This document shows positions 1 to 64,000 of a stretch of 64,000 nucleotides of DNA, one piece after another. The stretch's first letter is position 1. Every line of letters starts with the position of its first letter. The position numbers and the translations under genes are program-made. The stretch comes from Amycolatopsis dendrobii (GTDB taxonomy: Bacteria > Actinomycetota > Actinomycetes > Mycobacteriales > Pseudonocardiaceae), in assembly GCF_014145675.1 (NCBI RefSeq), contig NZ_JACGZW010000023.1:1-64000 (forward strand), written 5' to 3'. The notes beneath the pieces are model-generated. The model did no database searches. It was not told the DNA's origin and saw only the letters and a list, made by a program, of their open reading frames with translations.

Positions 1-1
1 G

Positions 2-51
2 GAGCCGGGCCGAGCCGAGCCGGGCCGAGCCGAGCCGAGCCGAGCCGAGCC
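2..51. repeat. Tandem pentanucleotide repeat GAGCC x10
   Basis: Ten consecutive 5-bp units are visible, eight reading GAGCC and two GGGCC. The array begins at the window edge and may extend further left. The period of five would shift reading frame in any coding sequence, and no gene is recognised across it. The rest of positions 52-286 shows no recognisable gene. Confidence 0.9.
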
Positions 52-286
52 CGGCTACGCGGGCATGGATTCCGGCGTCGCGCGCCGACTCGTCAGCTCG
101 GGCGAGTGGTGCGTCCCGATGCGCCGGGCCGGGTCCCGGTTCGGCGGCCTGGCGGCGGCGTGACGGACGTCCCGTCGGCGGCGCGACGTCCCCGCACGCC
201 TTGAGTCCCGAACTCGCCCGCACCCATCTCGCACAACGGCCCCCGACGGCTGGATTTTCATGGTCGAGCAGCGATTCTGCGCCATC

Positions 287-313
287 CCCCGGGGCTTGCG
301 GCAAGCCCCGGGG
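287..313 (-). terminator. Strong hairpin downstream of the aldo/keto reductase gene
   Basis: A perfect 12-bp inverted repeat (CCCCGGGGCTTG, 3-nt loop, CAAGCCCCGGGG) lies about 63 bp beyond the stop codon of the minus-strand aldo/keto reductase. There is no U-run, which is common for actinomycete terminators. The role as a terminator is inferred from position. Confidence 0.6.
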
Positions 314-376
314 TGCGCTATATCTTGAAAAGGGCGGAGGAAATCATTTGTTGCGGCGCGCGGAATCCCGCGCGGT

Positions 377-1489
377 TCACGCCTGCGCCGCCGGCGCCCA
401 GTTCCGCACGACCGGTCGATACCCCTCCGGCTTGTCGCCCACCTTCGCGCCGGGGTTGATCAGCCACGACTGGTAGCCCGGCGTGAACATCCGGTACGGC
501 CCGGCAGGCGGCACCTCGCTCGCGCGGTCCAGGGCGCCGCGCAGGTCGGCGGGCAGGGCGAAGTCGAGCGCGTGCATCGTCGCGTCCAGTTGCTCCGCGC
601 TGCTCGCCCCGACGATCGCCGACGCGATGCCGGGCTGCGTCGCCACCCAGTTGATCGCGACCTGCGCCATCGTCACGTTCAGCTCGTCCGCGACCGTCTC
701 GAGCGTCTTCAGCAGCTCCCACTGCTGCGCGGTCCAGGCCCCGGACCCGGTGGCGCCCTCGCCGGTCAACCGGCCCTCGCCGCTCAGGCCGTTCGACGAA
801 CTGCGGTATTTGCCGCTCAGGAACCCGCTGCCGAGCGGGCTCCACGCGGTGATTCCCAGGCCCAGCTCCAGGCCCGCCGGGACATGCTCCGTTTCGATCG
901 TCCGCTCGATCAGCGAATACGGCAGCTGCAGACTGATCATCGGCGGCAGCGAATGCGCGTCGGCGAGAGTCTGCGCGCGGCTCGCGTACCAGGCAGGCAC
1001 GTCCGAAAGCCCGGCGTACCGGATCTTCCCCGCTCGCACCAGGTCGTCGAACGTGCGCAGCACCTCCTCGACCGGCGTGATCCGATCCCACGTGTGCAGC
1101 AGGAACAGGTCGAGATAATCGGTGCCCAGCCGGCGCAGCGACGCCTCCACCGACCGGATCATGTGCTTGCGCCCGTTGCCGCCCGCGTTGGGATCGCCCG
1201 GCTCGACGCTGTTGGTGAACTTCGACGTCAGCACGAGCCGGTCCCGGTTGCCCGCCTCGGCGATGAACTTGCCGAGCAGCCGCTCGCTCTCGCCTGCGGT
1301 GTAGAAATCCGCGGTGTCGACGAAGTTGCCGCCTTCCTCGACGTACTTGCGGAAGATCGGCCGCGCCTCCTCCTCGGACTTCCCGTAGGCGGCGTGGAAC
1401 CCGTCGACGCCGAAGTTCATCGTGCCGAGCGCGAGCCTGCTCACCCGCAATCCGGACCGGCCGAGCAGGTAATACTGGTCAAGAGACAT
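377..1489 (-). CDS. Aldo/keto reductase
   Basis: This is a 370-residue NADP-dependent aldo/keto reductase of the (alpha/beta)8 barrel type, probably cytoplasmic and reducing an unknown carbonyl. The catalytic tetrad is visible as D58, Y63, K90 (in LTSK) and H132 (in LLHTWD). The N-terminal strand [19 protein letters not shown] is typical of the bacterial YajO/oxidoreductase branch, and the length is somewhat above the usual 310-350 because of a C-terminal extension. The ATG at 1489 is the only start giving the complete first strand. It is monocistronic and divergent from the UvrA-like gene, with about 280 bp between them that hold no clear gene. Substrate is unknown. Confidence 0.93.
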
Positions 1490-1768
1490 CGGGGTCCTCG
1501 CTCCGTTCCCGAAAACACGCGCGGGCCGTGCCCGCCTGGCCCGGCCAGGGTGCCTCCGGAAAAATGGACCAGCAAGTCCAAAATCCTGGCCTCGCCGCGC
1601 AGCGAAGAACCGCGCCGGTCGCGTTCGCCGTGGATGTCCGCGAGGGGAACCCTCCGGGAGAATCAGAGTCCCTCAGGATTCCCCTCACGGACGCCGGAGA
1701 GGCCGGTGTCCCGCGACGCCGCGACCACGGCTGCTGAGCGAACCCCCGCGGGACGTAGGCTGCCAGAC

Positions 1769-4021
1769 ATGCCGTCGAACATGATCAGTCTCCGCGGTGT
1801 GCGCACTCACAACCTGGCCGACGTGGACGTGGACATCCCGAAGCACCAGCTGGTCGCGGTCACCGGCGTTTCCGGGTCCGGCAAGTCGTCGCTCGCGTTC
1901 GCGACGCTGGCGGCCGAGTCGCGGCGGCAGTTGTACTCGACGATGCCCGCGTTCGTCCGGACCAAACTCCCGCACGATCCGGCTCCGGAAGCCAGTTCGC
2001 TCAGCGGGCTCACGACCGTCGTCGTGGTGGATCAGCGGCCGCTCGGGACGAATTCGCGGTCGACGGTCGGCACCGCCACCGAGGTGTGGACGATGTTGCG
2101 GATGTTGTTCTCCCGCTTGGGCGAACCGTCCGCGGGATACTCGCCCGCCTACTCGTTCAACGATCCCTCCGGCATGTGCCCGGCGTGCGCGGGGCTCGGC
2201 ACGGTCACCGACATCGACGGCGAGCGGATGATCGACCGCAGCCGTTCGCTCAACGACGGCGCGATGGTCTTCCCCAGTTTCGCGGTCGGCAGCTGGATCT
2301 GGAAGCGCTATGTCTACTCGGGATTCTTCGACAACGATCTGCCGTTGCGGGAATGGCCTGAAGACCTGGTGCAGTTCCTGCTGCACGGGCCGACGCAGAA
2401 GCCGCCGAATCCGTTGCCTCGCTTCCCGGCCAGCGCGAAGTACCAGTCGATGGTGCCGCGCATCCGGCGGCTGCTCGTGGAACGCGAGGCCAAGATGGGA
2501 CCGGCGGTGCGGGCGGCGCTCGCCGACGTGACCCGGCAGCGGCCGTGCCCGGAGTGCGGCGGCAGCAGGCTCGCGCCGGCCGCGCGGGAGAGCCGGATCA
2601 ACGGGGTGTCCATTGTGGACCTCGGATACCGCGACGCGGCGGGGCTGCTGGAATTCTGCGCCGGACTGGACCACGAGTGGGCGCGACCGCTGGTGGCGGC
2701 GCTGCGGCTGCGGCTGGAGTCGATGATCACGCTCGGCCTCGGGCATCTGCACTGCTACCGCGCGACGCCGACGCTGTCCGGCGGCGAGTCCCAGCGGCTG
2801 AAGCTGGTGCGGCACTTGGGCTCGAGCCTCACCGACCTCACCTACGTCCTGGACGAACCGACCGACGGGCTGCATCCGGCCGACGTCGCGTCCCTGGTCG
2901 ACGTCCTGCGGCGGCTGCGCGACCACGGCAACACGGTGCTGGTGGTGGACCATCACGAAGCGGTGATGGTGGCGGCGGACCATGTCATCGACCTCGGTCC
3001 GGGAGCGGGCGAAGCGGGCGGACGCGTGGTGTTCCACGGTCCGCCGGCGAAGCTGCGGAAGGCGGACACGACGACCGCGCGGGCGTTGCGCACCGGCGTC
3101 CGGCTCAAGGACACGCTGCGCGAACCCACCGGCTGGCTGCCGTTGCGCGGACTGGACCGGCACACGCTGCGCGACATCGACGTCGACGTGCCGACCGGCG
3201 TGCTCACGGTGATCACCGGGGTGGCAGGGTCGGGGAAGTCGACGCTGGCGGGCGAACTCGCCGGGCGGCATCCGCGGTTCACGGTCGTCGACCAGAGCCA
3301 GATCGTCGCGACGACCCGGTCGACGGTCGGCACCTGGCTCGGGCTCGCCGATCCGGTCCAGCGCGCGTTCGCCGAGGTGAGCGGCGAGTCGCCGAAGCTG
3401 TTCAACCCGCGGTCGCAGGGCGGGTGCCCGGCCTGCCGCGGCACCGGCGTGCGACGCACCGACCTGGCGTTCCTCGAGGACGTCGACACGCCGTGCGAGG
3501 AGTGCGACGCGACCGGATTCCGCGCCGAGGCACTGGAACCCCGGCTCGAAGGACGGACGGTGCTCGAAGTGCTGGGCACGCCGGTGTCGGCGCTGTCCCG
3601 GTACGTGCCGCATCCGGACGTGGTCCGGCTGGCCGCGCTGCTCGGCGAACTGGGCCTCGGGCACCTCGCGAGCGGCCGCACGCTCGACACGCTCTCCGGC
3701 GGCGAGCGGCAGCGGCTGAAACTCGCCCGCCAGCTCGACTCGACCGGCGACGACCTGCTCGTCGACGAACCCACCGCCGGCCTGCACCCCAGCGACACCA
3801 CGCGGATGGTGGCGCTGCTGGACCGGCTCGTCGACGAGGGCCGGACGCTCGTCGTGGTCGAGCATTCGCTGCACGTCGTCGCCGCGGCGGACTGGGTGCT
3901 CGACCTCGGTCCCGGCGCGGGCGAGAACGGCGGCCAGGTGCTCTACACCGGCACGCCGAAGGGACTCGCCGAGCACGACGGCGCGACGGGACGCTACTTC
4001 CGGGCCGCGCTCGGCGGCTAG
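1769..4021 (+). CDS. UvrA-like ABC ATPase (excinuclease subunit A paralogue)
   Basis: A 750-residue protein with two ABC ATPase halves, shorter than the roughly 950 residues of housekeeping UvrA. Walker A motifs are GVSGSGKSS (residues 33-41) and, in the second half, GVAGSGKST. The signatures LSGGESQRLKL and LSGGERQRLKL and paired Cys motifs (CPACAGLG, CPECGGSR, CPACRGTG, CEECDATG) identify the UvrA fold. Short UvrA paralogues of this type in actinomycetes (DrrC-like) are associated with tolerance to DNA-binding drugs, but that role is only inferred here. The ATG at 1769 is chosen because homology begins immediately (ISLRGVRTHNL); the open frame upstream is antisense to the reductase. It converges on soxR with a shared hairpin. 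Confidence 0.93.
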   Translation: MPSNMISLRGVRTHNLADVDVDIPKHQLVAVTGVSGSGKSSLAFATLAAESRRQLYSTMPAFVRTKLPHDPAPEASSLSGLTTVVVVDQRPLGTNSRSTVGTATEVWTMLRMLFSRLGEPSAGYSPAYSFNDPSGMCPACAGLGTVTDIDGERMIDRSRSLNDGAMVFPSFAVGSWIWKRYVYSGFFDNDLPLREWPEDLVQFLLHGPTQKPPNPLPRFPASAKYQSMVPRIRRLLVEREAKMGPAVRAALADVTRQRPCPECGGSRLAPAARESRINGVSIVDLGYRDAAGLLEFCAGLDHEWARPLVAALRLRLESMITLGLGHLHCYRATPTLSGGESQRLKLVRHLGSSLTDLTYVLDEPTDGLHPADVASLVDVLRRLRDHGNTVLVVDHHEAVMVAADHVIDLGPGAGEAGGRVVFHGPPAKLRKADTTTARALRTGVRLKDTLREPTGWLPLRGLDRHTLRDIDVDVPTGVLTVITGVAGSGKSTLAGELAGRHPRFTVVDQSQIVATTRSTVGTWLGLADPVQRAFAEVSGESPKLFNPRSQGGCPACRGTGVRRTDLAFLEDVDTPCEECDATGFRAEALEPRLEGRTVLEVLGTPVSALSRYVPHPDVVRLAALLGELGLGHLASGRTLDTLSGGERQRLKLARQLDSTGDDLLVDEPTAGLHPSDTTRMVALLDRLVDEGRTLVVVEHSLHVVAAADWVLDLGPGAGENGGQVLYTGTPKGLAEHDGATGRYFRAALGG

Positions 4022-4027
4022 ACCCGC

Positions 4028-4062
4028 CCGGTTCCCCTCACGACCCGCAGCCGGGGAACCGG
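4028..4062. terminator. Bidirectional hairpin between the UvrA-like gene and soxR
   Basis: CCGGTTCCCC (4028-4037) and GGGGAACCGG (4053-4062) form a perfect 10-bp stem with a 15-nt loop. It sits directly after the UvrA-like stop codon, and its right arm lies in the last codons of soxR, so it could terminate transcription from both sides. Confidence 0.6.
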
Positions 4063-4499
4063 CGCGCCCCGGTGCCGCTCTGCCCGAGAACGTCGTCCGG
4101 ATTCGAGTACGGGCAGGATTTCAGCGACAGGCAGCCGCAGCCGATGCAGTCGGAGAACCGGTCGCGCAGCGCGGTCAGCTCCTCGATCCGCGCGGTGAGG
4201 CGGTCGTGCCAGCGGCGGGAGATGCGCGCCCAGTCGCGTTTGGTGGGGATGCGCTGGTCCGGCAGTTCGGCGAGCGCGTCCTTGATCTCGTCCAGCGACA
4301 CCCCGACGCGCTGGGCGGTCCGGATGAAGGCGATCATGCGCAGCGTGTCGCGCCGGTACTCGCGCCGGTTGCCGCTCGTGCGCCTGCTCGCGATGAGCCC
4401 GCGGCTCTCGTAATAGTGCAGCGTCGGGACGCTCACGCCGGCGCGTTCGGCGATCTGTCCCGGCTTCAGCCAGACGACCTCGCGCGTGATCTGGGGCAT
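4038..4499 (-). CDS. soxR: Redox-sensitive transcriptional regulator SoxR
   Basis: A 153-residue MerR-family regulator. The N-terminal winged helix (LKPGQIAERAGVSVPTLHYYES) is followed by the dimerisation helix. The [2Fe-2S] ligand set Cys118, Cys121, Cys123 and Cys129 in CIGCGCLSLKSC is exactly the SoxR pattern. Oxidation or nitrosylation of the cluster twists the promoter DNA and activates transcription; in actinomycetes SoxR mostly responds to redox-active compounds such as quinones. The start ATG (4499) matches the family N-terminus. It is divergent from a DsbA-like/quinone oxidoreductase pair, and a perfect SoxR box lies between them, so those two genes are the likely regulon. Confidence 0.95.
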   Translation of the reverse strand: MPQITREVVWLKPGQIAERAGVSVPTLHYYESRGLIASRRTSGNRREYRRDTLRMIAFIRTAQRVGVSLDEIKDALAELPDQRIPTKRDWARISRRWHDRLTARIEELTALRDRFSDCIGCGCLSLKSCPYSNPDDVLGQSGTGARRFPGCGS

Positions 4500-4520
4500 G
4501 GCAGCTCTTTCCGTGCTTGA

Positions 4521-4538
4521 CATCAAGTCCGCTTGATG
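4521..4538. promoter_or_regulatory. SoxR operator in the divergent promoter
   Basis: The 18-bp perfect dyad CATCAAG-TCCG-CTTGATG has the same length and half-site (CAAG...CTTG) as the enterobacterial SoxR box. On the + strand a TTGACA -35 element (4517-4522) overlaps its left arm and a weak -10 candidate lies near 4544-4549, giving the overlong spacer expected for MerR-family activation. The exact -10 is uncertain. Confidence 0.85.
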
Positions 4539-4595
4539 AAGTCCACTGTAAGCACCGCCCGGCAGAAGGCGGCGAGTGCGCGCGAAGGGGATTTT

Positions 4596-5231
4596 GTGAC
4601 GACTGCGACCCTGCGAGTATGGGCCGACGTGTTGTGTCCGTGGCGCTGGATGGGACACCGCCGCCTCGCGCAAGCGATTGCGGAGTCCGGGGTTCCGGCC
4701 CGGATCGAGCACCGGAGTTTTCTTCTCGGCCCGGACGGACCCGGTCCGGGGCGGCGGCGGATCGCGGAGACCGCGGCCGTCGAATGGGGGATGAGCCCGG
4801 CGGAATGGGGGAGCCGCCGGGACCGGATCGAGCAGGCGGGACGTGCCGACGGGCTGGCCATCCGCATGGACACCGCGTGGGCGCTCGATTCCCGGCCCGC
4901 GCACCGCGTGCTGAAGCTGGCCGCGGCGCGGGGACTGGACGAAACCGCGGCGTGGGAGGCGATGTTCGCCGCGCACCTGCGCGACAACCTCGACCTGGCG
5001 GACTGGGGTGTGCTGGCGGAGGTGGAAACCGGATTGGAGCGCGACGAGGTGCTCGCGCTCGGCGACAACGAGGAGTACGTGGCGGAAGTGCTGGCAGATC
5101 ACGAAGAAGGACAGGCGCGCGGGATCAGTTCTGTGCCGACTGTCGTGCATGGCGACCGCCTTCTCGCCGGGGCGCGCAGCGTCGGCGAACTGGCGGAATT
5201 CGTCCGGGCGGCAGCGAAGGCGGTGGCGTGA
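4596..5231 (+). CDS. DsbA-family (FrnE-like) thioredoxin-fold protein
   Basis: A 211-residue cytoplasmic thioredoxin-fold protein of the DsbA/FrnE or 2-hydroxychromene-2-carboxylate isomerase-like group. The active-site region reads DVLCPWRWMG: the first Cys (14) is present but the usual second Cys is Arg17. The cis-Pro loop SSVPTVVH near the C-terminus is conserved. FrnE-type proteins take part in polyketide formation or thiol redox work; with one Cys this copy may be a glutathione-transferase-like or chaperone variant. The GTG start at 4596 has GAAGGGG 5 bp upstream. In-frame starts at 4533/4536 lie inside the SoxR operator and are rejected. The stop overlaps the next ATG (ATGA). Confidence 0.88.
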   Translation: MTTATLRVWADVLCPWRWMGHRRLAQAIAESGVPARIEHRSFLLGPDGPGPGRRRIAETAAVEWGMSPAEWGSRRDRIEQAGRADGLAIRMDTAWALDSRPAHRVLKLAAARGLDETAAWEAMFAAHLRDNLDLADWGVLAEVETGLERDEVLALGDNEEYVAEVLADHEEGQARGISSVPTVVHGDRLLAGARSVGELAEFVRAAAKAVA

Positions 5232-6163
5232 TGTCCGAGATTCCGACGGTGATGCGCGCCGCCGCGATTGACGAGTTCGGGCCCGCGGAACTGCTGACCG
5301 TCCACCAGGTACCGACGCCGGTCGCGGAGCCGGGGCAGGTGCTGGTGCGCGTCGAGGCCGCTGGCGTTCAGCCGACCGACGTCGCGATCCGGGACGGCTG
5401 GACACCGCCGGGCGCGACCGTCGCGTTCCCGCAGATCCTGGGCAACGAGTTCGCCGGCACGATCGTCCAGGTCGGCGCGGGGGTGACCGAATTCGAGACA
5501 GGACAACAGGTTTCCGGGTTCCGGGTGCTCGGCTGCTACGCGGAGTACGTCACCGCGCCGGTCGGCCAGGTGGTCGTCAAACCGGAGAAGGTCGATTGGC
5601 TGACGGCGGGTGCGTTGTCCGCTTCCGGGCAGACTGCGCACACCGCGTTGGAACGGCTCGGTGCCCGGTCCGGCGAGACGATCCTGATTCACGGAGCGGC
5701 TGGCGGCGTCGGCTCGATGGCAGTCCAGCTGGCACGCCACCGCGGCCTGCGCGTGATCGGGACGGGCAGCGCGGGAAACCAGGAATATCTCCGCACGCTA
5801 GGCGCCGTCCCAGTGGTTTACGGCGAAGGAGAACTCGGCCGCCTCCGCGAAGCCGCCCCGAAGGGGATCGACCTTGCTCTCGACACCGCCGGGCACGGGA
5901 ATCTTCGCACTGCGGCGGCGATAGTGGCTGACCGCGGCCGGATCGGGTCCATTGTGGAGCCGCCGCTGGCCGCGGAACTCGGCGGGCAGTGGATCACCAG
6001 CGACCGGTCCGCCCAGCGGCTGCGCGAACTGCTCGATCTGTGCGCGCGGGGAGAACTGCGGGTGACGGTCCGGGCGGAGTACCCGCTCGACGACGCCGCG
6101 AGCGCCCATCGCGACGTCGCCGCCGGACACGGTCGCGGCAAGGTAGTGCTGCGGATCGGCTGA
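5231..6163 (+). CDS. NADP-dependent quinone oxidoreductase (zinc-free MDR family)
   Basis: A 310-residue medium-chain reductase of the QOR type. The N-terminal GroES-like domain carries ILGNEFAGTI, and the Rossmann domain begins with IHGAAGGVGSMAVQLA, a classical AxxGxxG nucleotide-binding loop. The four structural-zinc cysteines of alcohol dehydrogenases are absent, as in quinone reductases. It shares ATGA with the preceding DsbA-like gene, so the two form one transcript, and the SoxR box upstream fits induction by redox-cycling compounds. The likely role is reduction of a quinone or enone; the precise substrate is not readable from sequence. Confidence 0.92.
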   Translation: MSEIPTVMRAAAIDEFGPAELLTVHQVPTPVAEPGQVLVRVEAAGVQPTDVAIRDGWTPPGATVAFPQILGNEFAGTIVQVGAGVTEFETGQQVSGFRVLGCYAEYVTAPVGQVVVKPEKVDWLTAGALSASGQTAHTALERLGARSGETILIHGAAGGVGSMAVQLARHRGLRVIGTGSAGNQEYLRTLGAVPVVYGEGELGRLREAAPKGIDLALDTAGHGNLRTAAAIVADRGRIGSIVEPPLAAELGGQWITSDRSAQRLRELLDLCARGELRVTVRAEYPLDDAASAHRDVAAGHGRGKVVLRIG

Positions 6164-6203
6164 CGTAATTCGGTGGACGCGGGTCGTCGCGTGCCGTTAT
6201 GGT

Positions 6204-6290
6204 TCGCCCGACCGTGACTCGACGCCAGGAGGTGAGACCCATGAACGCTGTTTCGATGTGGGTGCTCCCCGTGTCGTCACGGTCGGGCGA
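6204..6290 (+). promoter_or_regulatory. Long inverted repeat enclosing a leader ORF (possible attenuator)
   Basis: TCGCCCGACCGTGAC at 6204-6218 is exactly complementary to GTCACGGTCGGGCGA at 6276-6290, a 15-bp stem with a 57-nt loop. The loop contains the ribosome-binding site and most of a 17-codon ORF, while the right arm is the end of that ORF. Ribosomes on the leader would therefore disrupt the stem. A smaller hairpin (GCCTT/AAGGC, 6314-6328) follows before the GNAT start. Confidence 0.65.
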
Positions 6291-6294
6291 CTGA
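6241..6294 (+). CDS. 17-residue leader peptide upstream of the GNAT gene
   Basis: ATG at 6241 is preceded by CCAGGAGGTGAG (6225-6236), one of the best Shine-Dalgarno sequences in the window, and encodes MNAVSMWVLPVSSRSGD before TGA. It is too short for a catalytic product. Its 3' half forms one arm of a 15-bp inverted repeat, and it ends 53 bp before the GNAT start, so it is best read as a regulatory leader. No homologue is recognised. Confidence 0.5.
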   Translation: MNAVSMWVLPVSSRSGD

Positions 6295-6347
6295 CGTAGG
6301 GGTTGCCAGGAGCGCCTTGAGCAAAGGCACTCCGAAAGGTGACCACC

Positions 6348-7139
6348 ATGGACACTGTGCGTTTCACCGCGGGCGAACCCGCGGTGCGCATCACCCGGGT
6401 CGAACCCGGGCTCTGGCAGGCGCTGGACGACGGCAGGCTTGCCGGTCGCGCCGAAGCCACCACCCGGCCCGACGGACGGGTCTTCCTCAGCGTCGACGCC
6501 TGGCATCGCTCGGTCTTCGACCAGCTGGCCCGCGAGATGCTGGCCGCACTGCCGGACCCGCTCCACACCGTGGTCGACGAAACCGACCGCGAGCTGCTGG
6601 ACGGCTGGCAACGGGCCGGTCTGACGGTCCGGCGGCGCGAGTGGGAGTACGTCGTGCCCACGGATCCGCGGGTCACCGGGCCGGTCGTGCTGCCGCCGGG
6701 CGTCACGGTCGTGCCCGCCGGATCCGCGGCCGAGGCTCCGTTGCGCGAGCTGGACCGCGTCGTCCGCGCCGAGGTCGAGGCGAGCGTGGGCTGGTCGGAG
6801 ATGCCGGCCGAGGTGCTGCCTCGGCCGGCTGGCGACACCGTCGTAGACCCGGCGAAGTACGCCGTGGCTGTCGAGGACGGCGAGTACGTCGGTCTGCTCC
6901 GGGTGGTTCAGGTGACGCGCCTGCCCCGGATCGGGCTCATCGCCGTCCGCGCGGATCGGCGCCGCCGCGGCATCGCGCGCGGACTGTTGCTGCACACGCT
7001 CGGCGTCCTGCATCGAGCGGGAATCCCGAAGGCGTCAGCCGAAGTGAACGAGGCCAACGACGCCGCGACGGCGCTGTTCGAGGGCATCGGCGCGCGGCGG
7101 GCGAACAGCACGGTGGAGTTGATGCGCCATGGCCGGTAA
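6348..7139 (+). CDS. GNAT-family N-acetyltransferase
   Basis: A 263-residue protein with an uncharacterised N-terminal half and a C-terminal GNAT domain. The acetyl-CoA loop is readable as [14 protein letters not shown], followed by [18 protein letters not shown], typical of motif B. The ATG at 6348 is preferred to the GTG at 6339 because GAAAGG at 6334-6339 is then 8 bp away. It overlaps the downstream IF-1 gene by 11 bp, so the two are translationally coupled. The linkage with an IF-1 paralogue and a leader ORF suggests a ribosome-related substrate or drug, but this is inference. Confidence 0.88.
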
Positions 7140-7350
7140 GGGCGGGATCGAAGTCGAGGGAACCGTGGTCGAGTGCCTGCGCGACGCCCGGTTCACCGTC
7201 GAGCTGGCGAACGGGCACCACGTGCTGGCCCACATCAGCGGCAAGATCAGGAAGAACTTCATCAAGATCGTCCCGTTCGACCGGGTTCTGGTGGAGCTGA
7301 GCCCGTACGACCTCGACCGGGGCCGGATCCTGTTCCGGTACCGGAACTAG
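7129..7350 (+). CDS. infA: Translation initiation factor IF-1
   Basis: A 73-residue single OB-fold protein. The sequence [22 protein letters not shown], then [13 protein letters not shown] and [12 protein letters not shown] match IF-1, which occupies the A-site of the 30S subunit during initiation. The usual infA sits in the ribosomal-protein/rpmJ region; this copy is linked to a GNAT gene and is probably a second paralogue. The start overlaps the GNAT stop region, and a strong terminator follows 7 bp after the stop. Divergence from a typical infA is modest, and basic residues are retained. Confidence 0.93.
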
Positions 7351-7356
7351 CCCGGC

Positions 7357-7392
7357 CCGTCCTTGCGGTCCCCGCCGGGACCGCAAGGACGG
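7357..7392. terminator. Bidirectional terminator hairpin
   Basis: CCGTCCTTGCGGTCCC (7357-7372) and GGGACCGCAAGGACGG (7377-7392) make a perfect 16-bp stem with a 4-nt loop. It lies exactly between the convergent IF-1 and SRPBCC genes. Confidence 0.85.
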
Positions 7393-7842
7393 TCAGCTCG
7401 TTTTCGCGGCGGCGAGCTCGGTCAGCGCGGCGCATTTGCGGCCGAAGTTCGCCACGATGTCGGCGCCGATGATCCGCACCATGACCGCGCGCAACGGGGT
7501 GTCGAGGACGATGCGCTGGGTCAGCTCGGCCCCGCCGGGGACGGCCGCGACGCTCAGCCGGAGGTCCATCGTTCCGAGCGGAACGGGCTGGCGGAGGGTG
7601 AACTCGTGGCCGGGCCGCCAGCTCGTGAAGGTGAAGTCCTTCGCGATTTTCGCGTGCACGCCGCCGCGGAATCCGCCGCTGGGGTAAAGGAATCCGGTCG
7701 AACCCGTCGCGACCGGCCCGTGCAGCGCGACGCGCGCGACGTCCGGGTCCCAGCGCGGCCAGTTCTCGACGTCGGCGAGGACGTCCCAGAGCGCGGCCGG
7801 GTCGACGGCGAGGGTGCGGGTGGAGGTTCTGTCCCAGGTCAT
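7393..7842 (-). CDS. SRPBCC (START-like) family protein
   Basis: A 149-residue polyketide-cyclase/dehydrase-like protein with a hydrophobic ligand pocket. The start MTWDRTSTRTLAVDPAALWDVLADVENWPRW is the classical first strand and helix of the family (xxxVWxxLxDxExWPxW). Ligand and function are unknown. It is divergent from a TetR gene with only 45 bp between starts, which include an imperfect dyad, so it is probably the gene controlled by that repressor. Confidence 0.88.
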   Translation of the reverse strand: MTWDRTSTRTLAVDPAALWDVLADVENWPRWDPDVARVALHGPVATGSTGFLYPSGGFRGGVHAKIAKDFTFTSWRPGHEFTLRQPVPLGTMDLRLSVAAVPGGAELTQRIVLDTPLRAVMVRIIGADIVANFGRKCAALTELAAAKTS

Positions 7843-7854
7843 GCCCCCGAAGAT

Positions 7855-7877
7855 ATACGGAACTGCCAGTCTCGTAA
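7855..7877. promoter_or_regulatory. Candidate TetR operator
   Basis: ATACGGAACT-GCC-AGTCTCGTAA is an imperfect dyad, matching at 7 of 10 positions per arm. It lies in the 45-bp gap between the divergent SRPBCC and TetR genes, where an autoregulated TetR repressor would bind. This was judged by eye only. Confidence 0.45.
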
Positions 7878-7887
7878 ACTGCGCTCC

Positions 7888-8478
7888 ATGACGCACAACC
7901 GGCGCGGACGGCCGCGGGAGCAGGGAATCGACGCGGCGGTGCGGACCGCGGTCAACGAACTGCTGGAGGAGGTCGGCTACCAGCGGTGCACGGTCGACGC
8001 GATCGCCGCGCGCGCCGGGGTCGGCAAGGCGGCGCTCTACCGGCGCTGGAAGTCGAAAGGGGAACTCGTCTTCGCCGCGGTCGTGCACGACGACGCCATC
8101 GCGGCACCCCCCGACACCGGCACCCTGCGCGGCGACGTGGCGGGCGTCCTCGCCGACATTCAGTCCGCTTTGGAGGGTCCGCAAGTGCGCAACGCCTTGC
8201 CCGGCCTGCTCGCCGACCTCCGCGTCGAAGACGCGCCCGCCGCCCGGCTAGGCGAGTTGTTCCTGGTGCGAGAACGGGCTTACCTGACAGAAGTGCTCGA
8301 CCGCGCGATCGCCCGCGGCGAACTGGCCCGGCGCCCCGAAGTGCCCGTGGTGCACGCGATGCTGCTCGGCTCGGTCTTCGCCTGGCTGCACCTTCTGCGC
8401 GAAGCAGTGCCACCCGGCGGCCTCGCCGACGCCCTCGCGCCCGGCTTGTACGGCGCCATTGCCGAGCTGGGCAGGTAA
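7888..8478 (+). CDS. TetR/AcrR-family transcriptional regulator
   Basis: A 196-residue regulator. The N-terminal helix-turn-helix reads VDAIAARAGVGKAALYRRWKSKGELV, a textbook TetR recognition region, and the remainder is an all-helical ligand-binding domain with the TetR_C-type ending. Ligand is unknown. It is divergent from the SRPBCC gene and probably controls it and itself through the dyad at 7855-7877. The start ATG at 7888 gives the usual 20-residue lead-in before the HTH. Confidence 0.92.
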   Translation: MTHNRRGRPREQGIDAAVRTAVNELLEEVGYQRCTVDAIAARAGVGKAALYRRWKSKGELVFAAVVHDDAIAAPPDTGTLRGDVAGVLADIQSALEGPQVRNALPGLLADLRVEDAPAARLGELFLVRERAYLTEVLDRAIARGELARRPEVPVVHAMLLGSVFAWLHLLREAVPPGGLADALAPGLYGAIAELGR

Positions 8479-8509
8479 TTTCCCCCGCGCCCGCAACGGA
8501 TCCCGCGTT

Positions 8510-8770
8510 TCACCGCCGCGGCCGGGGCGACGGCTTACGCCGGGATAACTCGTCCGCGATTATCGCCTCCATGCGGGAGTTCGTACTGCGAAGCACGCGG
8601 TATCCGCGGTATGCCACCACGATTACCGCAATCCCGACGACCGCGGCGATCGACAGAACCGGCCCGTGCGAGACCAGCGTGTTGCGATAGTCGCGGGCGA
8701 GGTAGCCCAGCCCGAGCCCGGCGGCGAGAGCGTCGAGAAGCGCGAGCGGAACCCGTCCGGGGATGGGCAT
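8510..8770 (-). CDS. Small membrane protein of unknown function
   Basis: An 86-residue protein with one clear transmembrane helix (GPVLSIAAVVGIAVIVVAYRGY) and a weaker hydrophobic N-terminus, ending in a basic tail (RRKPSPRPRR). The ATG at 8770 is preceded by GAGAGGAG at good distance. No family is recognised. It is convergent with the TetR gene. Confidence 0.6.
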   Translation of the reverse strand: MPIPGRVPLALLDALAAGLGLGYLARDYRNTLVSHGPVLSIAAVVGIAVIVVAYRGYRVLRSTNSRMEAIIADELSRRKPSPRPRR

Positions 8771-8925
8771 AGCGGTCTCCTCTCGGGACCCCGACCTCAG
8801 CAATCTAGGCGACCCGAGGCCTCCGCGAGCCGTCTCGACCCGATCGGCCTACGCTCCCCGGCCTGTGCGGAGCCTGTGCTAAGTTGACGTGAACTGGGGG
8901 GATCGACCTGCGGAAGCGAACCCAG

Positions 8926-8999
8926 GGGCCGGTAGCTCAGTTGGTTAGAGCAGGGGACTCATAATCCCTTGGCCGTCGGTTCGAGCCCGACCCGGCCCA
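8926..8999 (+). tRNA. tRNA with CAU anticodon, Ile2 type
   Basis: The 74-nt cloverleaf folds with acceptor GGGCCGG/CCGGCCC, D stem GCTC/GAGC, anticodon stem GGGGA/TCCCT with loop CTCATAA (anticodon CAU), and T arm GTCGG-TTCGAGC-CCGAC. CCA is not encoded. The C4:G69 and C5:G68 acceptor pairs and the anticodon arm resemble tRNA-Ile2, whose C34 is changed to lysidine by TilS so that it reads AUA. An elongator Met tRNA is the alternative. A tyrosine-recombinase remnant begins about 150 bp downstream. Confidence 0.9.
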
Positions 9000-9142
9000 C
9001 TCTGCCCCTCTTTGTATAGGGTCTGACCTGCGAAAACAGCCTCGAAACGATCTTGAGCCGAGGTGTCGCGGAGGCGCTGGAGACGAGTGCAGCGCTGGTA
9101 CAGCAAGGGATTGTTCGAGCAGGCCTGTTTTCCTGACCGCCG

Positions 9143-9648
9143 TTGAGGCACGGCTGGGGGGTACTGGGGCCCGATGGCATCAGGGGACTGGTCTCGGGTT
9201 GGGGACCGCGCCTGAGGGTCAGCGACCGCGCCGGCTCGCCGATCGACGCTTGCCTCGACACCGTGGCTATGCTGGTCGACTACCTCGACGACGAAGACAT
9301 GTCGATGCTGGCTTTTGAAATTAGCCGCCGGGAGCTGGAACTGTACTTCGCGCACCAATAAGTCGCTGTCGCACAGTTGCATCGCGAAGAAGTATCCGAA
9401 CCTGCAGCAGTTCTGGCGCTGGCTCGGCGACGTGGAAGAGGTTGTCGAGTTGTCTCCGTTCTGCAAAATCGAGGTGCCGCATTTTCCGGGCAAGCCGCCG
9501 ACGGCCTTGCGGGAAAATGAGCTGAAGGTACTGCTCGCCGCTGCGAAAAGAAAAGAATTCACCGAGCTGCGGGGCAGAGCGGATATTCTGGTGCCGATTG
9601 ACTGCGGAGTCCGGACCGGCAAGCTGCCGTTGTTGAGCGTGGCGAACC
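9143..9648 (+). pseudogene. Tyrosine recombinase (phage-type integrase) remnant, frameshifted
   Basis: Two reading frames join into one integrase-like sequence. The first (9143-9361) ends in LAFEISRRELELYFAHQ, typical of a core-binding domain. The second (from about 9355) continues with YPNLQQFWRWL, SPFCKIEVPHFPGKPP, ALRENELKVLLAAAKR and IDCGVRTGKL, which resembles the hinge and start of the catalytic domain. The frame changes near 9355, and the sequence degenerates before the R-H-x-x-H-Y catalytic residues, so it cannot be active. Position just after a tRNA gene is the usual place for such integrases, so this marks a decayed integrated element. Confidence 0.75.
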
Positions 9649-10164
9649 CTGTGGAGCGGGATTGACGCCCTTGTAGGGAAAGGTTTGGTGCCAGACCGCG
9701 GCTCCGGTTCCCGACGGTCCGCCGATGCGCGACCTCTGTGGATCTGCCTGATTCACGACACTCATGATCGAGAGGACGCGCCTGCCGCGGCACGGCGTGC
9801 GGCGCGAGCTGGACCGCACGGTCGGCGCGATATCGGTCCGGCACGAGGTCTTCGTGACTTTCACCGGCCCGAAACACCCTCCTGCGGCACCCGGCAGCAG
9901 CCGTCGGCGGTGGTGTCGACGGGCGCGCCGTTGTTCTGCATTGGACTCTCGGCGGCCTCGCGGAGTCGTTGCGCGCGCTCGGTGTGCGACGCGTCAGCTG
10001 GGGTCCGCTGCGAGTCCCGGGGAACGGACAAGGGAGAGCATGCATGGCAGGGCCGGTTTCATCTGATGCTGGATGTCGGTCTTGCTCGGCACCGGCACTG
10101 ATCGGGCGTACCGAGTGTCGGTGATCGCCGACATCGAGAGCGGCCGGGCGTAGTATCAACCGTC
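9649..10164. other. Stretch without a recognisable gene
   Basis: About 515 bp follow the integrase remnant. Open frames exist on both strands but show no family signature, no good ribosome-binding site and no consistent codon bias. It is probably decayed element DNA. Confidence 0.4.
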
Positions 10165-10185
10165 GCTTATATAAGCCAGGCCTGG
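10165..10185. promoter_or_regulatory. Candidate ArsR operator (palindromes)
   Basis: The perfect 12-bp AT-rich palindrome GCTTATATAAGC (10165-10176) is followed directly by CCAGGCCTGG (10176-10185). They lie 15-35 bp before the GTG of the ArsR-type gene, where an autoregulatory site is expected. Confidence 0.5.
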
Positions 10186-10199
10186 TATGTTTCTGGTTC

Positions 10200-10568
10200 G
10201 TGAACGCGTTCGACATCCTCGGCGACCCGGTCCGCCGGCGCATTCTGGAGTTGCTCGCCGGCGGTGAGCGGACGTCGGGGGCGATCACGGACGTGATCCG
10301 GGCTGAGTTCGCCTTGTCCCAGCCTGCTGTCTCCCAGCATCTGCGCGTTCTGCGGGAGAGCGGGTTCGCGTCGGTCCGTGCGGAGGGGGCTCGCCGGTTC
10401 TACGCCGTCGACCCCTCGCCGCTGAAGGAGATCGACGTGTGGTTGGGCCGGTTTCGCGGATTCTGGGAGCAGCGGCTCGATGCTCTGGGAACCGAGCTGG
10501 CCCGCGGCAGGCGCGCATCCCGGACCTCCGGCGCTCGCGAGAGCGATCCATCAGCGGAAGGAACGTGA
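10200..10568 (+). CDS. ArsR-family winged-helix regulator
   Basis: A 122-residue regulator that starts directly with MNAFDILGDPVRRRILELL and contains FALSQPAVSQHLRVLRESG as recognition helix. No metal-binding Cys pairs are seen, so it belongs to the ArsR branch that accompanies SRPBCC (AHSA1) genes rather than to a metal sensor. The GTG at 10200 is required for the complete first helix. It leads an operon with two SRPBCC genes, with its stop 1 bp before the next ATG. Confidence 0.9.
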   Translation: MNAFDILGDPVRRRILELLAGGERTSGAITDVIRAEFALSQPAVSQHLRVLRESGFASVRAEGARRFYAVDPSPLKEIDVWLGRFRGFWEQRLDALGTELARGRRASRTSGARESDPSAEGT

Positions 10569-10569
10569 C

Positions 10570-11217
10570 ATGAAGGACGTGCTGGACGAACTGGCCGCTG
10601 CGCGCCGCTCGATGGGCGCGACGACGCTGCCCGCCGGAGAGGCTTACACGGTCGAGTTGCGGCGTCGCTACGACGCGCCGGTCGAGGACGTGTGGAACGC
10701 CGTCACCGACCCTCAGCGGCTGGCCCGCTGGTTGAAGCCGGTCACCGGGGACCTGCGGCTGGGCGGGTCGTTCGAGCTGGAGGGCGGCGAGCACGGCGAG
10801 ATCCTCCGGTGCGAACCGCCGGGTCTGCTGCGGGTGTCCTGGCTCTTCGGGCCCGACGCCGACGAGTGGCCGGGCACGAGCGAGGTCGAGGTGCGGCTGT
10901 CCCCGGGCCCTGCGGGGGATACCGAGTTCGAGCTGGTCCATGCGGCGGCCGTCGGGGAGCCCATGTTCCCGACCTACGGTCCCGGTGCCGGCGGGGTGGG
11001 CTGGGACCTGCATCTCCTTGCTCTGGCCCGGTTCCTGGCCGACGGCCCGGTCCTCGATGACGAGGAGTTCCGGACCTCGCCCGAGGGGCGCGAGTTCGTG
11101 CGGCGCAGCGCTGTGGCCTGGGGCGAAGCTCACTTGGTCGCAGGTGGCGATCCGCAGCACGCAGCGTCGGCGGTCGAGGCCACCACCGCGTTCTACGCCG
11201 GCGAGGCGAGCGCTTGA
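10570..11217 (+). CDS. SRPBCC/AHSA1-like protein
   Basis: A 215-residue protein with an AHSA1 (activator of Hsp90 homologue) fold: YTVELRRRYDAPVEDVWNAVTDPQRLARWL, then GEILRCEPPGLLRVSWLFG and a C-terminal helix AFLADG-like segment. Bacterial members paired with ArsR regulators are common, but their ligands are mostly unknown. The coding sequence begins 1 bp after the ArsR stop and overlaps the following SRPBCC gene in ATGA, giving a tight three-gene operon. Confidence 0.9.
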   Translation: MKDVLDELAAARRSMGATTLPAGEAYTVELRRRYDAPVEDVWNAVTDPQRLARWLKPVTGDLRLGGSFELEGGEHGEILRCEPPGLLRVSWLFGPDADEWPGTSEVEVRLSPGPAGDTEFELVHAAAVGEPMFPTYGPGAGGVGWDLHLLALARFLADGPVLDDEEFRTSPEGREFVRRSAVAWGEAHLVAGGDPQHAASAVEATTAFYAGEASA

Positions 11218-11708
11218 TGAAGTACACCACGTCGATCGAGATCGCCCTGCCGCGGGAGAAAGTGCTCCGGCTGATCGCCGACCCCGCGCACCTGCCGAAG
11301 TGGTTGCGGGGCCTGGTGCTGCACGAGCCGGTCACAGGGGCGCACGGCCGCGTCGGCACCACCTCGCGTGTCGTGTTCCAGACGGGCAAGCACAGGATGG
11401 AAGCCACCGAGACCATCACGCGCCTGGAACCTGAAAGCCTGCAGGCCGTCCCCAGTTCGGTCGTCGTGCACTACGACCGCGAAATCGTCGGCGCGGGCAT
11501 GCGGCAGGCACAGCGCGACCGGCTCGTCGACGCCGGTCCGGGCACCACGCTGTGGGAGAGCGAGAGCGAGTTCCGGTTCGACGGATTGCTGATGCGGCTG
11601 GCGGGGCTTGCGATGCCCGGCTCCTTCCGCAAGCAGTCGCGGCAGCACATGGAGGACTTCAAGGCGTTCGCCGAGCACGGGACGGACGTCCGCCAAACGA
11701 CGGACTGA
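11217..11708 (+). CDS. SRPBCC family protein
   Basis: A 163-residue START-like domain protein that begins MKYTTSIEIALPREKVLRLIADPAHLPKWLRGL, the usual first strand and helix. It ends with FRKQSRQHMEDFKAFAE, the long C-terminal helix. The ATG at 11217 overlaps the stop of the previous gene. It is the third gene of the ArsR operon and probably binds a small hydrophobic ligand, with the function unassigned. Confidence 0.88.
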   Translation: MKYTTSIEIALPREKVLRLIADPAHLPKWLRGLVLHEPVTGAHGRVGTTSRVVFQTGKHRMEATETITRLEPESLQAVPSSVVVHYDREIVGAGMRQAQRDRLVDAGPGTTLWESESEFRFDGLLMRLAGLAMPGSFRKQSRQHMEDFKAFAEHGTDVRQTTD

Positions 11709-11759
11709 TCTGCCGTCGAGGTGAGTCCGAGCATCACGGTTAGCGATGCACCCACCCAA

Positions 11760-11886
11760 CGCGTCGACCTGTACGCCGCGATCCGGCCCGACGACAAGGC
11801 TGGATTGTCCAGGCGCGCTCTGCGGCGTTGGAGTCGGCGCGGTCCAGAAAGCCGAAGCCGCCACCGAAGCGAGGATCCTGGCTTGA
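11760..11886 (+). pseudogene. Fragment resembling the N-terminus of IS21-family transposase IstA
   Basis: RVDLYAAIRPDDKAGLSRRAL resembles the IstA N-terminal region (YAAIRRD...GLS.RAL). After a one-base shift near 11829 the sequence continues GVGAVQKAEAATEARILA, matching the GVG..TVQKAL part before a stop. The resemblance is short and judged from memory of the family, with no inverted repeat ends or IstB seen. Confidence 0.4.
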
Positions 11887-12978
11887 CCGCTGCCGGGGTC
11901 GTGTCACACGGGATGGTGCGCGGCTACGTCGTCACCCGACGGCGTGAGATCGCATCGGCGTCGGGCGGACGCCATACTGTGCTGGCTCGGGCTGAAACCC
12001 GGGTGCGCGCGACGCGATCGTGTCGTGGTCGGAGTGGACCTGGTCCGGCAGCCCGGCGGCGTGAGCTTCAGCTTGGTCGGCCTGCGGCACACTCGACCAA
12101 TCCGTCAGGTACCGACCTTCTGACACCCCCGTCGCGCTGCAAGAGCTCCGCGGCCTGCGGACACGGCTCACCGCCCATCGCCGCCCCGCCGTCACCGTGC
12201 TCTGAGACCAGGCCTGCCGGACGGAATCGGTGGGTTTCCCGTACAGCGCGGCCACACCGACCCGAGCCTTCGGCAGCGAAGCAGGCCGGTGGGTTCTCGA
12301 CTGCGACGCTGAATGCGGCGTTCAGCTGTGCTATCGCTGCGGTCCTGGGAGCACGGTGCCGAGACCGCTCTGCTGCTCGCCGCTGCCGAGTATCTGGTCG
12401 AAGGCCGCCACCAGGAACCCGGTCCGGCCCCGGACCGGGTTCTCCGGCAGGCCGGCGACGCTCCTCGGGGCGAGATCCGCGGAGATGAATTGTGCGGACG
12501 GCTTGGTGGTGCGGAATTCGCCGCGGTTCTCCCGGACGCGCAATCGATGCAATTATCGCTTCGTCTCAGGCGCAATGCAAAGGCCGCTATGCGGTGGAAA
12601 CGGATTGCTCGGCCAGGAGCGAACGAGAACGAAAGCAGAGAACAGATGGGCTGTTCAGAGGCGATTCCTAGGGCAGCTGGTCCGGTTGGATCTGGCGAGT
12701 TTGTGATTCGGACTAGGGGCTTGACCCGTTCGGACTTGGCGGCCGGAACAGGTCGGGGAAGGTCGCTTCTCGTCTGTAATGCTCTCGTCGAGGGCGGCAC
12801 AGATGAACATCTCTTCCGTCGACAACAACTGATCACGAATATCCCGTAGCCTGGTTCTGTTGCTTCACGTCGGAAAGCGAATCCGGTCCGCGGCGAATGC
12901 GTGTGCGGCCGGCTGGCGAGCCCGCAGGCTGACGTACCGGGACCGGCCAACTCGGAAGAGCCGGAGGAAGGCTCTCGG
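11887..12978. other. Gene-poor stretch
   Basis: About 1.1 kb in which no frame on either strand shows a recognisable domain. Base composition drops slightly around 12500-12850 (short A/T-rich runs), unlike neighbouring genes. Together with the integrase and IS21 remnants this looks like decayed accessory DNA. The last 15 bases hold the ribosome-binding site of the protease gene. Confidence 0.4.
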
Positions 12979-15009
12979 ATGGAGAGCAACGGAATTGTCT
13001 TCGTCACGAGGAGAGGCGGCATCGTGATCAGACGGGGTTTTCGGAGCGTGGCAGCTGCCGGTGGGTTCTCGTTATTCCTGGCACTGGGCTTGTCCGGGGC
13101 GAGCGTGGGCGCTCTGTCCCCGCGCGAGCACGCATCGGCGGCAGAATACGCGCGGACACAGAGTTCGCGGAGCGCCGGGCCGGACAGCGACATGCGCGCG
13201 GAGCTGGAAGCCGCTGCGGCTGCTGCGAAAACGGCTGGTGCGGCCACGCAACCGATGCGTGAAGCGTTGGCCGCGTCGATCGCGGCGGGGGCGCACGAGC
13301 GCAGGCCCGCGCCGGCGGCGACGGCTCCAGACGAGGAATGGCGGCAATGGCTTGACAAGGACTATCCGATCAACGGGTGGCGTGCGGAGGAGGCGGCGCG
13401 GTATTGGACACCTGCTCGTCTGGCAAAGGCCGCGCCCGTCAGGTCCGCCCACGGGGCGGAGGGAACGTCCGCACCCGGGGATCGGATCTCTGCCGGCAGC
13501 GAACAGTTCGACGGCTACCCGGTGGTGGGACAGATCGTCGCGACTGTTCAAGGCGACCGGTTCTGCTCGGCGAGCGTGGTGTCCAGTCCGGGCAAGAATC
13601 TGCTGGTGACCGCGGCGCACTGCCTGACCGGGGAAACGCACAAGGCCTTGGCGTTCATTCCGCAGTCACGCGCCGGCCAGCAGCCGTTCGGCCTGTTCGC
13701 GGTCAAACCAGGGCGCATCTGGTTCGACCAGCGATACTTGAACCTCGGCAACGAGAAGGCCGCGCGCTGGGATGTTGCGTTCCTGGAGCTCGAGTCGCAA
13801 GGCGGCCGCAACGTCGAGGACGTGGTCGGCGGTCTGCGGATGAGCACCGACGCGGGCTTCGACCATCCCGCCGTGCATCTGGTCGGCTACCCAGGCGACA
13901 AGCCCCGGCCGTCGCGGTGCACGTCGGCCACGACGAAGTTCAGCTCGCCGGGACCGTGGCCCGGAGACTTCCTGAAGATCTCGTGCGACGGCTTCAGCCC
14001 CGGCACGAGCGGCGGCCCGTTCATCAACAACTTCAACGGCAGCACCGGTGATGTCATCGGTGTGATCGGCGGCTTTCACGACGGCGGACCCAATGACAAC
14101 GAGTCCTACAGCTCGTACTTCGGCGCGGACGCGAGGACGCTGTACGACACTGCGGTGAATGGTTCCGCTCCCAGCCCGCCGACGGGCGGACTGCCGCCGT
14201 CCTGGATGTGGCGGCAGCATGAACGCGGCATCGCGCCGGGGAATTTCGCGGCCGGAAGCAAGATCGACAGCAAGTTCAGCGACCTGGTCGTGCGATGGGA
14301 GGACGGTGAAGTCAGTCTCCACCACGCCGCGGGCGACGCCCGATTCGACACCGAGTACACCCTTGCCGCACCCAATGACCTCTGGAAAAACGCCACGAGC
14401 ATCGCTGCGGGCAAGTTCGCCGGCCGAACCACCGACGATCTGCTCGTACGCTGGGCGGACGGCGAACTGACGCTCTACCCGGGGGTGGACCAGTCCGGTT
14501 TCCACGGCGAAATCCAGCTCATGCCGCCGAATGACCTATGGAAAAATGCTGTGTCGATCGTCGGCGGAAGGTTCAGCGTCGCTGACACCCGGCGCAACGA
14601 CTTGATCGTTCGGTGGGTCGACGGCGAGCTGACCCTTTATCCCGATCTCGACCAGACCGGCTTCCACGGGGAAAAGCAGCTGGCCGCGCCGAACGAACTC
14701 TGGAAGAACACGCGCGCGATCACCAGCGGCGACTTCACCGGCAATGACGCCTGGGATCTCATGGTCCGCTGGGTGGACGGCGAGGTCACCGTCTGCCCCG
14801 ACATCGACGACGCCGGCTTTCACGGCGAGCACCGCGTCCAGCCGCCGAACACCTTGTGGACCAACGCGATCACCCTCGCCGCGGGGAACTACGACGGCAA
14901 CGGCCATCCTGACGACCTGCTGGTCCGCTGGATCGACGGGGAGGTCAACATGTACGTCGACTCTGGCACGCAACTCGGCAGGGAAAGGATTCTCGTCGTC
15001 CCGAAGTAG
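12979..15009 (+). CDS. Secreted trypsin-like serine protease with C-terminal repeats
   Basis: A 676-residue exported protein. A signal peptide (RRGFRSVAAAGGFSLFLALGL) is followed by a propeptide-like segment and an S1 protease domain with triad His214 (TAAHC), Asp265 (WDVAFLEL) and Ser344 (GTSGGPF). From about residue 430 it has four to five repeats of roughly 50 residues, each with D-L-(L/I/M)-V-R-W-x-D-G-E-(L/V), xxGFHGE and NxLW(K)N, resembling FG-GAP/lectin-like beta-propeller blades. The ATG at 12979 has GGAGGAAGG 7 bp upstream; GTG at 13024 with its own GGAGAGG gives a shorter classical signal peptide and is a real alternative. Likely an extracellular protease with a binding propeller. 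Confidence 0.88.
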   Translation: MESNGIVFVTRRGGIVIRRGFRSVAAAGGFSLFLALGLSGASVGALSPREHASAAEYARTQSSRSAGPDSDMRAELEAAAAAAKTAGAATQPMREALAASIAAGAHERRPAPAATAPDEEWRQWLDKDYPINGWRAEEAARYWTPARLAKAAPVRSAHGAEGTSAPGDRISAGSEQFDGYPVVGQIVATVQGDRFCSASVVSSPGKNLLVTAAHCLTGETHKALAFIPQSRAGQQPFGLFAVKPGRIWFDQRYLNLGNEKAARWDVAFLELESQGGRNVEDVVGGLRMSTDAGFDHPAVHLVGYPGDKPRPSRCTSATTKFSSPGPWPGDFLKISCDGFSPGTSGGPFINNFNGSTGDVIGVIGGFHDGGPNDNESYSSYFGADARTLYDTAVNGSAPSPPTGGLPPSWMWRQHERGIAPGNFAAGSKIDSKFSDLVVRWEDGEVSLHHAAGDARFDTEYTLAAPNDLWKNATSIAAGKFAGRTTDDLLVRWADGELTLYPGVDQSGFHGEIQLMPPNDLWKNAVSIVGGRFSVADTRRNDLIVRWVDGELTLYPDLDQTGFHGEKQLAAPNELWKNTRAITSGDFTGNDAWDLMVRWVDGEVTVCPDIDDAGFHGEHRVQPPNTLWTNAITLAAGNYDGNGHPDDLLVRWIDGEVNMYVDSGTQLGRERILVVPK

Positions 15010-15059
15010 CCGAGGAGGCGAACATCGCCCCTCGGCAACAGCAGGTGCGGCTCTGTTTT

Positions 15060-15617
15060 CTAACCCTGGATTCTGGAGGCGGCGGTCTGAGCTACCCGCT
15101 TGGCCAACGCGCAGTTCTCTGCCTCGTCCGGCGCACTGGAAACGGGTGTCGCGTCCACGCTCAGGTGGCTTCGCGCGTGCAGAGCCAGCAGGACTGCGCA
15201 ACTCATCGGTGTTCCCCGGAACGTGATCATCTTGGCGTCGCGCCCGTGGATCTGTTCCTGGCTCACTTCCGCATCGGTCGAGAACGTGGTGTTCTGCGGC
15301 ATGTCGGCGTCGTGGAAGCTGAGGTCCAGTTCAGTGCCGTCGACATTCCACCTGCATCGGGCGCGGCGGGTGCCGCCCATCTTGTAGGGCCGGTCCCAGG
15401 CTTGGCTGGGACCGGTCAGGCCGAGGGCTTGCTTGTCCGGGTCGGTCAGCAGTGCGCAGAGAGCCGCGCCGGTGAAGTTCTGCGCGGACGGTGGCATCGG
15501 CACACTGCTGGGTGGAGGCGCCGCGCTCGAACTGGCGCTGTTTTCCGGGGAACCGCATGCTGCGAGAGACGCCAGAGCGGCCGCGGGGAGGAACCGCAAC
15601 GGTCGCGTTCTGTTCAT
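15060..15617 (-). CDS. DUF3558-like lipoprotein
   Basis: A 185-residue predicted lipoprotein: signal peptide with lipobox LAAC at the end of LPAAALASLAAC, then a Ser/Pro-rich linker and a DUF3558-type domain (CALLTDPDKQALGL, RRARCRWNVDG, CAVLLALHARSHLSVD). Such proteins are abundant in Pseudonocardiales and mycobacteria; their function is unknown. The ATG at 15617 is the only start placing the lipobox correctly. It converges on the serine protease gene. Confidence 0.82.
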   Translation of the reverse strand: MNRTRPLRFLPAAALASLAACGSPENSASSSAAPPPSSVPMPPSAQNFTGAALCALLTDPDKQALGLTGPSQAWDRPYKMGGTRRARCRWNVDGTELDLSFHDADMPQNTTFSTDAEVSQEQIHGRDAKMITFRGTPMSCAVLLALHARSHLSVDATPVSSAPDEAENCALAKRVAQTAASRIQG

Positions 15618-15880
15618 TTTTCCCGCCTTCGACGGTGAATACCTGAAACCGGCAATCCGGATGTCGTGCTCGGCGACCATTCAACCACGCAGCCAAATTG
15701 ACCTCCACACTGCTGCGGTTGCCGACTATTTCCGCACTGAACGTGCTGGTCGCCCAAGGGATTCCGCCGTGAGCCGGCGGCGGCGCTCGCGAAACACAAG
15801 CTCATCCAGGTAGCGCGTGATGGTTGAGTCGCTTGTCGTCACTGGCGGCGTGCCTTGCGGCAGTGGCCGGGTCTCGCGTA

Positions 15881-16170
15881 CTGGCGCGACCCGGCACCTC
15901 GTTCGAAGACGCCGTGGAGAACTTGGCCTCGACCCTGACCGTCTTCAGCATCCCCGGTTCCGCCGCAGAAGTGGCCGCCCATCTCGTCGCCGGGCACCTT
16001 GACCTGGGCCTGATCCACCGACGAACGCATCGACTACCGCGTCGTCGCCGCGTATCGAAGCGGCATCGCGATGCGAAGCGACGACCCCCAGGCCGCGAAA
16101 GACCTCGTCGCCATCGACGATCTGCGTGACCGGGAGGTCGCCGTGGACTTCGCCGCCGCCAATCCGGTCG
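15881..16170 (+). pseudogene. LysR-type effector-domain remnant, frameshifted
   Basis: One frame reads LTVFSIPGSAAEVAAHLVAG and HLDLGLI. After a shift near 16019 a second frame continues DERIDYRVVAAYRSGIAMR, AIDDLRDREVAVDF. This order (small-molecule-binding strand, GxLDLGL, ADL-like segment) is that of a LysR effector domain; a periplasmic binding protein is the alternative because the fold is shared. No HTH and no C-terminal half are present. Confidence 0.45.
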
Positions 16171-16290
16171 GTGATCCGCAGGCGCCGTGTTTTCGGCCGT
16201 GCCGGGCAACTGACCGGTTTCTCTGAGTCCGCGTACGTCGCTAGCACGTTACTGAACGAGACGCGGCCGAAGCTAGGCTCCTTGGGACAG

Positions 16291-16902
16291 CTATGCGCTG
16301 TCCGCGTGCATGACGAGTGCCTGCAGTTGCACCGAGTGCTTTCGCCGCAGTGTTGTGCGCCAGTACCGAAGACCACACAGAATACTGTAACCCTCGCCGT
16401 CGAGGATCTCCGGTCCGTGAACTGGCCGAACGCGCTCGATACGGCTGGCTATTGGGCGTGAAAGAGCCGGCACTGTCTCGATTCCATTGGTTCGGAACTC
16501 TTTGCGGTTAGTCCAGTAGATTGCCGCGAACGCATCCGTCCAGAAGCTGCTGTGTGCCGGTCGACTCATGCCGGGCGCCCGCTGAGGCGTGTTTTCCAGC
16601 AGGGAGGCGCGCCTGGCGACGACGACGGGAAGATTGTTTCGGCCTTCGGCTTGCGAGGCACGAAGCCAGCCGGCGCTCGCCATCTTCTTGCCGGTCCGGA
16701 TGTCCTCAAACGTCGGGTAGACGGCGACTTCGCCGCCGTCAAGTATCCCCCCCCGGTAGGTTGCTTCTGCGGTGTGCTTTCCTCCGCGCCGGCGCACGGG
16801 AACTTCCTCGCTGCCAGCTGAAAGATTCGGAGCACAGCGACCTGTCGTTTTCTCTGGCCCGGGCTGTGAGCGCACGTCGCAAGTGAGCTTCGCGTACCTC
16901 AT
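16291..16902 (-). CDS. Uncertain open reading frame, no family recognised
   Basis: A 203-codon frame with partly coding-like sequence (GGEVAVYPTFEDIRTGKKMASAGWL; FWTDAFAAIYWTNRKEFRTNG) but many rare third-position A/T codons. It crosses an eight-C homopolymer at about 16747-16754, a typical frameshift site. No domain or ribosome-binding site is convincing. It may be a decayed gene or chance; the rest of 16171-17150 has nothing recognisable. Confidence 0.22.
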   Translation of the reverse strand: MRYAKLTCDVRSQPGPEKTTGRCAPNLSAGSEEVPVRRRGGKHTAEATYRGGILDGGEVAVYPTFEDIRTGKKMASAGWLRASQAEGRNNLPVVVARRASLLENTPQRAPGMSRPAHSSFWTDAFAAIYWTNRKEFRTNGIETVPALSRPIASRIERVRPVHGPEILDGEGYSILCGLRYWRTTLRRKHSVQLQALVMHADSA

Positions 16903-17150
16903 GCAGCGGCTTGCGTCGCGCCGGTGCTCCTGGTTCTCTTCGTCGCCGTCAGGTTGGCCAGGACCTCTTGCCCTATTGGCCGGTTACCCGATCGAGCTCC
17001 CCGGCGTTTCAGGAATGCTGTCCATCCCGATCCGAAATCGGTGAGGAACCAGGCTTCGGAGGTGCTGAGGTAATCGTGATCAGGTGACCGGCGGCTGCCT
17101 TTGTCGCACCTGTGCTCTCGACACCGAATCCGGCCGGGTTGTCCGCGCGG

Positions 17151-17699
17151 CTACTGGTGCGGTGGCTGTTGCGGCTGCTGGTGCCCCGGCTGAGGCGGCC
17201 GATAGCCCGCCTGCGGTGGCTGGTGCCCCGGCTGCTGCTGGAATCCGTGCTGCGGCGGGAAGCCCGGCTGTTGCCAAACCTCTTGCTGCGGCGGGAAACC
17301 GGGCTGCTGGGGGTATTCGGGCGTCGGCGGGAACCCGGGGTGGGGCTGCTGATCCGGAAGGGCCTGTGCGGCGGGGCCGGAACCGTCCTTTGCCTTCCGC
17401 CGGATCGCGATGACGAGCCGCCAGCCGCAGGGGATGGCGAATACGGCGCCGATTCCGATCGTGACCCATCGGCTGCCCGGGGTGAGGCTGTTTCTGGTGT
17501 CGGTCGCTTCCCGCAGTTTTTCCTCGTAGGACTGGCGGGACTTCTGGCCGTAAGTGGTTGTCTCGCAGTAGGTGCCGGGGCTCATGTCTTCGGTGCCGCA
17601 CAGCACGCGGACGGATCCGCTGGGGGTGTAGAACGCGCCGATCGCGATCAGCCCTAGTCCGAGCAGCAACCCGATCGACCATCCGATCACGCTTTTCAC
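17151..17699 (-). CDS. Two-helix membrane protein with Pro/Gln-rich tail
   Basis: A 182-residue protein. Transmembrane helix 1 is VIGWSIGLLLGLGLIAIGAF, followed by an outward loop with two Cys (VLCGTEDMSPGTYCE), and helix 2 is WVTIGIGAVFAIPCGWRLVIAI. The remainder is a cytoplasmic tail of PQQPGFPPQ-like repeats. The GTG at 17699 has AAGGAG 6 bp upstream, preferred over frames opening further upstream. Low-complexity tails of this sort occur in actinobacterial membrane proteins of unknown function, and no role can be assigned. Confidence 0.65.
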   Translation of the reverse strand: MKSVIGWSIGLLLGLGLIAIGAFYTPSGSVRVLCGTEDMSPGTYCETTTYGQKSRQSYEEKLREATDTRNSLTPGSRWVTIGIGAVFAIPCGWRLVIAIRRKAKDGSGPAAQALPDQQPHPGFPPTPEYPQQPGFPPQQEVWQQPGFPPQHGFQQQPGHQPPQAGYRPPQPGHQQPQQPPHQ

Positions 17700-17755
17700 A
17701 AGTTGCTCCTTCTGGCCTGATCCGGCGATGGGGAACTCATCAGACCACACATCGA

Positions 17756-17786
17756 GGTGTTACGTCTCCGTTTTGGATGTAACACC
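17756..17786. promoter_or_regulatory. Inverted repeat, possible operator
   Basis: GGTGTTAC (17756-17763) and GTAACACC (17779-17786) are perfect 8-bp arms 15 bp apart, located 57 bp upstream of the minus-strand membrane-protein gene. There is no T-run, so an operator is more likely than a terminator. The DNA from here to 18160 has no recognisable gene. Confidence 0.4.
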
Positions 17787-18160
17787 CGAAAGGGTGAACT
17801 CGGCCGAGCGGGATGAGCGGCTCCGTGCGCAGGCTTGGTGTCGCCGCGGCTGCGTCGTGGGAATCGGCAGTTCCGCGCGGGGCTGGCGGACGGGCTGGTC
17901 AGGGGAGTCGCGCCGGCATCGCGTCCGCGAACGAGGAGGATGCAGGCGCGTCGAAGTCGCGTGCGTCGTCGCATCAGGATTTCGACGCGGGGCTGCTGGT
18001 GTGCGTCCTGACGGGCTTGCAGGCAGGGCACGAGCACCAGCCGCGGGATCCTGCCCGGTCCGGGATCGCCGCGCGTGTCCACGGCGGCTGGCAGTCACGG
18101 TGCCCGAACCGGCGATGCGCGGCTTCGCGCGTCATCGCCGAAGTGGAGGAGCTGACCCTG

Positions 18161-18625
18161 ATGGCTCGTTTGACCAGGACCGCCGGTCTGACCGATGTGC
18201 AGCAGGAGATTCTGTCCACGGTGCGGTCGTTCGTGGACAAGGAGATCATCCCGCACGCGTATGCGCAGCAGCGTTCGACGTTCGGCAAGCCGATCGCGCA
18301 GCACCAGGCGATCGCGTTCAAGCTCGCGGAGATGGCGACGAAGGTCGAGGCCGCGCACCTGATGATGGTCAACGCCGCCCGGTTGAAGGATTCCGGTGCG
18401 CGCAACGACGTCGAGGCCGGGATGGCGAAGCTGATCGCCAGCGAGTACTGCGCCGAGGTGACCCAGGAGGCGTTCCGGATCCACGGCGGTTACGGCTACT
18501 CGAAGGAATACGAGATCGAGCGCCTGATGCGCGAGGCCCCGTTCCTGCTGATCGGCGAGGGCACCAGCGAAATCCAGAAAACCATCATCAGCCGCGGCCT
18601 CCTGGGCTCGCCCGGCCGAGCTTAA
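18161..18625 (+). pseudogene. Acyl-CoA dehydrogenase with a large internal in-frame deletion
   Basis: The 154-codon frame starts like an acyl-CoA dehydrogenase (LTDVQQEILSTVRSFVDKEIIPHA) and then jumps directly to the C-terminal helical domain (YAQQRSTFGKPIAQHQAIAFKLAEM), ending with the conserved FRIHGGYGYSKEYEIER and GEGTSEIQKTIISRGLL. Roughly 220 residues containing the FAD-contacting beta domain are missing at about 18255, without loss of frame. The protein could not bind flavin normally and is treated as a pseudogene, although it remains translatable. Confidence 0.85.
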
Positions 18626-18843
18626 GGGCTGTCTCGTCATTCGTGGTGTTGTTGGCGGGGTCGGGGTTGTGGTCAGTTGGTGAGGGGATGTTGTGCAGAT
18701 GCGCGACGCCGGACGCCGTGGCGGCGAGCGTGCTCCCCGGGTGCCTCCCGCATCCCGCGGCGATGTCCACCGGCGTAGCGCGCCACGGGCACCGCACCGC
18801 GCAAATCGGTCGGGCGCTCGGCTGTTTCAAGTGCGTTCCGGCT

Positions 18844-19317
18844 TCAGCGCACCGCGTCGAGGGAGAGGCGGAGCACGGGTTCGCCGTTGCCGTCGTACTC
18901 GCCGGTGGGCTCGAAGCCGAGCCGTTCGTAGAAGCCGCCGGGGTTGCCGTCGCCGAGGGCATGGCTGGTCAGCAGTTCCGTCGCACCCGCGTCCCGGACG
19001 ATGGCCATGACCTGGCGCACGGCTTCAGCGCCGTAGCCGCGGCCCTGATAGCGGTGGTCGATCAGGAGTTTCCAGAGGAACCACGGCCCGATCAGGTCCG
19101 GCGGTCTCGGCTCGATGTTCCAGCTCACCATGACGAACCCGACCGGCTCGTCGCGGGCGTAGATCGCCCGGTACCAGCCTTTCGCCTCGGGGAACTTCGC
19201 CGCGTCGGCCAGTGCCCGGTGCACCGACCCGACGAACCGCTCCTGCTCCGGCGGCAACCGTAACGCGAGCACCGCGTCACGGTTTTCGTCGACGATCTCG
19301 CGCAGGCACACGACCAC
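18844..19317 (-). CDS. GNAT-family N-acetyltransferase
   Basis: A 157-residue single GNAT domain. YARDEPVGFVMVSW is strand 4, IDHRYQGRGYGAEAVRQVM is the acetyl-CoA binding motif A (QGRGYG), and NPGGFYERLGFEPTGE is motif B. The order and the spermidine/diamine-like motif IDHRYQGRGYG resemble SpeG/PaiA-type enzymes, but the substrate is not known. GTG at 19317 or 19311 could start the protein. Neighbours give no clue. Confidence 0.88.
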   Translation of the reverse strand: MVVCLREIVDENRDAVLALRLPPEQERFVGSVHRALADAAKFPEAKGWYRAIYARDEPVGFVMVSWNIEPRPPDLIGPWFLWKLLIDHRYQGRGYGAEAVRQVMAIVRDAGATELLTSHALGDGNPGGFYERLGFEPTGEYDGNGEPVLRLSLDAVR

Positions 19318-19790
19318 GGCGACCAGCGTAACCTTCGGCGGCCGTGCTGGGAGATCGTCGCCGCGCCGTCGTCCTGGGCGTACTTCAAGCCGTTCCGGAC
19401 CGCGAACACACCCGGGGCAGCCCCGGCAACTGCGTCGACGATCTCCTCGCCGAACTCGAACGTCTGAACATGGGCACGCATGCCGAGCAATCCCAGCAGA
19501 ACGTTCTCGCGCGAGTCGGCACTCAGTCCTTGAGGGATGTCTCTTAACCTGGTGGGCGGCTGGCCGGCGCGATAGTTGAGCATGGTGGCGCGGTTCAGGT
19601 GATCGCGGCGTCGCGGCCGGAGTGGAGTGCCCAGTTCACCGGGCGACGGGGGCCATGGTCGCCTGGTCGCCTCCCCGTGCGTTCCGTCTTCCGGGCCGAC
19701 CCGTGCACGCGTACGCCGAGCCATGCCTGTTCGGTGCCCGCACTCCGGCGCAGTGGCAGGGCCGCTGCTTGTCGAGCACTCTCGCCGCGA
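19318..19790. other. Coding-like but unassigned stretch
   Basis: On the minus strand a frame from an ATG at 19583 (SADSRENVLLGLLGM, FEFGEEIVDAVAGAAPGVFAV) has high third-position GC and looks like former coding sequence, but it runs into the GNAT gene in another frame without a stop and matches no family known to me. It is probably a gene fragment. Confidence 0.3.
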
Positions 19791-20045
19791 TCAGCGAGCG
19801 GGGGAGCGATCGTCATTGGCTTGACGGCCGGGCGCACCGTTGAGCCGGTGTCGTTCGTGGATATAGAACGCCTGGCCGACGGCGCCGAGCAGCATGCCGA
19901 GAGAGCCGATGACGAACAGCCAGATCGCGAGCATTTCGGTGGCGTGCCACACGAACAGGACGCTGCCGACGAAGAAGATCAGGTTTCCGGCAACCCCGAT
20001 GACGAGGTGCACCGTGGGGAAATCGCGGACGAAGTCTTTGAGCAT
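19791..20045 (-). CDS. YrhK-like small membrane protein
   Basis: An 84-residue protein with two transmembrane helices (FPTVHLVIGVAGNLIFFVGSVLFVW and LAIWLFVIGSLGMLLGAVGQAFYI) linked by a short loop with a conserved His, then a polar tail. The arrangement fits the YrhK domain, whose function is unknown. The ATG at 20045 is used; a GGAGG lies 13 bp upstream. It is divergent from a DUF4396-type membrane gene across about 310 bp that contain GGTAACAG (20194-20201) and CTGTTACC (20306-20313) as possible distal half-sites. Confidence 0.7.
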   Translation of the reverse strand: MLKDFVRDFPTVHLVIGVAGNLIFFVGSVLFVWHATEMLAIWLFVIGSLGMLLGAVGQAFYIHERHRLNGAPGRQANDDRSPAR

Positions 20046-20358
20046 GATCAGGTGAAACCTCCAGTGGTGAGGGCGCGAGCACCGCCTTGTCTGACCGTCG
20101 GTTACCCGCAATCTGAGGTTGGACACTGGATCCGGGCGCAAGTGCGCTGCCGCGTCCGCCTGACGGGCACGTCGACGGTTCACAAAAGACACTGGTAACA
20201 GTCCTGCCCCAGAAGATTCAGCCGCGCCTTCGTGGTGCTGGCCGGGTGCAGGCACGCGCCGCGAACTCGGCCGACTGCCGTGCCGTGACCTGGTGATCAC
20301 GAGTCCTGTTACCGCGACGACACGTTTGTCACTGCCGCGCCGCGGTGATCCTCGGGGC

Positions 20359-21048
20359 ATGGTTGCTCCGTGGTTGCTCGTGCTCTCCTGGCTCGGCATC
20401 GCCGTCGCGGCGGTGTCGGCGGCCTGGCTTGTCATCGACATCTACGGCCGCGGCTACCGGCCGCCGATGGCGATCATGGGGATCGTCTGGCCGGTTACCG
20501 CCTTGTATTTCGGGCCGGTCGCCGTGTGGGCGTATCGCCGATGGGGGCGGCCGAAGTCCTCGCGCTGGCAACGAGAACACGGCCGCGAGCCGGACGAGGC
20601 TCCTCGCTGGGCAGGTCCGGCGCTGGGGACGTCGCATTGCGGTGCCGGTTGCACGCTCGGGGATATCGCCGCCGAGTTCGCGGTGTTCCTGCTCGGTGCC
20701 GAGTTGCTGGGCAGCACGCTGCTGGCGGAGTACGTCGGGGACTACGTCCTGGCGCTCGTGCTGGGCATTGTGTTCCAGTACTTGGCGATCGCCCCGATGC
20801 GCGGGCTCGGCTTGCGGCGCGGGCTGGCGGAAGCGGCGAAAGCGGATGTGCTGTCGTTGACCAGCTTCGAGGTCGGGTTGTTCGGGTGGATGGCGCTGAT
20901 GTCGCTGGTGTTCTTTCCGCACCCGCATCTGCGTCCGGACCACGTGACTTACTGGTTCCTGATGCAGGTCGGCATGGTGATCGGGTTCGCCACGTCGTAC
21001 CCGGTCAACGTGTGGCTGGTCCGGAAGGGCATCAAAGAAAGCATGTGA
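20359..21048 (+). CDS. DUF4396-like polytopic membrane protein
   Basis: A 229-residue integral membrane protein with about six hydrophobic helices. The signature ALGTSHCGAGCTLGDIAAEF in the middle, with its Cys/His cluster close to a helix, is the hallmark of DUF4396 proteins; a metal-binding or transport role is suspected, but none is established. The start ATG at 20359 gives a conventional N-terminal helix; a GTG at 20293 is possible but adds a basic segment without family support. It is followed by 237 bp without a recognisable gene. Confidence 0.75.
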   Translation: MVAPWLLVLSWLGIAVAAVSAAWLVIDIYGRGYRPPMAIMGIVWPVTALYFGPVAVWAYRRWGRPKSSRWQREHGREPDEAPRWAGPALGTSHCGAGCTLGDIAAEFAVFLLGAELLGSTLLAEYVGDYVLALVLGIVFQYLAIAPMRGLGLRRGLAEAAKADVLSLTSFEVGLFGWMALMSLVFFPHPHLRPDHVTYWFLMQVGMVIGFATSYPVNVWLVRKGIKESM

Positions 21049-21285
21049 CCGCATCTCTCGCGTCCGGGCGCTGCTGGCGGAACTCAACGAAGACCTGCGG
21101 CGCAAGCTCGTCGAGGAAGGCGCTCAGGGGAGCATCGCCGGGGCCCCTGCCGCCGGGCTGGCTGACGCCGCGACCGGCCCGGCGGGCATTCTCGCTGTGG
21201 GCGAATTTGGTGCGGGGGAGCGGGTTTTCTTCGCTGACGCGGTCCGGGCCGGCCTCGCCGGAGCTGGGCACACGGGCGCGGCGGC

Positions 21286-21963
21286 TCAGCTTTCCGGATC
21301 GCTGTCCTTTCTCCGAGACCGCTTTCCGCTCGCCTTCGAGACTTCCGCGTCGTGTGTCTTGGCGAGGGCTGTGAGCGCCTCGGTGAGGAGTTGGAGACTG
21401 TCCAGAAAGGAATGCTGGGGGATGGCCTGGGGGTCGGTGTGCGCGAGGGTGGCGATGCCGTTTTCCAGTGCGAGGACCATGAGCGCGATGGCGTCGGGCG
21501 AGGCCGGAGGGGCGACGCCGGCTTGTCCGAAGGCGTTGGCGACCGCGGTGCGATACCACTCCCGGGAGGAGTTCTCGTAGTCGCGGAGCCGGTCCGCGAC
21601 GTCGGGGTGGCGCAAGGCGTAGAGCCGGAATTCGGTGATCAGAAGGTACCGGCGCCGGTCGGCGAATCGGTTGCCGCCGTGGCCGCGGAGCGCTTCGATG
21701 GCGGCTTCGGGGGTGCCGTGCCGTTCCTGGAGATCGCTGCCTTCGGCGATGTCGTCGGCGAGCCAGCGGTCCAGCAGGGCGAGGAAGAGCTCGGCTTTGT
21801 TGGCGTAGTTGGCGTACACCGCGCCGCGCGAGAAGCCGGCTTGATCGGCGATCTGGTCAAGGGTCGCGTCGGTGAATCCCCTGTCCGCGAACACTTTTTC
21901 GGCGGCGTCCAGCAGCAGGCGGCGGGTGCGTGCCGCGCTCTCCGCCCTGGTCAGTCGAGCCAC
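21286..21963 (-). CDS. TetR/AcrR-family transcriptional regulator
   Basis: A 225-residue regulator with HTH LDQIADQAGFSRGAVYANYANKAELF, a TetR_N domain preceded by RLLLDAAEKVFADRGF, and a helical effector domain. The GTG at 21963 has AGGAAGG 5 bp away, whereas the GTG at 21969 overlaps that site, so 21963 is chosen. It is divergent from a secreted esterase and glycosidase pair with a promoter and dyad between, and so probably represses them. Confidence 0.9.
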   Translation of the reverse strand: MARLTRAESAARTRRLLLDAAEKVFADRGFTDATLDQIADQAGFSRGAVYANYANKAELFLALLDRWLADDIAEGSDLQERHGTPEAAIEALRGHGGNRFADRRRYLLITEFRLYALRHPDVADRLRDYENSSREWYRTAVANAFGQAGVAPPASPDAIALMVLALENGIATLAHTDPQAIPQHSFLDSLQLLTEALTALAKTHDAEVSKASGKRSRRKDSDPES

Positions 21964-21982
21964 GATCACCTTCCTGGGGGTG

Positions 21983-22015
21983 TTGACACCGCAACGCTAG
22001 TACATGAATAGTACT
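21983..22015 (+). promoter_or_regulatory. Promoter with overlapping dyad operator
   Basis: TTGACA at 21983-21988 is followed 16 bp later by TGAATA (22005-22010) as -10. AGTAC-N7-GTACT (21999-22015), a perfect 5-bp-arm dyad, covers the -10. The arrangement is right for TetR repression of the esterase/glycosidase transcript. Confidence 0.6.
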
Positions 22016-22065
22016 CACATGCGCGGATGTATCTGAATGCACGCGCGAAGGTGAGGAACGAGGTC

Positions 22066-22923
22066 ATGCGAACGAGCCTGGCGCTGCTGCTGGCCGCGGC
22101 ATTGAGCGTGGCAGTCCCCGCCGCCGCGTCGGCGGCGCCGGGCACACCGGCGGCCGACGACTGGTCCTGCCATCCCTCGGCCGCGCATCCCCATCCGGTG
22201 GTGCTGCTGCACGGAACCGCCGACAGCACGGCCGCCTGGCACGATCTCGAACCCCGGCTCGCGGCGCGCGGGTACTGCGCGTTCGCGGTGGATTACGGCG
22301 CCGACTGGTTCACCGCTTACCAGGTCAACGCGATGGGGCCGATCGCGCGGTCTGCCCGGCAGGTCGGCGCGTTCATCGACCGGGTGCGCGCGGCGACCGG
22401 CGTTTCCGCCGTGGACATCGTCGGCCATTCCCAGGGCGGGATGATCGCGGAGTACTACGCCCAGCAGCATCCCGGCCGGGTGCACTCGGAAGCCTTGCTG
22501 GCTCCGGTCACCCACGGAACCACGCTGAACGGGCTCGTCACCTTCGCCGACGCTTCGGTTGTGTTGCGTCCGCTGGTCGATCTGGGCATGTACCTGACCG
22601 CATGCCCGGCTTGTGCGGACATGGAACAAGGCTCGCGATTCGTGCGCGCGCTCAACGCCGGGCCGATCACCCGGTCCGGCGTTCGCTACGCAGTGCTCGC
22701 CACCCGCGCTGACACCACCGTCACTCCGGCCGGAACCGCGTCGTTCATCCGCGAACCCGGCGTGCGCAACGACTTCGTCCAGGATTACTGCCCAGCGGCC
22801 ACCACTGAACACGCGACCTTTCCGCAAGACCCCATCGCGATCTCCTGGGTGCTCAACGCACTCGATCCTGCCCACGCACAGCCGATCCGCTGCCCGGCGA
22901 CCGCGCGACAAGACGGGAACTGA
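22066..22923 (+). CDS. Secreted lipase/esterase (alpha/beta hydrolase)
   Basis: A 285-residue exported hydrolase. A signal peptide (RTSLALLLAAALSVAVPAAASAAP) precedes a lipase class 2-like domain: oxyanion region VVLLHGTADS, nucleophile Ser122 in GHSQGG, the likely acid in TRADTTVTP and His in TEHATFP. Four or more Cys suggest disulphides. The class usually cleaves short-chain lipids or esters. The ATG at 22066 follows GAGGAACGAGG; an upstream in-frame ATG would put charged residues before the signal peptide. It forms an operon with the GH1 gene, 1 bp apart, under the divergent TetR. Confidence 0.9.
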   Translation: MRTSLALLLAAALSVAVPAAASAAPGTPAADDWSCHPSAAHPHPVVLLHGTADSTAAWHDLEPRLAARGYCAFAVDYGADWFTAYQVNAMGPIARSARQVGAFIDRVRAATGVSAVDIVGHSQGGMIAEYYAQQHPGRVHSEALLAPVTHGTTLNGLVTFADASVVLRPLVDLGMYLTACPACADMEQGSRFVRALNAGPITRSGVRYAVLATRADTTVTPAGTASFIREPGVRNDFVQDYCPAATTEHATFPQDPIAISWVLNALDPAHAQPIRCPATARQDGN

Positions 22924-22924
22924 C

Positions 22925-24256
22925 ATGGCATCACGCATCCGACAGGCCCTCCTGGCGATCGTCCTCGCCGCCACACCGCTCGCGGCGATCACTCCGGCGG
23001 CCGCGGCTGACGACAACGGGTGGGCCCGCTCGTTCTACTGGGGCGTGGCGACCTCCGGCTTTCAAAGCGAGGGCTATGCCCCGGACAGCAACTGGAAACG
23101 CTATGTCGACGCCAACGCCGGCAAGAACAACGTCGACCCGTACGGCAACGCGGTCGATTTCCGGCACCGCTATCCCAGCTACATCCAGCTGGCGAAGAAC
23201 CTCGGCGTGAACACCTTCCGCCTCGGCATCGAATGGGCGAGGGTCGAACCGAAGCCCGGCGTCTGGGACACCGCCGAACTGGCCTATTACGACGACGTCA
23301 TCAAACGCATCACCGACGCCGGCATGACCCCGATGATCACCCTCAACCACTTCGCCGAACCCGGCTGGGTCACCGATCGGGGAAGCTGGGCGTCCGGCGA
23401 AACCGTCGGCGCCTTCCTCGACTACACCCGCCGCGTCGTGCAGCGATACCGCGACCGCAACGTCCTGTGGATCACCTTCAACGAGCCGCTGGTCTTGCTG
23501 CAGGACGAAATCAAAGTCGGCGCCATCCAGGCTTGGCAGCTTCCCTGGGCCGACGCGAACGTGATCACCGCGCACCGGCGAGCCTACGACTTGATCCACC
23601 GGCTCGACCCCGGGGCCAAGGTCACCTCCAACCAGGCGTTCATCAGCGGTTTCAACGCGCTGACCGACTTCGCCTTCCTCGACCACGTCAAAGACAAGCT
23701 CGACTACATCGGCATCGACTACTATTACGGGCTGAGCCTCGACAACCTTTCCGCGATCTCCGCCGCGTCCGGAGAATTCTGGAAAGTCAAACTCCAGCCG
23801 GAAGGCATCTACTACGCCCTGCGCGAGTACCACAATCGATTCCCCGAATTGCCGCTCTACATCGTGGAAAACGGCATGCCCACCGACAACGGCAAACTCC
23901 GCGACGCCGGCTACACCCGCGCCGACAACCTGCGCGACACCGTGTACTGGGTGCAACGCGCCAAAGCGGACGGCATGAACGTCGTCGGCTACAACTACTG
24001 GAGCCTCACCGACAACTACGAATGGGGCAGCTACCGGCCCCGTTTCGGCCTCTACACCGTCGACGTCCTCGCCGACCCGGCGCTCACTCCGGCCCCGACC
24101 GACGCAGTCGGCGCCTACACCGCGATCACCGCCGACGGCGGCGCGCCCGGCGATTACCGGCTCAAACGCCAGCCAGGGGTCTGCTCGCTCGTCGCACCGC
24201 TCAGCAGCTGCCTCGATCCGGCCGACCCGAACGGTCCGCGCACCGTCCTGAAATAG
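22925..24256 (+). CDS. Secreted family GH1 glycoside hydrolase
   Basis: A 443-residue exported beta-glycosidase. After the signal peptide (QALLAIVLAATPLAAITPAAA) the GH1 barrel begins with FYWGVATSGFQSEG. The acid/base is Glu187 in TFNEP and the nucleophile is Glu315 in YIVENGM; YWSLTDNYEWG supplies the +1/-1 subsite residues typical of the family. Most bacterial GH1 enzymes are cytoplasmic, so secretion is notable. It starts 1 bp after the esterase stop. Together the pair could release both acyl and glycosyl groups from a plant-derived glycoside, which is inference. Confidence 0.93.
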   Translation: MASRIRQALLAIVLAATPLAAITPAAAADDNGWARSFYWGVATSGFQSEGYAPDSNWKRYVDANAGKNNVDPYGNAVDFRHRYPSYIQLAKNLGVNTFRLGIEWARVEPKPGVWDTAELAYYDDVIKRITDAGMTPMITLNHFAEPGWVTDRGSWASGETVGAFLDYTRRVVQRYRDRNVLWITFNEPLVLLQDEIKVGAIQAWQLPWADANVITAHRRAYDLIHRLDPGAKVTSNQAFISGFNALTDFAFLDHVKDKLDYIGIDYYYGLSLDNLSAISAASGEFWKVKLQPEGIYYALREYHNRFPELPLYIVENGMPTDNGKLRDAGYTRADNLRDTVYWVQRAKADGMNVVGYNYWSLTDNYEWGSYRPRFGLYTVDVLADPALTPAPTDAVGAYTAITADGGAPGDYRLKRQPGVCSLVAPLSSCLDPADPNGPRTVLK

Positions 24257-24291
24257 CGCTGCGGCGCTGTGTTCCCTCTCGGATGTTCCCT

Positions 24292-24317
24292 TCGCCGCGG
24301 GTTCACCCCCGCGGCGA
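24292..24317. terminator. Bidirectional hairpin between convergent genes
   Basis: TCGCCGCGGG (24292-24301) pairs perfectly with CCCGCGGCGA (24308-24317), loop 6 nt. It lies between the glycosidase stop and the end of the LysR gene, with the right arm inside the last LysR codons. Confidence 0.65.
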
Positions 24318-25181
24318 GCCGGACCCCTGATCGTGCCTGTCCACAGTGGACGCAGCACGGCCCGGTGCGGGCGCGACGTTCGCGACGGCCCGGGCTAGGG
24401 CGGCGACGGAGGGGGAGGTGCTGTGCGCGGGCCAGGCGAGCACGAGGTTGCTGGGCGGAAGGTCGGTCACCGGAACGACGGCCAGGTCGTCGCGCAGGGG
24501 CGTGGTCAGCGACTGGGGCAGCACGGCGATCGTGCGGCCCAGGGCGATGAGGTGCATCAGTTCGCTGATGGTGCCGGTCGCGTTGGCGTCGGCGGGATGT
24601 TTGTGCAGGTTTTCGCCCGCCAGGTCGGCCATGCGCAGATCGGCGCGGCGCGCCAGCGGGTGGGACGCGGGCAGTACCGCGAACGGTGCTTCGCACAGCA
24701 GCGTTTCGGTGTCCAGCCCGTGCAGGTCGTCGGGCGGTGAGTACAACAGCGCCGCGTCAGCCTGCCCTTCGCGCAGCATCTGTGCTCGGTCGCCGCCGAA
24801 GGAGACCTCGATCGGCAGCACGTCCGGTTCGCGTTCGTAGGCCGCGAGGACGGCGGGAAGCAAGCCCGCGTCGCCGCCGGGTTTCATGGCCAGGATCACG
24901 CGCGGGTCGCGGCTGCCCGCCCGGCGGGTCCGCGCGGTCGCGGCGGCGACCGCGTCCAGTGCCACGCGTGCTTCGCGGGCGAGCACCTGGCCGGCCGGGG
25001 TGAGCGCGACCGCGCGGCTGGTCCGGTCGAACAGTTCGACGTCCAGCCTGCGTTCGAGGTGCCGGATCGTCTTCGACAGCGCGGGTTGCGTGATGCCGAG
25101 CAGGCCCGCGGCACGGCCGAAATGCAGTTCGTCGGCCACCGCCAGGAAGTGCGCCAGTTCCCGCGTCTCCAACCGGTCCAT
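24303..25181 (-). CDS. LysR-family transcriptional regulator
   Basis: A 292-residue regulator: N-terminal HTH (LAHFLAVADELHFGRAAGLLGITQPALSKTIRHLE), linker helix, and two-lobed effector domain (VILAMKPGGDAGLLPAVL; PASHPLARRADLRMADLAGE; RTIAVLPQSL). It has the typical length. It is divergent from an SDR gene with 117 bp between starts, the common LysR arrangement, so the SDR gene is the expected target. The effector is unknown. Confidence 0.93.
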   Translation of the reverse strand: MDRLETRELAHFLAVADELHFGRAAGLLGITQPALSKTIRHLERRLDVELFDRTSRAVALTPAGQVLAREARVALDAVAAATARTRRAGSRDPRVILAMKPGGDAGLLPAVLAAYEREPDVLPIEVSFGGDRAQMLREGQADAALLYSPPDDLHGLDTETLLCEAPFAVLPASHPLARRADLRMADLAGENLHKHPADANATGTISELMHLIALGRTIAVLPQSLTTPLRDDLAVVPVTDLPPSNLVLAWPAHSTSPSVAALARAVANVAPAPGRAASTVDRHDQGSGSPRG

Positions 25182-25298
25182 TCCTTCAGGCTATCGATCG
25201 CGGCCCGGTCGGCCTTGGACAGGCCGCGAGCGCCGGTGCTGGAGTGGAGGAGCCGGCCGGTCGGCCGGCGCACGGACACGAACACGGAGGCACTCGCC

Positions 25299-25982
25299 AT
25301 GCCCGCAATCGCTCTCGTCGCCGCCGGGACGCGCCTCGGCCTGTCGCTCGGCCGGGTCTTCGGCAGCCACGGTTTCGACGTCGCCCTGATCGCGCGCTCC
25401 GCGGAACGACTCGGCGAGCTCACCGGGAAACTGGCGGCCGAGGGGATCGACGCGACAGCGTTTTCCGCCGATGTCGCGGACCGCGCTGCCTTGACCGCGG
25501 CCCTGGACGGTGCGGCGGCGAGGTTCGGCGGAATCGACGTATTGCAGTACTCCGCGCCGTACGTGCGGGTCGGCGACAGCTGGATGACCGGGGTCCTGGA
25601 CGTCACTGTCGAGACCCTGCGGCCGCAGATCGAAGGCTCCTGCTACGGCGCGATCGCCGCGACCCGCGCGGTGCTCCCGGCGATGACGGCGGCCGGTTCC
25701 GGCACGATCCTGTACACGACCGGGGCGAGCGCGGTCGTGCCGACCCCGTGGGCCGGCGCGGTCGGAGCCGCGGGCGCCGCACTGCACAACTGGGCCCTCA
25801 ACCTGAACGGCGCACTCGCGGGCAAAGGCATTTACGTCGGCCATGTCGCGCTCGGCGCCTGGATCGCCGGCACGCCGGGCGCTCCCGCGGACGCGACCCC
25901 GATGGAACCGGACGAGATCGCTCGCATCCACTGGGACATGCACGCCGCCCGCGGCCCGGCTGAACGCCTCGTCACCTCCTGA
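25299..25982 (+). CDS. Short-chain dehydrogenase-like protein lacking the YxxxK motif
   Basis: A 227-residue Rossmann-fold protein. The dinucleotide loop is degenerate (AAGTRLGLSLGRVFG) and the NNAG-type motif reads QYSAPY. The Ser of the catalytic triad is visible in LYTTGASAV, but the following PTPWAGAVGAAGAAL has neither Tyr nor Lys where YxxxK should be. It may therefore be a non-catalytic or mechanistically different SDR. CGGAGG precedes the ATG at 25299. Regulation by the divergent LysR is likely. Confidence 0.85.
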   Translation: MPAIALVAAGTRLGLSLGRVFGSHGFDVALIARSAERLGELTGKLAAEGIDATAFSADVADRAALTAALDGAAARFGGIDVLQYSAPYVRVGDSWMTGVLDVTVETLRPQIEGSCYGAIAATRAVLPAMTAAGSGTILYTTGASAVVPTPWAGAVGAAGAALHNWALNLNGALAGKGIYVGHVALGAWIAGTPGAPADATPMEPDEIARIHWDMHAARGPAERLVTS

Positions 25983-26035
25983 CCGGACGGCGATCGCGCG
26001 GCGCGGAGGTCCGGTGCGGCCGGGCCGTCGTCGCG

Positions 26036-26620
26036 ATGACCCCGGGCGACGCCGGCCGGATCGATTTCCTCCCGCCGCTGCCGACCCGCCGCGCGAAGCT
26101 GCAGCGCGTCTGGCGCAACGGCGGCGAACGCAAGATCTGCCTGGTCTACCGGCGGCCGTTCTGGCGCGACCAGGGACTGAACGGCACCGCGGTCACCGAT
26201 CTCCCGATCGCGCATTTCGTCGTCGACAATTCGCCGCCCGACGGAAGCAAGGGCATCCTCCTGGCCTTCGTCGGCACGGCCGCCTCGGGCGAGTTCCATT
26301 GGGACGACACGATTCTCGACAACGAGACCGCACGCCGCGACGCGTTCGTGAAGGATCTCGTGCGGCTTTTCGGTCCCCAGGCGGGGGATTACGAGCAGTA
26401 TCTGGAAAAGTCCTGGATCGCCGAACCGTGGGTCAGCGGGGTGGCGGCGGTGCGGACTCCGGGCGTCATCACGAACTACACCGATGCGGCGTCCGCCGCG
26501 GTCGGCCGCGTCCACTGGGCCGGAGCGGAGACTTCCGCGGAGTTCGAGTCCTACATGGAGGGTGCCGTCCGCGCCGCGGATCGAGCGGTGGCGGAGGTCC
26601 TCGCCGCGTCGCCCGGGTGA
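26036..26620 (+). pseudogene. Flavin amine oxidase, C-terminal part only
   Basis: This 194-codon frame corresponds to the last 40 percent of a flavin monoamine oxidase (MAO/LSD1-like): substrate-domain strands (KICLVYRRPFW, LLAFVGTAASGEFHW) and the terminal FAD motif (VHWAGAETSAEFESYMEGAVRAADRA). The N-terminal FAD-binding GxGxxG domain is missing and no upstream frame supplies it. The remaining piece cannot hold FAD and is a truncated pseudogene. It follows the SDR gene by 53 bp. Confidence 0.82.
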
Positions 26621-26849
26621 TCCGGAGCTTCACGCTGCCGGGCAGGGCCGCCGGCCGTGCTCTCGAAACGGGACCGTCTCGGCACGGATGCGGCGGTGTC
26701 CAGCCGACTCCGGCGGCTGCAGGCCGCGGACAGGCCGCCCACAGCCGTATCCGGCCCGGACCTGAGCGACTCGCGCTCGCTCAAGGGCCGTTTCCGGCAG
26801 GTACTCGGGGGAATCGGGGTCCGTGGCAGTTGCCGCGGGCCCCCTCCGG

Positions 26850-27322
26850 TCAATACCCGTTCGCCCGGCCTTCGCGGCGTGGGCCGGTGCACGCGCTGAG
26901 TGTTCCGTCCTCCTCGCGCCAGGCCATCTGGCAAGTGCCCATGTGGTAGTCGTACTCGGGCAGCGGGTCGGTGAGCACGCCGAGTTTCGCCAGGCCGTCG
27001 CGGAGGGGAGGGTGTTCATCATCTGCACCCAGTTGCCCCGCTCGTCCACGATCGCCAGTTCGCAGTTGCCCGCGGGCTGCTTCGACGCGCCGGACGCGGC
27101 CATCGCGGGCAGTCCGCGGGTGAGCTTCACGTGCTCGGTCAGGTCGACCTTTGCCTTGGCGTTGCGCAGGATCGCCGCGAAATCCTTGATGAGTTCGCGG
27201 GAGATGAGCGGCTCCGTCGGGTCCTCGAACACCAGAGGATCGTTCAGCAGCCCGGTTTCGTGGGCGGCGCGGCGGAGTGCGTGCGCGAGGTAGTACAGGG
27301 CTTCCGCGTTGTCCGGGCGAAC
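26850..27322 (-). pseudogene. Gamma-glutamyltransferase family remnant
   Basis: One frame carries the middle of a gamma-glutamyltransferase-like enzyme (FEDPTEPLISRELIKDF, LAIVDERGNWVQMMNTL). After a shift and deletion near 27000 another frame gives its C-terminus (LPEYDYHMGTCQMAWREEDG). The N-terminal and most small-subunit residues are missing. It is clearly dead, sitting between two other truncated or intact genes in a decay patch. Confidence 0.7.
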
Positions 27323-27377
27323 CGGCCACTGGCCGACCTGGCGTGCCGCGCCGGATCAGCATCCCTGGAGGGCACCT

Positions 27378-27413
27378 CGACGCTGCGGCAGGCGAGTCTC
27401 TGCCGCAGCGTCG
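27378..27413 (-). terminator. Terminator of the formate/nitrite transporter gene
   Basis: CGACGCTGCGGCAG (27378-27391) pairs perfectly with CTGCCGCAGCGTCG (27400-27413), loop 8 nt. It starts 12 bp beyond the stop codon of the minus-strand transporter gene. Confidence 0.8.
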
Positions 27414-27425
27414 GAGAGAGGCTGG

Positions 27426-28280
27426 TCAGCTGCCGGTCGTGGCGAGTTCCTCCGCCGCGGCGGCCGGGGAAGCGGTGCGCCGCGCGCGGGATCGGCTGCC
27501 GAGCAGGGAGTACGCGGCTCCGACGAGGAGTCCGCCGCCGACGAGGTTGCCCAGCCCGACGAACAGCAGGTTGCGGCCGAATTCTCCGGCGCTCGCGCCG
27601 GGAACGCCTTCCAGCAGGCCGAGGGAGAACGTCGTCATGTTGGCGACCACGTGCTCGAATCCGGAGCTGATGAAGGCCAGCAAACACCAGAAGATCAAGG
27701 CCAGCTTGGCCCCGTCCGACTTCGTGCGCGCGGCCATCCACACGGCGAGACACACCAGGAAGTTGCACAGCACGCCGCGGAAGAACAGCGCGCCGGCGGA
27801 TTCCGCGGCTTTGGCCTTGACCAGGCTCGCGAGCAGGGCGGCGCCCGGTCCGGCGTGGCCTCCGGCGCCGCCGATCGACAGCACCCCGCCTTCGTGCACG
27901 AGCCACGCGAACACGATCGAACCGAGCAGGTTGCCGACGAACGACACCACGATGACCGCGGCCGCCGCGCCGGCCCCGCGCCGCCGGACCAGAACTCCCT
28001 GCACCATGGTCATCATGTTGCCGGTGGACAGTTCCGCTCCGGCGAACACGACGGCGGTCAGGGCGATCCCGAACACCAGCCCCTGGACCACTTTGGTCCA
28101 GGGGGAGTTCGCCGCGTTGAGCGGCCCGGTCGCGGACAGCAGCAGGACGACCGCCACTCCGATGAACGCCCCGGCGAGCATCGAACTCACCAGGTAGCGG
28201 CCGGGGCGGCGCAGGTCGTCGATCTTCCCGTCGGCGACGTCTGCTTGCAGGTCGAGTGCTTCGGGTACGGGAATCGGCAT
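27426..28280 (-). CDS. Formate/nitrite transporter (FNT) family channel
   Basis: A 284-residue integral membrane protein with six helices. FNT features are visible: GRYLVSSMLAGAFIG after a cytoplasmic N-terminus, AELSTGNMM, the glycine-rich GNLLGS region, GVLCNFLVCLAVWMA and the pore-lining HVVANMTTF. It conducts formate, nitrite or another small monovalent anion. It lies downstream of copC on the same strand with a short ORF in between, so it may be transcribed with copC. A strong terminator follows. Confidence 0.93.
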   Translation of the reverse strand: MPIPVPEALDLQADVADGKIDDLRRPGRYLVSSMLAGAFIGVAVVLLLSATGPLNAANSPWTKVVQGLVFGIALTAVVFAGAELSTGNMMTMVQGVLVRRRGAGAAAAVIVVSFVGNLLGSIVFAWLVHEGGVLSIGGAGGHAGPGAALLASLVKAKAAESAGALFFRGVLCNFLVCLAVWMAARTKSDGAKLALIFWCLLAFISSGFEHVVANMTTFSLGLLEGVPGASAGEFGRNLLFVGLGNLVGGGLLVGAAYSLLGSRSRARRTASPAAAAEELATTGS

Positions 28281-28302
28281 GGGACAAAGCCTTCCGGTGA
28301 GG

Positions 28303-28422
28303 TCAGGTACCCGGGCATTCGACCGCGCGGATTCTTCGCTCCGGTAGCGCGGTGATCAGCAACGGGTGTCCGAGTGCGCACAGGTCGCGGTCCGTGCGGG
28401 TGAAATACCGCACCGGGCTCAT
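28303..28422 (-). CDS. Possible 39-residue ORF between copC and the FNT gene
   Basis: A short frame starts 14 bp after the copC stop and ends 22 bp before the transporter ATG. Its sequence (SPVRYFTRTDRDLCALGHPLLITALPERR) looks protein-like, but the ribosome-binding site is weak and no family is known. It may be a small gene or a remnant of a longer one. Confidence 0.3.
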   Translation of the reverse strand: MSPVRYFTRTDRDLCALGHPLLITALPERRIRAVECPGT

Positions 28423-28435
28423 TTCGGACAGCCGC

Positions 28436-29047
28436 TCAGTCCCGTGCGGGAGCCCCGCTGATCCGGGCCGCGACGATTCCGCCCGCGATCAGCAGCACCG
28501 CGGCCGCGGCGATCCAGGCCCAGACCGGTATCCCGCTGCCCGTGTCGTTGCCGGCGGCCGGTGCGGTGTGCGCTGCCTGCGTCGCGGACGGGGGAGCGAC
28601 GGGAGCTGCGACACCGGCGCCTGCCTTGGCGAGGGTGAAGGAATAGGAGCCGGACACGGGATGCCCGTCGGCTGACACGACCCGGTACTCCACGGTGTAC
28701 TTCCCGGCCGGGCCGAGCGGTTTCACGGGCGCGGAAAGGGTCGGCCCGTCGACCGCGGCGCCCGCCGACTCCCAATGCGTCGCGCCGTCCGGTCCGACTA
28801 CGGCCAATTCGGTGAAACCGCGGTCCAGTGGCTCGTTGAAGGTGAGCACAATTTTCTCGGGTGCGGAGGACAGTTCGGAATCCTTCGCCGGTGTGCTCGA
28901 TTCCAAAAAGCTGTGCGCTTCGGCCGTCGAGGCAGGGAAAAGCGTGGCCAGGAGACTGAACGCGATAGCGGTGAGGACGCGCGCGAGAAGCGCGCGGCGG
29001 CTCGGGTGGCGGCGGACGGGGGCGGAAATCCCGGATGATGGTCGCAT
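28436..29047 (-). CDS. copC: Copper resistance protein CopC
   Basis: A 203-residue exported CopC-domain protein. The signal peptide ends at AEA, leaving His45 as mature N-terminus in HSFLESSTPAKDSELSSAP, the standard Cu(II) amino-terminal site. The beta-sandwich continues (KIVLTFNEPL...YRVVSADGHPVSGSYSFTL, with the second Cu(II) Asp/His pair DGH). A C-terminal helix (IPVWAWIAAAAVLLIAGGIVAA) anchors it in the membrane. The start ATG at 29047 is the one giving the signal peptide. It is divergent from the copD operon, and the 260-bp spacer should hold the shared copper-controlled promoter, although no clear operator was identified. Confidence 0.92.
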   Translation of the reverse strand: MRPSSGISAPVRRHPSRRALLARVLTAIAFSLLATLFPASTAEAHSFLESSTPAKDSELSSAPEKIVLTFNEPLDRGFTELAVVGPDGATHWESAGAAVDGPTLSAPVKPLGPAGKYTVEYRVVSADGHPVSGSYSFTLAKAGAGVAAPVAPPSATQAAHTAPAAGNDTGSGIPVWAWIAAAAVLLIAGGIVAARISGAPARD

Positions 29048-29307
29048 GAACCCTGCTTCGCTAAGGGGACTGGTGTCGGAACGAGATGGTTTCGGCGGCG
29101 CGTTGTCGGCGGCGGGTCGAACGCGAAACGGGAAGGTTAAATAGTTCTCACTGCTGGCCGAGCCAGCGAATTCACTGCTTGCCGTTCGATGTTCGGAGAT
29201 CAATTTTACGTTCCCGTCACGGTGCGGCCGTCTGCCGAAACGCGCCGTTTGATGTGGTGCTTCCCGTCGTGATCCGGCCGGGTCGGCGGCAGACGTCGGG
29301 GAAGGAA

Positions 29308-29928
29308 ATGCTTGTGGTGGCTTCAGTGGGACGCGGACCGCGGCGCGACCAGGTGGTCGCGGCCTGTCTGGCGGGCGCGGTCGTCGTCGTGGTCGGGTAC
29401 GCCTCGGGAATCGGCCTGAAAACGACAGCGGCGAGCGGTCCGGCCCCTTCGGATCAGCCTCCGGCGCAGGCGGCGCCCGCGCCGCAACCGGTTCTGCCCA
29501 ACGGCGAACTCCCGCCTCCGGGCGCCGTGCAGCCGATGCCTCCGGTGCCCGGAGGCGGGATCCCGCCGGTCGACGCGCCTCCGCCCGCGGCTCCGGTCAC
29601 GGACCTGCCGCCAGGAGAAGTCCCGCCGCCGACCGGGGACATCCCGCAGCCGTCCGGTGACCCGATGCCGCCCGCCCCGCCGGACACGCCGCCGCAGACC
29701 CCTCCGGAAACTCCGCCGCCGACGGGGACGCCGACGTGCCGGCCCGGCGCGGTCCAGCCGGTGCTCGACACGGTGAGCGGGCTGCCGCTCGTCGGCGGCC
29801 TCACGACCGGGCTCGCGGTGACCGGCCCGGACGGGCTCCTCGCGACGCTCATCGGTTCCTGCCCGGCAGTTCCGGGGCAACCCGCGGGATCCCCGGCTCC
29901 CGCGGCGATTCCGTCGAGCGGCGGCTGA
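29308..29928 (+). CDS. Membrane-anchored proline-rich exported protein
   Basis: A 206-residue protein with one N-terminal hydrophobic segment (VVAACLAGAVVVVVGYASGIGL) and about 100 residues of Pro-rich linker (PPPGAVQPMPP; DTPPQTPPETPPPTG). A C-terminal unit with two Cys follows (CRPGAVQPVLDTVSGLPLVGGL...IGSCP), which may form a disulphide and resembles the CVPKGVLQPILD ends found in the downstream cupredoxin. No family is recognised. GTG codons at 29314/29317 are alternative starts. It is the first gene of the copD operon. Confidence 0.7.
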   Translation: MLVVASVGRGPRRDQVVAACLAGAVVVVVGYASGIGLKTTAASGPAPSDQPPAQAAPAPQPVLPNGELPPPGAVQPMPPVPGGGIPPVDAPPPAAPVTDLPPGEVPPPTGDIPQPSGDPMPPAPPDTPPQTPPETPPPTGTPTCRPGAVQPVLDTVSGLPLVGGLTTGLAVTGPDGLLATLIGSCPAVPGQPAGSPAPAAIPSSGG

Positions 29929-29932
29929 GCCC

Positions 29933-30847
29933 ATGGACTTCGGTTCCGCGAAATTCTGGTACGTCCTCGCGCGCTGCGCGGACTACTCCGGGCTCGCCTT
30001 GTTCGTCGGCGGGCTGTTCTTTCTCGCACTGCTGTGGCCCGCGGGAGCGGACCGTCGCCGGGCCCGGGGCGTGCTCGCGACCGGCTGGGTGCTCGGGTTC
30101 GCCGGGACGGCGGCCGGGCTCGGGCTGCAGGGCGCGTGGGTGGCGCAGCGGCCCCCGGCCGATCTGGCCGACCCGGATCTGCTCGCCCAGGTCCTCGACA
30201 GCCAGTTCGGCCGGATCTGGTTCGCCAAGGCGCTCGTGTGGGTGCTCGCCGGAGTGGTGCTCGCCGATGTGCTGCAACGCGGCCGCCGCGCCGCGGTTTC
30301 GGTGGCGTGGCGGGTCGGCGCGGGCGTGGTCGCCGCGGGGCTGCTGCGCACGACGGGCCTGACCGGGCACTCCGCGGAGAGCGCGCATCCGCTGCTGAGC
30401 CAGCTCGCGGATTTCGGGCACCTGGCGGGAGTCTGCGCGTGGACCGGCGGGCTCGCGATGCTGCTGTTCGGCGTGCTGTCCCGGCGCGATCCCGGCGAAC
30501 TCGCCGAAGTCGTTCCCCGTTATTCGAAACTCGCGCTGACGTCGGTCCTGCTGGTGATCGTCGCGGGGGCCGTGCTCGCGGTCGAGACGCTCGGCGACGT
30601 CGGACGGGTGTTCACCACCGGCTACGGCCGGATCCTGCTGACCAAACTCGCCGTGCTCGCCGTGGTGCTGCTCTTCGCCCAGGCGAGCAAGAGCTGGGTC
30701 GCGCGCCGTCTCGATTTCGCCGTGGTGCTGCGCGGCGACGCCGGCGCCGTCCGTCCTTTCGTCAATTCCGTCGCCGCGGAAACCACGCTCGTCGTCGTGG
30801 TCCTCTTCGCGGCGAGCCTCCTCGTCACCGCCAGTCCCGGCCGGTGA
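29933..30847 (+). CDS. copD: Copper resistance protein CopD
   Basis: A 304-residue membrane protein with about eight helices. Conserved features of CopD are ADYSGLALFVGGLFF, WRVGAG, TGHSAE (His in the middle helix), LADFGHLAGVCAWTGGL and the C-terminal TTLVVVVLFAASLLV. CopD works with CopC in copper uptake across the inner membrane. It begins 4 bp after the proline-rich gene and precedes the cupredoxin gene by 29 bp. Confidence 0.92.
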   Translation: MDFGSAKFWYVLARCADYSGLALFVGGLFFLALLWPAGADRRRARGVLATGWVLGFAGTAAGLGLQGAWVAQRPPADLADPDLLAQVLDSQFGRIWFAKALVWVLAGVVLADVLQRGRRAAVSVAWRVGAGVVAAGLLRTTGLTGHSAESAHPLLSQLADFGHLAGVCAWTGGLAMLLFGVLSRRDPGELAEVVPRYSKLALTSVLLVIVAGAVLAVETLGDVGRVFTTGYGRILLTKLAVLAVVLLFAQASKSWVARRLDFAVVLRGDAGAVRPFVNSVAAETTLVVVVLFAASLLVTASPGR

Positions 30848-30876
30848 ACGTCCCACCCCGGAAAGGAATCTCCTTG

Positions 30877-31884
30877 ATGGACAACCCGGAACCCACCTCT
30901 GCCGCCGCCGGAACGCGGCCGGAAGCCCCGCCCGAGGCGGCTCGCCGGCGCCGGTGGCCGATCGCGGTCGCGGTCGTCGCACTGGCGCTGGCCCTGGTCA
31001 GTCTCACCACCCTGCGCACGGGACAGCAGACGGCTCCGGTCGCCGCGCCTGCCTCGCCGCAGGTGGACCTCGCGGCGCTGGCGAAGCAGAGCCCGCTCGC
31101 GGTCCCGCTCTACCAGGGACTGGCACAGCAGCAAGGCGGCGCGGCGGCCCCCGCCGCGGCCGCGGGCTCGGCCAAATCGGTCGAGATGAGCGGGTACAAG
31201 TTCTCGCCGGCCAGCTTGACCATCGCCGCGGGCGACACGGTGACGTGGACCAACCACGATTCCGCGCCGCACAACGTCGTCGTCACCGACGGACCGGAGA
31301 AATTCACCTCGCCGACCATGCAGACCGGCGGGACCTTCTCCCACACCTTCACCAAAGCGGGCACTTACTCCTACTACTGCTCGATCCATCCCGACATGAA
31401 GGCGACCGTGACGGTCCAAGGCGCTCCCGCCCCGCCGCCGTCTTCGCCGACCGCCCCGCCGTCGTCGTCCTCGGCGCCGACCGCGCCGTCCAGCCCGACG
31501 CACACGATGCCGATGCCCACCGACGCCCCGCCCGGAAACTGCGTGCCCAAGGGCGTCCTGCAGCCGATCCTCGACCACGTCAAGGCCGCGCACCTGGAGG
31601 AGTCGCCGGGGCAGCAGGTCACTGACCTGCTGAAGCTGGACCAGTACATCAAGACGCACACCGTGTGGCTGGAAAGCGTGCTCAAGCCCGTGCTCGACGG
31701 TTCGGCCGACAAGGTCGTCACCGACACGCTCGCGCCGATCATCGCGCACATCAAGGCCGCGCATCTCGAGGAGTCGCCGGGGCAGCAGGTCACTGACCTG
31801 CTGAGTCTGGACCAGTACATCAAGACGCACACCGTCTGGCTGGAAAGCGTCCTGACGCCGCTGCTGAACCAGGCGTCCTGCTGA
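30877..31884 (+). CDS. Membrane-anchored cupredoxin with duplicated C-terminal unit
   Basis: A 335-residue exported protein: N-terminal anchor helix (WPIAVAVVALALALVSL), an amicyanin-like cupredoxin domain with Cu ligands His132, Cys168, His171 and Met174 (CSIHPDM), a Pro/Ser linker, and two nearly identical 57-residue units (HIKAAHLEESPGQQVTDLL...YIKTHTVWLES). Type I copper proteins shuttle electrons or bind copper outside the cell. The duplicated unit matches no family known to me. The ATG at 30877 follows GAAAGGAATC; TTG at 30874 is less likely. Confidence 0.88.
   Translation: MDNPEPTSAAAGTRPEAPPEAARRRRWPIAVAVVALALALVSLTTLRTGQQTAPVAAPASPQVDLAALAKQSPLAVPLYQGLAQQQGGAAAPAAAAGSAKSVEMSGYKFSPASLTIAAGDTVTWTNHDSAPHNVVVTDGPEKFTSPTMQTGGTFSHTFTKAGTYSYYCSIHPDMKATVTVQGAPAPPPSSPTAPPSSSSAPTAPSSPTHTMPMPTDAPPGNCVPKGVLQPILDHVKAAHLEESPGQQVTDLLKLDQYIKTHTVWLESVLKPVLDGSADKVVTDTLAPIIAHIKAAHLEESPGQQVTDLLSLDQYIKTHTVWLESVLTPLLNQASC
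31570..31860 (+). repeat. 171-bp-period direct duplication inside the cupredoxin gene
   Basis: The segment from about 31570 to 31692 recurs at 31741-31860 with only scattered third-position and a few coding differences, in frame. The near identity at DNA level implies a recent tandem duplication. Confidence 0.85.
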
Positions 31885-31955
31885 GCCATGCCCACCGGTC
31901 CGGGGCGGGCCGCCGTGCCCGCCCCGGACCACCCTCGACCCCCTCGGAGGACTTC

Positions 31956-32471
31956 GTGCCCACTGACACCCGGTTCCTGCCCGCGGCGGGCGCCCTCGAC
32001 GCGGACCCCGCCGTCCACCGGATCCGGCCGGACCGCTGCGTCCTGGAGCTGACGCAGCGGCTGCTCGGCATTCCGGTGCTGCGCGGGCGATTGACCGTCC
32101 GCCGGGCCACGTTCACCCGCGACCCGGAAGGCAGCAGCCTCGCCGCCGCGATCGACGGTGCGTCCTTCCGGTCCGCCTTCCCGCTCCCGTCCGCGACGGT
32201 TACCCGCGAACTGGGCGAGGTGTGCTTCACCGGCGAGGAAATCGCCGAACGCCCGCCGGTCGAATTCGCCGGACGGCTCGGCTTCGGCGGCTCGTCGCGC
32301 GACCTGGTGCTCGGCGGCGAGCTTCGCGAGGCCGGACCGGATCGCGTCATCCTGTGGCTGCGCGGGACATTGCCGCCGCCCCGCCGTCCACTGAGGACAG
32401 AAGGCTGGTTCGCGCGGTTGCTCGTCCGCCGACCGATCCGCGTCGAGTTCGCCGGGGAGTTCGTTCAGTGA
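31956..32471 (+). CDS. YceI-like domain protein
   Basis: A 171-residue beta-rich protein resembling YceI/lipid-binding lipocalin-like domains (RLTVRRATFTRDPEGSSLAAAI, VEFAGRLGF, RDLVLGGEL), without a signal peptide. The GTG at 31956 follows CGGAGG 5 bp upstream. The family assignment is by fold pattern and is tentative. Its stop overlaps the GTG of the following cupredoxin (GTGA), so it belongs to the copper operon; a role in binding an isoprenoid or quinone partner is possible but not shown. Confidence 0.6.
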   Translation: MPTDTRFLPAAGALDADPAVHRIRPDRCVLELTQRLLGIPVLRGRLTVRRATFTRDPEGSSLAAAIDGASFRSAFPLPSATVTRELGEVCFTGEEIAERPPVEFAGRLGFGGSSRDLVLGGELREAGPDRVILWLRGTLPPPRRPLRTEGWFARLLVRRPIRVEFAGEFVQ

Positions 32472-33097
32472 AACGCTTTCTCGCCCTGCTGGCCGCCGCG
32501 TTCCTGCTCGCGCTTGCCACTCCCTTGGCCGCACCGGCCGCCGCAGCCACGCAGACAGTGATGATGCAGGACTACGCCTACTCGCCCGCGTCGCTCACCG
32601 TGCACGTCGGCGACACGGTGACCTGGACCCAGCACGACACCGCTCCGCACGACGTGGTCACCACCAGTGCGCCCGTCGCGTTCCGCAGCCCGCAGCTGTC
32701 CCAGGGCCAGAGCTGGAGCTATACGTTCCGCACCCCAGGCACCTATTCCTATTACTGCTCGGTGCACCCGGACATGCGAGCGCAGGTCGTCGTCCAGCCG
32801 GCGGCTGCCACCCAGCCGCCGCCTTCTGCGGCACCCGCTTCGCGTGCCGCTCCCAGCCGTACCGCCGTGGCAGCGCCGCCGGCAGTGCCGACCGCTACGA
32901 CCTCACCGTCCACAGTGGCCACTTCAGCGGCGCCAGTCCAGTCGAGTGCGGCGGCGGCGCCTCCAACGCCGGCTGCGGCACCTCCGGTCGCCCAGGCCGC
33001 GGCGACCACCAGCCTCGATCCCAAACTGCTCGTAGCCGGTCTCGTGACCGCGGTCGCGATCGGATGCCTGTTGCTGCTGACGTCGCGGAAAGCTTGA
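32468..33097 (+). CDS. Secreted membrane-anchored cupredoxin
   Basis: A 209-residue protein with signal peptide (KRFLALLAAAFLLALATPLAAPAAA), cupredoxin domain with ligands His61, Cys97, His100 and Met103 (CSVHPDM), an 80-residue Pro/Ala-rich spacer and a C-terminal anchor helix (LLVAGLVTAVAIGCLLLL) followed by RKA. This type I copper site is close to that of the first cupredoxin, so the two are paralogues. The GTG start overlaps the YceI-like stop. It is the last gene of the copper operon. Confidence 0.9.
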   Translation: MKRFLALLAAAFLLALATPLAAPAAAATQTVMMQDYAYSPASLTVHVGDTVTWTQHDTAPHDVVTTSAPVAFRSPQLSQGQSWSYTFRTPGTYSYYCSVHPDMRAQVVVQPAAATQPPPSAAPASRAAPSRTAVAAPPAVPTATTSPSTVATSAAPVQSSAAAAPPTPAAAPPVAQAAATTSLDPKLLVAGLVTAVAIGCLLLLTSRKA

Positions 33098-33410
33098 TTT
33101 CCGCACAGTGCACGGGCGATCAGCCAGTCGATGTCCGGCTGGTCGCCGGGCACTCTGCGCCCGGTGCGGAAGCAGCCGCTTCTCTCGACTGCGATGGTGA
33201 GTCGCTGTCACGACTGTGGCGTCGCCAAGCGGCATCCGCTGCAGTTCTGGCACAGGTGCCGCGCGTCCCGGGCAGTCCGGTATCGCGGCTCCGGGCGAGG
33301 TGCCCGGTGCGTCTCCCGGTCAGCCGGCCCCCAGCGAACCTCGGCGACATCGGCGGGGGATCGATCCGGCCGGAAGATCGGCTGCGAGCACGAGGGCTGT
33401 CGGGGCTGCT

Positions 33411-33689
33411 TCAGGTCCGGGTCGACCCTGTCCGGAAGACCTGCACGACCTGCCGCCCGCGGGCGGACAGTTCGGCGAGGATTTCCGTTTTCGTTGCCAC
33501 CAGCGACTCCAGTTCGACGACGAGCGCCCACTGGCCGTCGCATGCGATGCGGATGCCGCTGCCGGCGCCGTCGGTCAGGTCGCTCAACGACCAGGGTGTT
33601 GCTGTTGTCCCGAGCGGTTCTGCGGAGAGCGCGCGAATCCAGGCAGTTCCTGGTTGACCTCTACCAAGGTCGAGGTCCGAGAATCGCGA
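33411..33689 (-). pseudogene. Possible DUF6461-like C-terminal fragment
   Basis: An open minus-strand frame reads WIRALSAEPLGTTATPWSLS, CDGQWALVVELESLVATKT and ILAELSARGRQVVQVFRTG. It looks coding and resembles the C-terminal strands of DUF6461-type proteins, but it has no start codon and is preceded by a stop. The rest of 33098-33691 is unassigned. Confidence 0.35.
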
Positions 33690-33691
33690 TC

Positions 33692-34513
33692 ATGACATTG
33701 TGGATCTGCGACCGATGCGGCATCGAGCAACCCGGTTCGCCGGAACCCCCGCACTGTGTGATGGACCGCGGGGAGGTCGGCATCGAGGAGCGAGGGGACC
33801 TCGGCCCGCACTCCGGGAGCTGGCGGACTCACGAACAGCTCGCCGCCGAACCGCACACGGTGCGGCAGCGGGACCACGGCCGCGGGGTGCACAGCCTGCG
33901 CCGGGAACCGGTGGTGGGCATCGGGCAGTGGTCGTTCGTCGTGCGGACCGCGCGGGGGAACGTGCTGTGGGATCCGCCGACCTCCATTGAGCCGGACACG
34001 CTCGCCGCGGTCCGGGCGCTCGGCGAGGTCGCCGCGGTGGCGACCAGCCACCCGCACATGTTCGCCGCGCAGGTCAGCTGGAGCCACGCGTTCGGGCGGA
34101 TCCCGGTGCTGGTGAACGCCGCGGGCCGGGAATGGCTGGGCCGCGCCGACCCGGTGATCGAGTTCTGGACGGAGCAAGCCGAGCCGGTGCCCGGGGTCGA
34201 GCTGATCGAGGTCGGCGGTCATATGCTGGGCAGCTCAGTGCTGCGCACCCCGGACGGCACGCTCCTGTCCGGTGACACGATCAGCGGCGGCCTGGCTCCC
34301 GACTGGGTGTCGTTCCAGCGCAACTTCCCGAAGCACATCCCGCTGTCGGCCGTGGTGGTCCGGCGCATCGCGGACCGGCTGGACGGCTGGTCCTACGACC
34401 GGTTGTACACGCTCGGCGGGGACACCGTCGACGCGGACGCCAAGGCTGTCGTGCACCGCTCCGCCGAGGCGCACATTCGTTGGGTGAGCGGCGAATTCGA
34501 CCATCTGACCTGA
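33692..34513 (+). CDS. Metallo-beta-lactamase-fold-like protein with N-terminal zinc-ribbon
   Basis: A 273-residue protein. The start LWICDRCGIEQPGSPEPPHC carries two Cys pairs (CDRC and a Cys after EPPH) suggesting a rubredoxin-like zinc site. The body resembles MBL-fold hydrolases: VWWDPP-like strand, VAAVATSHPHMFAAQ in place of HxHxDH, HMLGSSVL, LLSGDTI and a C-terminal LGGDTVDADAK. The metal motif is degenerate (SHPHMF), so the catalytic state is uncertain. It stands alone on the + strand. Confidence 0.7.
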   Translation: MTLWICDRCGIEQPGSPEPPHCVMDRGEVGIEERGDLGPHSGSWRTHEQLAAEPHTVRQRDHGRGVHSLRREPVVGIGQWSFVVRTARGNVLWDPPTSIEPDTLAAVRALGEVAAVATSHPHMFAAQVSWSHAFGRIPVLVNAAGREWLGRADPVIEFWTEQAEPVPGVELIEVGGHMLGSSVLRTPDGTLLSGDTISGGLAPDWVSFQRNFPKHIPLSAVVVRRIADRLDGWSYDRLYTLGGDTVDADAKAVVHRSAEAHIRWVSGEFDHLT

Positions 34514-34632
34514 CTGTGCTCCTCGGCCGTACCCCGAGGAATGAGCTAACTGAGGGCTACGGCTGCCCTGGCTGCCGCCCCCAGGCTGGAACGAACGCCT
34601 GCCGCCGCCGCTTCTCTGTGCGGCGGGGCACC

Positions 34633-35097
34633 TTATCGATTGCTCCTCACTATCAAAGCGGAATTGCCGGACCGGTCGGAAGCCCGGTCCGGGTCGGATT
34701 CAGGAGGATAGGATCTGACGACGAAACTGAGGCATGCTATGAATCCGCCGTCGCCGGTCGAGCGCAGGGTCAAACAGTGCACATGATGGGCGGACTTCTC
34801 TTTGATGTCTGCGAACTGCAGTACTTCCGCAGTCTGCGCACGGTCTGCGTAGTCTATGGTCAGGGACTGGCAGAGGGATTTGAGTTTCATCCCGACCACC
34901 CCGAAGAAGGTGGCTTCGATCAGGTCGCCGGCTTGGGTGTCGACGGTGCGCAACCGAAGTTCCGAATGGCTGATGGCATAGCGCCACGGGCGAAAAGCCC
35001 GGTCGAACGTGACGGGAAGCGCCGCGCTCGGGCGAGCGTCCCGGTCAGGGGATGAAGGGGTTGGCAACGGGCACTCCGTCTCGGTAAAAGAGCACAT
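34633..35097 (-). CDS. Unknown protein, possible immunity protein
   Basis: A 154-codon frame with clear coding character: FDRAFRPWRYAISHSELRLRT, ATFFGVVGMKLKSLCQSLTIDYAD and ALHC-like strands, resembling a family of small uncharacterised actinobacterial proteins. It begins inside and overlaps the end of an orphan toxin-like module on the same strand, which is the position of a cognate immunity gene. The exact start is unclear (ATG 35097 has no good ribosome-binding site). Function is inferred from position only. Confidence 0.5.
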   Translation of the reverse strand: MCSFTETECPLPTPSSPDRDARPSAALPVTFDRAFRPWRYAISHSELRLRTVDTQAGDLIEATFFGVVGMKLKSLCQSLTIDYADRAQTAEVLQFADIKEKSAHHVHCLTLRSTGDGGFIACLSFVVRSYPPESDPDRASDRSGNSALIVRSNR

Positions 35098-35383
35098 TCG
35101 GCCACGAGCCTGGGTTGTTGCGGTTGCCGGTTAGCTCCCATGCTGTGGCCTGACCGTCGAAGATGGGATCGAGTCCGTCGCCGAGTCGTGCCGCGGCAAC
35201 GGGATCGTCGATTCCGTCCAGGTTGAAATGGGTCTTCGTGCGACCGTACGCGACGGAGCTGTTGAACTCGTTGCCCCAATTCTCTCCGGCGGAAGGCCTG
35301 TGCTTCCAGAACTTCGCTCCGAGCGAGTCCGCGGAGTCGGCGAGCGCCATCGGATCTGAGTTGTGAACTAGGATCGGCGTTTT
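35045..35383 (-). pseudogene. Orphan polymorphic-toxin C-terminal module with end of HINT domain
   Basis: Read from 35383 the frame begins KTPILVHNSDP, the hallmark end of an intein-like HINT domain (TPxLVHN) where self-cleavage releases a toxin. About 110 residues of a compact domain follow (LGAKFWKHRPSAGENWGNEF; YGRTKTHFNLDGIDDPVAAA; TAWELTGNRNNPGSWPN; FYRDGVPVANPF). The upstream secretion and HINT parts are missing; the sequence stops abruptly against an XRE-regulator remnant. An ATG at 35350 could still translate the toxin part. The toxin activity is unknown. Confidence 0.65.
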
Positions 35384-35385
35384 CC

Positions 35386-35640
35386 GGCACCCCCAGCGCC
35401 GAGTTCCGCAGCCGGTGGGCCGTGCATGACGTCATGATCCGCCACGGCGGCGCCAACCGGCTCCAGCATCCCGAGTTCGGCCCGCTGGAATTGACCTTGC
35501 AGTCCCTCGATCCGCCCCTGCCCGGCCGGGCCGTGCACGACTTGATCGCTTACCCCGCCGAACCTGGCGCCGAATCCGAGGACCGGCTCAGGCTCCTCGC
35601 GAGCTGGGCGGCCACGCGAACTCAGCCGAGCCTGGACTGA
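35386..35640 (+). pseudogene. XRE regulator remnant (MmyB-like ligand-binding domain)
   Basis: The frame reads AEFRSRWAVHDVMIRHGGA, HPEFGPLELTLQSLD, GRAVHDLIAYPAEPGAESEDRLRLLASWA and ends at a normal stop. This is the C-terminal third of an MmyB-like helix-turn-helix regulator. The HTH half is absent; the sequence begins abruptly at 35386, next to the toxin module on the other strand. Confidence 0.75.
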
Positions 35641-36443
35641 AGCTGGCGGTCGCCGTCGGCGCCGGGCTGGGCGGCGGACTCGCGGTATACGCGGACGAGG
35701 GCTTGGGCCCGGGCGAATTCGGCGGAGGTGAACGGCAGCGCGGGACGGTCCGCTTCGATGAGTTCGCCGACGCGGCCGTGCAGCAGCATGGTGGTGCCCG
35801 CCAAGCGCTCCTCCCGCACGCGGCGGCCGGGTTTCCGCTGGACCGTGCAGGACGGGCCGAGCAGCGTGCCGATCAGCTGAGCGAGATCGGCTCCCGGGGC
35901 GGCCGCCTGTCCGGCGATGGCGAGCATCCGGGTCGGGAGGTCGACGAGTTCGTGCACGTCCGCTCGCACGACCCAGACGTTGCCCCCGCCGCCGGACCGG
36001 GCCGCTTCGGCGATGTCGGCCGCGGTCGTGCCGCCCGGGGTGCGGAGGAGGAACTCGTCGACGGCGCCGTCGGGCACGGCGAGGACTTGCATGGCCGCGA
36101 TGTCGTAGCGGTGCGCGGCGAGGGTGGCGGTGAGGGCGGCCAGGCTTCCGGGCACGTCGCGGACGGTCGCGCGGAGCCGCCATTCGGTCGCGTCCGCCGG
36201 TTCGGTCGCTCGTCCCGCCCGCTGCGGCCGGTGGCTCCAGCGGTGTCGCAGGGCCGCGGAGACGATGAAGAGCCCGCCCAAAGCGAACAGCAGCGCGGGC
36301 CCGACCCGGTTGTTCGAGAGAGTGCTGACGAACAGATCGGCGATCCCGGTGGCGAAGAACAACGCCGCCAGTTCGACCAGTTCCCGGTTGACCGAACGCT
36401 TCCGGCTCTCGGCGGTCGTACGCCGCATGTCGGTTGCTCTCAT
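35622..36443 (-). CDS. Membrane-associated ACT-domain protein
   Basis: A 273-residue protein with two N-terminal helices (ELVELAALFFATGIADLFV and GPALLFALGGLFIVSAAL), then an ACT domain (EWRLRATVRDVPGSLAALTATLAAHRYDIAAMQVL) and a C-terminal region with a GNAT-irrelevant helical tail. ACT domains bind amino acids or other small ligands and usually regulate enzymes; here the fusion to membrane helices suggests a sensor. ATG 36428 is an alternative start. Confidence 0.75.
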   Translation of the reverse strand: MRATDMRRTTAESRKRSVNRELVELAALFFATGIADLFVSTLSNNRVGPALLFALGGLFIVSAALRHRWSHRPQRAGRATEPADATEWRLRATVRDVPGSLAALTATLAAHRYDIAAMQVLAVPDGAVDEFLLRTPGGTTAADIAEAARSGGGGNVWVVRADVHELVDLPTRMLAIAGQAAAPGADLAQLIGTLLGPSCTVQRKPGRRVREERLAGTTMLLHGRVGELIEADRPALPFTSAEFARAQALVRVYRESAAQPGADGDRQLQSRLG

Positions 36444-36496
36444 GCTCGCCAGCGTCGCGGTGCTCGTTTACCGTTGGCGTCACGGTCTGTCACGAT

Positions 36497-37198
36497 TCAG
36501 TTAACCGGTGGCGGCGTCCACGCCAGCCGCGGATCGGTCTGCGCGAAGCTGCCCAGCAGCTGGTCCACGCGCATCAGCACGTCCAGGTCGAGCCGGACAC
36601 CGCGGCTTTCGCGTTTTCGGTCACCTGTTCCGGCGTGCTCGCTCCCACCACCGCGGCGGCGACGGTTTCGTGCTGCAGGGTCCAGGCGAGCGCGAGCCCG
36701 GCGGGACCGCACCGTTGCCGTATTCGCCCGTCAGGACGCCTTGTGCCAGCGGGACAGCGGCGAACTGGCCGATGCCGAGGCGGTCGGACACCGAGATCAC
36801 CTGTGCCTCTTGCCTTGCCGCACGAGGTCCGACAGGGCCAGGAACCGGCGTCTTGTAGTCGAATCTCAAGAGCTGGTAGACGTTGATGTAGTCGGTGCGC
36901 AGCCGCCGCAGCGAGCCCTTCAGAGAGGCGATCACGTGTTTGCGGCTCAGCCCCGCGTCGTTGGGCCCGGGGCCTTCGGGCCAGAACACGCCGGTGCACA
37001 GGACCAGGCCGTCCCGGCGAACGCCGCGCCGAAAGCGGCTTCCGCGGTGCCGCCGTCCCGGGCCGCTGCCGTGTGGAAGGTCGTGATGCCCGCGTCCAGC
37101 GCCGCGGTGGCGCAGCCGGGGGCGCGGTGGTTTTACCAGTTGCCGTAGGCGATTTCGCTGACGGCGAGGCCGCTGGCGCCGAGCGTGCGGTAGTCCAC
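36497..37198 (-). pseudogene. Aldo/keto reductase, multiply broken
   Basis: The gene begins with GTG and DYRTLGASGLAVSEIAYGNW, then hits a TAA at 37133-37135. Later parts appear in other frames: LSRKHVIASLKGSLRRLRTDYINVYQ, VISVSDRLGIGQFAAVPLAQGVLTGEY, VTENAKAAVSG and GVRLDLDVLMRVDQLLGS. At least three frame changes and one stop make it a pseudogene of the potassium-channel-beta-like reductase group. Confidence 0.85.
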
Positions 37199-37199
37199 T

Positions 37200-37590
37200 T
37201 CAGCTTCCTCGGGCGGCTGTCTGGTCGATCCGCGCGTGCATCGCGCGGGCCTCGCGGGCGAACGTCTCCCGCACCGATTCGTGCGGCAGGATCAGGAACT
37301 CGTCCCGGGCGAGCCGCCGCACGACCGCGTCGGCGACGTCCTCCGGCTCGAGCAACGCGGTGCGGACGCCGAGCGGGCACAGCGCGCTGATCCGCACCCC
37401 GCGCGGGCGATAGGTGATCGCGAGCCATTCGGCCAGCGCGACGGCCGCGTGTTTGGTGACCGAGTACGGCGCGTCGCCCGGTACTCCGAGCAGGCCGGCG
37501 GCCGACGCGGTGAGCGGCAGGCAGCATTCGCCGCGGGCGAGCATCGAGGGCAGCACCGCCTGTGCGGCGTGGACGTGTTGCCCGTCGCGG
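37200..37590 (-). pseudogene. Short-chain dehydrogenase, C-terminal part
   Basis: The open frame contains the C-terminal two thirds of an SDR (AAQAVLPSMLARGE, PYSVTKHAAVALAEWLA with the YxxxK motif, RGVRISALCPLGVRTALLE) and a normal stop. The N-terminal cofactor-binding glycine motif is absent and the upstream sequence (37591 onward) is not related, so the gene is truncated. Confidence 0.75.
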
Positions 37591-37983
37591 ACCAGAACTG
37601 CCGCGCGAGCGCGCCGATCCCGGTCGATTTGCGCACTGGCCTCGGATTCGCGCTGACGACCGGCGGTCCGGTGACCGGAACATGCTCGGTCCCGCCGTTG
37701 ACCGGCTGTGGTGCCTTCACCGCGTATCTCAGCTCGGTTTTTCAAGGGGAGGGAAACACTTTCGCTGTCGCGTCGGCCGCGCGCTAGACCCCGGGGACTC
37801 GGGAAGCGGGGCATGGTGCTTGCCTGGAACGCCGGGTAAGCGCCATGCCTCGCTGGCATTCGCTCAGCTGCGGCCGTGCCCAGTGAGGGGTGTCAACGAA
37901 CCAACCGAACAGGGGCGGCGCGACGATCATGCCCAGCGCCGCTCCGGCGAAGTTTCGCGCACCACGAAGCAACGTACCCCGCT
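37591..37983. other. Decayed DNA with an MFS-transporter fragment
   Basis: No intact gene is seen. On the minus strand around 37870-37972 the phrase ARNFAGAALGMIVAPPLFGW resembles the last helices of an MFS permease, without the rest of the gene. Confidence 0.35.
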
Positions 37984-38004
37984 ATATATCGTCTTAGGAT
38001 ATAT
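37984..38004. promoter_or_regulatory. PadR-type palindrome
   Basis: ATATATC-N7-GATATAT, perfect 7-bp arms in otherwise GC-rich DNA, lies 8 bp before a 12-codon ORF and a membrane-protein gene. AT-rich dyads of this kind commonly precede padR-membrane protein operons in actinomycetes. It also provides -10-like sequence. Confidence 0.55.
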
Positions 38005-38011
38005 GTGGACC

Positions 38012-38050
38012 ATGGTGCGAAGCCCCCGCTCAGCGGAAGCGCGAGCATGA
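38012..38050 (+). pseudogene. 12-codon ORF, possibly a padR gene reduced to its two ends
   Basis: ATG at 38012 encodes MVRSPRSAEARA and ends in ATGA overlapping the next gene. The beginning resembles the first residues of PadR regulators and the end has the overlap normal for padR with its membrane partner, while the entire middle is missing. A natural leader ORF is the alternative. Confidence 0.35.
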
Positions 38051-38991
38051 TCGGCGCCGAGGCCCGGTACCGCGCCCTGCTGCGCGTGCTCCCGGCTTGG
38101 TATCGCGCCGATCGAGGCGACGAGATGGTCGGCACGCTGCTTGACCTGCACGGCGAGCAGGACCGCAAGGCGCTGTGGAGCGAACTGTGGGCGGTGCTCG
38201 CGCTGGGCCTGCGTACCCGGCTGGCGGCCAGGGCAGCACCCGCGCGCACGGTCGCCCTCGGCGATCTCGTGCGGCAGGTCGCGCTCCTCGGGCTGCTCTG
38301 GGACGTGCTCAGATCGGCCTGCTTCGCCACCGGCACGCTCTGGACGCTCCTCACGTTCTCCGGCCCCTACCCGGGGAACTTCCGTGCGGCGATGACGTCC
38401 GACTTGATCACGGAGCTCATCCCGCTGGCGGCCGCGCTGATTCCGCTCGTGCTGCTGGTCGACGGATGGCGCCGCCTGGCGCGGATCACCGCCGGGGCGA
38501 TCCTGGCGGTCGGCGCGATCTGGTTTCTGGCCAAGCATTCCGGCCCGGAAGCGATCGCGTACTTCGCTCCGCAGTGGATTCCCCTGGTGCTGTTGCTGGC
38601 GGCCTTCCACCGCGACGCCCCGCTGCCGCCGGCGCGGCCGTGGTGGTGGATCGTCGGGGGAAGCCTGCTCCTCGCTCCCGTCCTCGCGTTCAGGTTCGCG
38701 CTCCCGGGCGATCTCGACCGGATCACCGGGTTGTCGCCGCTCGTCTGGCTGTGCGCGCTCGCCGGAGCCGGATACCTGCTGCTCCGGCTCCGCTCCGCGC
38801 CCCGTCCGGCATGGACGCTAGCGCTGGCCCTGTGCATCGCACTGGCGGTGATCCAGAACCTGGTGCTGAAAAACGGCATCATCCCGTTCGACGCGATAGT
38901 GCTCGCGCAGGTTTGCTGCGCCGGGGCGATTGTCGTGGCATTGACCGTCGTCGGGATTCGCGACTACCGCCGTACCGTCGTGAAGGGCTGA
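38047..38991 (+). CDS. Polytopic membrane protein of a PadR-type pair
   Basis: A 314-residue protein. The N-terminus (RYRALLRVLPAWYRADRGDEMVGTLLDL) is the cytoplasmic helical region found in proteins encoded after PadR regulators in actinomycetes, followed by about eight membrane helices. Function is unknown. The start overlaps the 12-codon ORF (ATGA), so it is translationally coupled to what remains upstream. Confidence 0.8.
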   Translation: MIGAEARYRALLRVLPAWYRADRGDEMVGTLLDLHGEQDRKALWSELWAVLALGLRTRLAARAAPARTVALGDLVRQVALLGLLWDVLRSACFATGTLWTLLTFSGPYPGNFRAAMTSDLITELIPLAAALIPLVLLVDGWRRLARITAGAILAVGAIWFLAKHSGPEAIAYFAPQWIPLVLLLAAFHRDAPLPPARPWWWIVGGSLLLAPVLAFRFALPGDLDRITGLSPLVWLCALAGAGYLLLRLRSAPRPAWTLALALCIALAVIQNLVLKNGIIPFDAIVLAQVCCAGAIVVALTVVGIRDYRRTVVKG

Positions 38992-39215
38992 GCGTTCTCC
39001 TCCAGAAAATGATTCTGGCGCTGTTGGCGTATCCGCGGAAACCATTGCACAAGAGTCTGTCTCTGGGCTCCGCCGACGAGCAGAACCGGAATCCTTCCGG
39101 AGCGCGGGCGGTCACCCCGGCACCGCGATTTTCCTTGCGGGACATCGACCAGATCGACGGGCGGGTTCCGCCGGGGGCGATCGCCTGGACGAGACCGAAC
39201 CTGAGGCGTGAATCG

Positions 39216-40607
39216 TCACGCGCGATCCGGCTTCCCGTCCATCACGATCCCGCGGCCGGTGACCTCGAACGCGGTGGTGTAGGGGAGATTCGTGCTGGCC
39301 CGGGTCTTCAGCACGGTCAGCGCCCGGTCGATGCGCGCCCCGGAGCGCTGGTACTGCAAGAGGATCACGTTGTCGGACAGGTGCGAGATCCCGGTGCCGG
39401 ACAGGCCCGCCTGCCCGTACAGGTCCGGGATCTCCAAGGTGAGCAGCGTGGTGATGCCCACCTGGGCGCAGCGGCCCAGCAGCGAATGCAGGAACTCGCT
39501 GAACCGCTGGTCGTCGTCGCACGCCGCGGCGAGGTCGGTGAGGCTGTCGATGACCAGCCTGCGGGTCCGGCTGGCGGTCAGCGAGTCCAGCAGGTCGTAG
39601 AACCACTGGTCGATGTAGATGTCGTTGGGGGATTCGCAGCGCAGCGTGACGGAGTCGGACCGCGGTTCCCAGCCGAGGCTGCGGACGGCCCGGTTGAGCT
39701 GGAGCGAGTTCTCCTGCAGCGTCGTGAAAGTGCTGTGCTGGCCCAGCTCCACGCCGTGGTAGGCGAAGTGCAGGCCGATGACCGTCTTCCCGGAGCCGGG
39801 CGGCCCGGCCACGATGGTGCTCGAACCGGGCCAGAATCCGCCGCCCAGCATGGCGTCGAGGCCGGGGATGCCCGAACTCGCCCGTGCGGTGGCCGCCGGG
39901 TCGACCGTGCCCTCGCCGACGGCCGGATCGCTGAGCCGGGGGAACGCGTCCAGCCCGTTCTCGGAAATGCGGTAGGTGTGCCAGCCGGGCAGGAAGGTGC
40001 TGCCGCGCAGCTTGAGCACCTGCAGCGCGCGGTTGGTGCGCTGGCCGCTGGCCTGCGTGGACAGCGCGATGGTGGCGTCGGCGATGGTGAACTCGGCCGA
40101 CGACGCGAGTTCGGCGCTGTCGTATTCGGCCAGCCACAGGGTGCTGGTCGCCAGCGCGCTGAGCCGTCCGGCCAATTCGTAGAGGAAGCGCGTGTAGGCG
40201 GCCTGGTCCTGGGAGCCGTAGCGCAGGGCTTTGATGCTGTCCACGACCAGGATGCCGCACCGGGTGCGGGTCGCGATCTCGGTGAGCCGGGCGAGACCGG
40301 CGTTCAGCCCGCCCTCGGTCACCACGTCGCCGAGGTCCTCGAACAGCACCGACGTCCCGATCCGGTCCGGCGCGCAGAACTCGAGGCCGTCCAGGAACTG
40401 GGTGATCTTCGTGAGCGGTTCGGTGAGGGTGCTGAAGTAGACCACCGGGCGGGCGGGGTCGGCGTTGGCGAACGCGTACTGCTGGGCCAGCACGGTCTTG
40501 CCGGACCCGGGAGCTCCCGCCAGCAGGGTGATCGACGGGTCGATCAGCCCGCCGCCCAGTATCGCGTCCAGCCGTTCGCATCCGCTGGCCAATCGCTGTT
40601 TCGTCAC
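39216..40607 (-). CDS. KaiC-like double-RecA ATPase
   Basis: A 463-residue protein with two RecA/KaiC domains. Walker A motifs are GAPGSGKT (residues 31-38) and GPPGSGKT (268-275); Walker B strands are GILVVDSIKAL and RLVIDSLTDL. The second domain ends ISHLSDNVILLQYQ, aligning by eye with the KaiC phosphosite loop: Ser is kept at the S431 position, but the T432 position appears to be His. Cyanobacterial KaiC is a clock ATPase; actinobacterial homologues are signalling ATPases of unknown function. The GTG at 40607 follows GGGAGAG and overlaps the stop of the upstream receiver protein, so it is the third gene of an operon. Confidence 0.88.
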   Translation of the reverse strand: MTKQRLASGCERLDAILGGGLIDPSITLLAGAPGSGKTVLAQQYAFANADPARPVVYFSTLTEPLTKITQFLDGLEFCAPDRIGTSVLFEDLGDVVTEGGLNAGLARLTEIATRTRCGILVVDSIKALRYGSQDQAAYTRFLYELAGRLSALATSTLWLAEYDSAELASSAEFTIADATIALSTQASGQRTNRALQVLKLRGSTFLPGWHTYRISENGLDAFPRLSDPAVGEGTVDPAATARASSGIPGLDAMLGGGFWPGSSTIVAGPPGSGKTVIGLHFAYHGVELGQHSTFTTLQENSLQLNRAVRSLGWEPRSDSVTLRCESPNDIYIDQWFYDLLDSLTASRTRRLVIDSLTDLAAACDDDQRFSEFLHSLLGRCAQVGITTLLTLEIPDLYGQAGLSGTGISHLSDNVILLQYQRSGARIDRALTVLKTRASTNLPYTTAFEVTGRGIVMDGKPDRA

Positions 40608-41662
40608 GCGACTCTCCCGGCCGCGGGGTGCAGATCGCGGACCATGGCCAGCACCTGCGACGGGTGCACCGGTTTGGGCAGCACCCGGGCGGCGGCCGGC
40701 GGACTCTGCCGCACCGCCGACGGCGAAATCACGATCAGCTGGGTGCCCGGTCCCTCGGCGAGGGCCCGGATCAGGTCGCCCGCGCCCGCGGCGGTCTGGT
40801 CGATGATCGCCAGCGGCGGCGGGAGCGAGTTCAGCACCGCAGCCGCGGAAACGGTTGCGGTGACGTCGAATCCGGCGGCGCGCAGCGCGTCCGACAAACA
40901 GCTGACGGTGAAGCGGTCCGGGTCCACCACCAGGATCCGCGTGTCGTGGCCGGGACCGGCGAACTCGTCCGCGCCGCCGTCCGCCGCGTGCTCGGCGCTG
41001 CGCACGAGCGGCTGGGCCAGGTCCCGCGCGTGCGCGCGCAGCATGGCCTCCGCCGAGGGGAGGTCCACGCCGTGGCGGGCGGCGAGCATTCCGGTGGCCT
41101 GCCAGACCTCGATCTGGTCCTGCTGCGCGGTGTGCCGGGTCAGCCGCACGGCGGTGGAGGGCAGATCGTCGGCGACGGCGTCGGCCAGCAGGACCGTCGC
41201 GGCGATCCCGGCGCAGCCTCGCACGACGGCGATCTCGTCGGCGGACAGCGTCCGGTGCGCGCGGCTGACCAGCACGACGGTGCCGACGAGCGCGTCGAAC
41301 GCCTCCATCGGGACTGTCTGCACCGCGGTGATGCCGTGCTCGACGGCGAGCCGCGCCAGTCCCGGCCGCTGGGCGGCCTGACCGACGAGGTCGGCGTAAC
41401 CGGTCGCTTCCCCGGGCGTCGCGCACACGTCCTCGTCAGCGCGGAAAGCGAGGAAATCGTCGGCCAGCGGCCAGTCTGTCCCGGCGAGGGCGACGCCGCG
41501 GCCGCGGTCGTCAGGCAGCAGCACGATCGCCGCGTCCACGCCGGGCAAGCGCGTGCAGACGCGGGTGAGCAGATACGCGGCGTCGAGTCCGGTCCGCCGG
41601 CCGGTCACCGCCCGAGCCGTCTCCAGCAGCAGCGAAGCCCACTCGCCGTTCAGCGTGTTCAT
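40604..41662 (-). CDS. GAF-ANTAR protein with C-terminal receiver domain
   Basis: A 352-residue signalling protein. The N-terminal half is a GAF domain (LARLAVEHGITAVQTVPMEAFDALVGTVVLVSR). The middle carries an ANTAR RNA-binding domain (QIEVWQATGMLAARHGVDLPSAEAMLRAHARDLAQPL). The C-terminus is a response-regulator-like receiver (TRILVVDPDRFTVSCLSDAL; LAIIDQT with the candidate phospho-Asp; RVLPKPVHPSQVLAMV with the conserved Lys-Pro). The order GAF-ANTAR-REC is the reverse of the usual REC-ANTAR. The ATG at 41662 overlaps the previous gene's stop, and its own stop overlaps the KaiC-like start. Confidence 0.85.
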   Translation of the reverse strand: MNTLNGEWASLLLETARAVTGRRTGLDAAYLLTRVCTRLPGVDAAIVLLPDDRGRGVALAGTDWPLADDFLAFRADEDVCATPGEATGYADLVGQAAQRPGLARLAVEHGITAVQTVPMEAFDALVGTVVLVSRAHRTLSADEIAVVRGCAGIAATVLLADAVADDLPSTAVRLTRHTAQQDQIEVWQATGMLAARHGVDLPSAEAMLRAHARDLAQPLVRSAEHAADGGADEFAGPGHDTRILVVDPDRFTVSCLSDALRAAGFDVTATVSAAAVLNSLPPPLAIIDQTAAGAGDLIRALAEGPGTQLIVISPSAVRQSPPAAARVLPKPVHPSQVLAMVRDLHPAAGRVA

Positions 41663-42474
41663 TCCGGGTGCCTCCCGCTTTCGCCGCCATGGCTTTCGTC
41701 GCCGCGGTCGTCCGCGTCGTTTTTGTCGCGGTCGTCGTCGTGCTGCCACGACGGATGGTCAGGAGGCAGGCGCAGTACGCCCGCGACCACGTCGTCGGCC
41801 ACTTCGGACAGCCGCCTGCCGCTGACGTACGCGTAGGCCCGCAACCGCAGCGAGGCTTCCGCGACCGGGCAGCCCAGCTGGGCCGCGGCCATTCCCGTGG
41901 CGGAGTGCACGGTGCGCCAGCGGCGGTAGAGCCGCTCGTCGACGATCGCCTCCGCCTCGCCCGACGCCGTGAGGGCCACCCTCGCGAGCAGGTGGCCGGT
42001 CACGACCTGGACCATCGTGAGCGCCAGGTCCAGTTCGCCGTCGGTCAGGGAATGCGGGGACTCGCGGTAGATCTCCAGCACCCCCAGCGACGCCGCCCCG
42101 GTGGCGAGCGGGAACGCGAACACCGCGCGCAGCCCCTCCTCGACCACGGCGGGCGCGAACAGCGGCCACTGCCGGAACCGCCGCGGCTCGTCCAGCTCCG
42201 CGGACAGCACCGCGAACCGGCGCCGCAGCGCCGTCAGCCCGGGACCTTCTCCCACGGTGATCTGGAGTTCTAGCACGCGCTCGGCACGCGGATCGGTGGC
42301 GTAGGCGGGCTCGCCGAGACCGAACCGCTCCTTCAGCCGCACTCCGACGCCGTCGGCCGCCAGCACCTCCTGGCACACCTGGACCACGTGCCGCAGCGCC
42401 ACCGGGGAACCCTCGGCCAGCGCACGGGCCCGGATCGCCTCGTAGATCCTGGCCAGCTCCTGCTCGATCACCAC
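41659..42474 (-). CDS. GAF- and ANTAR-domain protein
   Basis: A 271-residue protein: GAF domain (VQVCQEVLAADGVGVRLKER, EGLRAVFAFPLATGAASLGVLEIYRE) followed by an ANTAR domain (YRRWRTVHSATGMAAAQLGCPVAEASLRLRAYAYVSGRRLSEVADDVV). ANTAR domains bind RNA hairpins and prevent termination. The tail is very acidic and His/Asp-rich. First gene of the three-gene operon, with ATGA overlap to the next gene. The upstream 190 bp are not assigned. Confidence 0.88.
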   Translation of the reverse strand: MVIEQELARIYEAIRARALAEGSPVALRHVVQVCQEVLAADGVGVRLKERFGLGEPAYATDPRAERVLELQITVGEGPGLTALRRRFAVLSAELDEPRRFRQWPLFAPAVVEEGLRAVFAFPLATGAASLGVLEIYRESPHSLTDGELDLALTMVQVVTGHLLARVALTASGEAEAIVDERLYRRWRTVHSATGMAAAQLGCPVAEASLRLRAYAYVSGRRLSEVADDVVAGVLRLPPDHPSWQHDDDRDKNDADDRGDESHGGESGRHPE

Positions 42475-42664
42475 AGTCCGCGCCTCTCCGTCCGGAGGAC
42501 TGCACGAACCGCGACGTTAGAACCGGCCGTCCAACGTGGCCAGAGCAACAAGGCTCTAGTGGCGGAGGATTCCGGCCCTGTGCGCCGTCCGCCGCGCCGG
42601 GCGGACGCGCCGGGCCGCTCGCCGTCCGGCGGCGGCATCGCGCACGGTTTCGCGAGGGTGTTCG

Positions 42665-43240
42665 CTACCGGTTTGCGGGCTGCCTTGCCGCAGCGGGGAA
42701 TTCGCCGCGTTCGACCTGGCCCGCCACGCGCTGCCAGAATTCCAGCGCGGCGTGCTCCATGCCCAGCCCCAGTTCCAGGGTGACCATGCGGTTCGCCACG
42801 TCGTGGACCTCGCCGAAGCGGTCTTTCATGTCCTGGTATTCGGCGATGCGGCGTTCGTGCTGCTCGATTTGGCTCGCTGCCAGGCGTGCGACGTCGGGCA
42901 GTTCGCCCAGTTCGTTGAAGAACAGCTTGATCTCCGCGACGTCTCGCAGTTCGAAATGCTCGTGCACCGGTTCGGCCAGCCAGCCGCGGAGCGCGGCCGA
43001 TCCCTCTTCGGTGATCGTGTACAGCTTGCGCCTGCGTCCGTGCTGTTCCTCGTGCACGTCGAGCAGGCCCGCGTCCTCCAGCCGTTTCGGCTCCGAATAC
43101 AGCTGCGCGTGCGGGAACGTCCAGAAATAGCCGATCGACCGGCCGACCGCGCGCTTGAGGTCGTAGGGGGTCGACGCGCCGCGCAGCGCGATCATGCCCA
43201 GCACGACGTACGAGGTCGTGGACAACCGCACGCTTGACAT
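42665..43240 (-). CDS. PadR-family transcriptional regulator
   Basis: A 191-residue regulator with PadR winged helix (LSTTSYVVLGMIALRGASTPYDLKRAV, FWTFPHAQLYSEPKRLEDAGLLDV) and a C-terminal dimerisation domain rich in helices (Vir_act_alpha_C-like). The ATG at 43240 gives the canonical beginning; upstream in-frame codons cover the operator. It is divergent from the catabolic operon, with tandem TCTGAAACAGA dyads between, so it is expected to repress the operon until the substrate or its CoA ester binds. Confidence 0.9.
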   Translation of the reverse strand: MSSVRLSTTSYVVLGMIALRGASTPYDLKRAVGRSIGYFWTFPHAQLYSEPKRLEDAGLLDVHEEQHGRRRKLYTITEEGSAALRGWLAEPVHEHFELRDVAEIKLFFNELGELPDVARLAASQIEQHERRIAEYQDMKDRFGEVHDVANRMVTLELGLGMEHAALEFWQRVAGQVERGEFPAAARQPANR

Positions 43241-43269
43241 GCCCCGAAGGCTACCGTACGGTCCTGACC

Positions 43270-43296
43270 GTCTGAAACAGATGGTCTGAAACAGAT
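43270..43296. promoter_or_regulatory. Tandem operator for the PadR regulator
   Basis: GTCTGAAACAGAT occurs twice with a 14-bp period (43270-43282 and 43284-43296). Each copy contains the small dyad TCTG-AAA-CAGA. They lie between the divergent padR and ligase starts, just upstream of the operon's first gene. Confidence 0.75.
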
Positions 43297-43340
43297 CATT
43301 GCGGAGATCTTCCGCCCCGGACTGCGGCAACGGAGCACTG

Positions 43341-44843
43341 ATGGACCTGGGCACGGCGATGCGGTGGACGGCCGAGCGCTATCCGTCCCGGCGGGCGGTG
43401 GGCGGCGCGCGTCCGCTCACCTACGCCGAATGGGACGACCGGACGAGCCGGCTGGCGAGGGCGTTCGGCGAACTGGGAGTGCGCGCGGGCGACCGCGTCG
43501 TGCTCGTGCTCGCCGGCGGGCTGCCGCTGGCGAGCGCGCACTTGGCGGTACAGAAGATCGGCGCGGTTTCGGTTCCGCTGTCGTTCCGGTTCGCGGCGCC
43601 GGAGCTCGCGTACTGCGTGGCGGACGCGGAGCCGGCACTGGTGGTTTACGACGAGGAGAACGCCGAGTTGGCGGCCGAGGCGCTGGACGGGGTTGCCGGC
43701 GTTTCCGCCGACGAGCTCGACCACCGCGCCGGACGAGGTGGTCCGGCTCCGCTCGTGCCGGTGCGCGACGACGACATCAGCGTCATGCTCTACACCTCTG
43801 GCACCACGGGGAAACCGAAAGGCGTGCCCCGCAGTCACGCGGCCGAGCATTATTCCGCGCTCGCGCACATCATCCAAACTGGACAGTCCTATTTCGACGC
43901 GACGCTCGGCGTGATGCCGTTGTTCCACACCATGGGCATGCGGACGCTTCTGTCCACAGTGCTCACCGCGGGCACCTGGGTGCCGCAGGTCCGGTTCGAC
44001 GCCGAGGAGACGCTCGAACTCGTCCAGCGCGAGAAAATCTCCAGTCTCTTCCTCGTCCCCACGATCTATTGGTCGCTCCTGCGCACCGGTCGCCTCGGGG
44101 AAGCCGCCTCGGTGCGCAAGATCGGGTACGCGGGAGCGGCGATGACGACCTCGCTGGCCGGACAGCTGCAGGACGCGCTGTCGCCGCAGTCGTTCGTGAA
44201 TCACTACGGCAGCACAGAGATCTACACCTTCTCCATCGGCCCGGACTCGGCGGCCAAACCGGGTTGTGCCGGGCGTGCCGGGGTCTTCTCCCGGGTCCGG
44301 CTGGTGCGGCCGGAGCCGGACGCGAGCCCGCACGACCTGGTCGGACCGGGGGAGCAGGGGCAGATCGCGGTGTCGATGGCGAGCCCGGAGGCGTTCGCCG
44401 GGTACTGGCGCCGTCCCGACGCGGACGCGAAGGCGATCCGCGGCGGCTGGTACTTCCCGGGCGATCTCGCCGTCGCCGACGACGAGGGCGACCTGTGGGT
44501 GTCCGGCCGGATCGACGACATGATCAACTCGGGCGGCGAGAACCTCTACCCCGAGGAGATCGAGAACGCGCTCGCCGCGTGCCCGGCGGTGCGCGAGGTG
44601 GTCGTCACCGGCACCGCGGACGACCGGTGGGGCCAGGCGGTCACCGCGTTCGTGGTGCCGGAGCACGGGATCACGCCGGACGAGGCCGTCGCGGCGGTCG
44701 CCCGGTTCGCCCGCGACGAGTCCGGCCTGCCCTCGCTCAAACGGCCCAAGCGCGTCGTCGCGGTGCCGGAGATCCCGAAGTCCGGCGTGGGCAAGATCCT
44801 GCGCCGCGAACTCGCCGCACCCGATGTGCAGGAGGCGCCGTGA
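43341..44843 (+). CDS. Acyl-CoA synthetase (AMP-dependent ligase)
   Basis: A 500-residue adenylate-forming enzyme that couples an organic acid to CoA. The P-loop is YTSGTTGKPKGV, the A5/A8 motifs are NHYGSTEIY and GRIDDMINSGGENLYPEEIEN, and the catalytic Lys lies in KSGVGKILRRE. It is the first gene of the PadR cluster and overlaps the molybdenum subunit gene by GTGA. In this context it should activate the acid which the hydroxylase then attacks; benzoate- or hydroxybenzoate-like acids fit, but the specificity is not readable. Confidence 0.92.
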   Translation: MDLGTAMRWTAERYPSRRAVGGARPLTYAEWDDRTSRLARAFGELGVRAGDRVVLVLAGGLPLASAHLAVQKIGAVSVPLSFRFAAPELAYCVADAEPALVVYDEENAELAAEALDGVAGVSADELDHRAGRGGPAPLVPVRDDDISVMLYTSGTTGKPKGVPRSHAAEHYSALAHIIQTGQSYFDATLGVMPLFHTMGMRTLLSTVLTAGTWVPQVRFDAEETLELVQREKISSLFLVPTIYWSLLRTGRLGEAASVRKIGYAGAAMTTSLAGQLQDALSPQSFVNHYGSTEIYTFSIGPDSAAKPGCAGRAGVFSRVRLVRPEPDASPHDLVGPGEQGQIAVSMASPEAFAGYWRRPDADAKAIRGGWYFPGDLAVADDEGDLWVSGRIDDMINSGGENLYPEEIENALAACPAVREVVVTGTADDRWGQAVTAFVVPEHGITPDEAVAAVARFARDESGLPSLKRPKRVVAVPEIPKSGVGKILRRELAAPDVQEAP

Positions 44844-47254
44844 CGGACCGGATGTGCGCGCGGATCGAGGATCCGGCGCTGCTCACCGGCCGCGGCCGGT
44901 TCCTCGACGACCTCGACCCGTTCGCCGGGACGCTGACCGCGGCGATCGTCCGCAGCCCGCATCCGCACGCGCGGATCCGCCGGGTCGACCTCGAGCGCGC
45001 ACGCCGCCATCCGGGCGTCGCCGCGGTGCTCGGGCCCGAGGAGGTGGCCGCCGGGCTCAATCCGTTCCCGCTCGCGGTGAAGACGCCGATGCCGTATTAC
45101 CCGACCGCGGTGGACAAGGCCCGGTTCGTCGGGGAACCGGTCGCGGTGGTCGTCGCGGCCGACCGGTACGCCGCCGAGGACGCGGCCGAACTCGTCCAGG
45201 TCGACTACGAGCCGCTGCCGCCGGTGATCGACATCGAGGACGCGCTCGCTCCGGACGCGCCGCTGCTGCACGACACGGCGGAGAGCAACGTCGCCACCGA
45301 CCGCACCTTCGATTTCGGCGACGTGGACGCGGTTTTCGCCGCGGCCGATCGCGTTGTCGCGCGGGAGTACGACTTCCCGCGCTACTCGTCCACGCCGATG
45401 GAGTGCGGTTCGGTGGTCGTGGAGTGGCGCGACGAAGCGGACGGGCCCGCCGTCGAGGCGTGGGCGAACTTCCACGGTCCGTTCTCCATGGTCGCGGTGC
45501 TCGCCGGGGCGTTCGGCGTGCCCGCGTCGCGGATCCGGCTGCGCGTGCCCGCCGACATCGGCGGCAGCTTCGGCATCAAAGCCGCGATCTACCCGTACGT
45601 CGCGTTGATGGCGCTCGCCAGCAAACACGCCGGACGGCCGGTGCGCTGGACCGAGGACCGCGTCGAACACCTGCTGGCCAGTTCGGCGGGGTCCGACCGG
45701 AAAATGCGGTTCGAGGCCGCGATCGGCGCGGACGGCCGGGTCGCCGGCCTGCGTGCGGACCTGGTCGACAACGTCGGCGGCTACCTGCGCCCGCCCGAGC
45801 CGAGCACGCTCTACCGGTGCTTCGGCAACATCACCGGCGCCTACCGGATCGACGCGGTGCGGATCCGCTCGCGCGCGGTCGTCACGAACAAGACGCCGAC
45901 CGGCCTCAACCGCGGTTTCGGCGGCCAGCAGCTCTACTTCGGCCTCGAACGCCTGATGGACGAGATCGCGCGGACTGGCGGTCTCGATCCGATCGAACTC
46001 CGCCGCCGCAACTTCGTCGGCGATTTCCCTTACGCCACCCCGACCGGCGGCATTTACGACTCCGGCGACTACCACGGGGCGCTCGACCTGCTCGTCAAGA
46101 ACAGCGACTACCAGGCGTTGCGGCGGCGGCAGGCCGAAGCCCGCGAGCGCGGCGAATACCTCGGCATCGGCGTCGCGACGATCGTCGACCCGTCGGCCAC
46201 GAACATCGGCTACGTCGGCCTCGCCACGCCCGCCGAACAGCGGGCCGCGGGCCGGGGGAAGTCCGGTTCGACCGAGCACGTGCGGATCAGCGTCGACCCC
46301 AACGGCCTCGTTTCGGTGCTGCTGGGCACGGTGCCGCAGGGGCAGGGCCACGCGACCGTCGCACAGTCCGTTGTGGCCGATCAGCTCGGCCTGCCGCGCG
46401 AACAGGTGCGGCCGGTAGTCGAGATGGACACCGCCACGACGCCGTGGACGATCAGCACCGGCAGCTACTCGTCCCGGTTCGCTCCGCTGCTGACCAGCGC
46501 GCTGGTCGAGGCGAGCGAACGGATCGCCGCGACGGTCAAGGTCGCGGGTGCGACGCTGCTCGGCGTCGACCCGGCGGGCGTCGAACTGTCCGGCGGCTTG
46601 GTGCGGGAGACGGGAAACCCGGAGCACTCGGTGTCGTTCCGGCACGCGGCCGGGCTCGTGCACTGGGACCCCGGCTCGCTGCCCGACGGCGTGTCCGCGC
46701 GGCTCTACGAGGAAGCGGCGTTCACCCCGCCGCAGTCGAAAGCGCCGAGCCGCAGCGATCAGATCAACTCCAGCCTCTGCTACGGATTCGTCGCGGAACT
46801 GGTCGTGGTGCGCATCGATCGCGAGACCCGCGAGGTCCGGCTGGAGCAGGTGTACAGCGTGCACGACGCCGGAACCATCCTCAATCCGGTGCTGCTGGAA
46901 GGCCAAGTGCACGGCGCACTCGCGCACGCGCTGGGCGGCGCGCTCTACGAGGAGATGCGCTACACCGAAAACGGCCAGCCGACCGCGACGTTCATGGACT
47001 ATCTCTGCCCCACGACGGCGGAAACGGCCTACGAGCTCGACAGCGACCACCTGCAAACCCCCTCGCCGCTCACGAAACTCGGCGCGAAGGGCTGCGGCGA
47101 GGGCAGCTGCATGAGCCTGCCCGTCGCCATCGCGAACGCCGTCGCCGACGCGCTGTCGGCCGAAGGCGTCGCGATCACAAGCCTGCCCCTGCACGGCAAC
47201 GTCGTGCACGAGCTGCTCGAACGCAGCGCGGCAACCAAGGAAGGGAACAACTGA
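44840..47254 (+). CDS. Molybdenum hydroxylase large subunit (xanthine dehydrogenase family)
   Basis: An 804-residue molybdopterin-binding subunit. It shows the aldehyde-oxidase/xanthine-dehydrogenase a/b hammerhead (GRGRFLDDL...AAIVRSPHPHARI), then cofactor regions NRGFGGQQLYFGLER, GTVPQGQGH and the terminal GAKGCGEGSC, whose Glu corresponds to the base that activates water. It hydroxylates or dehydroxylates an aromatic CoA ester or heterocycle. The GTG overlaps the ligase stop. The subunit order L-ECH-M-S in the operon is complete and typical. Confidence 0.92.
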   Translation: MTDRMCARIEDPALLTGRGRFLDDLDPFAGTLTAAIVRSPHPHARIRRVDLERARRHPGVAAVLGPEEVAAGLNPFPLAVKTPMPYYPTAVDKARFVGEPVAVVVAADRYAAEDAAELVQVDYEPLPPVIDIEDALAPDAPLLHDTAESNVATDRTFDFGDVDAVFAAADRVVAREYDFPRYSSTPMECGSVVVEWRDEADGPAVEAWANFHGPFSMVAVLAGAFGVPASRIRLRVPADIGGSFGIKAAIYPYVALMALASKHAGRPVRWTEDRVEHLLASSAGSDRKMRFEAAIGADGRVAGLRADLVDNVGGYLRPPEPSTLYRCFGNITGAYRIDAVRIRSRAVVTNKTPTGLNRGFGGQQLYFGLERLMDEIARTGGLDPIELRRRNFVGDFPYATPTGGIYDSGDYHGALDLLVKNSDYQALRRRQAEARERGEYLGIGVATIVDPSATNIGYVGLATPAEQRAAGRGKSGSTEHVRISVDPNGLVSVLLGTVPQGQGHATVAQSVVADQLGLPREQVRPVVEMDTATTPWTISTGSYSSRFAPLLTSALVEASERIAATVKVAGATLLGVDPAGVELSGGLVRETGNPEHSVSFRHAAGLVHWDPGSLPDGVSARLYEEAAFTPPQSKAPSRSDQINSSLCYGFVAELVVVRIDRETREVRLEQVYSVHDAGTILNPVLLEGQVHGALAHALGGALYEEMRYTENGQPTATFMDYLCPTTAETAYELDSDHLQTPSPLTKLGAKGCGEGSCMSLPVAIANAVADALSAEGVAITSLPLHGNVVHELLERSAATKEGNN

Positions 47255-47256
47255 CC

Positions 47257-48036
47257 ATGGCACTCACCGGAGGCGAGATCCGGCTGCACCGCGGACATGA
47301 GGGCCGCGTCGCCTACCTCACGCTCGACCACGGCAAGTTCAACATCATCACGTGGGAGACGCGGCAGGTCATGGCCGACCGCTTCGCCGAGATCGACGCC
47401 GACGACGACATCCAGGCGGTCGTCGTGCGGGCCGAGGGCGAGCATTTCTCCTCGGGCGGCGACATCGCCGGCTTCATGGAGGTCGAACCGGTCGCGTTCA
47501 CCGACCTCGGCCACAACGTCACCGCCGCCTCGCGCAGCCCGAAGCCGGTGATCTGCGCGGTGGACGGCTACTGCTTCGGCGTCGGCCTCGAACTCGCGCT
47601 GTCCACCGACATCCGGGTCTGCACCGAACGCAGCGAGTTCGCGCTGCCGGAGATGCGGCTCGGCATGATCCCCGGTTCCGGCGGCACGCAGCGGCTGGCC
47701 CGGCTGATCGGGCTTTCGCGGGCGAAGTACCACATCATGACCGCCAGCCGGATCAAGGCGCAGCAGGCGGGGGACTGGGGCCTGGTCGCGAACGTGGTGC
47801 CCGACCGCGCCGCCCTCGACGCGGAGGTCGAGCGGATCGTCGGCGTGCTGCTCGGCTATTCGCCGCTGGCCGCCCGCACCGCCAAGGAGGTGCTGGACAA
47901 GGGCGTCGACGCGCCGCTGTACTCGGGCATCGAACTGGAGCGCAAGGCGTACGCGATGCTGCGCTCCAGCAACGATTTCGCCGAGGGCGTCGCGGCGTTC
48001 GCCGACAAGCGCAAGCCCAAGTTCCAAGGTCGGTGA
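47257..48036 (+). CDS. Enoyl-CoA hydratase/isomerase family protein
   Basis: A 259-residue crotonase-fold protein. The oxyanion hole strands are SSGGDIAGFM and GYCFGVGLELAL, and the candidate acid/base Glu is in ALPEMRLGMIPGSGGTQRLARLIG. It hydrates or isomerises a CoA-activated ring intermediate. The ATG at 47257 is 2 bp after the large-subunit stop, with AAGGAAGGG upstream. Placing a crotonase inside a molybdenum hydroxylase operon supports degradation through CoA thioesters. Confidence 0.92.
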   Translation: MALTGGEIRLHRGHEGRVAYLTLDHGKFNIITWETRQVMADRFAEIDADDDIQAVVVRAEGEHFSSGGDIAGFMEVEPVAFTDLGHNVTAASRSPKPVICAVDGYCFGVGLELALSTDIRVCTERSEFALPEMRLGMIPGSGGTQRLARLIGLSRAKYHIMTASRIKAQQAGDWGLVANVVPDRAALDAEVERIVGVLLGYSPLAARTAKEVLDKGVDAPLYSGIELERKAYAMLRSSNDFAEGVAAFADKRKPKFQGR

Positions 48037-48043
48037 TCCTCCC

Positions 48044-48856
48044 GTGAAGGCTGCGCCGTTCGCCTACGCTCGTCCCTCCACTGTGGACGAGGCGGTCGCG
48101 GAACTCGCCCGTTCCGGCGGGGGCGGCAAGGTGATCTCGGGCGGCCAGTCGCTGGTGCCGGTGCTGGCGATGCGGCTGGCCCGCCCCGAGGTGCTGGTGG
48201 ACATCAACGGCATCGCGTCGCTGCGGGAGATCCGGCGCGGAGACGGGTTCGCCGAGATCGGAGCCACCGTCCGGCAACGGGCGGTCGAACGCGACGCGGT
48301 GAGCCGCGAGGTCCCGCTGCTGGGACTCGCGCTGCCGTGGGTCGGGCACCGGGAACTGCGCAGCCGCGGCACGGTGTGCGGCAGCCTCGCGCACGCCGAC
48401 CCGGCCGCCGAACTGCCCGCGGTGGCGTGCTGCCTCGACGCGCGCCTCACGCTCACGGGCCCGGCTGGCTCGCGATCGGTGGCCGCGCGGGACTTCTTCG
48501 CCGGGGCGATGATGACCGAACTCGGTCCCGACGAGGTGCTCACCGCCGTCCGGTTCCCGTTGGCAGGCAAGGGTGACGGCTACGGATTCGGGGAGATCGC
48601 GCGCAGGCATGGCGATTTCGCGCTCGCCGGGGTCGCCGTGCACGTCCGGGAGGGACGCGTCGCGCTCACCGGCTTCGGCATCTCCGACCGTCCGGTCACC
48701 CGCACCGCCGGACTCGACGAGATCACCCCCGATCTGCTCGCCGAGATGGTCGACACCGACGGGGACGTCCACGCGTCCCGCGACTACCGGCGTCGGCTGT
48801 TCCGTGTGCTGGCCGAACGCGAAATCGCTGCTGCGACAAGAAAGGCAAGCGCATGA
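48044..48856 (+). CDS. Molybdenum hydroxylase FAD subunit
   Basis: A 270-residue CoxM/XdhB-type FAD subunit with KVISGGQSLVPVLAMRLARPEVLVDI (FAD-binding PP-loop) and RGTVCGSLAHADPAAELPA, plus the conserved FFAGAMMTEL. The extra [4Fe-4S] insertion known from 4-hydroxybenzoyl-CoA reductases is absent, so the aerobic CoxM type fits better. GTG at 48044 is used; its stop overlaps the ATG of the iron-sulfur subunit. Confidence 0.92.
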   Translation: MKAAPFAYARPSTVDEAVAELARSGGGGKVISGGQSLVPVLAMRLARPEVLVDINGIASLREIRRGDGFAEIGATVRQRAVERDAVSREVPLLGLALPWVGHRELRSRGTVCGSLAHADPAAELPAVACCLDARLTLTGPAGSRSVAARDFFAGAMMTELGPDEVLTAVRFPLAGKGDGYGFGEIARRHGDFALAGVAVHVREGRVALTGFGISDRPVTRTAGLDEITPDLLAEMVDTDGDVHASRDYRRRLFRVLAEREIAAATRKASA

Positions 48857-50043
48857 CGACAGCGGAACGACAGCCGCGTCCGGTGCGCGCGGAGCCCGGC
48901 GAGCTGGTCGAGGTGTCCTTCACGGTGAACGGCACCGAGACGACGCTGCGGCTGCCCGCGCGAGTCACGCTCTCCGACGCGCTGCGCGATCACCTCGGCC
49001 TCACCGGCACCCACGTCGGTTGCGAGCACGGGGTGTGCGGGATGTGCACGGTGCTGGTCGACGGCGAGGCCGCTCGGGCGTGCCTGCTGTTCGCGATCCA
49101 GCTCGACGGGGCCGAGATCACGACGGTCGAAGGGCTCGGCAAACCCGGCGACCTGCATCCGCTGCAGCGTTCCTTCGGCCGCAATCACGCGCTGCAGTGC
49201 GGCTTCTGCACGCCGGGGTTCCTGATGAGCTCCTACGACCTGCTCGCCGCGAAACCCGAGGTGGCGGCGGAAGAACTGCCCGCGGAACTGTCCGGGGTGA
49301 TCTGCCGCTGCACCGGATACCGGAACATCGTCACGGCCGTTCGCGAGACGCAGGAGGAGTTCCCGGAAGGCATCCCCGCGCCGGGCAACTGCGGACGGCG
49401 CGCGCTGGCGGGCCGCTCGGCCGGGCAAGCCGCCGGTGCGTTGCCGGAGGCGGAGGAGGAACCGGTCGCGACGGAGATCGTGCTGCCGGACGGGGCTCCG
49501 ACCGTCGCGGTGCGGATCGCCACCGGGATCGCCGTCGAGGACAGTCGCGTGTGGACGGTGTTCGACGACATCCAGTTGCTGGCCCGGTGCCTGCCCGGAG
49601 CCGAGCTGACCGGCGAACTCGGCGACAACCTGTACTCCGGCCGCGCGCGGGTGTCGGTCGGCCCGGTCAAACTGGCGTTCAACGGCGTCGCCAAGATCCT
49701 CGAACACGATCGCGAGGCGGGCCGGATGCGCGTGCTCGCCCAAGGCCAGGACACCGGCGGCGCGCAGACGCAGGCCGACATCGAACTGCGCACCGAAGCT
49801 TCCGGCGACGGCACCGTTCTGCACGCCGACGCGAAGGTGTATCTGACCGGGCGCATCGCGCAGTTCGGCCGGGCGCTCGCGGGCGACATCAGCCGGCGCA
49901 TGTTCGAGCAGTTCGCCGGCGCGGTCGCCGAGGCCGCACAGTCCGGACGCGCGCCGGAAGGCCCGGTCAAAGCGCCCAGCGCGGTGAAGCTCATGTTCGG
50001 CACGCTGCTCGACCGGATCCGGCTCGCGTTCCGGCGTCGCTGA
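48853..50043 (+). CDS. 2Fe-2S subunit fused to a CoxG (SRPBCC) domain
   Basis: A 396-residue fusion. Residues about 15-175 form the two-cluster iron-sulfur subunit (CEHGVCGMCTVLVDG...RACL; QCGFCTPGF; CRCTGY). Residues about 210-385 form a CoxG-like SRPBCC domain (SRVWTVFDDIQLLARCLPGAEL, DIELRTEASGDGTVLHADAKV) with a C-terminal hydrophobic/basic tail that may contact the membrane. CoxG recruits the hydroxylase to the membrane in CO dehydrogenase; the fusion would couple the enzyme to the electron-accepting membrane. It is the last enzyme gene of the operon. Confidence 0.92.
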   Translation: MTTAERQPRPVRAEPGELVEVSFTVNGTETTLRLPARVTLSDALRDHLGLTGTHVGCEHGVCGMCTVLVDGEAARACLLFAIQLDGAEITTVEGLGKPGDLHPLQRSFGRNHALQCGFCTPGFLMSSYDLLAAKPEVAAEELPAELSGVICRCTGYRNIVTAVRETQEEFPEGIPAPGNCGRRALAGRSAGQAAGALPEAEEEPVATEIVLPDGAPTVAVRIATGIAVEDSRVWTVFDDIQLLARCLPGAELTGELGDNLYSGRARVSVGPVKLAFNGVAKILEHDREAGRMRVLAQGQDTGGAQTQADIELRTEASGDGTVLHADAKVYLTGRIAQFGRALAGDISRRMFEQFAGAVAEAAQSGRAPEGPVKAPSAVKLMFGTLLDRIRLAFRRR

Positions 50044-50088
50044 ACGCTCCCCAGGTTTGCCACGTTTGTGCTCCACAAGGAGGTGGGT

Positions 50089-51423
50089 ATGTACGAACAC
50101 CAGTCTCGCCGCGCCACGATCTACGCCGCGGTGTCCTCGGTCGCCGGATGGGCGTTCGATCTCTTCGACCTGTTCATCCTGCTCTACATCGCCGGCACGG
50201 TCGGCAGGCTGATCTTTCCCGGGCACAGCCCGACGCTGAGCCTGGCCGCGGTGTACGCGTCCTTCGCGGTGAGCGTGCTGCTGCGGCCCGCGGGCGCGGC
50301 GATCTTCGGCGCGGTCAGCGATCGCGCCGGACGCAAGAAGACGATGGTGATCGTGCTCGCCGGAGTCGGTTTGTCGACCGCGGCGATGGGCGCGGTGCCG
50401 ACGTACGCGGCGGTCGGGGTCTTCGCGCCCGTGCTGTTCCTGGCTTTGCGTCTGGTGCAAGGGATTTTCGTCGGCGGCGTCGTGGCCGCGACGCACACGC
50501 TGGGCACGGAAAGCGTGCCGCCGCGGTGGCGCGGCCTGATGTCCGGGCTCGTCGGAGCCGGGGGAGCGGGCCTCGGCGCGGCGATGGCGAGCGGTCTCTA
50601 CATCGGGGTCAGCGCGATGTTTCCCGGACCGCGGTTCGAGGCCTGGGGCTGGCGGGTGATGTTCTTCGCCGGTCTGCTCGCCGCGGTACTCAGCTATTTC
50701 GTGCTCCGCGGCGTCGAGGAATCGCCGCTGTGGCGGGCCGCCCGCGCGGCCGGCCCGCCCGCGAAAGCGCGCATCAGCGACCTGGTGCGCGGCGGGCGCG
50801 GCAAGGTGTTCGCGCTGAACATCGTGCTCGTCGCCGGGGCCGGATCGCAGTACTACCTCACGTCGGGCTACCTGCCGACCCTGCTCGGCAGCGTGACCGG
50901 GGTGCACGGCACCGCCCAAGGCGTGATCCTGCTCGTGGCCAGCCTCGGCGTGATCGTCGCCGCGGTGCTGGCCGGGCACCTGAGCGAACGCTTCGGCCGC
51001 CGCCGCATGATGCTGATCATGGGCACGGTGAACCTCATTGCCCTGCCGCTGCTGACGTGGCTCGTCTCGCACGCCGACCCGGCGGATTCGGGCCTCATCG
51101 GGGTGTACGCGACGTTGCTCGCGTTCTTCGCCAACGCCGCCTACGCCCCGGTGCTGGTTTTTCTCAACGAGCGCTATCCGACCGCGCTGCGCGCCAGGGG
51201 CACCGCGGTGTGCTGGAACCTCGGGTTCATGATCGGCGGCCTGATGCCGACGTTCGTGAACCTGGCCAGCCCCGGCCTCGACGCGGTGCCCGGCAGGCTG
51301 GTGCTCTTCCTCGGCGCGACGGTCGCGGTGTTCCTCGTCGCGACCGCCGTCAGTCCGGAGACTCGCGGGCGCATGGAGGACACCGAGACCCGGGCGTCCA
51401 CAGTGGACGCTGTGCGGTCGTGA
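50089..51423 (+). CDS. MFS acid:proton symporter
   Basis: A 444-residue transporter with twelve predicted helices and the MFS signature GAVSDRAGRKKTMV in the first intracellular loop, GHLSERFGRRRMMLI in the second half, and the metabolite:H+ symporter pattern WAFDLFDLFIL in helix 1. It is the likely importer of the acid used by the cluster. AAGGAGGTGG lies just before the ATG at 50089; the upstream in-frame start would bury it. There is no clear terminator before the neighbouring fragment. Confidence 0.9.
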   Translation: MYEHQSRRATIYAAVSSVAGWAFDLFDLFILLYIAGTVGRLIFPGHSPTLSLAAVYASFAVSVLLRPAGAAIFGAVSDRAGRKKTMVIVLAGVGLSTAAMGAVPTYAAVGVFAPVLFLALRLVQGIFVGGVVAATHTLGTESVPPRWRGLMSGLVGAGGAGLGAAMASGLYIGVSAMFPGPRFEAWGWRVMFFAGLLAAVLSYFVLRGVEESPLWRAARAAGPPAKARISDLVRGGRGKVFALNIVLVAGAGSQYYLTSGYLPTLLGSVTGVHGTAQGVILLVASLGVIVAAVLAGHLSERFGRRRMMLIMGTVNLIALPLLTWLVSHADPADSGLIGVYATLLAFFANAAYAPVLVFLNERYPTALRARGTAVCWNLGFMIGGLMPTFVNLASPGLDAVPGRLVLFLGATVAVFLVATAVSPETRGRMEDTETRASTVDAVRS

Positions 51424-51425
51424 GG

Positions 51426-51560
51426 TCAGGCCGTCAGCGTCTTGTACAGGGCGTCGAGGCCGTCGCGGTAGCTGCCGGTGACCGGGAACGACGCTTCGAG
51501 GATCGCGTAGGCGTAGTGGCGTTCGGTGTCGCTGAAGCTCGCCAGCCGCTCAGCCGGGAA
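51426..51560 (-). pseudogene. SRPBCC family protein fragment
   Basis: The frame gives AERLASFSDTERHYAYAILEASFPV then jumps to YRDGLDALYKTL, which are a middle strand pair and the C-terminal helix of an SRPBCC protein. The N-terminal part and a central block are missing. Confidence 0.6.
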
Positions 51561-51642
51561 GGGAGCCGAATCCGCCGACGAGGTCCCAGGCCTGCTGGGC
51601 GACGCGGGCACGGAGCGGCTGACGGCACTGGAAGCCCCTGTT

Positions 51643-52653
51643 TCAGGCGTTGCCGGGCAGGGGAGCGGCGGGATGGACGAGACCGGCGGCGCGCAGGTCG
51701 TGCCAGAACCCGGCCGGGACGCGCTCGGCCAGCGCGGCGGTGTCCTCGGCGATCCGGCTGGGCCGGGTAGCCCCGGGAATCGCGGCGGCGGCCACCGGGT
51801 GGGCGAGCGAGAACTGCAGCGCGGCGGCCTTGACGCTGATGCCGTGCCGCGCCGCGAGCTCCCTGAGCCGCTCCACGCGGTCGAGGATTTCCGGCGGGGC
51901 CTGCCGGTATTCGAAGTGGGTCCCGCCGGCCAGGACGCCGGAGCTGTACGGGCCGCCGATCACCATGCTGACGTTGTGCTCCTGCGCCATCGGGAGCAAT
52001 CGCTGGAGGGCGTGCCCGTGGTCGAGAAGCGTGTAGCGCCCGGCGAGCAGGAAGCCGTCCGGCTGCGGCTCGTCGAGGTCGAGGGTCAGCTCGATCGGCT
52101 CGGTCTTGTTGACGCCCAGGCCCCACGCCTTGATGACGCCCTCGCCGCGCAGCCGCGAAAGCACGCGGAAGGCTCCGGTGCGGGCCTCTTCGAACTTCTG
52201 CAGCCAGCGGTCGCCGTGGAAGTCCTGCGCGATGTCGTGCACCCAGACGATGTCGAGCCGGTCGGTGCCGAGCCGTTTCAGACTGTCCTCAATGGAGCGT
52301 TCGGTCGCGTCGGCGGTCCACTCGTGGAGGATCTTGTTGGGGTTGCCGTGCTCGAACAGGCCGCCCTTCTCGCCGAAATCGGGCGCCGCTTCCCTGCGCT
52401 CGTCGAGAACGACGCGGCCGACCTTCGTCGACAGGACGTAGGAATCGCGCGGTTCGCCCGCCAGCACCTGGCCGAGCCGCGATTCCGCCAGCCCGGCCCC
52501 GTAGTACGGCGCGGTGTCGTAGAAGCGGATGCCCTGCTCCCAGGCGGCCGCGACGGTCGCGAGGGCCTCGTCCTCGGGAATGGCGCGGAACATGTTCCCG
52601 AGCGGAGCGGTCCCGAACCCGAGCCGTCCGGGGAGGATGTGGGTGAGCGACAT
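51643..52653 (-). CDS. Aldo/keto reductase (aldose dehydrogenase-like)
   Basis: A 336-residue reductase. Catalytic residues are visible in FYDTAPYYGAGLAESRLG (Asp, Tyr), LSTKVGR (Lys) and DIVWVHDIAQD (His). The segment SSGVLAGG and ALQFSLAHP belong to the D-threo-aldose/L-fucose dehydrogenase subgroup, which oxidises sugars to lactones. ATG 52653 is chosen because the frame upstream has no family sequence. It is separated from the next gene by about 465 bp. Confidence 0.92.
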   Translation of the reverse strand: MSLTHILPGRLGFGTAPLGNMFRAIPEDEALATVAAAWEQGIRFYDTAPYYGAGLAESRLGQVLAGEPRDSYVLSTKVGRVVLDERREAAPDFGEKGGLFEHGNPNKILHEWTADATERSIEDSLKRLGTDRLDIVWVHDIAQDFHGDRWLQKFEEARTGAFRVLSRLRGEGVIKAWGLGVNKTEPIELTLDLDEPQPDGFLLAGRYTLLDHGHALQRLLPMAQEHNVSMVIGGPYSSGVLAGGTHFEYRQAPPEILDRVERLRELAARHGISVKAAALQFSLAHPVAAAAIPGATRPSRIAEDTAALAERVPAGFWHDLRAAGLVHPAAPLPGNA

Positions 52654-52721
52654 GGGGTTTCTTCTCTCTCGCACTGTCGGGGTTCTGCTCACGGCTGGGT
52701 TGCTTCAGCAGGTTACATGCG

Positions 52722-52749
52722 TTGACAATAGTTGCGGATGCGCGATAAT
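52722..52749 (+). promoter_or_regulatory. Strong sigma-70-like promoter without an obvious gene
   Basis: TTGACA (52722-52727), 16 bp, GATAAT (52744-52749) is close to consensus and rare in this GC-rich DNA. Nothing recognisable lies downstream on the + strand before the minus-strand peptidase gene (52654-53119 holds no identified gene). A small RNA or a remnant gene is possible. Confidence 0.5.
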
Positions 52750-53119
52750 CGCCCGGAGAAGCGCGCGGTGTCACGGGCTGGGCCGCCCGTCGGGGAGTTC
52801 GGGAACGTCGTCCTGCCGAGCGCGGCTGCCGCGCTCGCGGGCCGGTGTCAACGCGGTCGCCAGGGAATCGGCACTCCGGCCGTGGACTGCTCGGAGAGGG
52901 GTGCCCCGCTTTCGTCGGCGTCCATGCGGCTCGCAATCGCGGATCCTGGTCGGGTGCGGTCGTTTCCGGTGCGCTCGGCAGAGGGTAGCGCTTGTCGAAG
53001 GTCCGCCGGAATAGCAGACGCCGCAGTGGATCAGAATGGCGCAGTGCGTTCCTCTCGCCGCCAGTGTGTACAGCGCCGACCGCTTGCCGGACGTCAGTCC
53101 ACAGTGGACCGAGGTCGGG

Positions 53120-54178
53120 TTAGCGCGCGGCGGACAGCACCAGTTCGCGATAGTTGCGCAACGCCGCCCGCCAAGACTCTAGTTCCAGCTTCTCGTCCGC
53201 CGCGTGCATCTCGCGCGGATCCCCCGGACCCCAGATCACGATCGGGGCTCCGGAGACCGACCCGGCCAAGGCCGAGGCGTCGGTGAAGTAGGTGGCGGCT
53301 GGCGCGGTGGCGTGGCCGGCCAGCGCGTCCGGCAAGCCCGGCGTCCGCACGGCGGGCAGATCGAGATCCACCTCCGCACTGATCGCCGGATCGAGTGACG
53401 AAGCCCAGGCGATCGCGGGCGCTCCACCGTCGACAGTGCGCACATCCAGCGTCAGAACCGCTGACGCGGGAACGATATTCGTCGCGGTCCCGCCCTCGAA
53501 CGTGCCGACGTTGACGGTTTCCTCGCCGAGATAGTCCTCAGTGGACAGCGGAAAGGAGCCGAGCAGGCCGAGGGCCCGTTCGGCGAGCAGCTGGATCGCG
53601 TTGCGCCCGAGGTGCGGCGTGGACCCGTGGGCCGCCTTGCCCGTCGCGGCGAGGCGCAGCCACGTGGCGCCGCGATGCCCGAGCGAAACGCGGTTCTGCG
53701 TCGCCTCCGGCACTACGACGATCCGCGGCGTCAGCTCCAGCGAGCCCGCGGCCTCCGCCGCGCCGCGACAGCCGATCTCCTCGTCGCTGGTGATGAGGAC
53801 CTGCGCGTCGGTGCCGGCTTCCGCGGCGTTGCGCAACGCCGCCAGCGCGGCGACCAGCCCGCCCTTCATGTCGACGCTGCCCCGGCCGTGCAGGCACTCC
53901 TCGTCGGTGTCCGCGGAGAACGGGGCGCGTTCCCAGAGGTCGGGGGAGCCGACCGGAACGGTGTCGATGTGGCACACGAACAGCGCCCCGCTGCCCGAAC
54001 CGGTGCCGAGCAGCACCCATGGCCGCCCGGTGGCGGAGCGTTGCAGCACGCGTACGCCCGCCGCGGCGGTGGCGTAGGAGACAGCCAGCTCCTGGGCGGA
54101 TGCCTGCGCGGCGTTGTCGCCGGAGGTGGTGTCCTGGCGCACCAGATCGCGCAGCAGCTCAAGGGCTTCGTCGGTCAT
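53120..54178 (-). CDS. M20 family metallopeptidase/amidohydrolase
   Basis: A 352-residue enzyme of the ArgE/DapE/CPG2 type. Metal ligands are visible in [11 protein letters not shown] (His), [10 protein letters not shown] (Asp), TSDEEIG (catalytic and bridging Glu) and the C-terminal [10 protein letters not shown] (His). The dimerisation domain is present ([18 protein letters not shown]). It cleaves an N-acyl or peptide bond in an unknown substrate. It overlaps the LacI gene by ATGA and is therefore co-transcribed with it, opposite to the sugar-type operon. Confidence 0.92.
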
Positions 54179-55164
54179 GCGGAGTGCTCCCGGGTCGATT
54201 CGCGGACGACGAGCTGCATGGAGAGCACGTGGTCCGCGGGGCTGTCCCCGGCCGCGAGACGGGTGATCTCGTCGACCGCTTTGCGGGCCATCTGCTCGGT
54301 CGGTTGCGCAACGGTGGTCAGGCGCGGCGAGGTCCATTCGCCGAGGGTGATCCCGTCGCAGCCGATCACCGACAGGTCTCCCGGCACCGAGACCCCCGCG
54401 CGGCGGGCCGCTTCGAGCAGGCCGACGGCGGCGATGTCGCTGGCGGTGAACACGGCGGTCGGCTCCGCGCCCGCCCGCGCCATGTGCGCGAAGAAGTTCA
54501 TGCCGAACGCCGAACTGAACGCGCCGCGCACGATCATCGCTTCGTCCGCCTCGATCCCGTGCGCTTTCAGCGCCGCGCGGTACCCGGCCTCGCGCTGATC
54601 GGCCGTCCGCAGCCCGGCCGGGCCGCCGACGTGGGCGATGCGCCGGTGGCCCTGGGAGATCAGGTGGGTGGTCGCCTGGTAGGCGCCGCCGAAACTGTTC
54701 GCGGTGATGTGCGCGATCCGCGGCCCGGCGGCCTCCACGTACTCGTCGAGGAAGACCACCGGGAAGTCGCCGGCCAGCCGGTTCGCGAAGGCTTCGTTGG
54801 TGCTGTTCATCCCCAGGTAGATCAGCCCGCCCACGTCCGGCACCCGCATCAGGCGCTCGACGCTGGCGCGCTCCCGCGAAGGCGACGATCCGGTGAGGGC
54901 GGTGAAGACGTCGATGCCGTCTGTGGCGGCGGCGTCGGCCACCGCGTCCGCCAGCGCGGAGAAGTACGGGTTGTCCAGCGACGGGACCACCAGGCCGAGG
55001 CTGAGCCCGGTCACTTGTTTCGGCACGGGCGGATGCCCTTCGGCGGACAGCGCGGCGTCGATGCGCCGGGCCGTCTCGGAGGCGACGTTGAGTTCGCCCC
55101 GGACGTACCTCGACACCGTCGACACGGCCACTCCGGCTTCTCGGGCCACCTTCGCCAGCGACAT
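54175..55164 (-). CDS. LacI-family transcriptional regulator
   Basis: A 329-residue regulator: HTH and hinge ([37 protein letters not shown]) and a periplasmic-binding-protein-like effector domain ([54 protein letters not shown]). It should bind the TGTTGCGCAACA operator located 70 bp upstream and control both its own transcript and the divergent operon. The ligand is probably a sugar, nucleoside or lactone handled by the cluster. Confidence 0.95.
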
Positions 55165-55186
55165 CCGGCTCCTCCCCGTTCGAGCG

Positions 55187-55243
55187 TTGACGGCGACTGC
55201 AACCGCATCCTATATTGGCGATGTTGCGCTATGTTGCGCAACA
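55187..55243 (+). promoter_or_regulatory. Promoter with LacI operator for the kinase operon
   Basis: TTGACG (55187-55192), 18 bp, TATATT (55211-55216) forms a good promoter. TGTTGCGCAACA (55232-55243) is a perfect 12-bp palindrome with a central CG, as in LacI-family operators, just downstream of the expected start point. A half-site copy (ATGTTGCGCT, 55221-55230) lies directly before it. Confidence 0.8.
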
Positions 55244-55275
55244 CACGCTAAAGCTTTCGCCCGAAGGAGTCGTCG

Positions 55276-56028
55276 ATGGTCAAGGTCCTGCTAGCCGGGG
55301 AGTCGTGGGTCAGTGCGACGATCGACCACAAGGGATACGACCCGTTCGCGCACACGCAGGTGGAGATCGGGTGCGAGCGGCTGCTGGCGGCGCTGGCGGC
55401 GGAAGGGGTCGAGGTGACTCACCTGCGTTCGCACGACGTGGCCGAGAAGTTCCCGCAGACGCTGGAGGAACTCGCGGCCTACGACGTCGTGCTGCTCTCC
55501 GACGTCGGCTCCAACACGCTGCTGCTGCACCCGGACACGTTCACCCGCGGCCGCCCGGCGCCCAACCGGCTCAAGCTGCTGCGCGAGTGGGTCCGCGGCG
55601 GCGGCGGCCTGATGATGGCCGGCGGCTACCTGAGCTTCCAGGGCTTCGAGGGCAAGGCCAACTACCACCGCACGCCGATCGAGGAGATCCTCCCGGTCGA
55701 CATCGACCCGTTCGACGACCGCGTCGAGACCCCGGAGGGCGTCCGTGCCCAGGTCGTGCAGTCCGGCCACCCGGTGGTCGCCGGTCTCGACCGGGAATGG
55801 CCGATCCTGCTGGGCTACCAGCACACCACGCTGAAGCCGGACGCCGAACTGCTCGCCACCGTCGAGGGCGACGTCATGCTGGCCGCGCGCCAGTTCGGCG
55901 AGGGCCGCACCCTCGCGTTCACCTCGGACGTCTCCCCGCACTGGGCTCCGGAGGAGTTCATGAGCTGGGAGGGCTACCGCAAGCTCTTCGCCCAGGCGCT
56001 GACCTGGCTCGCCGGCCGCGAAATCTGA
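55276..56028 (+). CDS. Glutamine-amidotransferase-like (ThuA-type) protein
   Basis: A 250-residue class I amidotransferase-fold protein related to ThuA/trehalose-utilisation-like proteins. Visible elements: MVKVLLAGESWVSATIDHKG, VVLLSDVGSNTLLLHP, WVRGGGGLMMAGGYLSFQG (in place of the nucleophile elbow), and the terminal FTSDVSPHW. The usual nucleophile Cys is not obvious, so it is probably not a glutaminase. It is the first gene of the LacI-controlled operon, with a ribosome-binding site GAAGGAG. Confidence 0.85.
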   Translation: MVKVLLAGESWVSATIDHKGYDPFAHTQVEIGCERLLAALAAEGVEVTHLRSHDVAEKFPQTLEELAAYDVVLLSDVGSNTLLLHPDTFTRGRPAPNRLKLLREWVRGGGGLMMAGGYLSFQGFEGKANYHRTPIEEILPVDIDPFDDRVETPEGVRAQVVQSGHPVVAGLDREWPILLGYQHTTLKPDAELLATVEGDVMLAARQFGEGRTLAFTSDVSPHWAPEEFMSWEGYRKLFAQALTWLAGREI

Positions 56029-56059
56029 GCCGCGCGCACTCGGGATCAAGGAGGATTCG

Positions 56060-57055
56060 ATGAGTACGTCACCCACCCGCCGCGCGACCTCGGTCGTCGT
56101 GCTGACGATCGCGACCGTCTTCGCCGGAATGCTCGGACCGTTGCAGTCGCTGGTCAACGGGCATCTCGGCACCGAGCTCGGCGACGGGCACGCCGCCGCG
56201 CTGGTGTCCTTCGGCACCGGACTCGTGCTGATGCTGATCATCGTGCTGGCGCGCGCCCGCACGCGCACCGCGTTCTTCCGCCTGCCGGGTCAGCTGGTGC
56301 GCGGCGAGATCCCGCGGTGGAACTTCTTCGCGGGCCTGTGCGGCGCGGTGATCGTGCTCTCCGAAGGCGTGACGGTGGGCTTCCTCGGGGTGGCGATCTT
56401 CCAGACCTCGCTGATCTCCGGCATGGTCATCTCCGGCGTGGTGTGCGACCGGCTCGGCATCGGCGTCCCGTTCAAGCAGGCGATGAGCGCGCCGCGGGTC
56501 GCCGGGGCGATCCTCGCGATCTGCGCCACGGTGCTGGTCGTGTCCCCGAACTGGTCGGCCCCGCACATGATCGCGCTGGCGATCATGCCGTTCGTGGGCG
56601 GCCTGCTCGCCGGCTGGCAGCCCGCGGGCAACTCCGAGATCGGCCTGCTGTCCGGCTCGATGTTCATCTCCATCACCTGGAACTTCCTCATCGGCTTCGT
56701 GGCGCTCGGCCTCGTGTACGCGGTGCGGATGGCGGCCGCCGGCGCGCACTTCGCGTTGCCGGGCACGTGGTGGATGTACTTCGGCGGGCCGCTCGGCCTG
56801 TTGTCGATCGCGCTGATGGCCTTGCTGGTGCGCGGTTTGGGGCTCCTGCTGCTGGGGCTGGCTTCCACGGCCGGCCAGCTCATCGGGTCGCTGCTGCTCG
56901 AAGTCGTCGCTCCCGCGGCGGGTTCCAGCCTGCACCTGGTCACCGTCCTCGGCGCGCTCGTGGCGCTGGCGGCCGCGGCGATCGCGATGATCCCGTCCCG
57001 GCACACGGCCGAACCGGCGGTTCTCGCCCAGCCAGCCGAGGTGCGTCGTGGCTGA
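56060..57055 (+). CDS. DMT-superfamily transporter (YdcZ/DUF606 type)
   Basis: A 331-residue protein with ten hydrophobic helices in two repeated halves (ATVFAGMLGPLQSLVNGHLG / PFVGGLLAGWQPAGNSEIG), the pattern of tandem DUF606/YdcZ domains. It is an integral membrane exporter or importer of small metabolites. It overlaps the next gene by 8 bp. In this operon it probably moves the substrate processed by the phosphotriesterase-like hydrolase and the kinase. Confidence 0.88.
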   Translation: MSTSPTRRATSVVVLTIATVFAGMLGPLQSLVNGHLGTELGDGHAAALVSFGTGLVLMLIIVLARARTRTAFFRLPGQLVRGEIPRWNFFAGLCGAVIVLSEGVTVGFLGVAIFQTSLISGMVISGVVCDRLGIGVPFKQAMSAPRVAGAILAICATVLVVSPNWSAPHMIALAIMPFVGGLLAGWQPAGNSEIGLLSGSMFISITWNFLIGFVALGLVYAVRMAAAGAHFALPGTWWMYFGGPLGLLSIALMALLVRGLGLLLLGLASTAGQLIGSLLLEVVAPAAGSSLHLVTVLGALVALAAAAIAMIPSRHTAEPAVLAQPAEVRRG

Positions 57056-58082
57056 GGTGCGCGGGGTCCTCGGTCCGGTCGACGCGGCGGGCCTCGGGCT
57101 GGTGCTGCCGCACGAACACCTCTTCAACGACCTGTCCTCCGCGGTCGCCGAACCCTCCTACGCCTCCACCCGCCGGCTCGTCGAAGCGGAAGTGGGGCCC
57201 GGCTGGCAGTTCCTGCTTCGCCAGGATCCCTATTGCTGCGCCGACAACGTGGCGGCGAAGGACCACGCGAGCGTCGTGCGCGAGGTGGCCGCGTTCGCCG
57301 CGGCAGGCGGCGGCACGGTGGTCGACGCGACCGGCAGCGCGGCGATCGGCCGGGACCCGCGAGCGCTGGCGGCAGTGGCCGAGGCGACCGGAGTCACCGT
57401 CATCATGGGCACCGGTGCGTACCTGGAGAAGTTCGAGGGCGAGCGCATCACCGCGGTCGCCGTCGAAGCGCAAACCTCGCGCATTCTCGCGGAACTGGAC
57501 CAGGGCGTCGGCGAAACGGGCATCCGGGCCGGCGTCATCGGCGAGGTCGGCGTCTCGCCGTTTTTCACCGAAGGGGAACGGGCTTCGCTGCGCGCCGCGG
57601 CACTCGCGCAGGCGGACCGGCCGAACGTCGGGCTCAACATCCACATGCCGGGCTGGCAACGCCGCGGGCATGAGGTGCTCGACCTGGTGCTGGACGAATG
57701 CGGTGCGCTTCCGGGCAAAGTCGCGCTGGCGCACAGCGATCCGTCCGGCGGCGATCCCGGCTACCAGCGCGAGCTTCTCGAACGCGGCGTGCTGCTGGAG
57801 TTCGACATGATCGGCCTCGACATCTCGTTCCCCGGCGAAGGCGTGGCGCCGACGGTGTCCCAGACCGCGCACGCCGTGGCGCGATGGGTGCACGAGGGCT
57901 TCGGGGAGCAGATCATGTTGTCGCACGACCTGTTCCTGAAGCAGATGTGGACCGGCAACGGCGGGAACGGGCTGGTGTTCGTGCCGACGATTTTCGCCGA
58001 TCTGCTCGAAGCAGAAGGCGTCCCGGCCGACGCCGTGGCCCGGCTGATGCGGGACGTCCCGGCGCACTGGCTGACCGCATGA
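57048..58082 (+). CDS. Phosphotriesterase-family hydrolase (probable lactonase)
   Basis: A 344-residue amidohydrolase-superfamily protein. The first metal pair is HEHLF, further ligands are in NIHMPGW and LAHSDPSG, and the terminal Asp is in MLSHDLFLK. The bridging residue appears as Glu in VIGEVGVS rather than carboxylated Lys, as in some sugar lactonases. It probably hydrolyses a lactone or ester. The GTG start lies within the end of the transporter gene, and its stop overlaps the kinase start (ATGA). Confidence 0.9.
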   Translation: MAEVRGVLGPVDAAGLGLVLPHEHLFNDLSSAVAEPSYASTRRLVEAEVGPGWQFLLRQDPYCCADNVAAKDHASVVREVAAFAAAGGGTVVDATGSAAIGRDPRALAAVAEATGVTVIMGTGAYLEKFEGERITAVAVEAQTSRILAELDQGVGETGIRAGVIGEVGVSPFFTEGERASLRAAALAQADRPNVGLNIHMPGWQRRGHEVLDLVLDECGALPGKVALAHSDPSGGDPGYQRELLERGVLLEFDMIGLDISFPGEGVAPTVSQTAHAVARWVHEGFGEQIMLSHDLFLKQMWTGNGGNGLVFVPTIFADLLEAEGVPADAVARLMRDVPAHWLTA

Positions 58083-59035
58083 GCCAGGCCGTAGCTGTCG
58101 TCGCCTCGCTCAATGTCGACCACATCGTCCAAGCGCCGCGGATTCCCGAGCCGGGGGAGACCCTCATGGGGTTCTCGACGAGCCGGGAACTGGGCGGAAA
58201 AGGCGGCAACCAAGCGGTCGCCGCCGCCCGGCTCGGCGCGGACGTGGCCGTGATCGGCTGCGTCGGCCAGGACGAGGACGGCGACGAGTACCTGAACGCT
58301 CTCGCCGCCGAGGGCGCGGACGTCACCCACGTGCGGCGATCGGCACTGCCCACCGGCCGAGCCGCGATCACCGTCGACGCGGAGGGCGTCAACTCGATCG
58401 TCGTCGTTGCCGGGGCGAACGCCGACATCCCCGCCGCGGCAGCCGAAACGGCGATCGGCGCATTGCCGAGCCTTCGGGTAGTAGCAGGCCAATTGGAAGC
58501 AGCGGCAGACGCGACGGAGCGCGCTTTCGCGGCCGCTCGCGAACGCGGGGTGCTGACCGTGCTCAACACCGCGCCCGCCGCCGACGCGGCCGGAAAGCTG
58601 CTGCCGTTCAGCGACGTGGTGGTGTCGAACGAAATCGAGTTCCGGCAGCTCACCGGCCAGGATCCCTTCGACGGCAACGGTTTGCGCCGCGGCAGCGCCG
58701 ACCTGTTCGCGGCGGGCTGCCGGTGGGTGATCGTGACGCTGGGAGCCGAGGGATGCGCGGTCCTCGACGCGTCGTCGTCCGCGCATGTCCCGGCAGTCGC
58801 CGTCCGGGCGGTGGACACCACTGCTGCCGGAGATTCGTTCGTCGGAGCGCTCGCTGCCCGGCTCGCGGAGCTTCCCGGCGATCCGATCACCGCCGATGTC
58901 GTTGCGGCGTGCGGGTTCGCGGCGAAAGTGGCCGCGGTCGTCGTGACGCGGCACGGGGCGCATCCCTCCTTGCCGACCTTGGCTGAGGTGTGCGCGCAAC
59001 AGGAAGGTCAGCCCATGGCGTCGAGGCCGACGTAG
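58079..59035 (+). CDS. PfkB-family carbohydrate kinase (ribokinase-like)
   Basis: A 318-residue sugar or nucleoside kinase. The substrate motif GGKGGNQAVAAARLG is that of ribokinase, and the ATP/anion-hole signature DTTAAGDSFVGALAA with catalytic Asp is intact. It would phosphorylate the sugar released by the preceding hydrolase. It is the last gene of the LacI operon; its end overlaps a convergent small membrane-protein gene by 28 bp. Confidence 0.93.
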   Translation: MSQAVAVVASLNVDHIVQAPRIPEPGETLMGFSTSRELGGKGGNQAVAAARLGADVAVIGCVGQDEDGDEYLNALAAEGADVTHVRRSALPTGRAAITVDAEGVNSIVVVAGANADIPAAAAETAIGALPSLRVVAGQLEAAADATERAFAAARERGVLTVLNTAPAADAAGKLLPFSDVVVSNEIEFRQLTGQDPFDGNGLRRGSADLFAAGCRWVIVTLGAEGCAVLDASSSAHVPAVAVRAVDTTAAGDSFVGALAARLAELPGDPITADVVAACGFAAKVAAVVVTRHGAHPSLPTLAEVCAQQEGQPMASRPT

Positions 59036-59331
59036 AGCACGTAACCGGCACCGGCCATGAACACGACGTATGCGCCGAGGGCGGCGACCATGGCCTGGTC
59101 GAAGCGGATGAAGAAGCGCGCCGAGCCGTAGGCCGCGGCAGCGACGACGACGCCGAACAATGCCATCAGCGCGGTGAAGTACCACCCCAGCGCCCATGCC
59201 GTGCCGGCGGCTGCGGCGGCCAGCTTCGCATTACGGCTGCTCATGCGGCGGCGAGTCATCGAGAGAACCGCGGCAGCCGCGATCACTCCGCCGACCACCG
59301 CTGGTGCCACCAGGTACACCGAGTAAGGCAT
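59008..59331 (-). CDS. Small four-helix membrane protein
   Basis: A 107-residue protein with about four short membrane helices (VYLVAPAVVGGVIAAAAVLSM; LAAAAAGTAWALGWYFTALMALFGVVVAAAAYGSA; ALGAYVVFMAGAGYVLYV) and a basic loop RRRMSSRNAK. No family is recognised. The hydrophobic pattern and high third-position GC support it as a gene although the last 28 bp overlap the kinase. Confidence 0.6.
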   Translation of the reverse strand: MPYSVYLVAPAVVGGVIAAAAVLSMTRRRMSSRNAKLAAAAAGTAWALGWYFTALMALFGVVVAAAAYGSARFFIRFDQAMVAALGAYVVFMAGAGYVLYVGLDAMG

Positions 59332-59464
59332 CGCGTCTCCGTCATGTCCGATCTCGTCATACGCACTGACGTGCCTCCAGGAACCCGGTTGCGCTGAGGA
59401 CTTCCGGGTTGCCCGTTCGTACCCGCTTCCGCGGGCGCTGCCTTCGGCAGGACCAGAACGGAAA

Positions 59465-59488
59465 GGCCGCCCCGCGCACGGGACGGCC
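59465..59488 (-). terminator. Hairpin after the sedolisin-type protease gene
   Basis: GGCCG-C-CCCG (59465-59474), 4-nt loop, CGGG-A-CGGCC (59479-59488): a nine-pair stem with one internal mismatch, 28 bp beyond the protease stop on the minus strand. Confidence 0.5.
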
Positions 59489-59515
59489 GTTCCTGGGAAC
59501 TCGGTCGGTTCGAAC

Positions 59516-61438
59516 TCAGCTCACGGTCAGCGCCGTGTCGTCGAGGCAGAAAGACGTCTGCAGGCTCGAGTCTTCGGTGCCGGTGAAGGTGAGCGTCACC
59601 GTCTGGCCGGCGTACGCCGACATGTCAACCGTGCGCAGCTGGTATCCGTTCGCCTGGTTCAGGTTCGAGTACGTGGCGAGCGTGGTCGAACCAGCCTTGA
59701 CGGTCAGCTTGTCGTACGCCGTCGAGGTGGTCGTCTCGGCGGTGTCGACGTGCAGGTAGTAGCTGAGCGTGGCGTGGCAGCCCGAGGGGATGGTCACCGA
59801 CTGCGAGACCGTGTCGGTGTGCGCGCTGCCGTAGCCGTCGAGGTAGGCGAGGTAGGTGCCGCTGTGCGGGGGTTCGCCGTTGGACGACGTGCTGACGACC
59901 CCGCTGGACGCGGTCCACGGGCTGGTGCCGTTCTCGAAACCGGGGTTGCCCAGCTTCTGGCCGGAGCAGGCGCCGCCGCCGGTCGGGGCGATCGTCCAGC
60001 TGAACGTGGTGGAACCGGTGGCGCCGGAGGAGTCCTTGGCGGTCGCGGTCACCGAGTACGTGCCCGCGGTGGTCGGCGTGCCGGAGATCAGGCCGCCGGA
60101 GCTGATCGACAATCCGGCGGGCAGGCCGGTGGCCGTCCAGGTGTATCCGCCGCTGCCGCCGGACGCCGACAGCTGCAGGTTCGCCGCGGTGCCGACGACG
60201 CCGTTCTGGCTGCCCGGGTTGTTCGCCGTGACGCCGCCGCTAGGAGCGCCCGCGGTGAACGCCGCGGTGCCGTTGGGGGTGCCGAGACCGGTCGGGCCGT
60301 CCCAGCCCGGGCCGGCGTTGCACTGCACCGAGGACGAGCAGCTGCCGTTGCTGCCGGAGGTCACGTCGTTGAGGTTGCCGGTGTGCGAGTACGGGTAGGC
60401 GGCGGGAGTGTCGGACGCGCCGGGCGTGCCGGCGAGGGCGTAGACCGACGCGATGATCGGGGCGGACGCGCTGGTGCCGCCGTACACGGCCCAGCCGCTG
60501 CCGCCGTAGGTCTGGTACACCGCGACGCCGGTCTGCGGGTCGGCCACGGCCGAGACGTCGGCGACCGCGCGCTTGCCGCAGGCGGTCGTCACGTTCTGGA
60601 ACGCGGGCTTGGCCACGTAGCCCGAGCAGCCGCTGCCCGCGCCGCTCCACGCGGTTTCGCCCCAGCCGCGCGCGCTGCTGTTGCGGGACAGCGAGGTGCC
60701 GCCGACCGCGGTCACGTACTGCGAAGAGGCCGGGTAGCTGATGCCGTAGCCGCTGTCGCCGGTGCTCGCGGTGATCGCGACCCCGGGGTGGTGGAAGTAG
60801 CTCGAGTCGGAGGAGGGTTCGGAACCGTCCTCGCCGCCGCCGTAGCTGTTGGAGACGTACTTCGCGCCCATCGACACAGCAGTGTTCACCGCGGTGCCGA
60901 GATCGGCCATGCTCGGCTGATTCGCTTCGACGAGCAGAATGTGGCAATTCGGGCAGATCGCCGAAACCATGTCGACGTCGAGCGAGATTTCGCCCGCCCA
61001 GCCGGAATCGGCGGACGGAAGCGGACTGGTTTGCCCGTTTTCGTTCACTTTTTTGAAACAGCCGTTCGCGGTGGTGCAGGGCGGGAGCCCGTAGGTGGAG
61101 CGGTAGCTCGCGAGGTCCGATTCAGCGTTGGGGTCGTCGTTGGAGTCGACGATCGCCACCGTCGCCGAGGCGCTGCCCGCGGCGGTGAGGTTGTAGGCGG
61201 AGCGCAGGTCCGCGGGGCCGAACCCGCTGGGCAGCACGCCGGGGGAGAGCAGCGCGCGCATGGTGTCGGTCTGGCGCTCGGCGAAACACGTGACCATGCC
61301 GGGCTTGGCCTTCTCGGCGCAGACGCGGGCGGTCGGATGCGCCGCGGCGGGCGCGGCCACGGCGGGCAGGGCCGGGGCGGTCAGGGCCAAGGCCGCGAAA
61401 CCGGCCATGGCAAGGATTCTTCGGGCTGAACGGGACAC
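59516..61438 (-). CDS. Secreted sedolisin-type (S53) protease with Ig-like and jelly-roll domains
   Basis: A 640-residue exported protein. Signal peptide ([22 protein letters not shown]), then a catalytic domain whose acid pair lies in [13 protein letters not shown] (Glu, Asp) and whose Ser is in [10 protein letters not shown]; this Glu-Asp-Ser order is that of S53 serine-carboxyl proteases, and subtilisin-type His is lacking. An Ig-like putative-binding domain ([18 protein letters not shown]) and a C-terminal beta-sandwich ([13 protein letters not shown]...[10 protein letters not shown]) follow. No large propeptide is seen. GTG 61438 follows GGGAGGG and gives the signal peptide. Confidence 0.88.
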
Positions 61439-61576
61439 GATCCCTCCCAGGGAATTTCCTGCGAACGGCGTCGGGCCATTCGGTGCCCAGTTGTCTACAG
61501 TTCGTTCAGCCCTGGCGGTGACGCGCTGGTGCCAGTGGCGCAATGGTGTCGGCCAGCCCGGTGGAGGTGCCTCCGA

Positions 61577-62587
61577 ATGGTTCCCGAAGCAATCGGCCAT
61601 CTCCTGACGCTCGGGCTCAAAGCGGACGAAGCAGAAATCTATCTCGACCTACTTTCGTCGGGACCGGTTCCGCCTGATCGGCTAGCGCGCGAGACCGGCC
61701 GCGACCCCGGCGAGGTGCGCCGCGTCCTGGCGCTGCTCGCCGGGATCGGACTGGCCGGCCCGGTCGACGGACCCGGTTCGCCGATGTCCGCGCTGCGTCC
61801 GGAACCGGTGCTGGAGGTCCTGAGCAGGCAACGCGAGGCCGAACTGGCCGGAGCGCGCGCGGCGATGACGCGCCTGTACGAGGAGTACCGCAGACATTCG
61901 GCGCGCTACGACGCCGACCCGATGATCGAGGTGGTCAGCGGAACCGCTGCCGCCGAACGGGTGCAGCAACTGGAGCGGGCGGCGCGGACGGAGGTCCGCG
62001 GCCTGGACTCGCCGCCGTACTACGCCGACGCGGACGCCAACGAGATCGAACTCGACAACCTGGCGCGCGGCGTCCGCTATCGCGCCGTCTACGGGCGGCT
62101 CGCACTGGAACGCCCCGAGTACGTCGCGGAGAACATCCTGCCCTGCGGCAAACGCGGGGAGGAGGCCCGGGTGCTGCCCGAGGTCCCGGTGAAGCTCCTG
62201 ATCGTCGACGACTGCGCAGCCCTGTCCGGCGCGGACCGCACCGTGCTGCTCATCCGCTCGTGCGGCCTGTTCGACGCGCTCGCCGGGCTGTTCGACATGT
62301 GCTGGCAGGTCGCGCTGCCCCTCGGCCTCGCCGACGACACCTCAGGCCCCGAGATCCGCCCCAGCGAACGACGGCTCCTCGCATTGCTCGCCGCGGGACT
62401 GACCGACGACCAGGTGGCCCGGGTGCTCGGCGTGAGCAGGCGGACGATGTTCCGGTATCTGGAGAACCTGATGGCCCGTACCGGGGCGGCGAACCGGTTT
62501 CAGCTCGCGTTGCATGCGACTCGGAATGACTGGCTGTCGGTGGACAGCCAGGCTGGGGCTTCTCCGGTGCGGTCGGTGCCGTTGTGA
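61577..62587 (+). CDS. TrmB-like/LuxR-type two-HTH regulator
   Basis: A 336-residue regulator. The N-terminus ([46 protein letters not shown]) is a TrmB-like winged helix; the C-terminus is a LuxR/GerE HTH ([46 protein letters not shown]). Between them is a sensor region. Such helix-turn-helix proteins control secreted hydrolases or secondary metabolism in actinomycetes; the divergent protease is a plausible target. Its last 70 bp take part in a duplication. Confidence 0.88.
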
Positions 62588-62810
62588 GCTGGGGTGGTCC
62601 GGTTGGCTCGATGCGGACGGGTGCGTGGTGGGCGTGCGGGAAGGCCGGGCCGCCGGTCCGGGGCGGTGGACTGGTCTCAGTGCGCCTTGCCCCGCGACTC
62701 ACAATTTCTGGCTCTCGGTGGACAGCCAGCGCTTCGCCGGCCCGGTCGACGCCGTTGTGAGCCGGGGCGCTCCGGCTGGCCGGATGCCGACGGGTGCGTG
62801 GTTGGCGTGC
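62516..62810 (+). repeat. Imperfect direct repeat of the regulator's 3' end
   Basis: 62516-62637 recurs at 62694-62810 (offset 178 bp). Both copies encode WLSVDSQ and contain the hairpin core GGCT(G/C)TC-GGTG-GACAGCC; in copy 1 it is a perfect 9-bp stem (62530-62551). The second copy lies after the stop codon. No other gene is seen in 62588-63038. Confidence 0.8.
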
Positions 62811-63038
62811 TAGAACCACGTCGCTAGAACCAGGTCGCGGCACAGGGCGGTGAACCGGCTTCGGCTCGCCCCGCGCTCCTCCACCGGTTGGCCCCGGCCG
62901 ACCCGAGCCAGCCCGGGCAGTTCCACTTTGAGCCGAACGCGCCGCAGCACCGATTCGGTTGCGGCCGAACGCTTTCCCGCTAGAGCGACGGCCGCTCAGC
63001 GTGCATGACCAGCACTCAGCTGACGTCTGGCAGACCGT

Positions 63039-64000
63039 TCACCCCTCTCCAGCGAGCGCCGGAAACGCTTGCCTCAGCTCGGCGAACAGCACGCCGTGTC
63101 GCCCGTAGCCGAAGGCCACCGAGGCTGACCAGAGTGCCTCGAAGGCGGCGGCGAGCGGGTCCGGTTCCCGAGCGGAGAACATCGCCGGGAAAGCCATCGC
63201 TTGCTGCAGGCAGTTGTCGCTCCGTCCGTCCGGCGAGGTGGCCGTCGTGCGCGGAACCCGTTCGTCGGTGAGCAGAAGGTTCCACGCGCGCCGGTCGTCG
63301 TCGAAGGGAGGCGGCAACGGGCCGCCCTGTTCCATCGCCGCGAGCGCGGGGGCTATCCAGTCGACCTCGGTCAGGTGGGCCTCCGCGTACGCGCGCCTGA
63401 CTGTCCACCGGGCGACCTGCCGCTGGACCTCCGGGTCTGTCTCCGCGAGAGCGTCGACCAGCGGGCGGTCCAGCTTCGCCACGCTCAGTGCGTGGCCCCC
63501 CAATTGACGCAGCCGTTCGACAGGCAGGCTTCCGCCCCACTCTTGTATCTCGGCTTGGCGGCGCGCTTCCACGGCGGCTCGTTCTCGTTCCTGCTGGACG
63601 AGGCGCCGCGCTTCGGCTTTCTCCTCCGGAGTCGGAGGCGGCGGCGTTTCCCTGGCGACTTTATGCCAGTAAGCGGCGGTCCCGCTGGTCTGCTTGACCA
63701 CCCGGTCCGGTTCCGGCGGGCCCGGCCAGAACTGCAGCAGATAGCGGTCCGGCTCGAACTCCTCGCCCTCCGGGATGCCCAGCCGGTGCGCCTCGTCCAT
63801 CCGGCTCCCGCTGTAGCGGACCCGGTAGTCGACCACGTCGAGATCGAGCGGCCGCGGGTCCTCGCCGTCCAAGCCGACCAGCGCGGTTTCGCCCTTGGGC
63901 CGGAAGGACGCCTCGACGATGTCTTCCCACGCGTCGTCCACCGGCGGGGCCTCGTCGTGCAGTTCCACCCGGAAGACGACGCAGCCATGGGCCAGTCCGG
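63039..64000 (-). CDS. Unknown protein, 5' end beyond the window
   Basis: At least 309 residues without a recognised family. The N-terminal part is beta-rich (HDEAPPVDDAWEDIVEASFRP, RPLDLDVVDYRVRYSG, DRYLLQFWPG), then a charged coiled-coil-like stretch (EEKAEARRLVQQERERAAVEARRQAE) and an alpha-helical C-terminus. GTG 63968 could start it, but the frame stays open upstream (HGCVVFRVELHDE) and the strand pattern continues, so the gene probably begins outside the window. Confidence 0.65.
   Translation of the reverse strand, partial: GLAHGCVVFRVELHDEAPPVDDAWEDIVEASFRPKGETALVGLDGEDPRPLDLDVVDYRVRYSGSRMDEAHRLGIPEGEEFEPDRYLLQFWPGPPEPDRVVKQTSGTAAYWHKVARETPPPPTPEEKAEARRLVQQERERAAVEARRQAEIQEWGGSLPVERLRQLGGHALSVAKLDRPLVDALAETDPEVQRQVARWTVRRAYAEAHLTEVDWIAPALAAMEQGGPLPPPFDDDRRAWNLLLTDERVPRTTATSPDGRSDNCLQQAMAFPAMFSAREPDPLAAAFEALWSASVAFGYGRHGVLFAELRQAFPALAGEG

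Follow-up and report, generated by a model that had tools for sequence, protein, structure and literature searches.

A GAF-ANTAR, pseudo-receiver and KaiC operon of Amycolatopsis dendrobii: a possible ATP-state switch

Results

The window (the whole stretch of DNA analyzed, 64,000 nucleotides of Amycolatopsis dendrobii) carries on its minus strand genes for a GAF-ANTAR protein (P0001), a GAF-ANTAR-receiver protein (P0002) and a KaiC-like ATPase (P0003), which confirms the trio described in the original prediction. Its proposal that sensors and ATPase form one translationally coupled unit is borne out by two 4-nt overlaps, and the trio arrangement is beyond chance. The features are as follows.

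41659..42474, minus strand: P0001, GAF-ANTAR protein, 271 aa, GTG start (ORF and Pfam; 47-84% identical to its orthologues in 4 other genomes)
42007..42399, minus strand: GAF domain of P0001 (PF01590, residues 26-156)
41785..41916, minus strand: P0001 ANTAR domain, with Ser where EutV has Tyr164 (Pfam, six-frame search, alignment with solved ANTARs)
41659..41662, minus strand: P0001/P0002 overlap, ATGA, 4 nt (sequence)
40604..41662, minus strand: P0002, GAF-ANTAR-receiver protein, 352 aa, ATG start (ORF, Pfam, AlphaFold)
40991..41128, minus strand: P0002 ANTAR domain, degenerate, with Glu where EutV has Tyr164 (Pfam, six-frame search, alignment)
40631..40936, minus strand: pseudo-receiver of P0002, residues 243-344, with DD1 Asp, DD2 Pro, D Asp, Ser and Lys (trained profile, AlphaFold)
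40604..40607, minus strand: P0002/P0003 overlap, GTGA, 4 nt (sequence)
39216..40607, minus strand: P0003, double KaiC-like ATPase, 463 aa, GTG start (ORF, Pfam, Foldseek)
39927..40598, minus strand: CI domain of P0003, limits approximate (Pfam, alignment)
39240..39884, minus strand: CII domain of P0003, limits approximate; Ser408 is the Ser431 equivalent and His409 the Thr432 equivalent
42514..42543, minus strand: promoter-like block, CTGGCC, 18 nt, TAACGT (by eye, alignment of five trio operons)

The outline of the promoter-like block is common to all five trio operons; it is not consensus sigma-70, and a scan found no sigma-70 site. If the block is the promoter, the operon leader is about 33 nt long and thus looks too short for a dual hairpin and terminator. 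Terminator-like sites on the plus strand numbered 1 against 1.2 expected, and Rfam gave no match at the gathering threshold for positions 38000-44000. The suggestion of ANTAR-binding dual hairpins in an mRNA leader was therefore rejected for the operon's own leader.

P0003 belongs to the KaiC superfamily, with PF06745 found twice by Pfam (2.7e-60) and Walker A and B motifs in both domains. All 50 Foldseek matches listed for its model are KaiC, including a whole-length match to cyanobacterial KaiC (E 3.3e-40). The Walker residues, to which the original prediction had pointed beforehand, are near-invariant among 44 KaiCs (CI K, T and D in 44/44; CII K and T in 44/44 and D in 43/44). Alignment also upheld its call of a phospho-loop Ser followed by His instead of Thr: the Ser431 equivalent is Ser in 42 of the 44 KaiCs, P0003 included, and the Thr432 equivalent is Thr in none and Ser in one. 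In CII, Gln replaces the first Glu of the pair in 38/44. P0003 extends 27 residues beyond the CII Arg, too few for a full KaiA-binding tail; S. elongatus KaiC has about 60 there. Scores against the circadian KaiC equivalogs lie below their cut-offs (TIGR02655, 129.7 versus 546.25 bits; NF006799, 191.3 versus 408). Searching the genome gave no KaiA match at E 0.01 and a single KaiB match below cut-off (26.6 versus 27 bits); this candidate, at C57, was rejected because it reads as a thioredoxin with WCGPC. The original prediction had reported no kaiA or kaiB nearby, and neither was found in this genome search. Circadian KaiC is marked by a Ser431/Thr432 pair, a KaiA-binding A-loop and tail, and kaiA/kaiB in the genome, none of which was found here, and we rejected the operon as a clock. 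A defense role was rejected as well: PADLOC gave four short P-loop matches in P0003 (best mad8, 7.2e-10, residues 24-52) and no match in P0001 or P0002.

Pfam listed no receiver in P0002, even with E up to 10. Fold and homology come instead from the AlphaFold model and a trained profile. The profile, trained on 23 receivers of other architectures with HATPase-REC left out and so a separate test of P0002, gave a whole-protein E of 1.3e-9 (36.2 bits, Z=5000) with the best stretch at 243-344. The model has a receiver fold at 242-344 (ten-residue blocks with pLDDT 81-95, one at 76) in which the helix between strands 4 and 5 (helix 4) is missing; its 50 best Foldseek matches are GAF/phytochrome-type proteins only. 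The active site reads D-P-D-S-K, short of the complete DD, D, T/S, K set. The second Mg-binding acid (DD2) is non-acidic in 31/31 ingroup receivers, the window's included, so these are pseudo-receivers, defined in PMC12632262 as receivers without one or more key active-site residues. Residues of phospho-chemistry are thus lost on both KaiC and receiver. Phosphorylation as the signal, part of the original prediction, is not supported, given that the receiver lacks DD2 and that KaiC has neither Thr432 nor the pair's first Glu; DD2 loss alone does not prove the point, as it may leave phosphorylation of the P0002 receiver possible.

Pfam placed the P0001 GAF domain above cut-off (1.1e-6) and its ANTAR domain slightly below (9.7e-6, 25.7 versus 27.3 bits); in P0002 both fell below (ANTAR 1.1e-5, 25.6 versus 27.3 bits; GAF 0.0026, 18.7 versus 22.4 bits). 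A six-frame genome search with PF03861 scored the two ANTARs at 28.7 and 28.3, just above the cut-off of 27.3, ranks 11 and 12 of 13 matches. PMC8934654 gives Tyr164, Arg168, Asn173, Arg175 and Arg177 as RNA-contact residues of EutV. In an ungapped hand alignment that left out Lys143 and Lys147, P0001 keeps Arg at 168 and 177 and P0002 at 168 only, short of the EutV-type set. Both lack the aromatic with which EutV stacks against the RNA loop; at that position an aromatic stands in 1/10 trio ANTARs, versus 4/4 solved ANTARs, and in 9/10 other ANTARs read in the same genome. RNA antitermination is accordingly possible for P0001 and doubtful for P0002. ANTAR-type matches close to the cut-off occur in both predicted sensors, and the case for antitermination is weak.

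The intact trio occurs in five genomes only (the window, one congener and three of the Kutzneria genus), and the GAF-ANTAR form makes up 5/45 KaiC loci; the view that the ANTAR pair defines the unit is not supported, and the constant partner is the receiver. The window is a rare version of the module, with two proteins of RNA-binding type beside KaiC. The trio of the congener (G655) is 84, 78 and 93% identical to P0001, P0002 and P0003, with Ka/Ks of 0.40, 0.52 and 0.19, which indicates purifying selection. Both genomes share a divergent downstream gene (80% identity) and hence the same genomic site. In 297 family genomes (E 1e-12, 7 candidates scored per genome), full-length P0002 matches all adjoin KaiC (G000, G109, G126, G142), and in one genome (G019) both P0001 and P0002 are present as partial copies and KaiC is missing. 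Plain GAF-ANTAR proteins without a receiver stand apart from KaiC in many of 30 matching genomes, and G121 has a tandem GAF-ANTAR pair without KaiC. KaiC itself is sparse: counting the window genome, it was found in 2/80 genomes of the genus and 17/390 of the family (both E 1e-60), 14/396 of the phylum (1e-60) and 10/394 of the class (1e-50). Its plasmid relatives (46 records, mainly Proteobacteria) are all <60% identical, the 20 matches listed at 30-34%; with the site common to both congeners, a mobile origin was rejected, and either gain or multiple losses could underlie this distribution.

Across Actinomycetota, a receiver lies directly before kaiC, within 400 nt, in 37/41 loci, as counted with an earlier profile iterated on proteins it then finds; other receiver matches numbered 8 in the 613 kb examined. 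The four exceptions make up one KaiC clade (100/100). Four of four further loci also have a receiver before kaiC, one in a broken frame. The N-terminal companion of the receiver changes over the 37 loci: MerR (11), none (9), HATPase (9), GAF-ANTAR (5), HisKA-HATPase (2) and HATPase-MerR (1). Loci L040, L041 and L055 have MerR before the receiver. KaiC and receiver distances are correlated (r 0.86; 0/5000 permutations as high), at 0.65 for different-architecture pairs (528 pairs) and 0.48 for those within the ingroup. The 18-row KaiC set was hand-picked from the 41 loci, mostly plus-strand. The KaiC tree joins the GAF-ANTAR-REC form with the HATPase-REC form as its sister (100/100), a grouping on which the receiver tree is indecisive. 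Of the nine HATPase-form loci, 7/9 have a STAS gene after kaiC, which is an output of sigma-regulator type; the STAS profile was built on three of its own matches (L008, L011, L013), and Pfam confirms these. Genus g8 keeps HATPase-REC and STAS in 8/8 fetched loci with no kaiC match, and its genome G193 has a shortened kaiC in the slot between the two. In this genus, KaiC looks like a regulator that an output pair can lose.

Discussion

Our reading starts from what was observed: the order of the genes and their overlaps, a receiver-KaiC pair that is almost constant, companions that are swapped, correlated divergence, and phospho-chemistry residues lost on both partners. That receiver and KaiC stay constant while companions change suggests an ATP-driven switch with exchangeable outputs. 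We tentatively propose, as somewhat short of an even chance, that this operon represents the GAF-ANTAR version of a module of pseudo-receiver and KaiC in actinobacteria, in which KaiC would control the pseudo-receiver protein by its ATP state. P0003 would bind the P0002 pseudo-receiver in one nucleotide state and release it in the other. The freedom of the P0001/P0002 pair to act would then depend on ATP turnover rather than on phosphoryl transfer. GAF ligands might tune this turnover, and output would fall on RNA through an ANTAR region, most likely that of P0001. The wider version, a phosphorylation-free switch read and released by nucleotide state with ANTAR, MerR and HATPase/STAS heads exchangeable across Actinomycetota, is on balance unlikely, if a serious candidate. 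Several observations speak against the switch. The RNA output is uncertain because both ANTARs are degenerate; the equivalents of Asp57, Ser and Lys persist in the P0002 receiver; CII still reads Glu-Glu in L055 and in three KaiCs of the Kutzneria genus; one KaiC has Ser as its Thr432 equivalent; four KaiC loci are receiver-less; outgroup receivers are canonical in 6/6, two of them fused to their own HisKA-HATPase; and shared species history raises the KaiC-receiver correlation.

The direction of control could also be reversed, with the GAF/pseudo-receiver proteins as inputs that set the KaiC ATPase, as KaiA does, and KaiC as the effector. GAF domains are commonly sensors, and KaiC is the most conserved of the trio between congeners (93% versus 78-84%, Ka/Ks 0.19). 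KaiA and CikA of the cyanobacterial system carry pseudo-receivers too, according to PMC12632262. We regard this reading as unlikely, since companions elsewhere are output-type domains (MerR, HATPase with STAS) and the g8 HATPase-REC/STAS pair stands without KaiC. A conventional phosphorelay, in which the P0002 receiver takes its phosphoryl group from a histidine kinase encoded elsewhere and acts via ANTAR, with KaiC as a modulator, would fit the retained D, Ser and Lys and the canonical outgroup receivers. It would also fit the Proteobacteria plasmids: six of the 46 records were read, and in the five annotated regions a response regulator directly follows the KaiC-like gene in three and lies two genes on, behind an HWE kinase, in one. 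Yet the window has Pro at DD2, and the three Kutzneria-genus proteins have Ala there and Arg in place of Lys; the operon has no kinase and the model no helix 4, and we hold a phosphorelay to be distinctly unlikely.

A function limited to antitermination by an ANTAR dimer of P0001 and P0002, with KaiC just co-expressed, appears improbable. ANTAR-type matches in both proteins and tandem pairs such as that of G121 favor it, as do the ANTAR target RNAs described across actinobacteria in an excerpt of PMC8164766, but the trio ANTARs mostly lack the Tyr164 aromatic, and G019, where KaiC is missing, has both ANTAR genes only partial. For a timing oscillator, the KaiC fold and the common Ser431 equivalent are set against the lack of KaiA, KaiB, Thr432 and a long C-terminus, and its probability is very close to nil.

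P0003 shares with cyanobacterial KaiC the double RecA/KaiC architecture, the Walker sites, Ser431, the second Glu of each pair and the Lys/Arg of both domains. It differs in identity (about 23% among the Foldseek matches listed), in Thr432, in the replaced first Glu of each pair, in the short C-terminus and in its partner genes, which encode ANTAR, MerR or HATPase proteins, with KaiA and KaiB not found here. The ANTAR regulators EutV, NasR and Rv1626 likewise join ANTAR-type helices to signal domains, whereas the window proteins have degenerate RNA-contact positions and KaiC in the operon, and in P0002 the receiver comes after ANTAR. The sister form alone (HATPase_c_2-REC, KaiC, STAS) resembles RsbW/STAS partner switching, the window trio having neither HATPase nor STAS. 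A KaiC-like ATPase with response regulators in Proteobacteria, and KaiC-REC fusions in Methanosarcinaceae, appear in PMC5847659. These systems also tie KaiC to a receiver, but the plasmid response regulators follow KaiC (four regions), whereas the actinobacterial receiver precedes it, in most cases as a pseudo-receiver, with N-terminal domains that vary. Ties of KaiC to two-component parts are thus already known; the actinobacterial pseudo-receiver form is new, and it is not a clock.

The partner question for KaiC-like ATPases outside cyanobacteria has so far been largely unanswered, and a near-constant, co-diverging pseudo-receiver with exchangeable outputs is a testable answer for this actinobacterial group. 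It bears on how bacterial pseudo-receivers switch, called a 'mystery' in the abstract of PMC12632262. If true, the reading would tie the KaiC fold to control at the RNA, DNA and sigma levels.

Structure of the window trio

The original prediction described three genes joined by stop/start sharing, and this is borne out: on the minus strand an ATGA is common to P0001 and P0002, and a GTGA to P0002 and P0003.

P0001: 42474-41659, minus strand, GAF-ANTAR
P0002: 41662-40604, minus strand, GAF-ANTAR with an extra C-terminal domain
P0003: 40607-39216, minus strand, double KaiC

The prediction also correctly read the phospho-loop of P0003 as Ser with His at the neighbouring Thr position. The extra domain of P0002 has no Pfam listing, even with E up to 10. 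P0002 was matched (E 1.3e-9, Z=5000) by a receiver profile trained on 23 receivers that included no GAF-ANTAR or HATPase-REC receiver. The AlphaFold model places the receiver at residues 242-344 (pLDDT blocks 81-95, one block 76), with the helix between strands 4 and 5 absent; the ANTAR part is modeled at low confidence (blocks 33-63). A PadR-family regulator lies directly upstream of the trio (42665-43354, minus strand) and is not among the called neighbors of the trio in the congener (L072) or in the Kutzneria genus (L039, L006 and L007).

Relatives of P0003 occur in 8 named genomes. With the window genome included each time, they were found in 14 of 396 genomes of the phylum, 10 of 394 of the class and 2 of 80 of the genus; for the family the counts were 11 of 200 (E 1e-80) and 17 of 390 (E 1e-60), window genome included. 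After removal of duplicates (G126 = L006, G142 = L007, L131 = L008, L132 = L009), there were 45 distinct kaiC loci including the window, 41 in a first set and 4 later. The intact trio is present at five of them: the window, L072 (genome G655), L039 (G109), L006 and L007.

A receiver nearly always accompanies KaiC while its companion domains change

Of the 41 loci, 37 have a receiver at most 400 nt upstream of kaiC; the 613 kb examined hold 8 other receiver matches. The receiver-less loci (L077-L080) form a single KaiC clade (support 100/100). By eye, two of these loci have Hsp20- and MerR-like genes nearby, and the other two have phosphatase-like and response-regulator genes downstream on the opposite strand. 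Among the later four loci, the receiver is present in L133-L135 and split over two frames in L136 (genome G102), next to half a kaiC, possibly through a draft-assembly frameshift. PF00072 matched the receivers of L042, L048, L054, L058 and L060 above the cut-off and those of L008, L012, L039 and L007 weakly (E 0.0027-0.025); it gave no match in L006, L072 or the window.

On its N-terminal side the receiver is joined to MerR (11 loci), no other domain (9), HATPase_c_2 (9), GAF-ANTAR (5), HisKA-HATPase (2) or HATPase-MerR (1), as assigned by Pfam for one or two examples per class and all five GAF-ANTAR forms, and by sequence likeness for the remainder. A STAS gene, confirmed by Pfam in three cases, follows kaiC in 7 of the 9 HATPase loci and is absent from L010 and L012. 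STAS-like genes (by eye) also lie on the opposite strand, 0.9-1.7 kb before kaiC, near the MerR-REC/KaiC pairs of L047, L048 and L049.

KaiC and receiver distance matrices are correlated (r 0.86; 0 of 5000 permutations as high), also within the ingroup of 31 loci alone (r = 0.84). Across 528 pairs of different architecture r is 0.65, and across 354 such ingroup pairs it is 0.48; these figures are raised in part by common species history. The GAF-ANTAR set and the outgroup set (6 loci) each hold together in both trees. The HATPase set is a single clade in the receiver tree and may be one in the KaiC tree, where L046 sits on a long branch; only the KaiC tree joins the GAF-ANTAR and HATPase forms as sisters.

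Active sites of the two partners

In the order DD1-DD2-D-T-K, the receiver residues are D-P-D-S-K in the window and L072, E-A-D-S-R in the three Kutzneria-genus proteins and D-G-D-S-K in the nine HATPase forms. MerR forms (n=11) have E-R-D-S-K in five cases and E-R-E-S-K in two, and receiver-only forms have E-R-D-S-K in four. All 31 ingroup loci have a non-acidic residue at DD2, and all 6 outgroup loci an acidic one. Judged by their residues, the ingroup proteins are pseudo-receivers as defined in PMC12632262. In L048, L050, L053 and L054 the phospho-Asp position is Glu, possibly a built-in phosphorylation mimic.

We aligned 44 KaiCs, leaving out the broken L136. All 44 share the CI Walker residues, the second Glu of CI and the Lys/Arg of CI and CII; the Asp of CII Walker B is retained in 43, and the second CII Glu in 41. 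In S. elongatus KaiC, E318 acts as general base. CI never has Glu at the first position of the pair; CII has Gln there in 38 proteins and keeps Glu in four, namely the three Kutzneria-genus KaiCs and L055. The equivalent of Ser431 is Ser in 42 of 44; that of Thr432 is never Thr and once Ser. Between 22 and 48 residues follow the CII Arg, against about 60 in S. elongatus KaiC. These residue losses in receivers and KaiCs suggest that both partners have shifted away from phosphoryl chemistry and retained the ATPase motifs.

ANTAR domains and RNA output

In EutV, Tyr164 stacks on G4, a conserved base of the hexaloop (PMC8934654). Four solved ANTARs have Tyr, Trp, Phe and Phe at this position. In an alignment made by hand without gaps, it is Ser in P0001 and Glu in P0002; an aromatic occurs in 1 of 10 ANTARs of the five trios, and Phe in 9 of the 10 read among 11 other ANTAR matches in the genome. 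The P0002 ANTAR is probably a dimerization part, and that of P0001 a possible RNA binder. Should the conserved block at 42514-42543 be the promoter, the transcript would begin with a leader of about 33 nt, which makes the operon an unlikely target for its own ANTAR proteins.

Losses and stand-alone relatives

In genus g8, all eight loci picked on a receiver match to P0002 carry HATPase-REC, STAS and a gene that we take, from likeness, to be AroH-like, in that order and without a KaiC match; the receiver protein and STAS therefore stand there without KaiC. In G193 (also g8) the slot is taken by a kaiC of reduced length (422 aa), in which Glu replaces the Asp of the CII Walker B motif. The g8 block (L123-L130, L046) is conserved: beside the HATPase-pseudo-receiver, STAS and AroH-like genes it includes one that looks TPR-like by eye, and L046 alone has the shortened kaiC.

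G019 (L122), a genome of the Kutzneria genus (g19), matches P0001 only over residues 65-241 and P0002 only over 95-304, and kaiC was not found within the 15 kb at this locus; from this single case, the ANTAR pair may thus be lost when KaiC is. G121 (L137) has a GAF-ANTAR tandem pair at about 5579-6874, its first gene frame-broken, with neither receiver nor KaiC up to the contig end about 0.8 kb beyond. P0001 and P0002 may derive from such a pair that gained a receiver.

Proposed mechanism and relation to known systems

Beside the observed anatomy, correlated divergence and loss patterns, we consider it most likely that KaiC would control the P0001/P0002 pair through the pseudo-receiver, as set by nucleotide state. 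We infer the binding of KaiC to the pseudo-receiver, this direction of control and the RNA output. The strongest rival is the reverse direction, with the sensors setting KaiC. An ordinary phosphorelay ranks second, and KaiC as a bystander third.

PMC5847659 reports KaiC-REC fusions in Methanosarcinaceae and the proposal of KaiC-like ATPases as a 'signal hub'; the tie to two-component parts was thus already known. Of five annotated plasmid regions from Proteobacteria, three have a response regulator directly after kaiC, one has it two genes on, and one has none there. Among the matches listed from the open-licence literature, we found no description of KaiC combined with ANTAR, none of MerR, receiver or anti-sigma proteins with KaiC and, in the text available, none of a receiver-KaiC module with changing companion domains.
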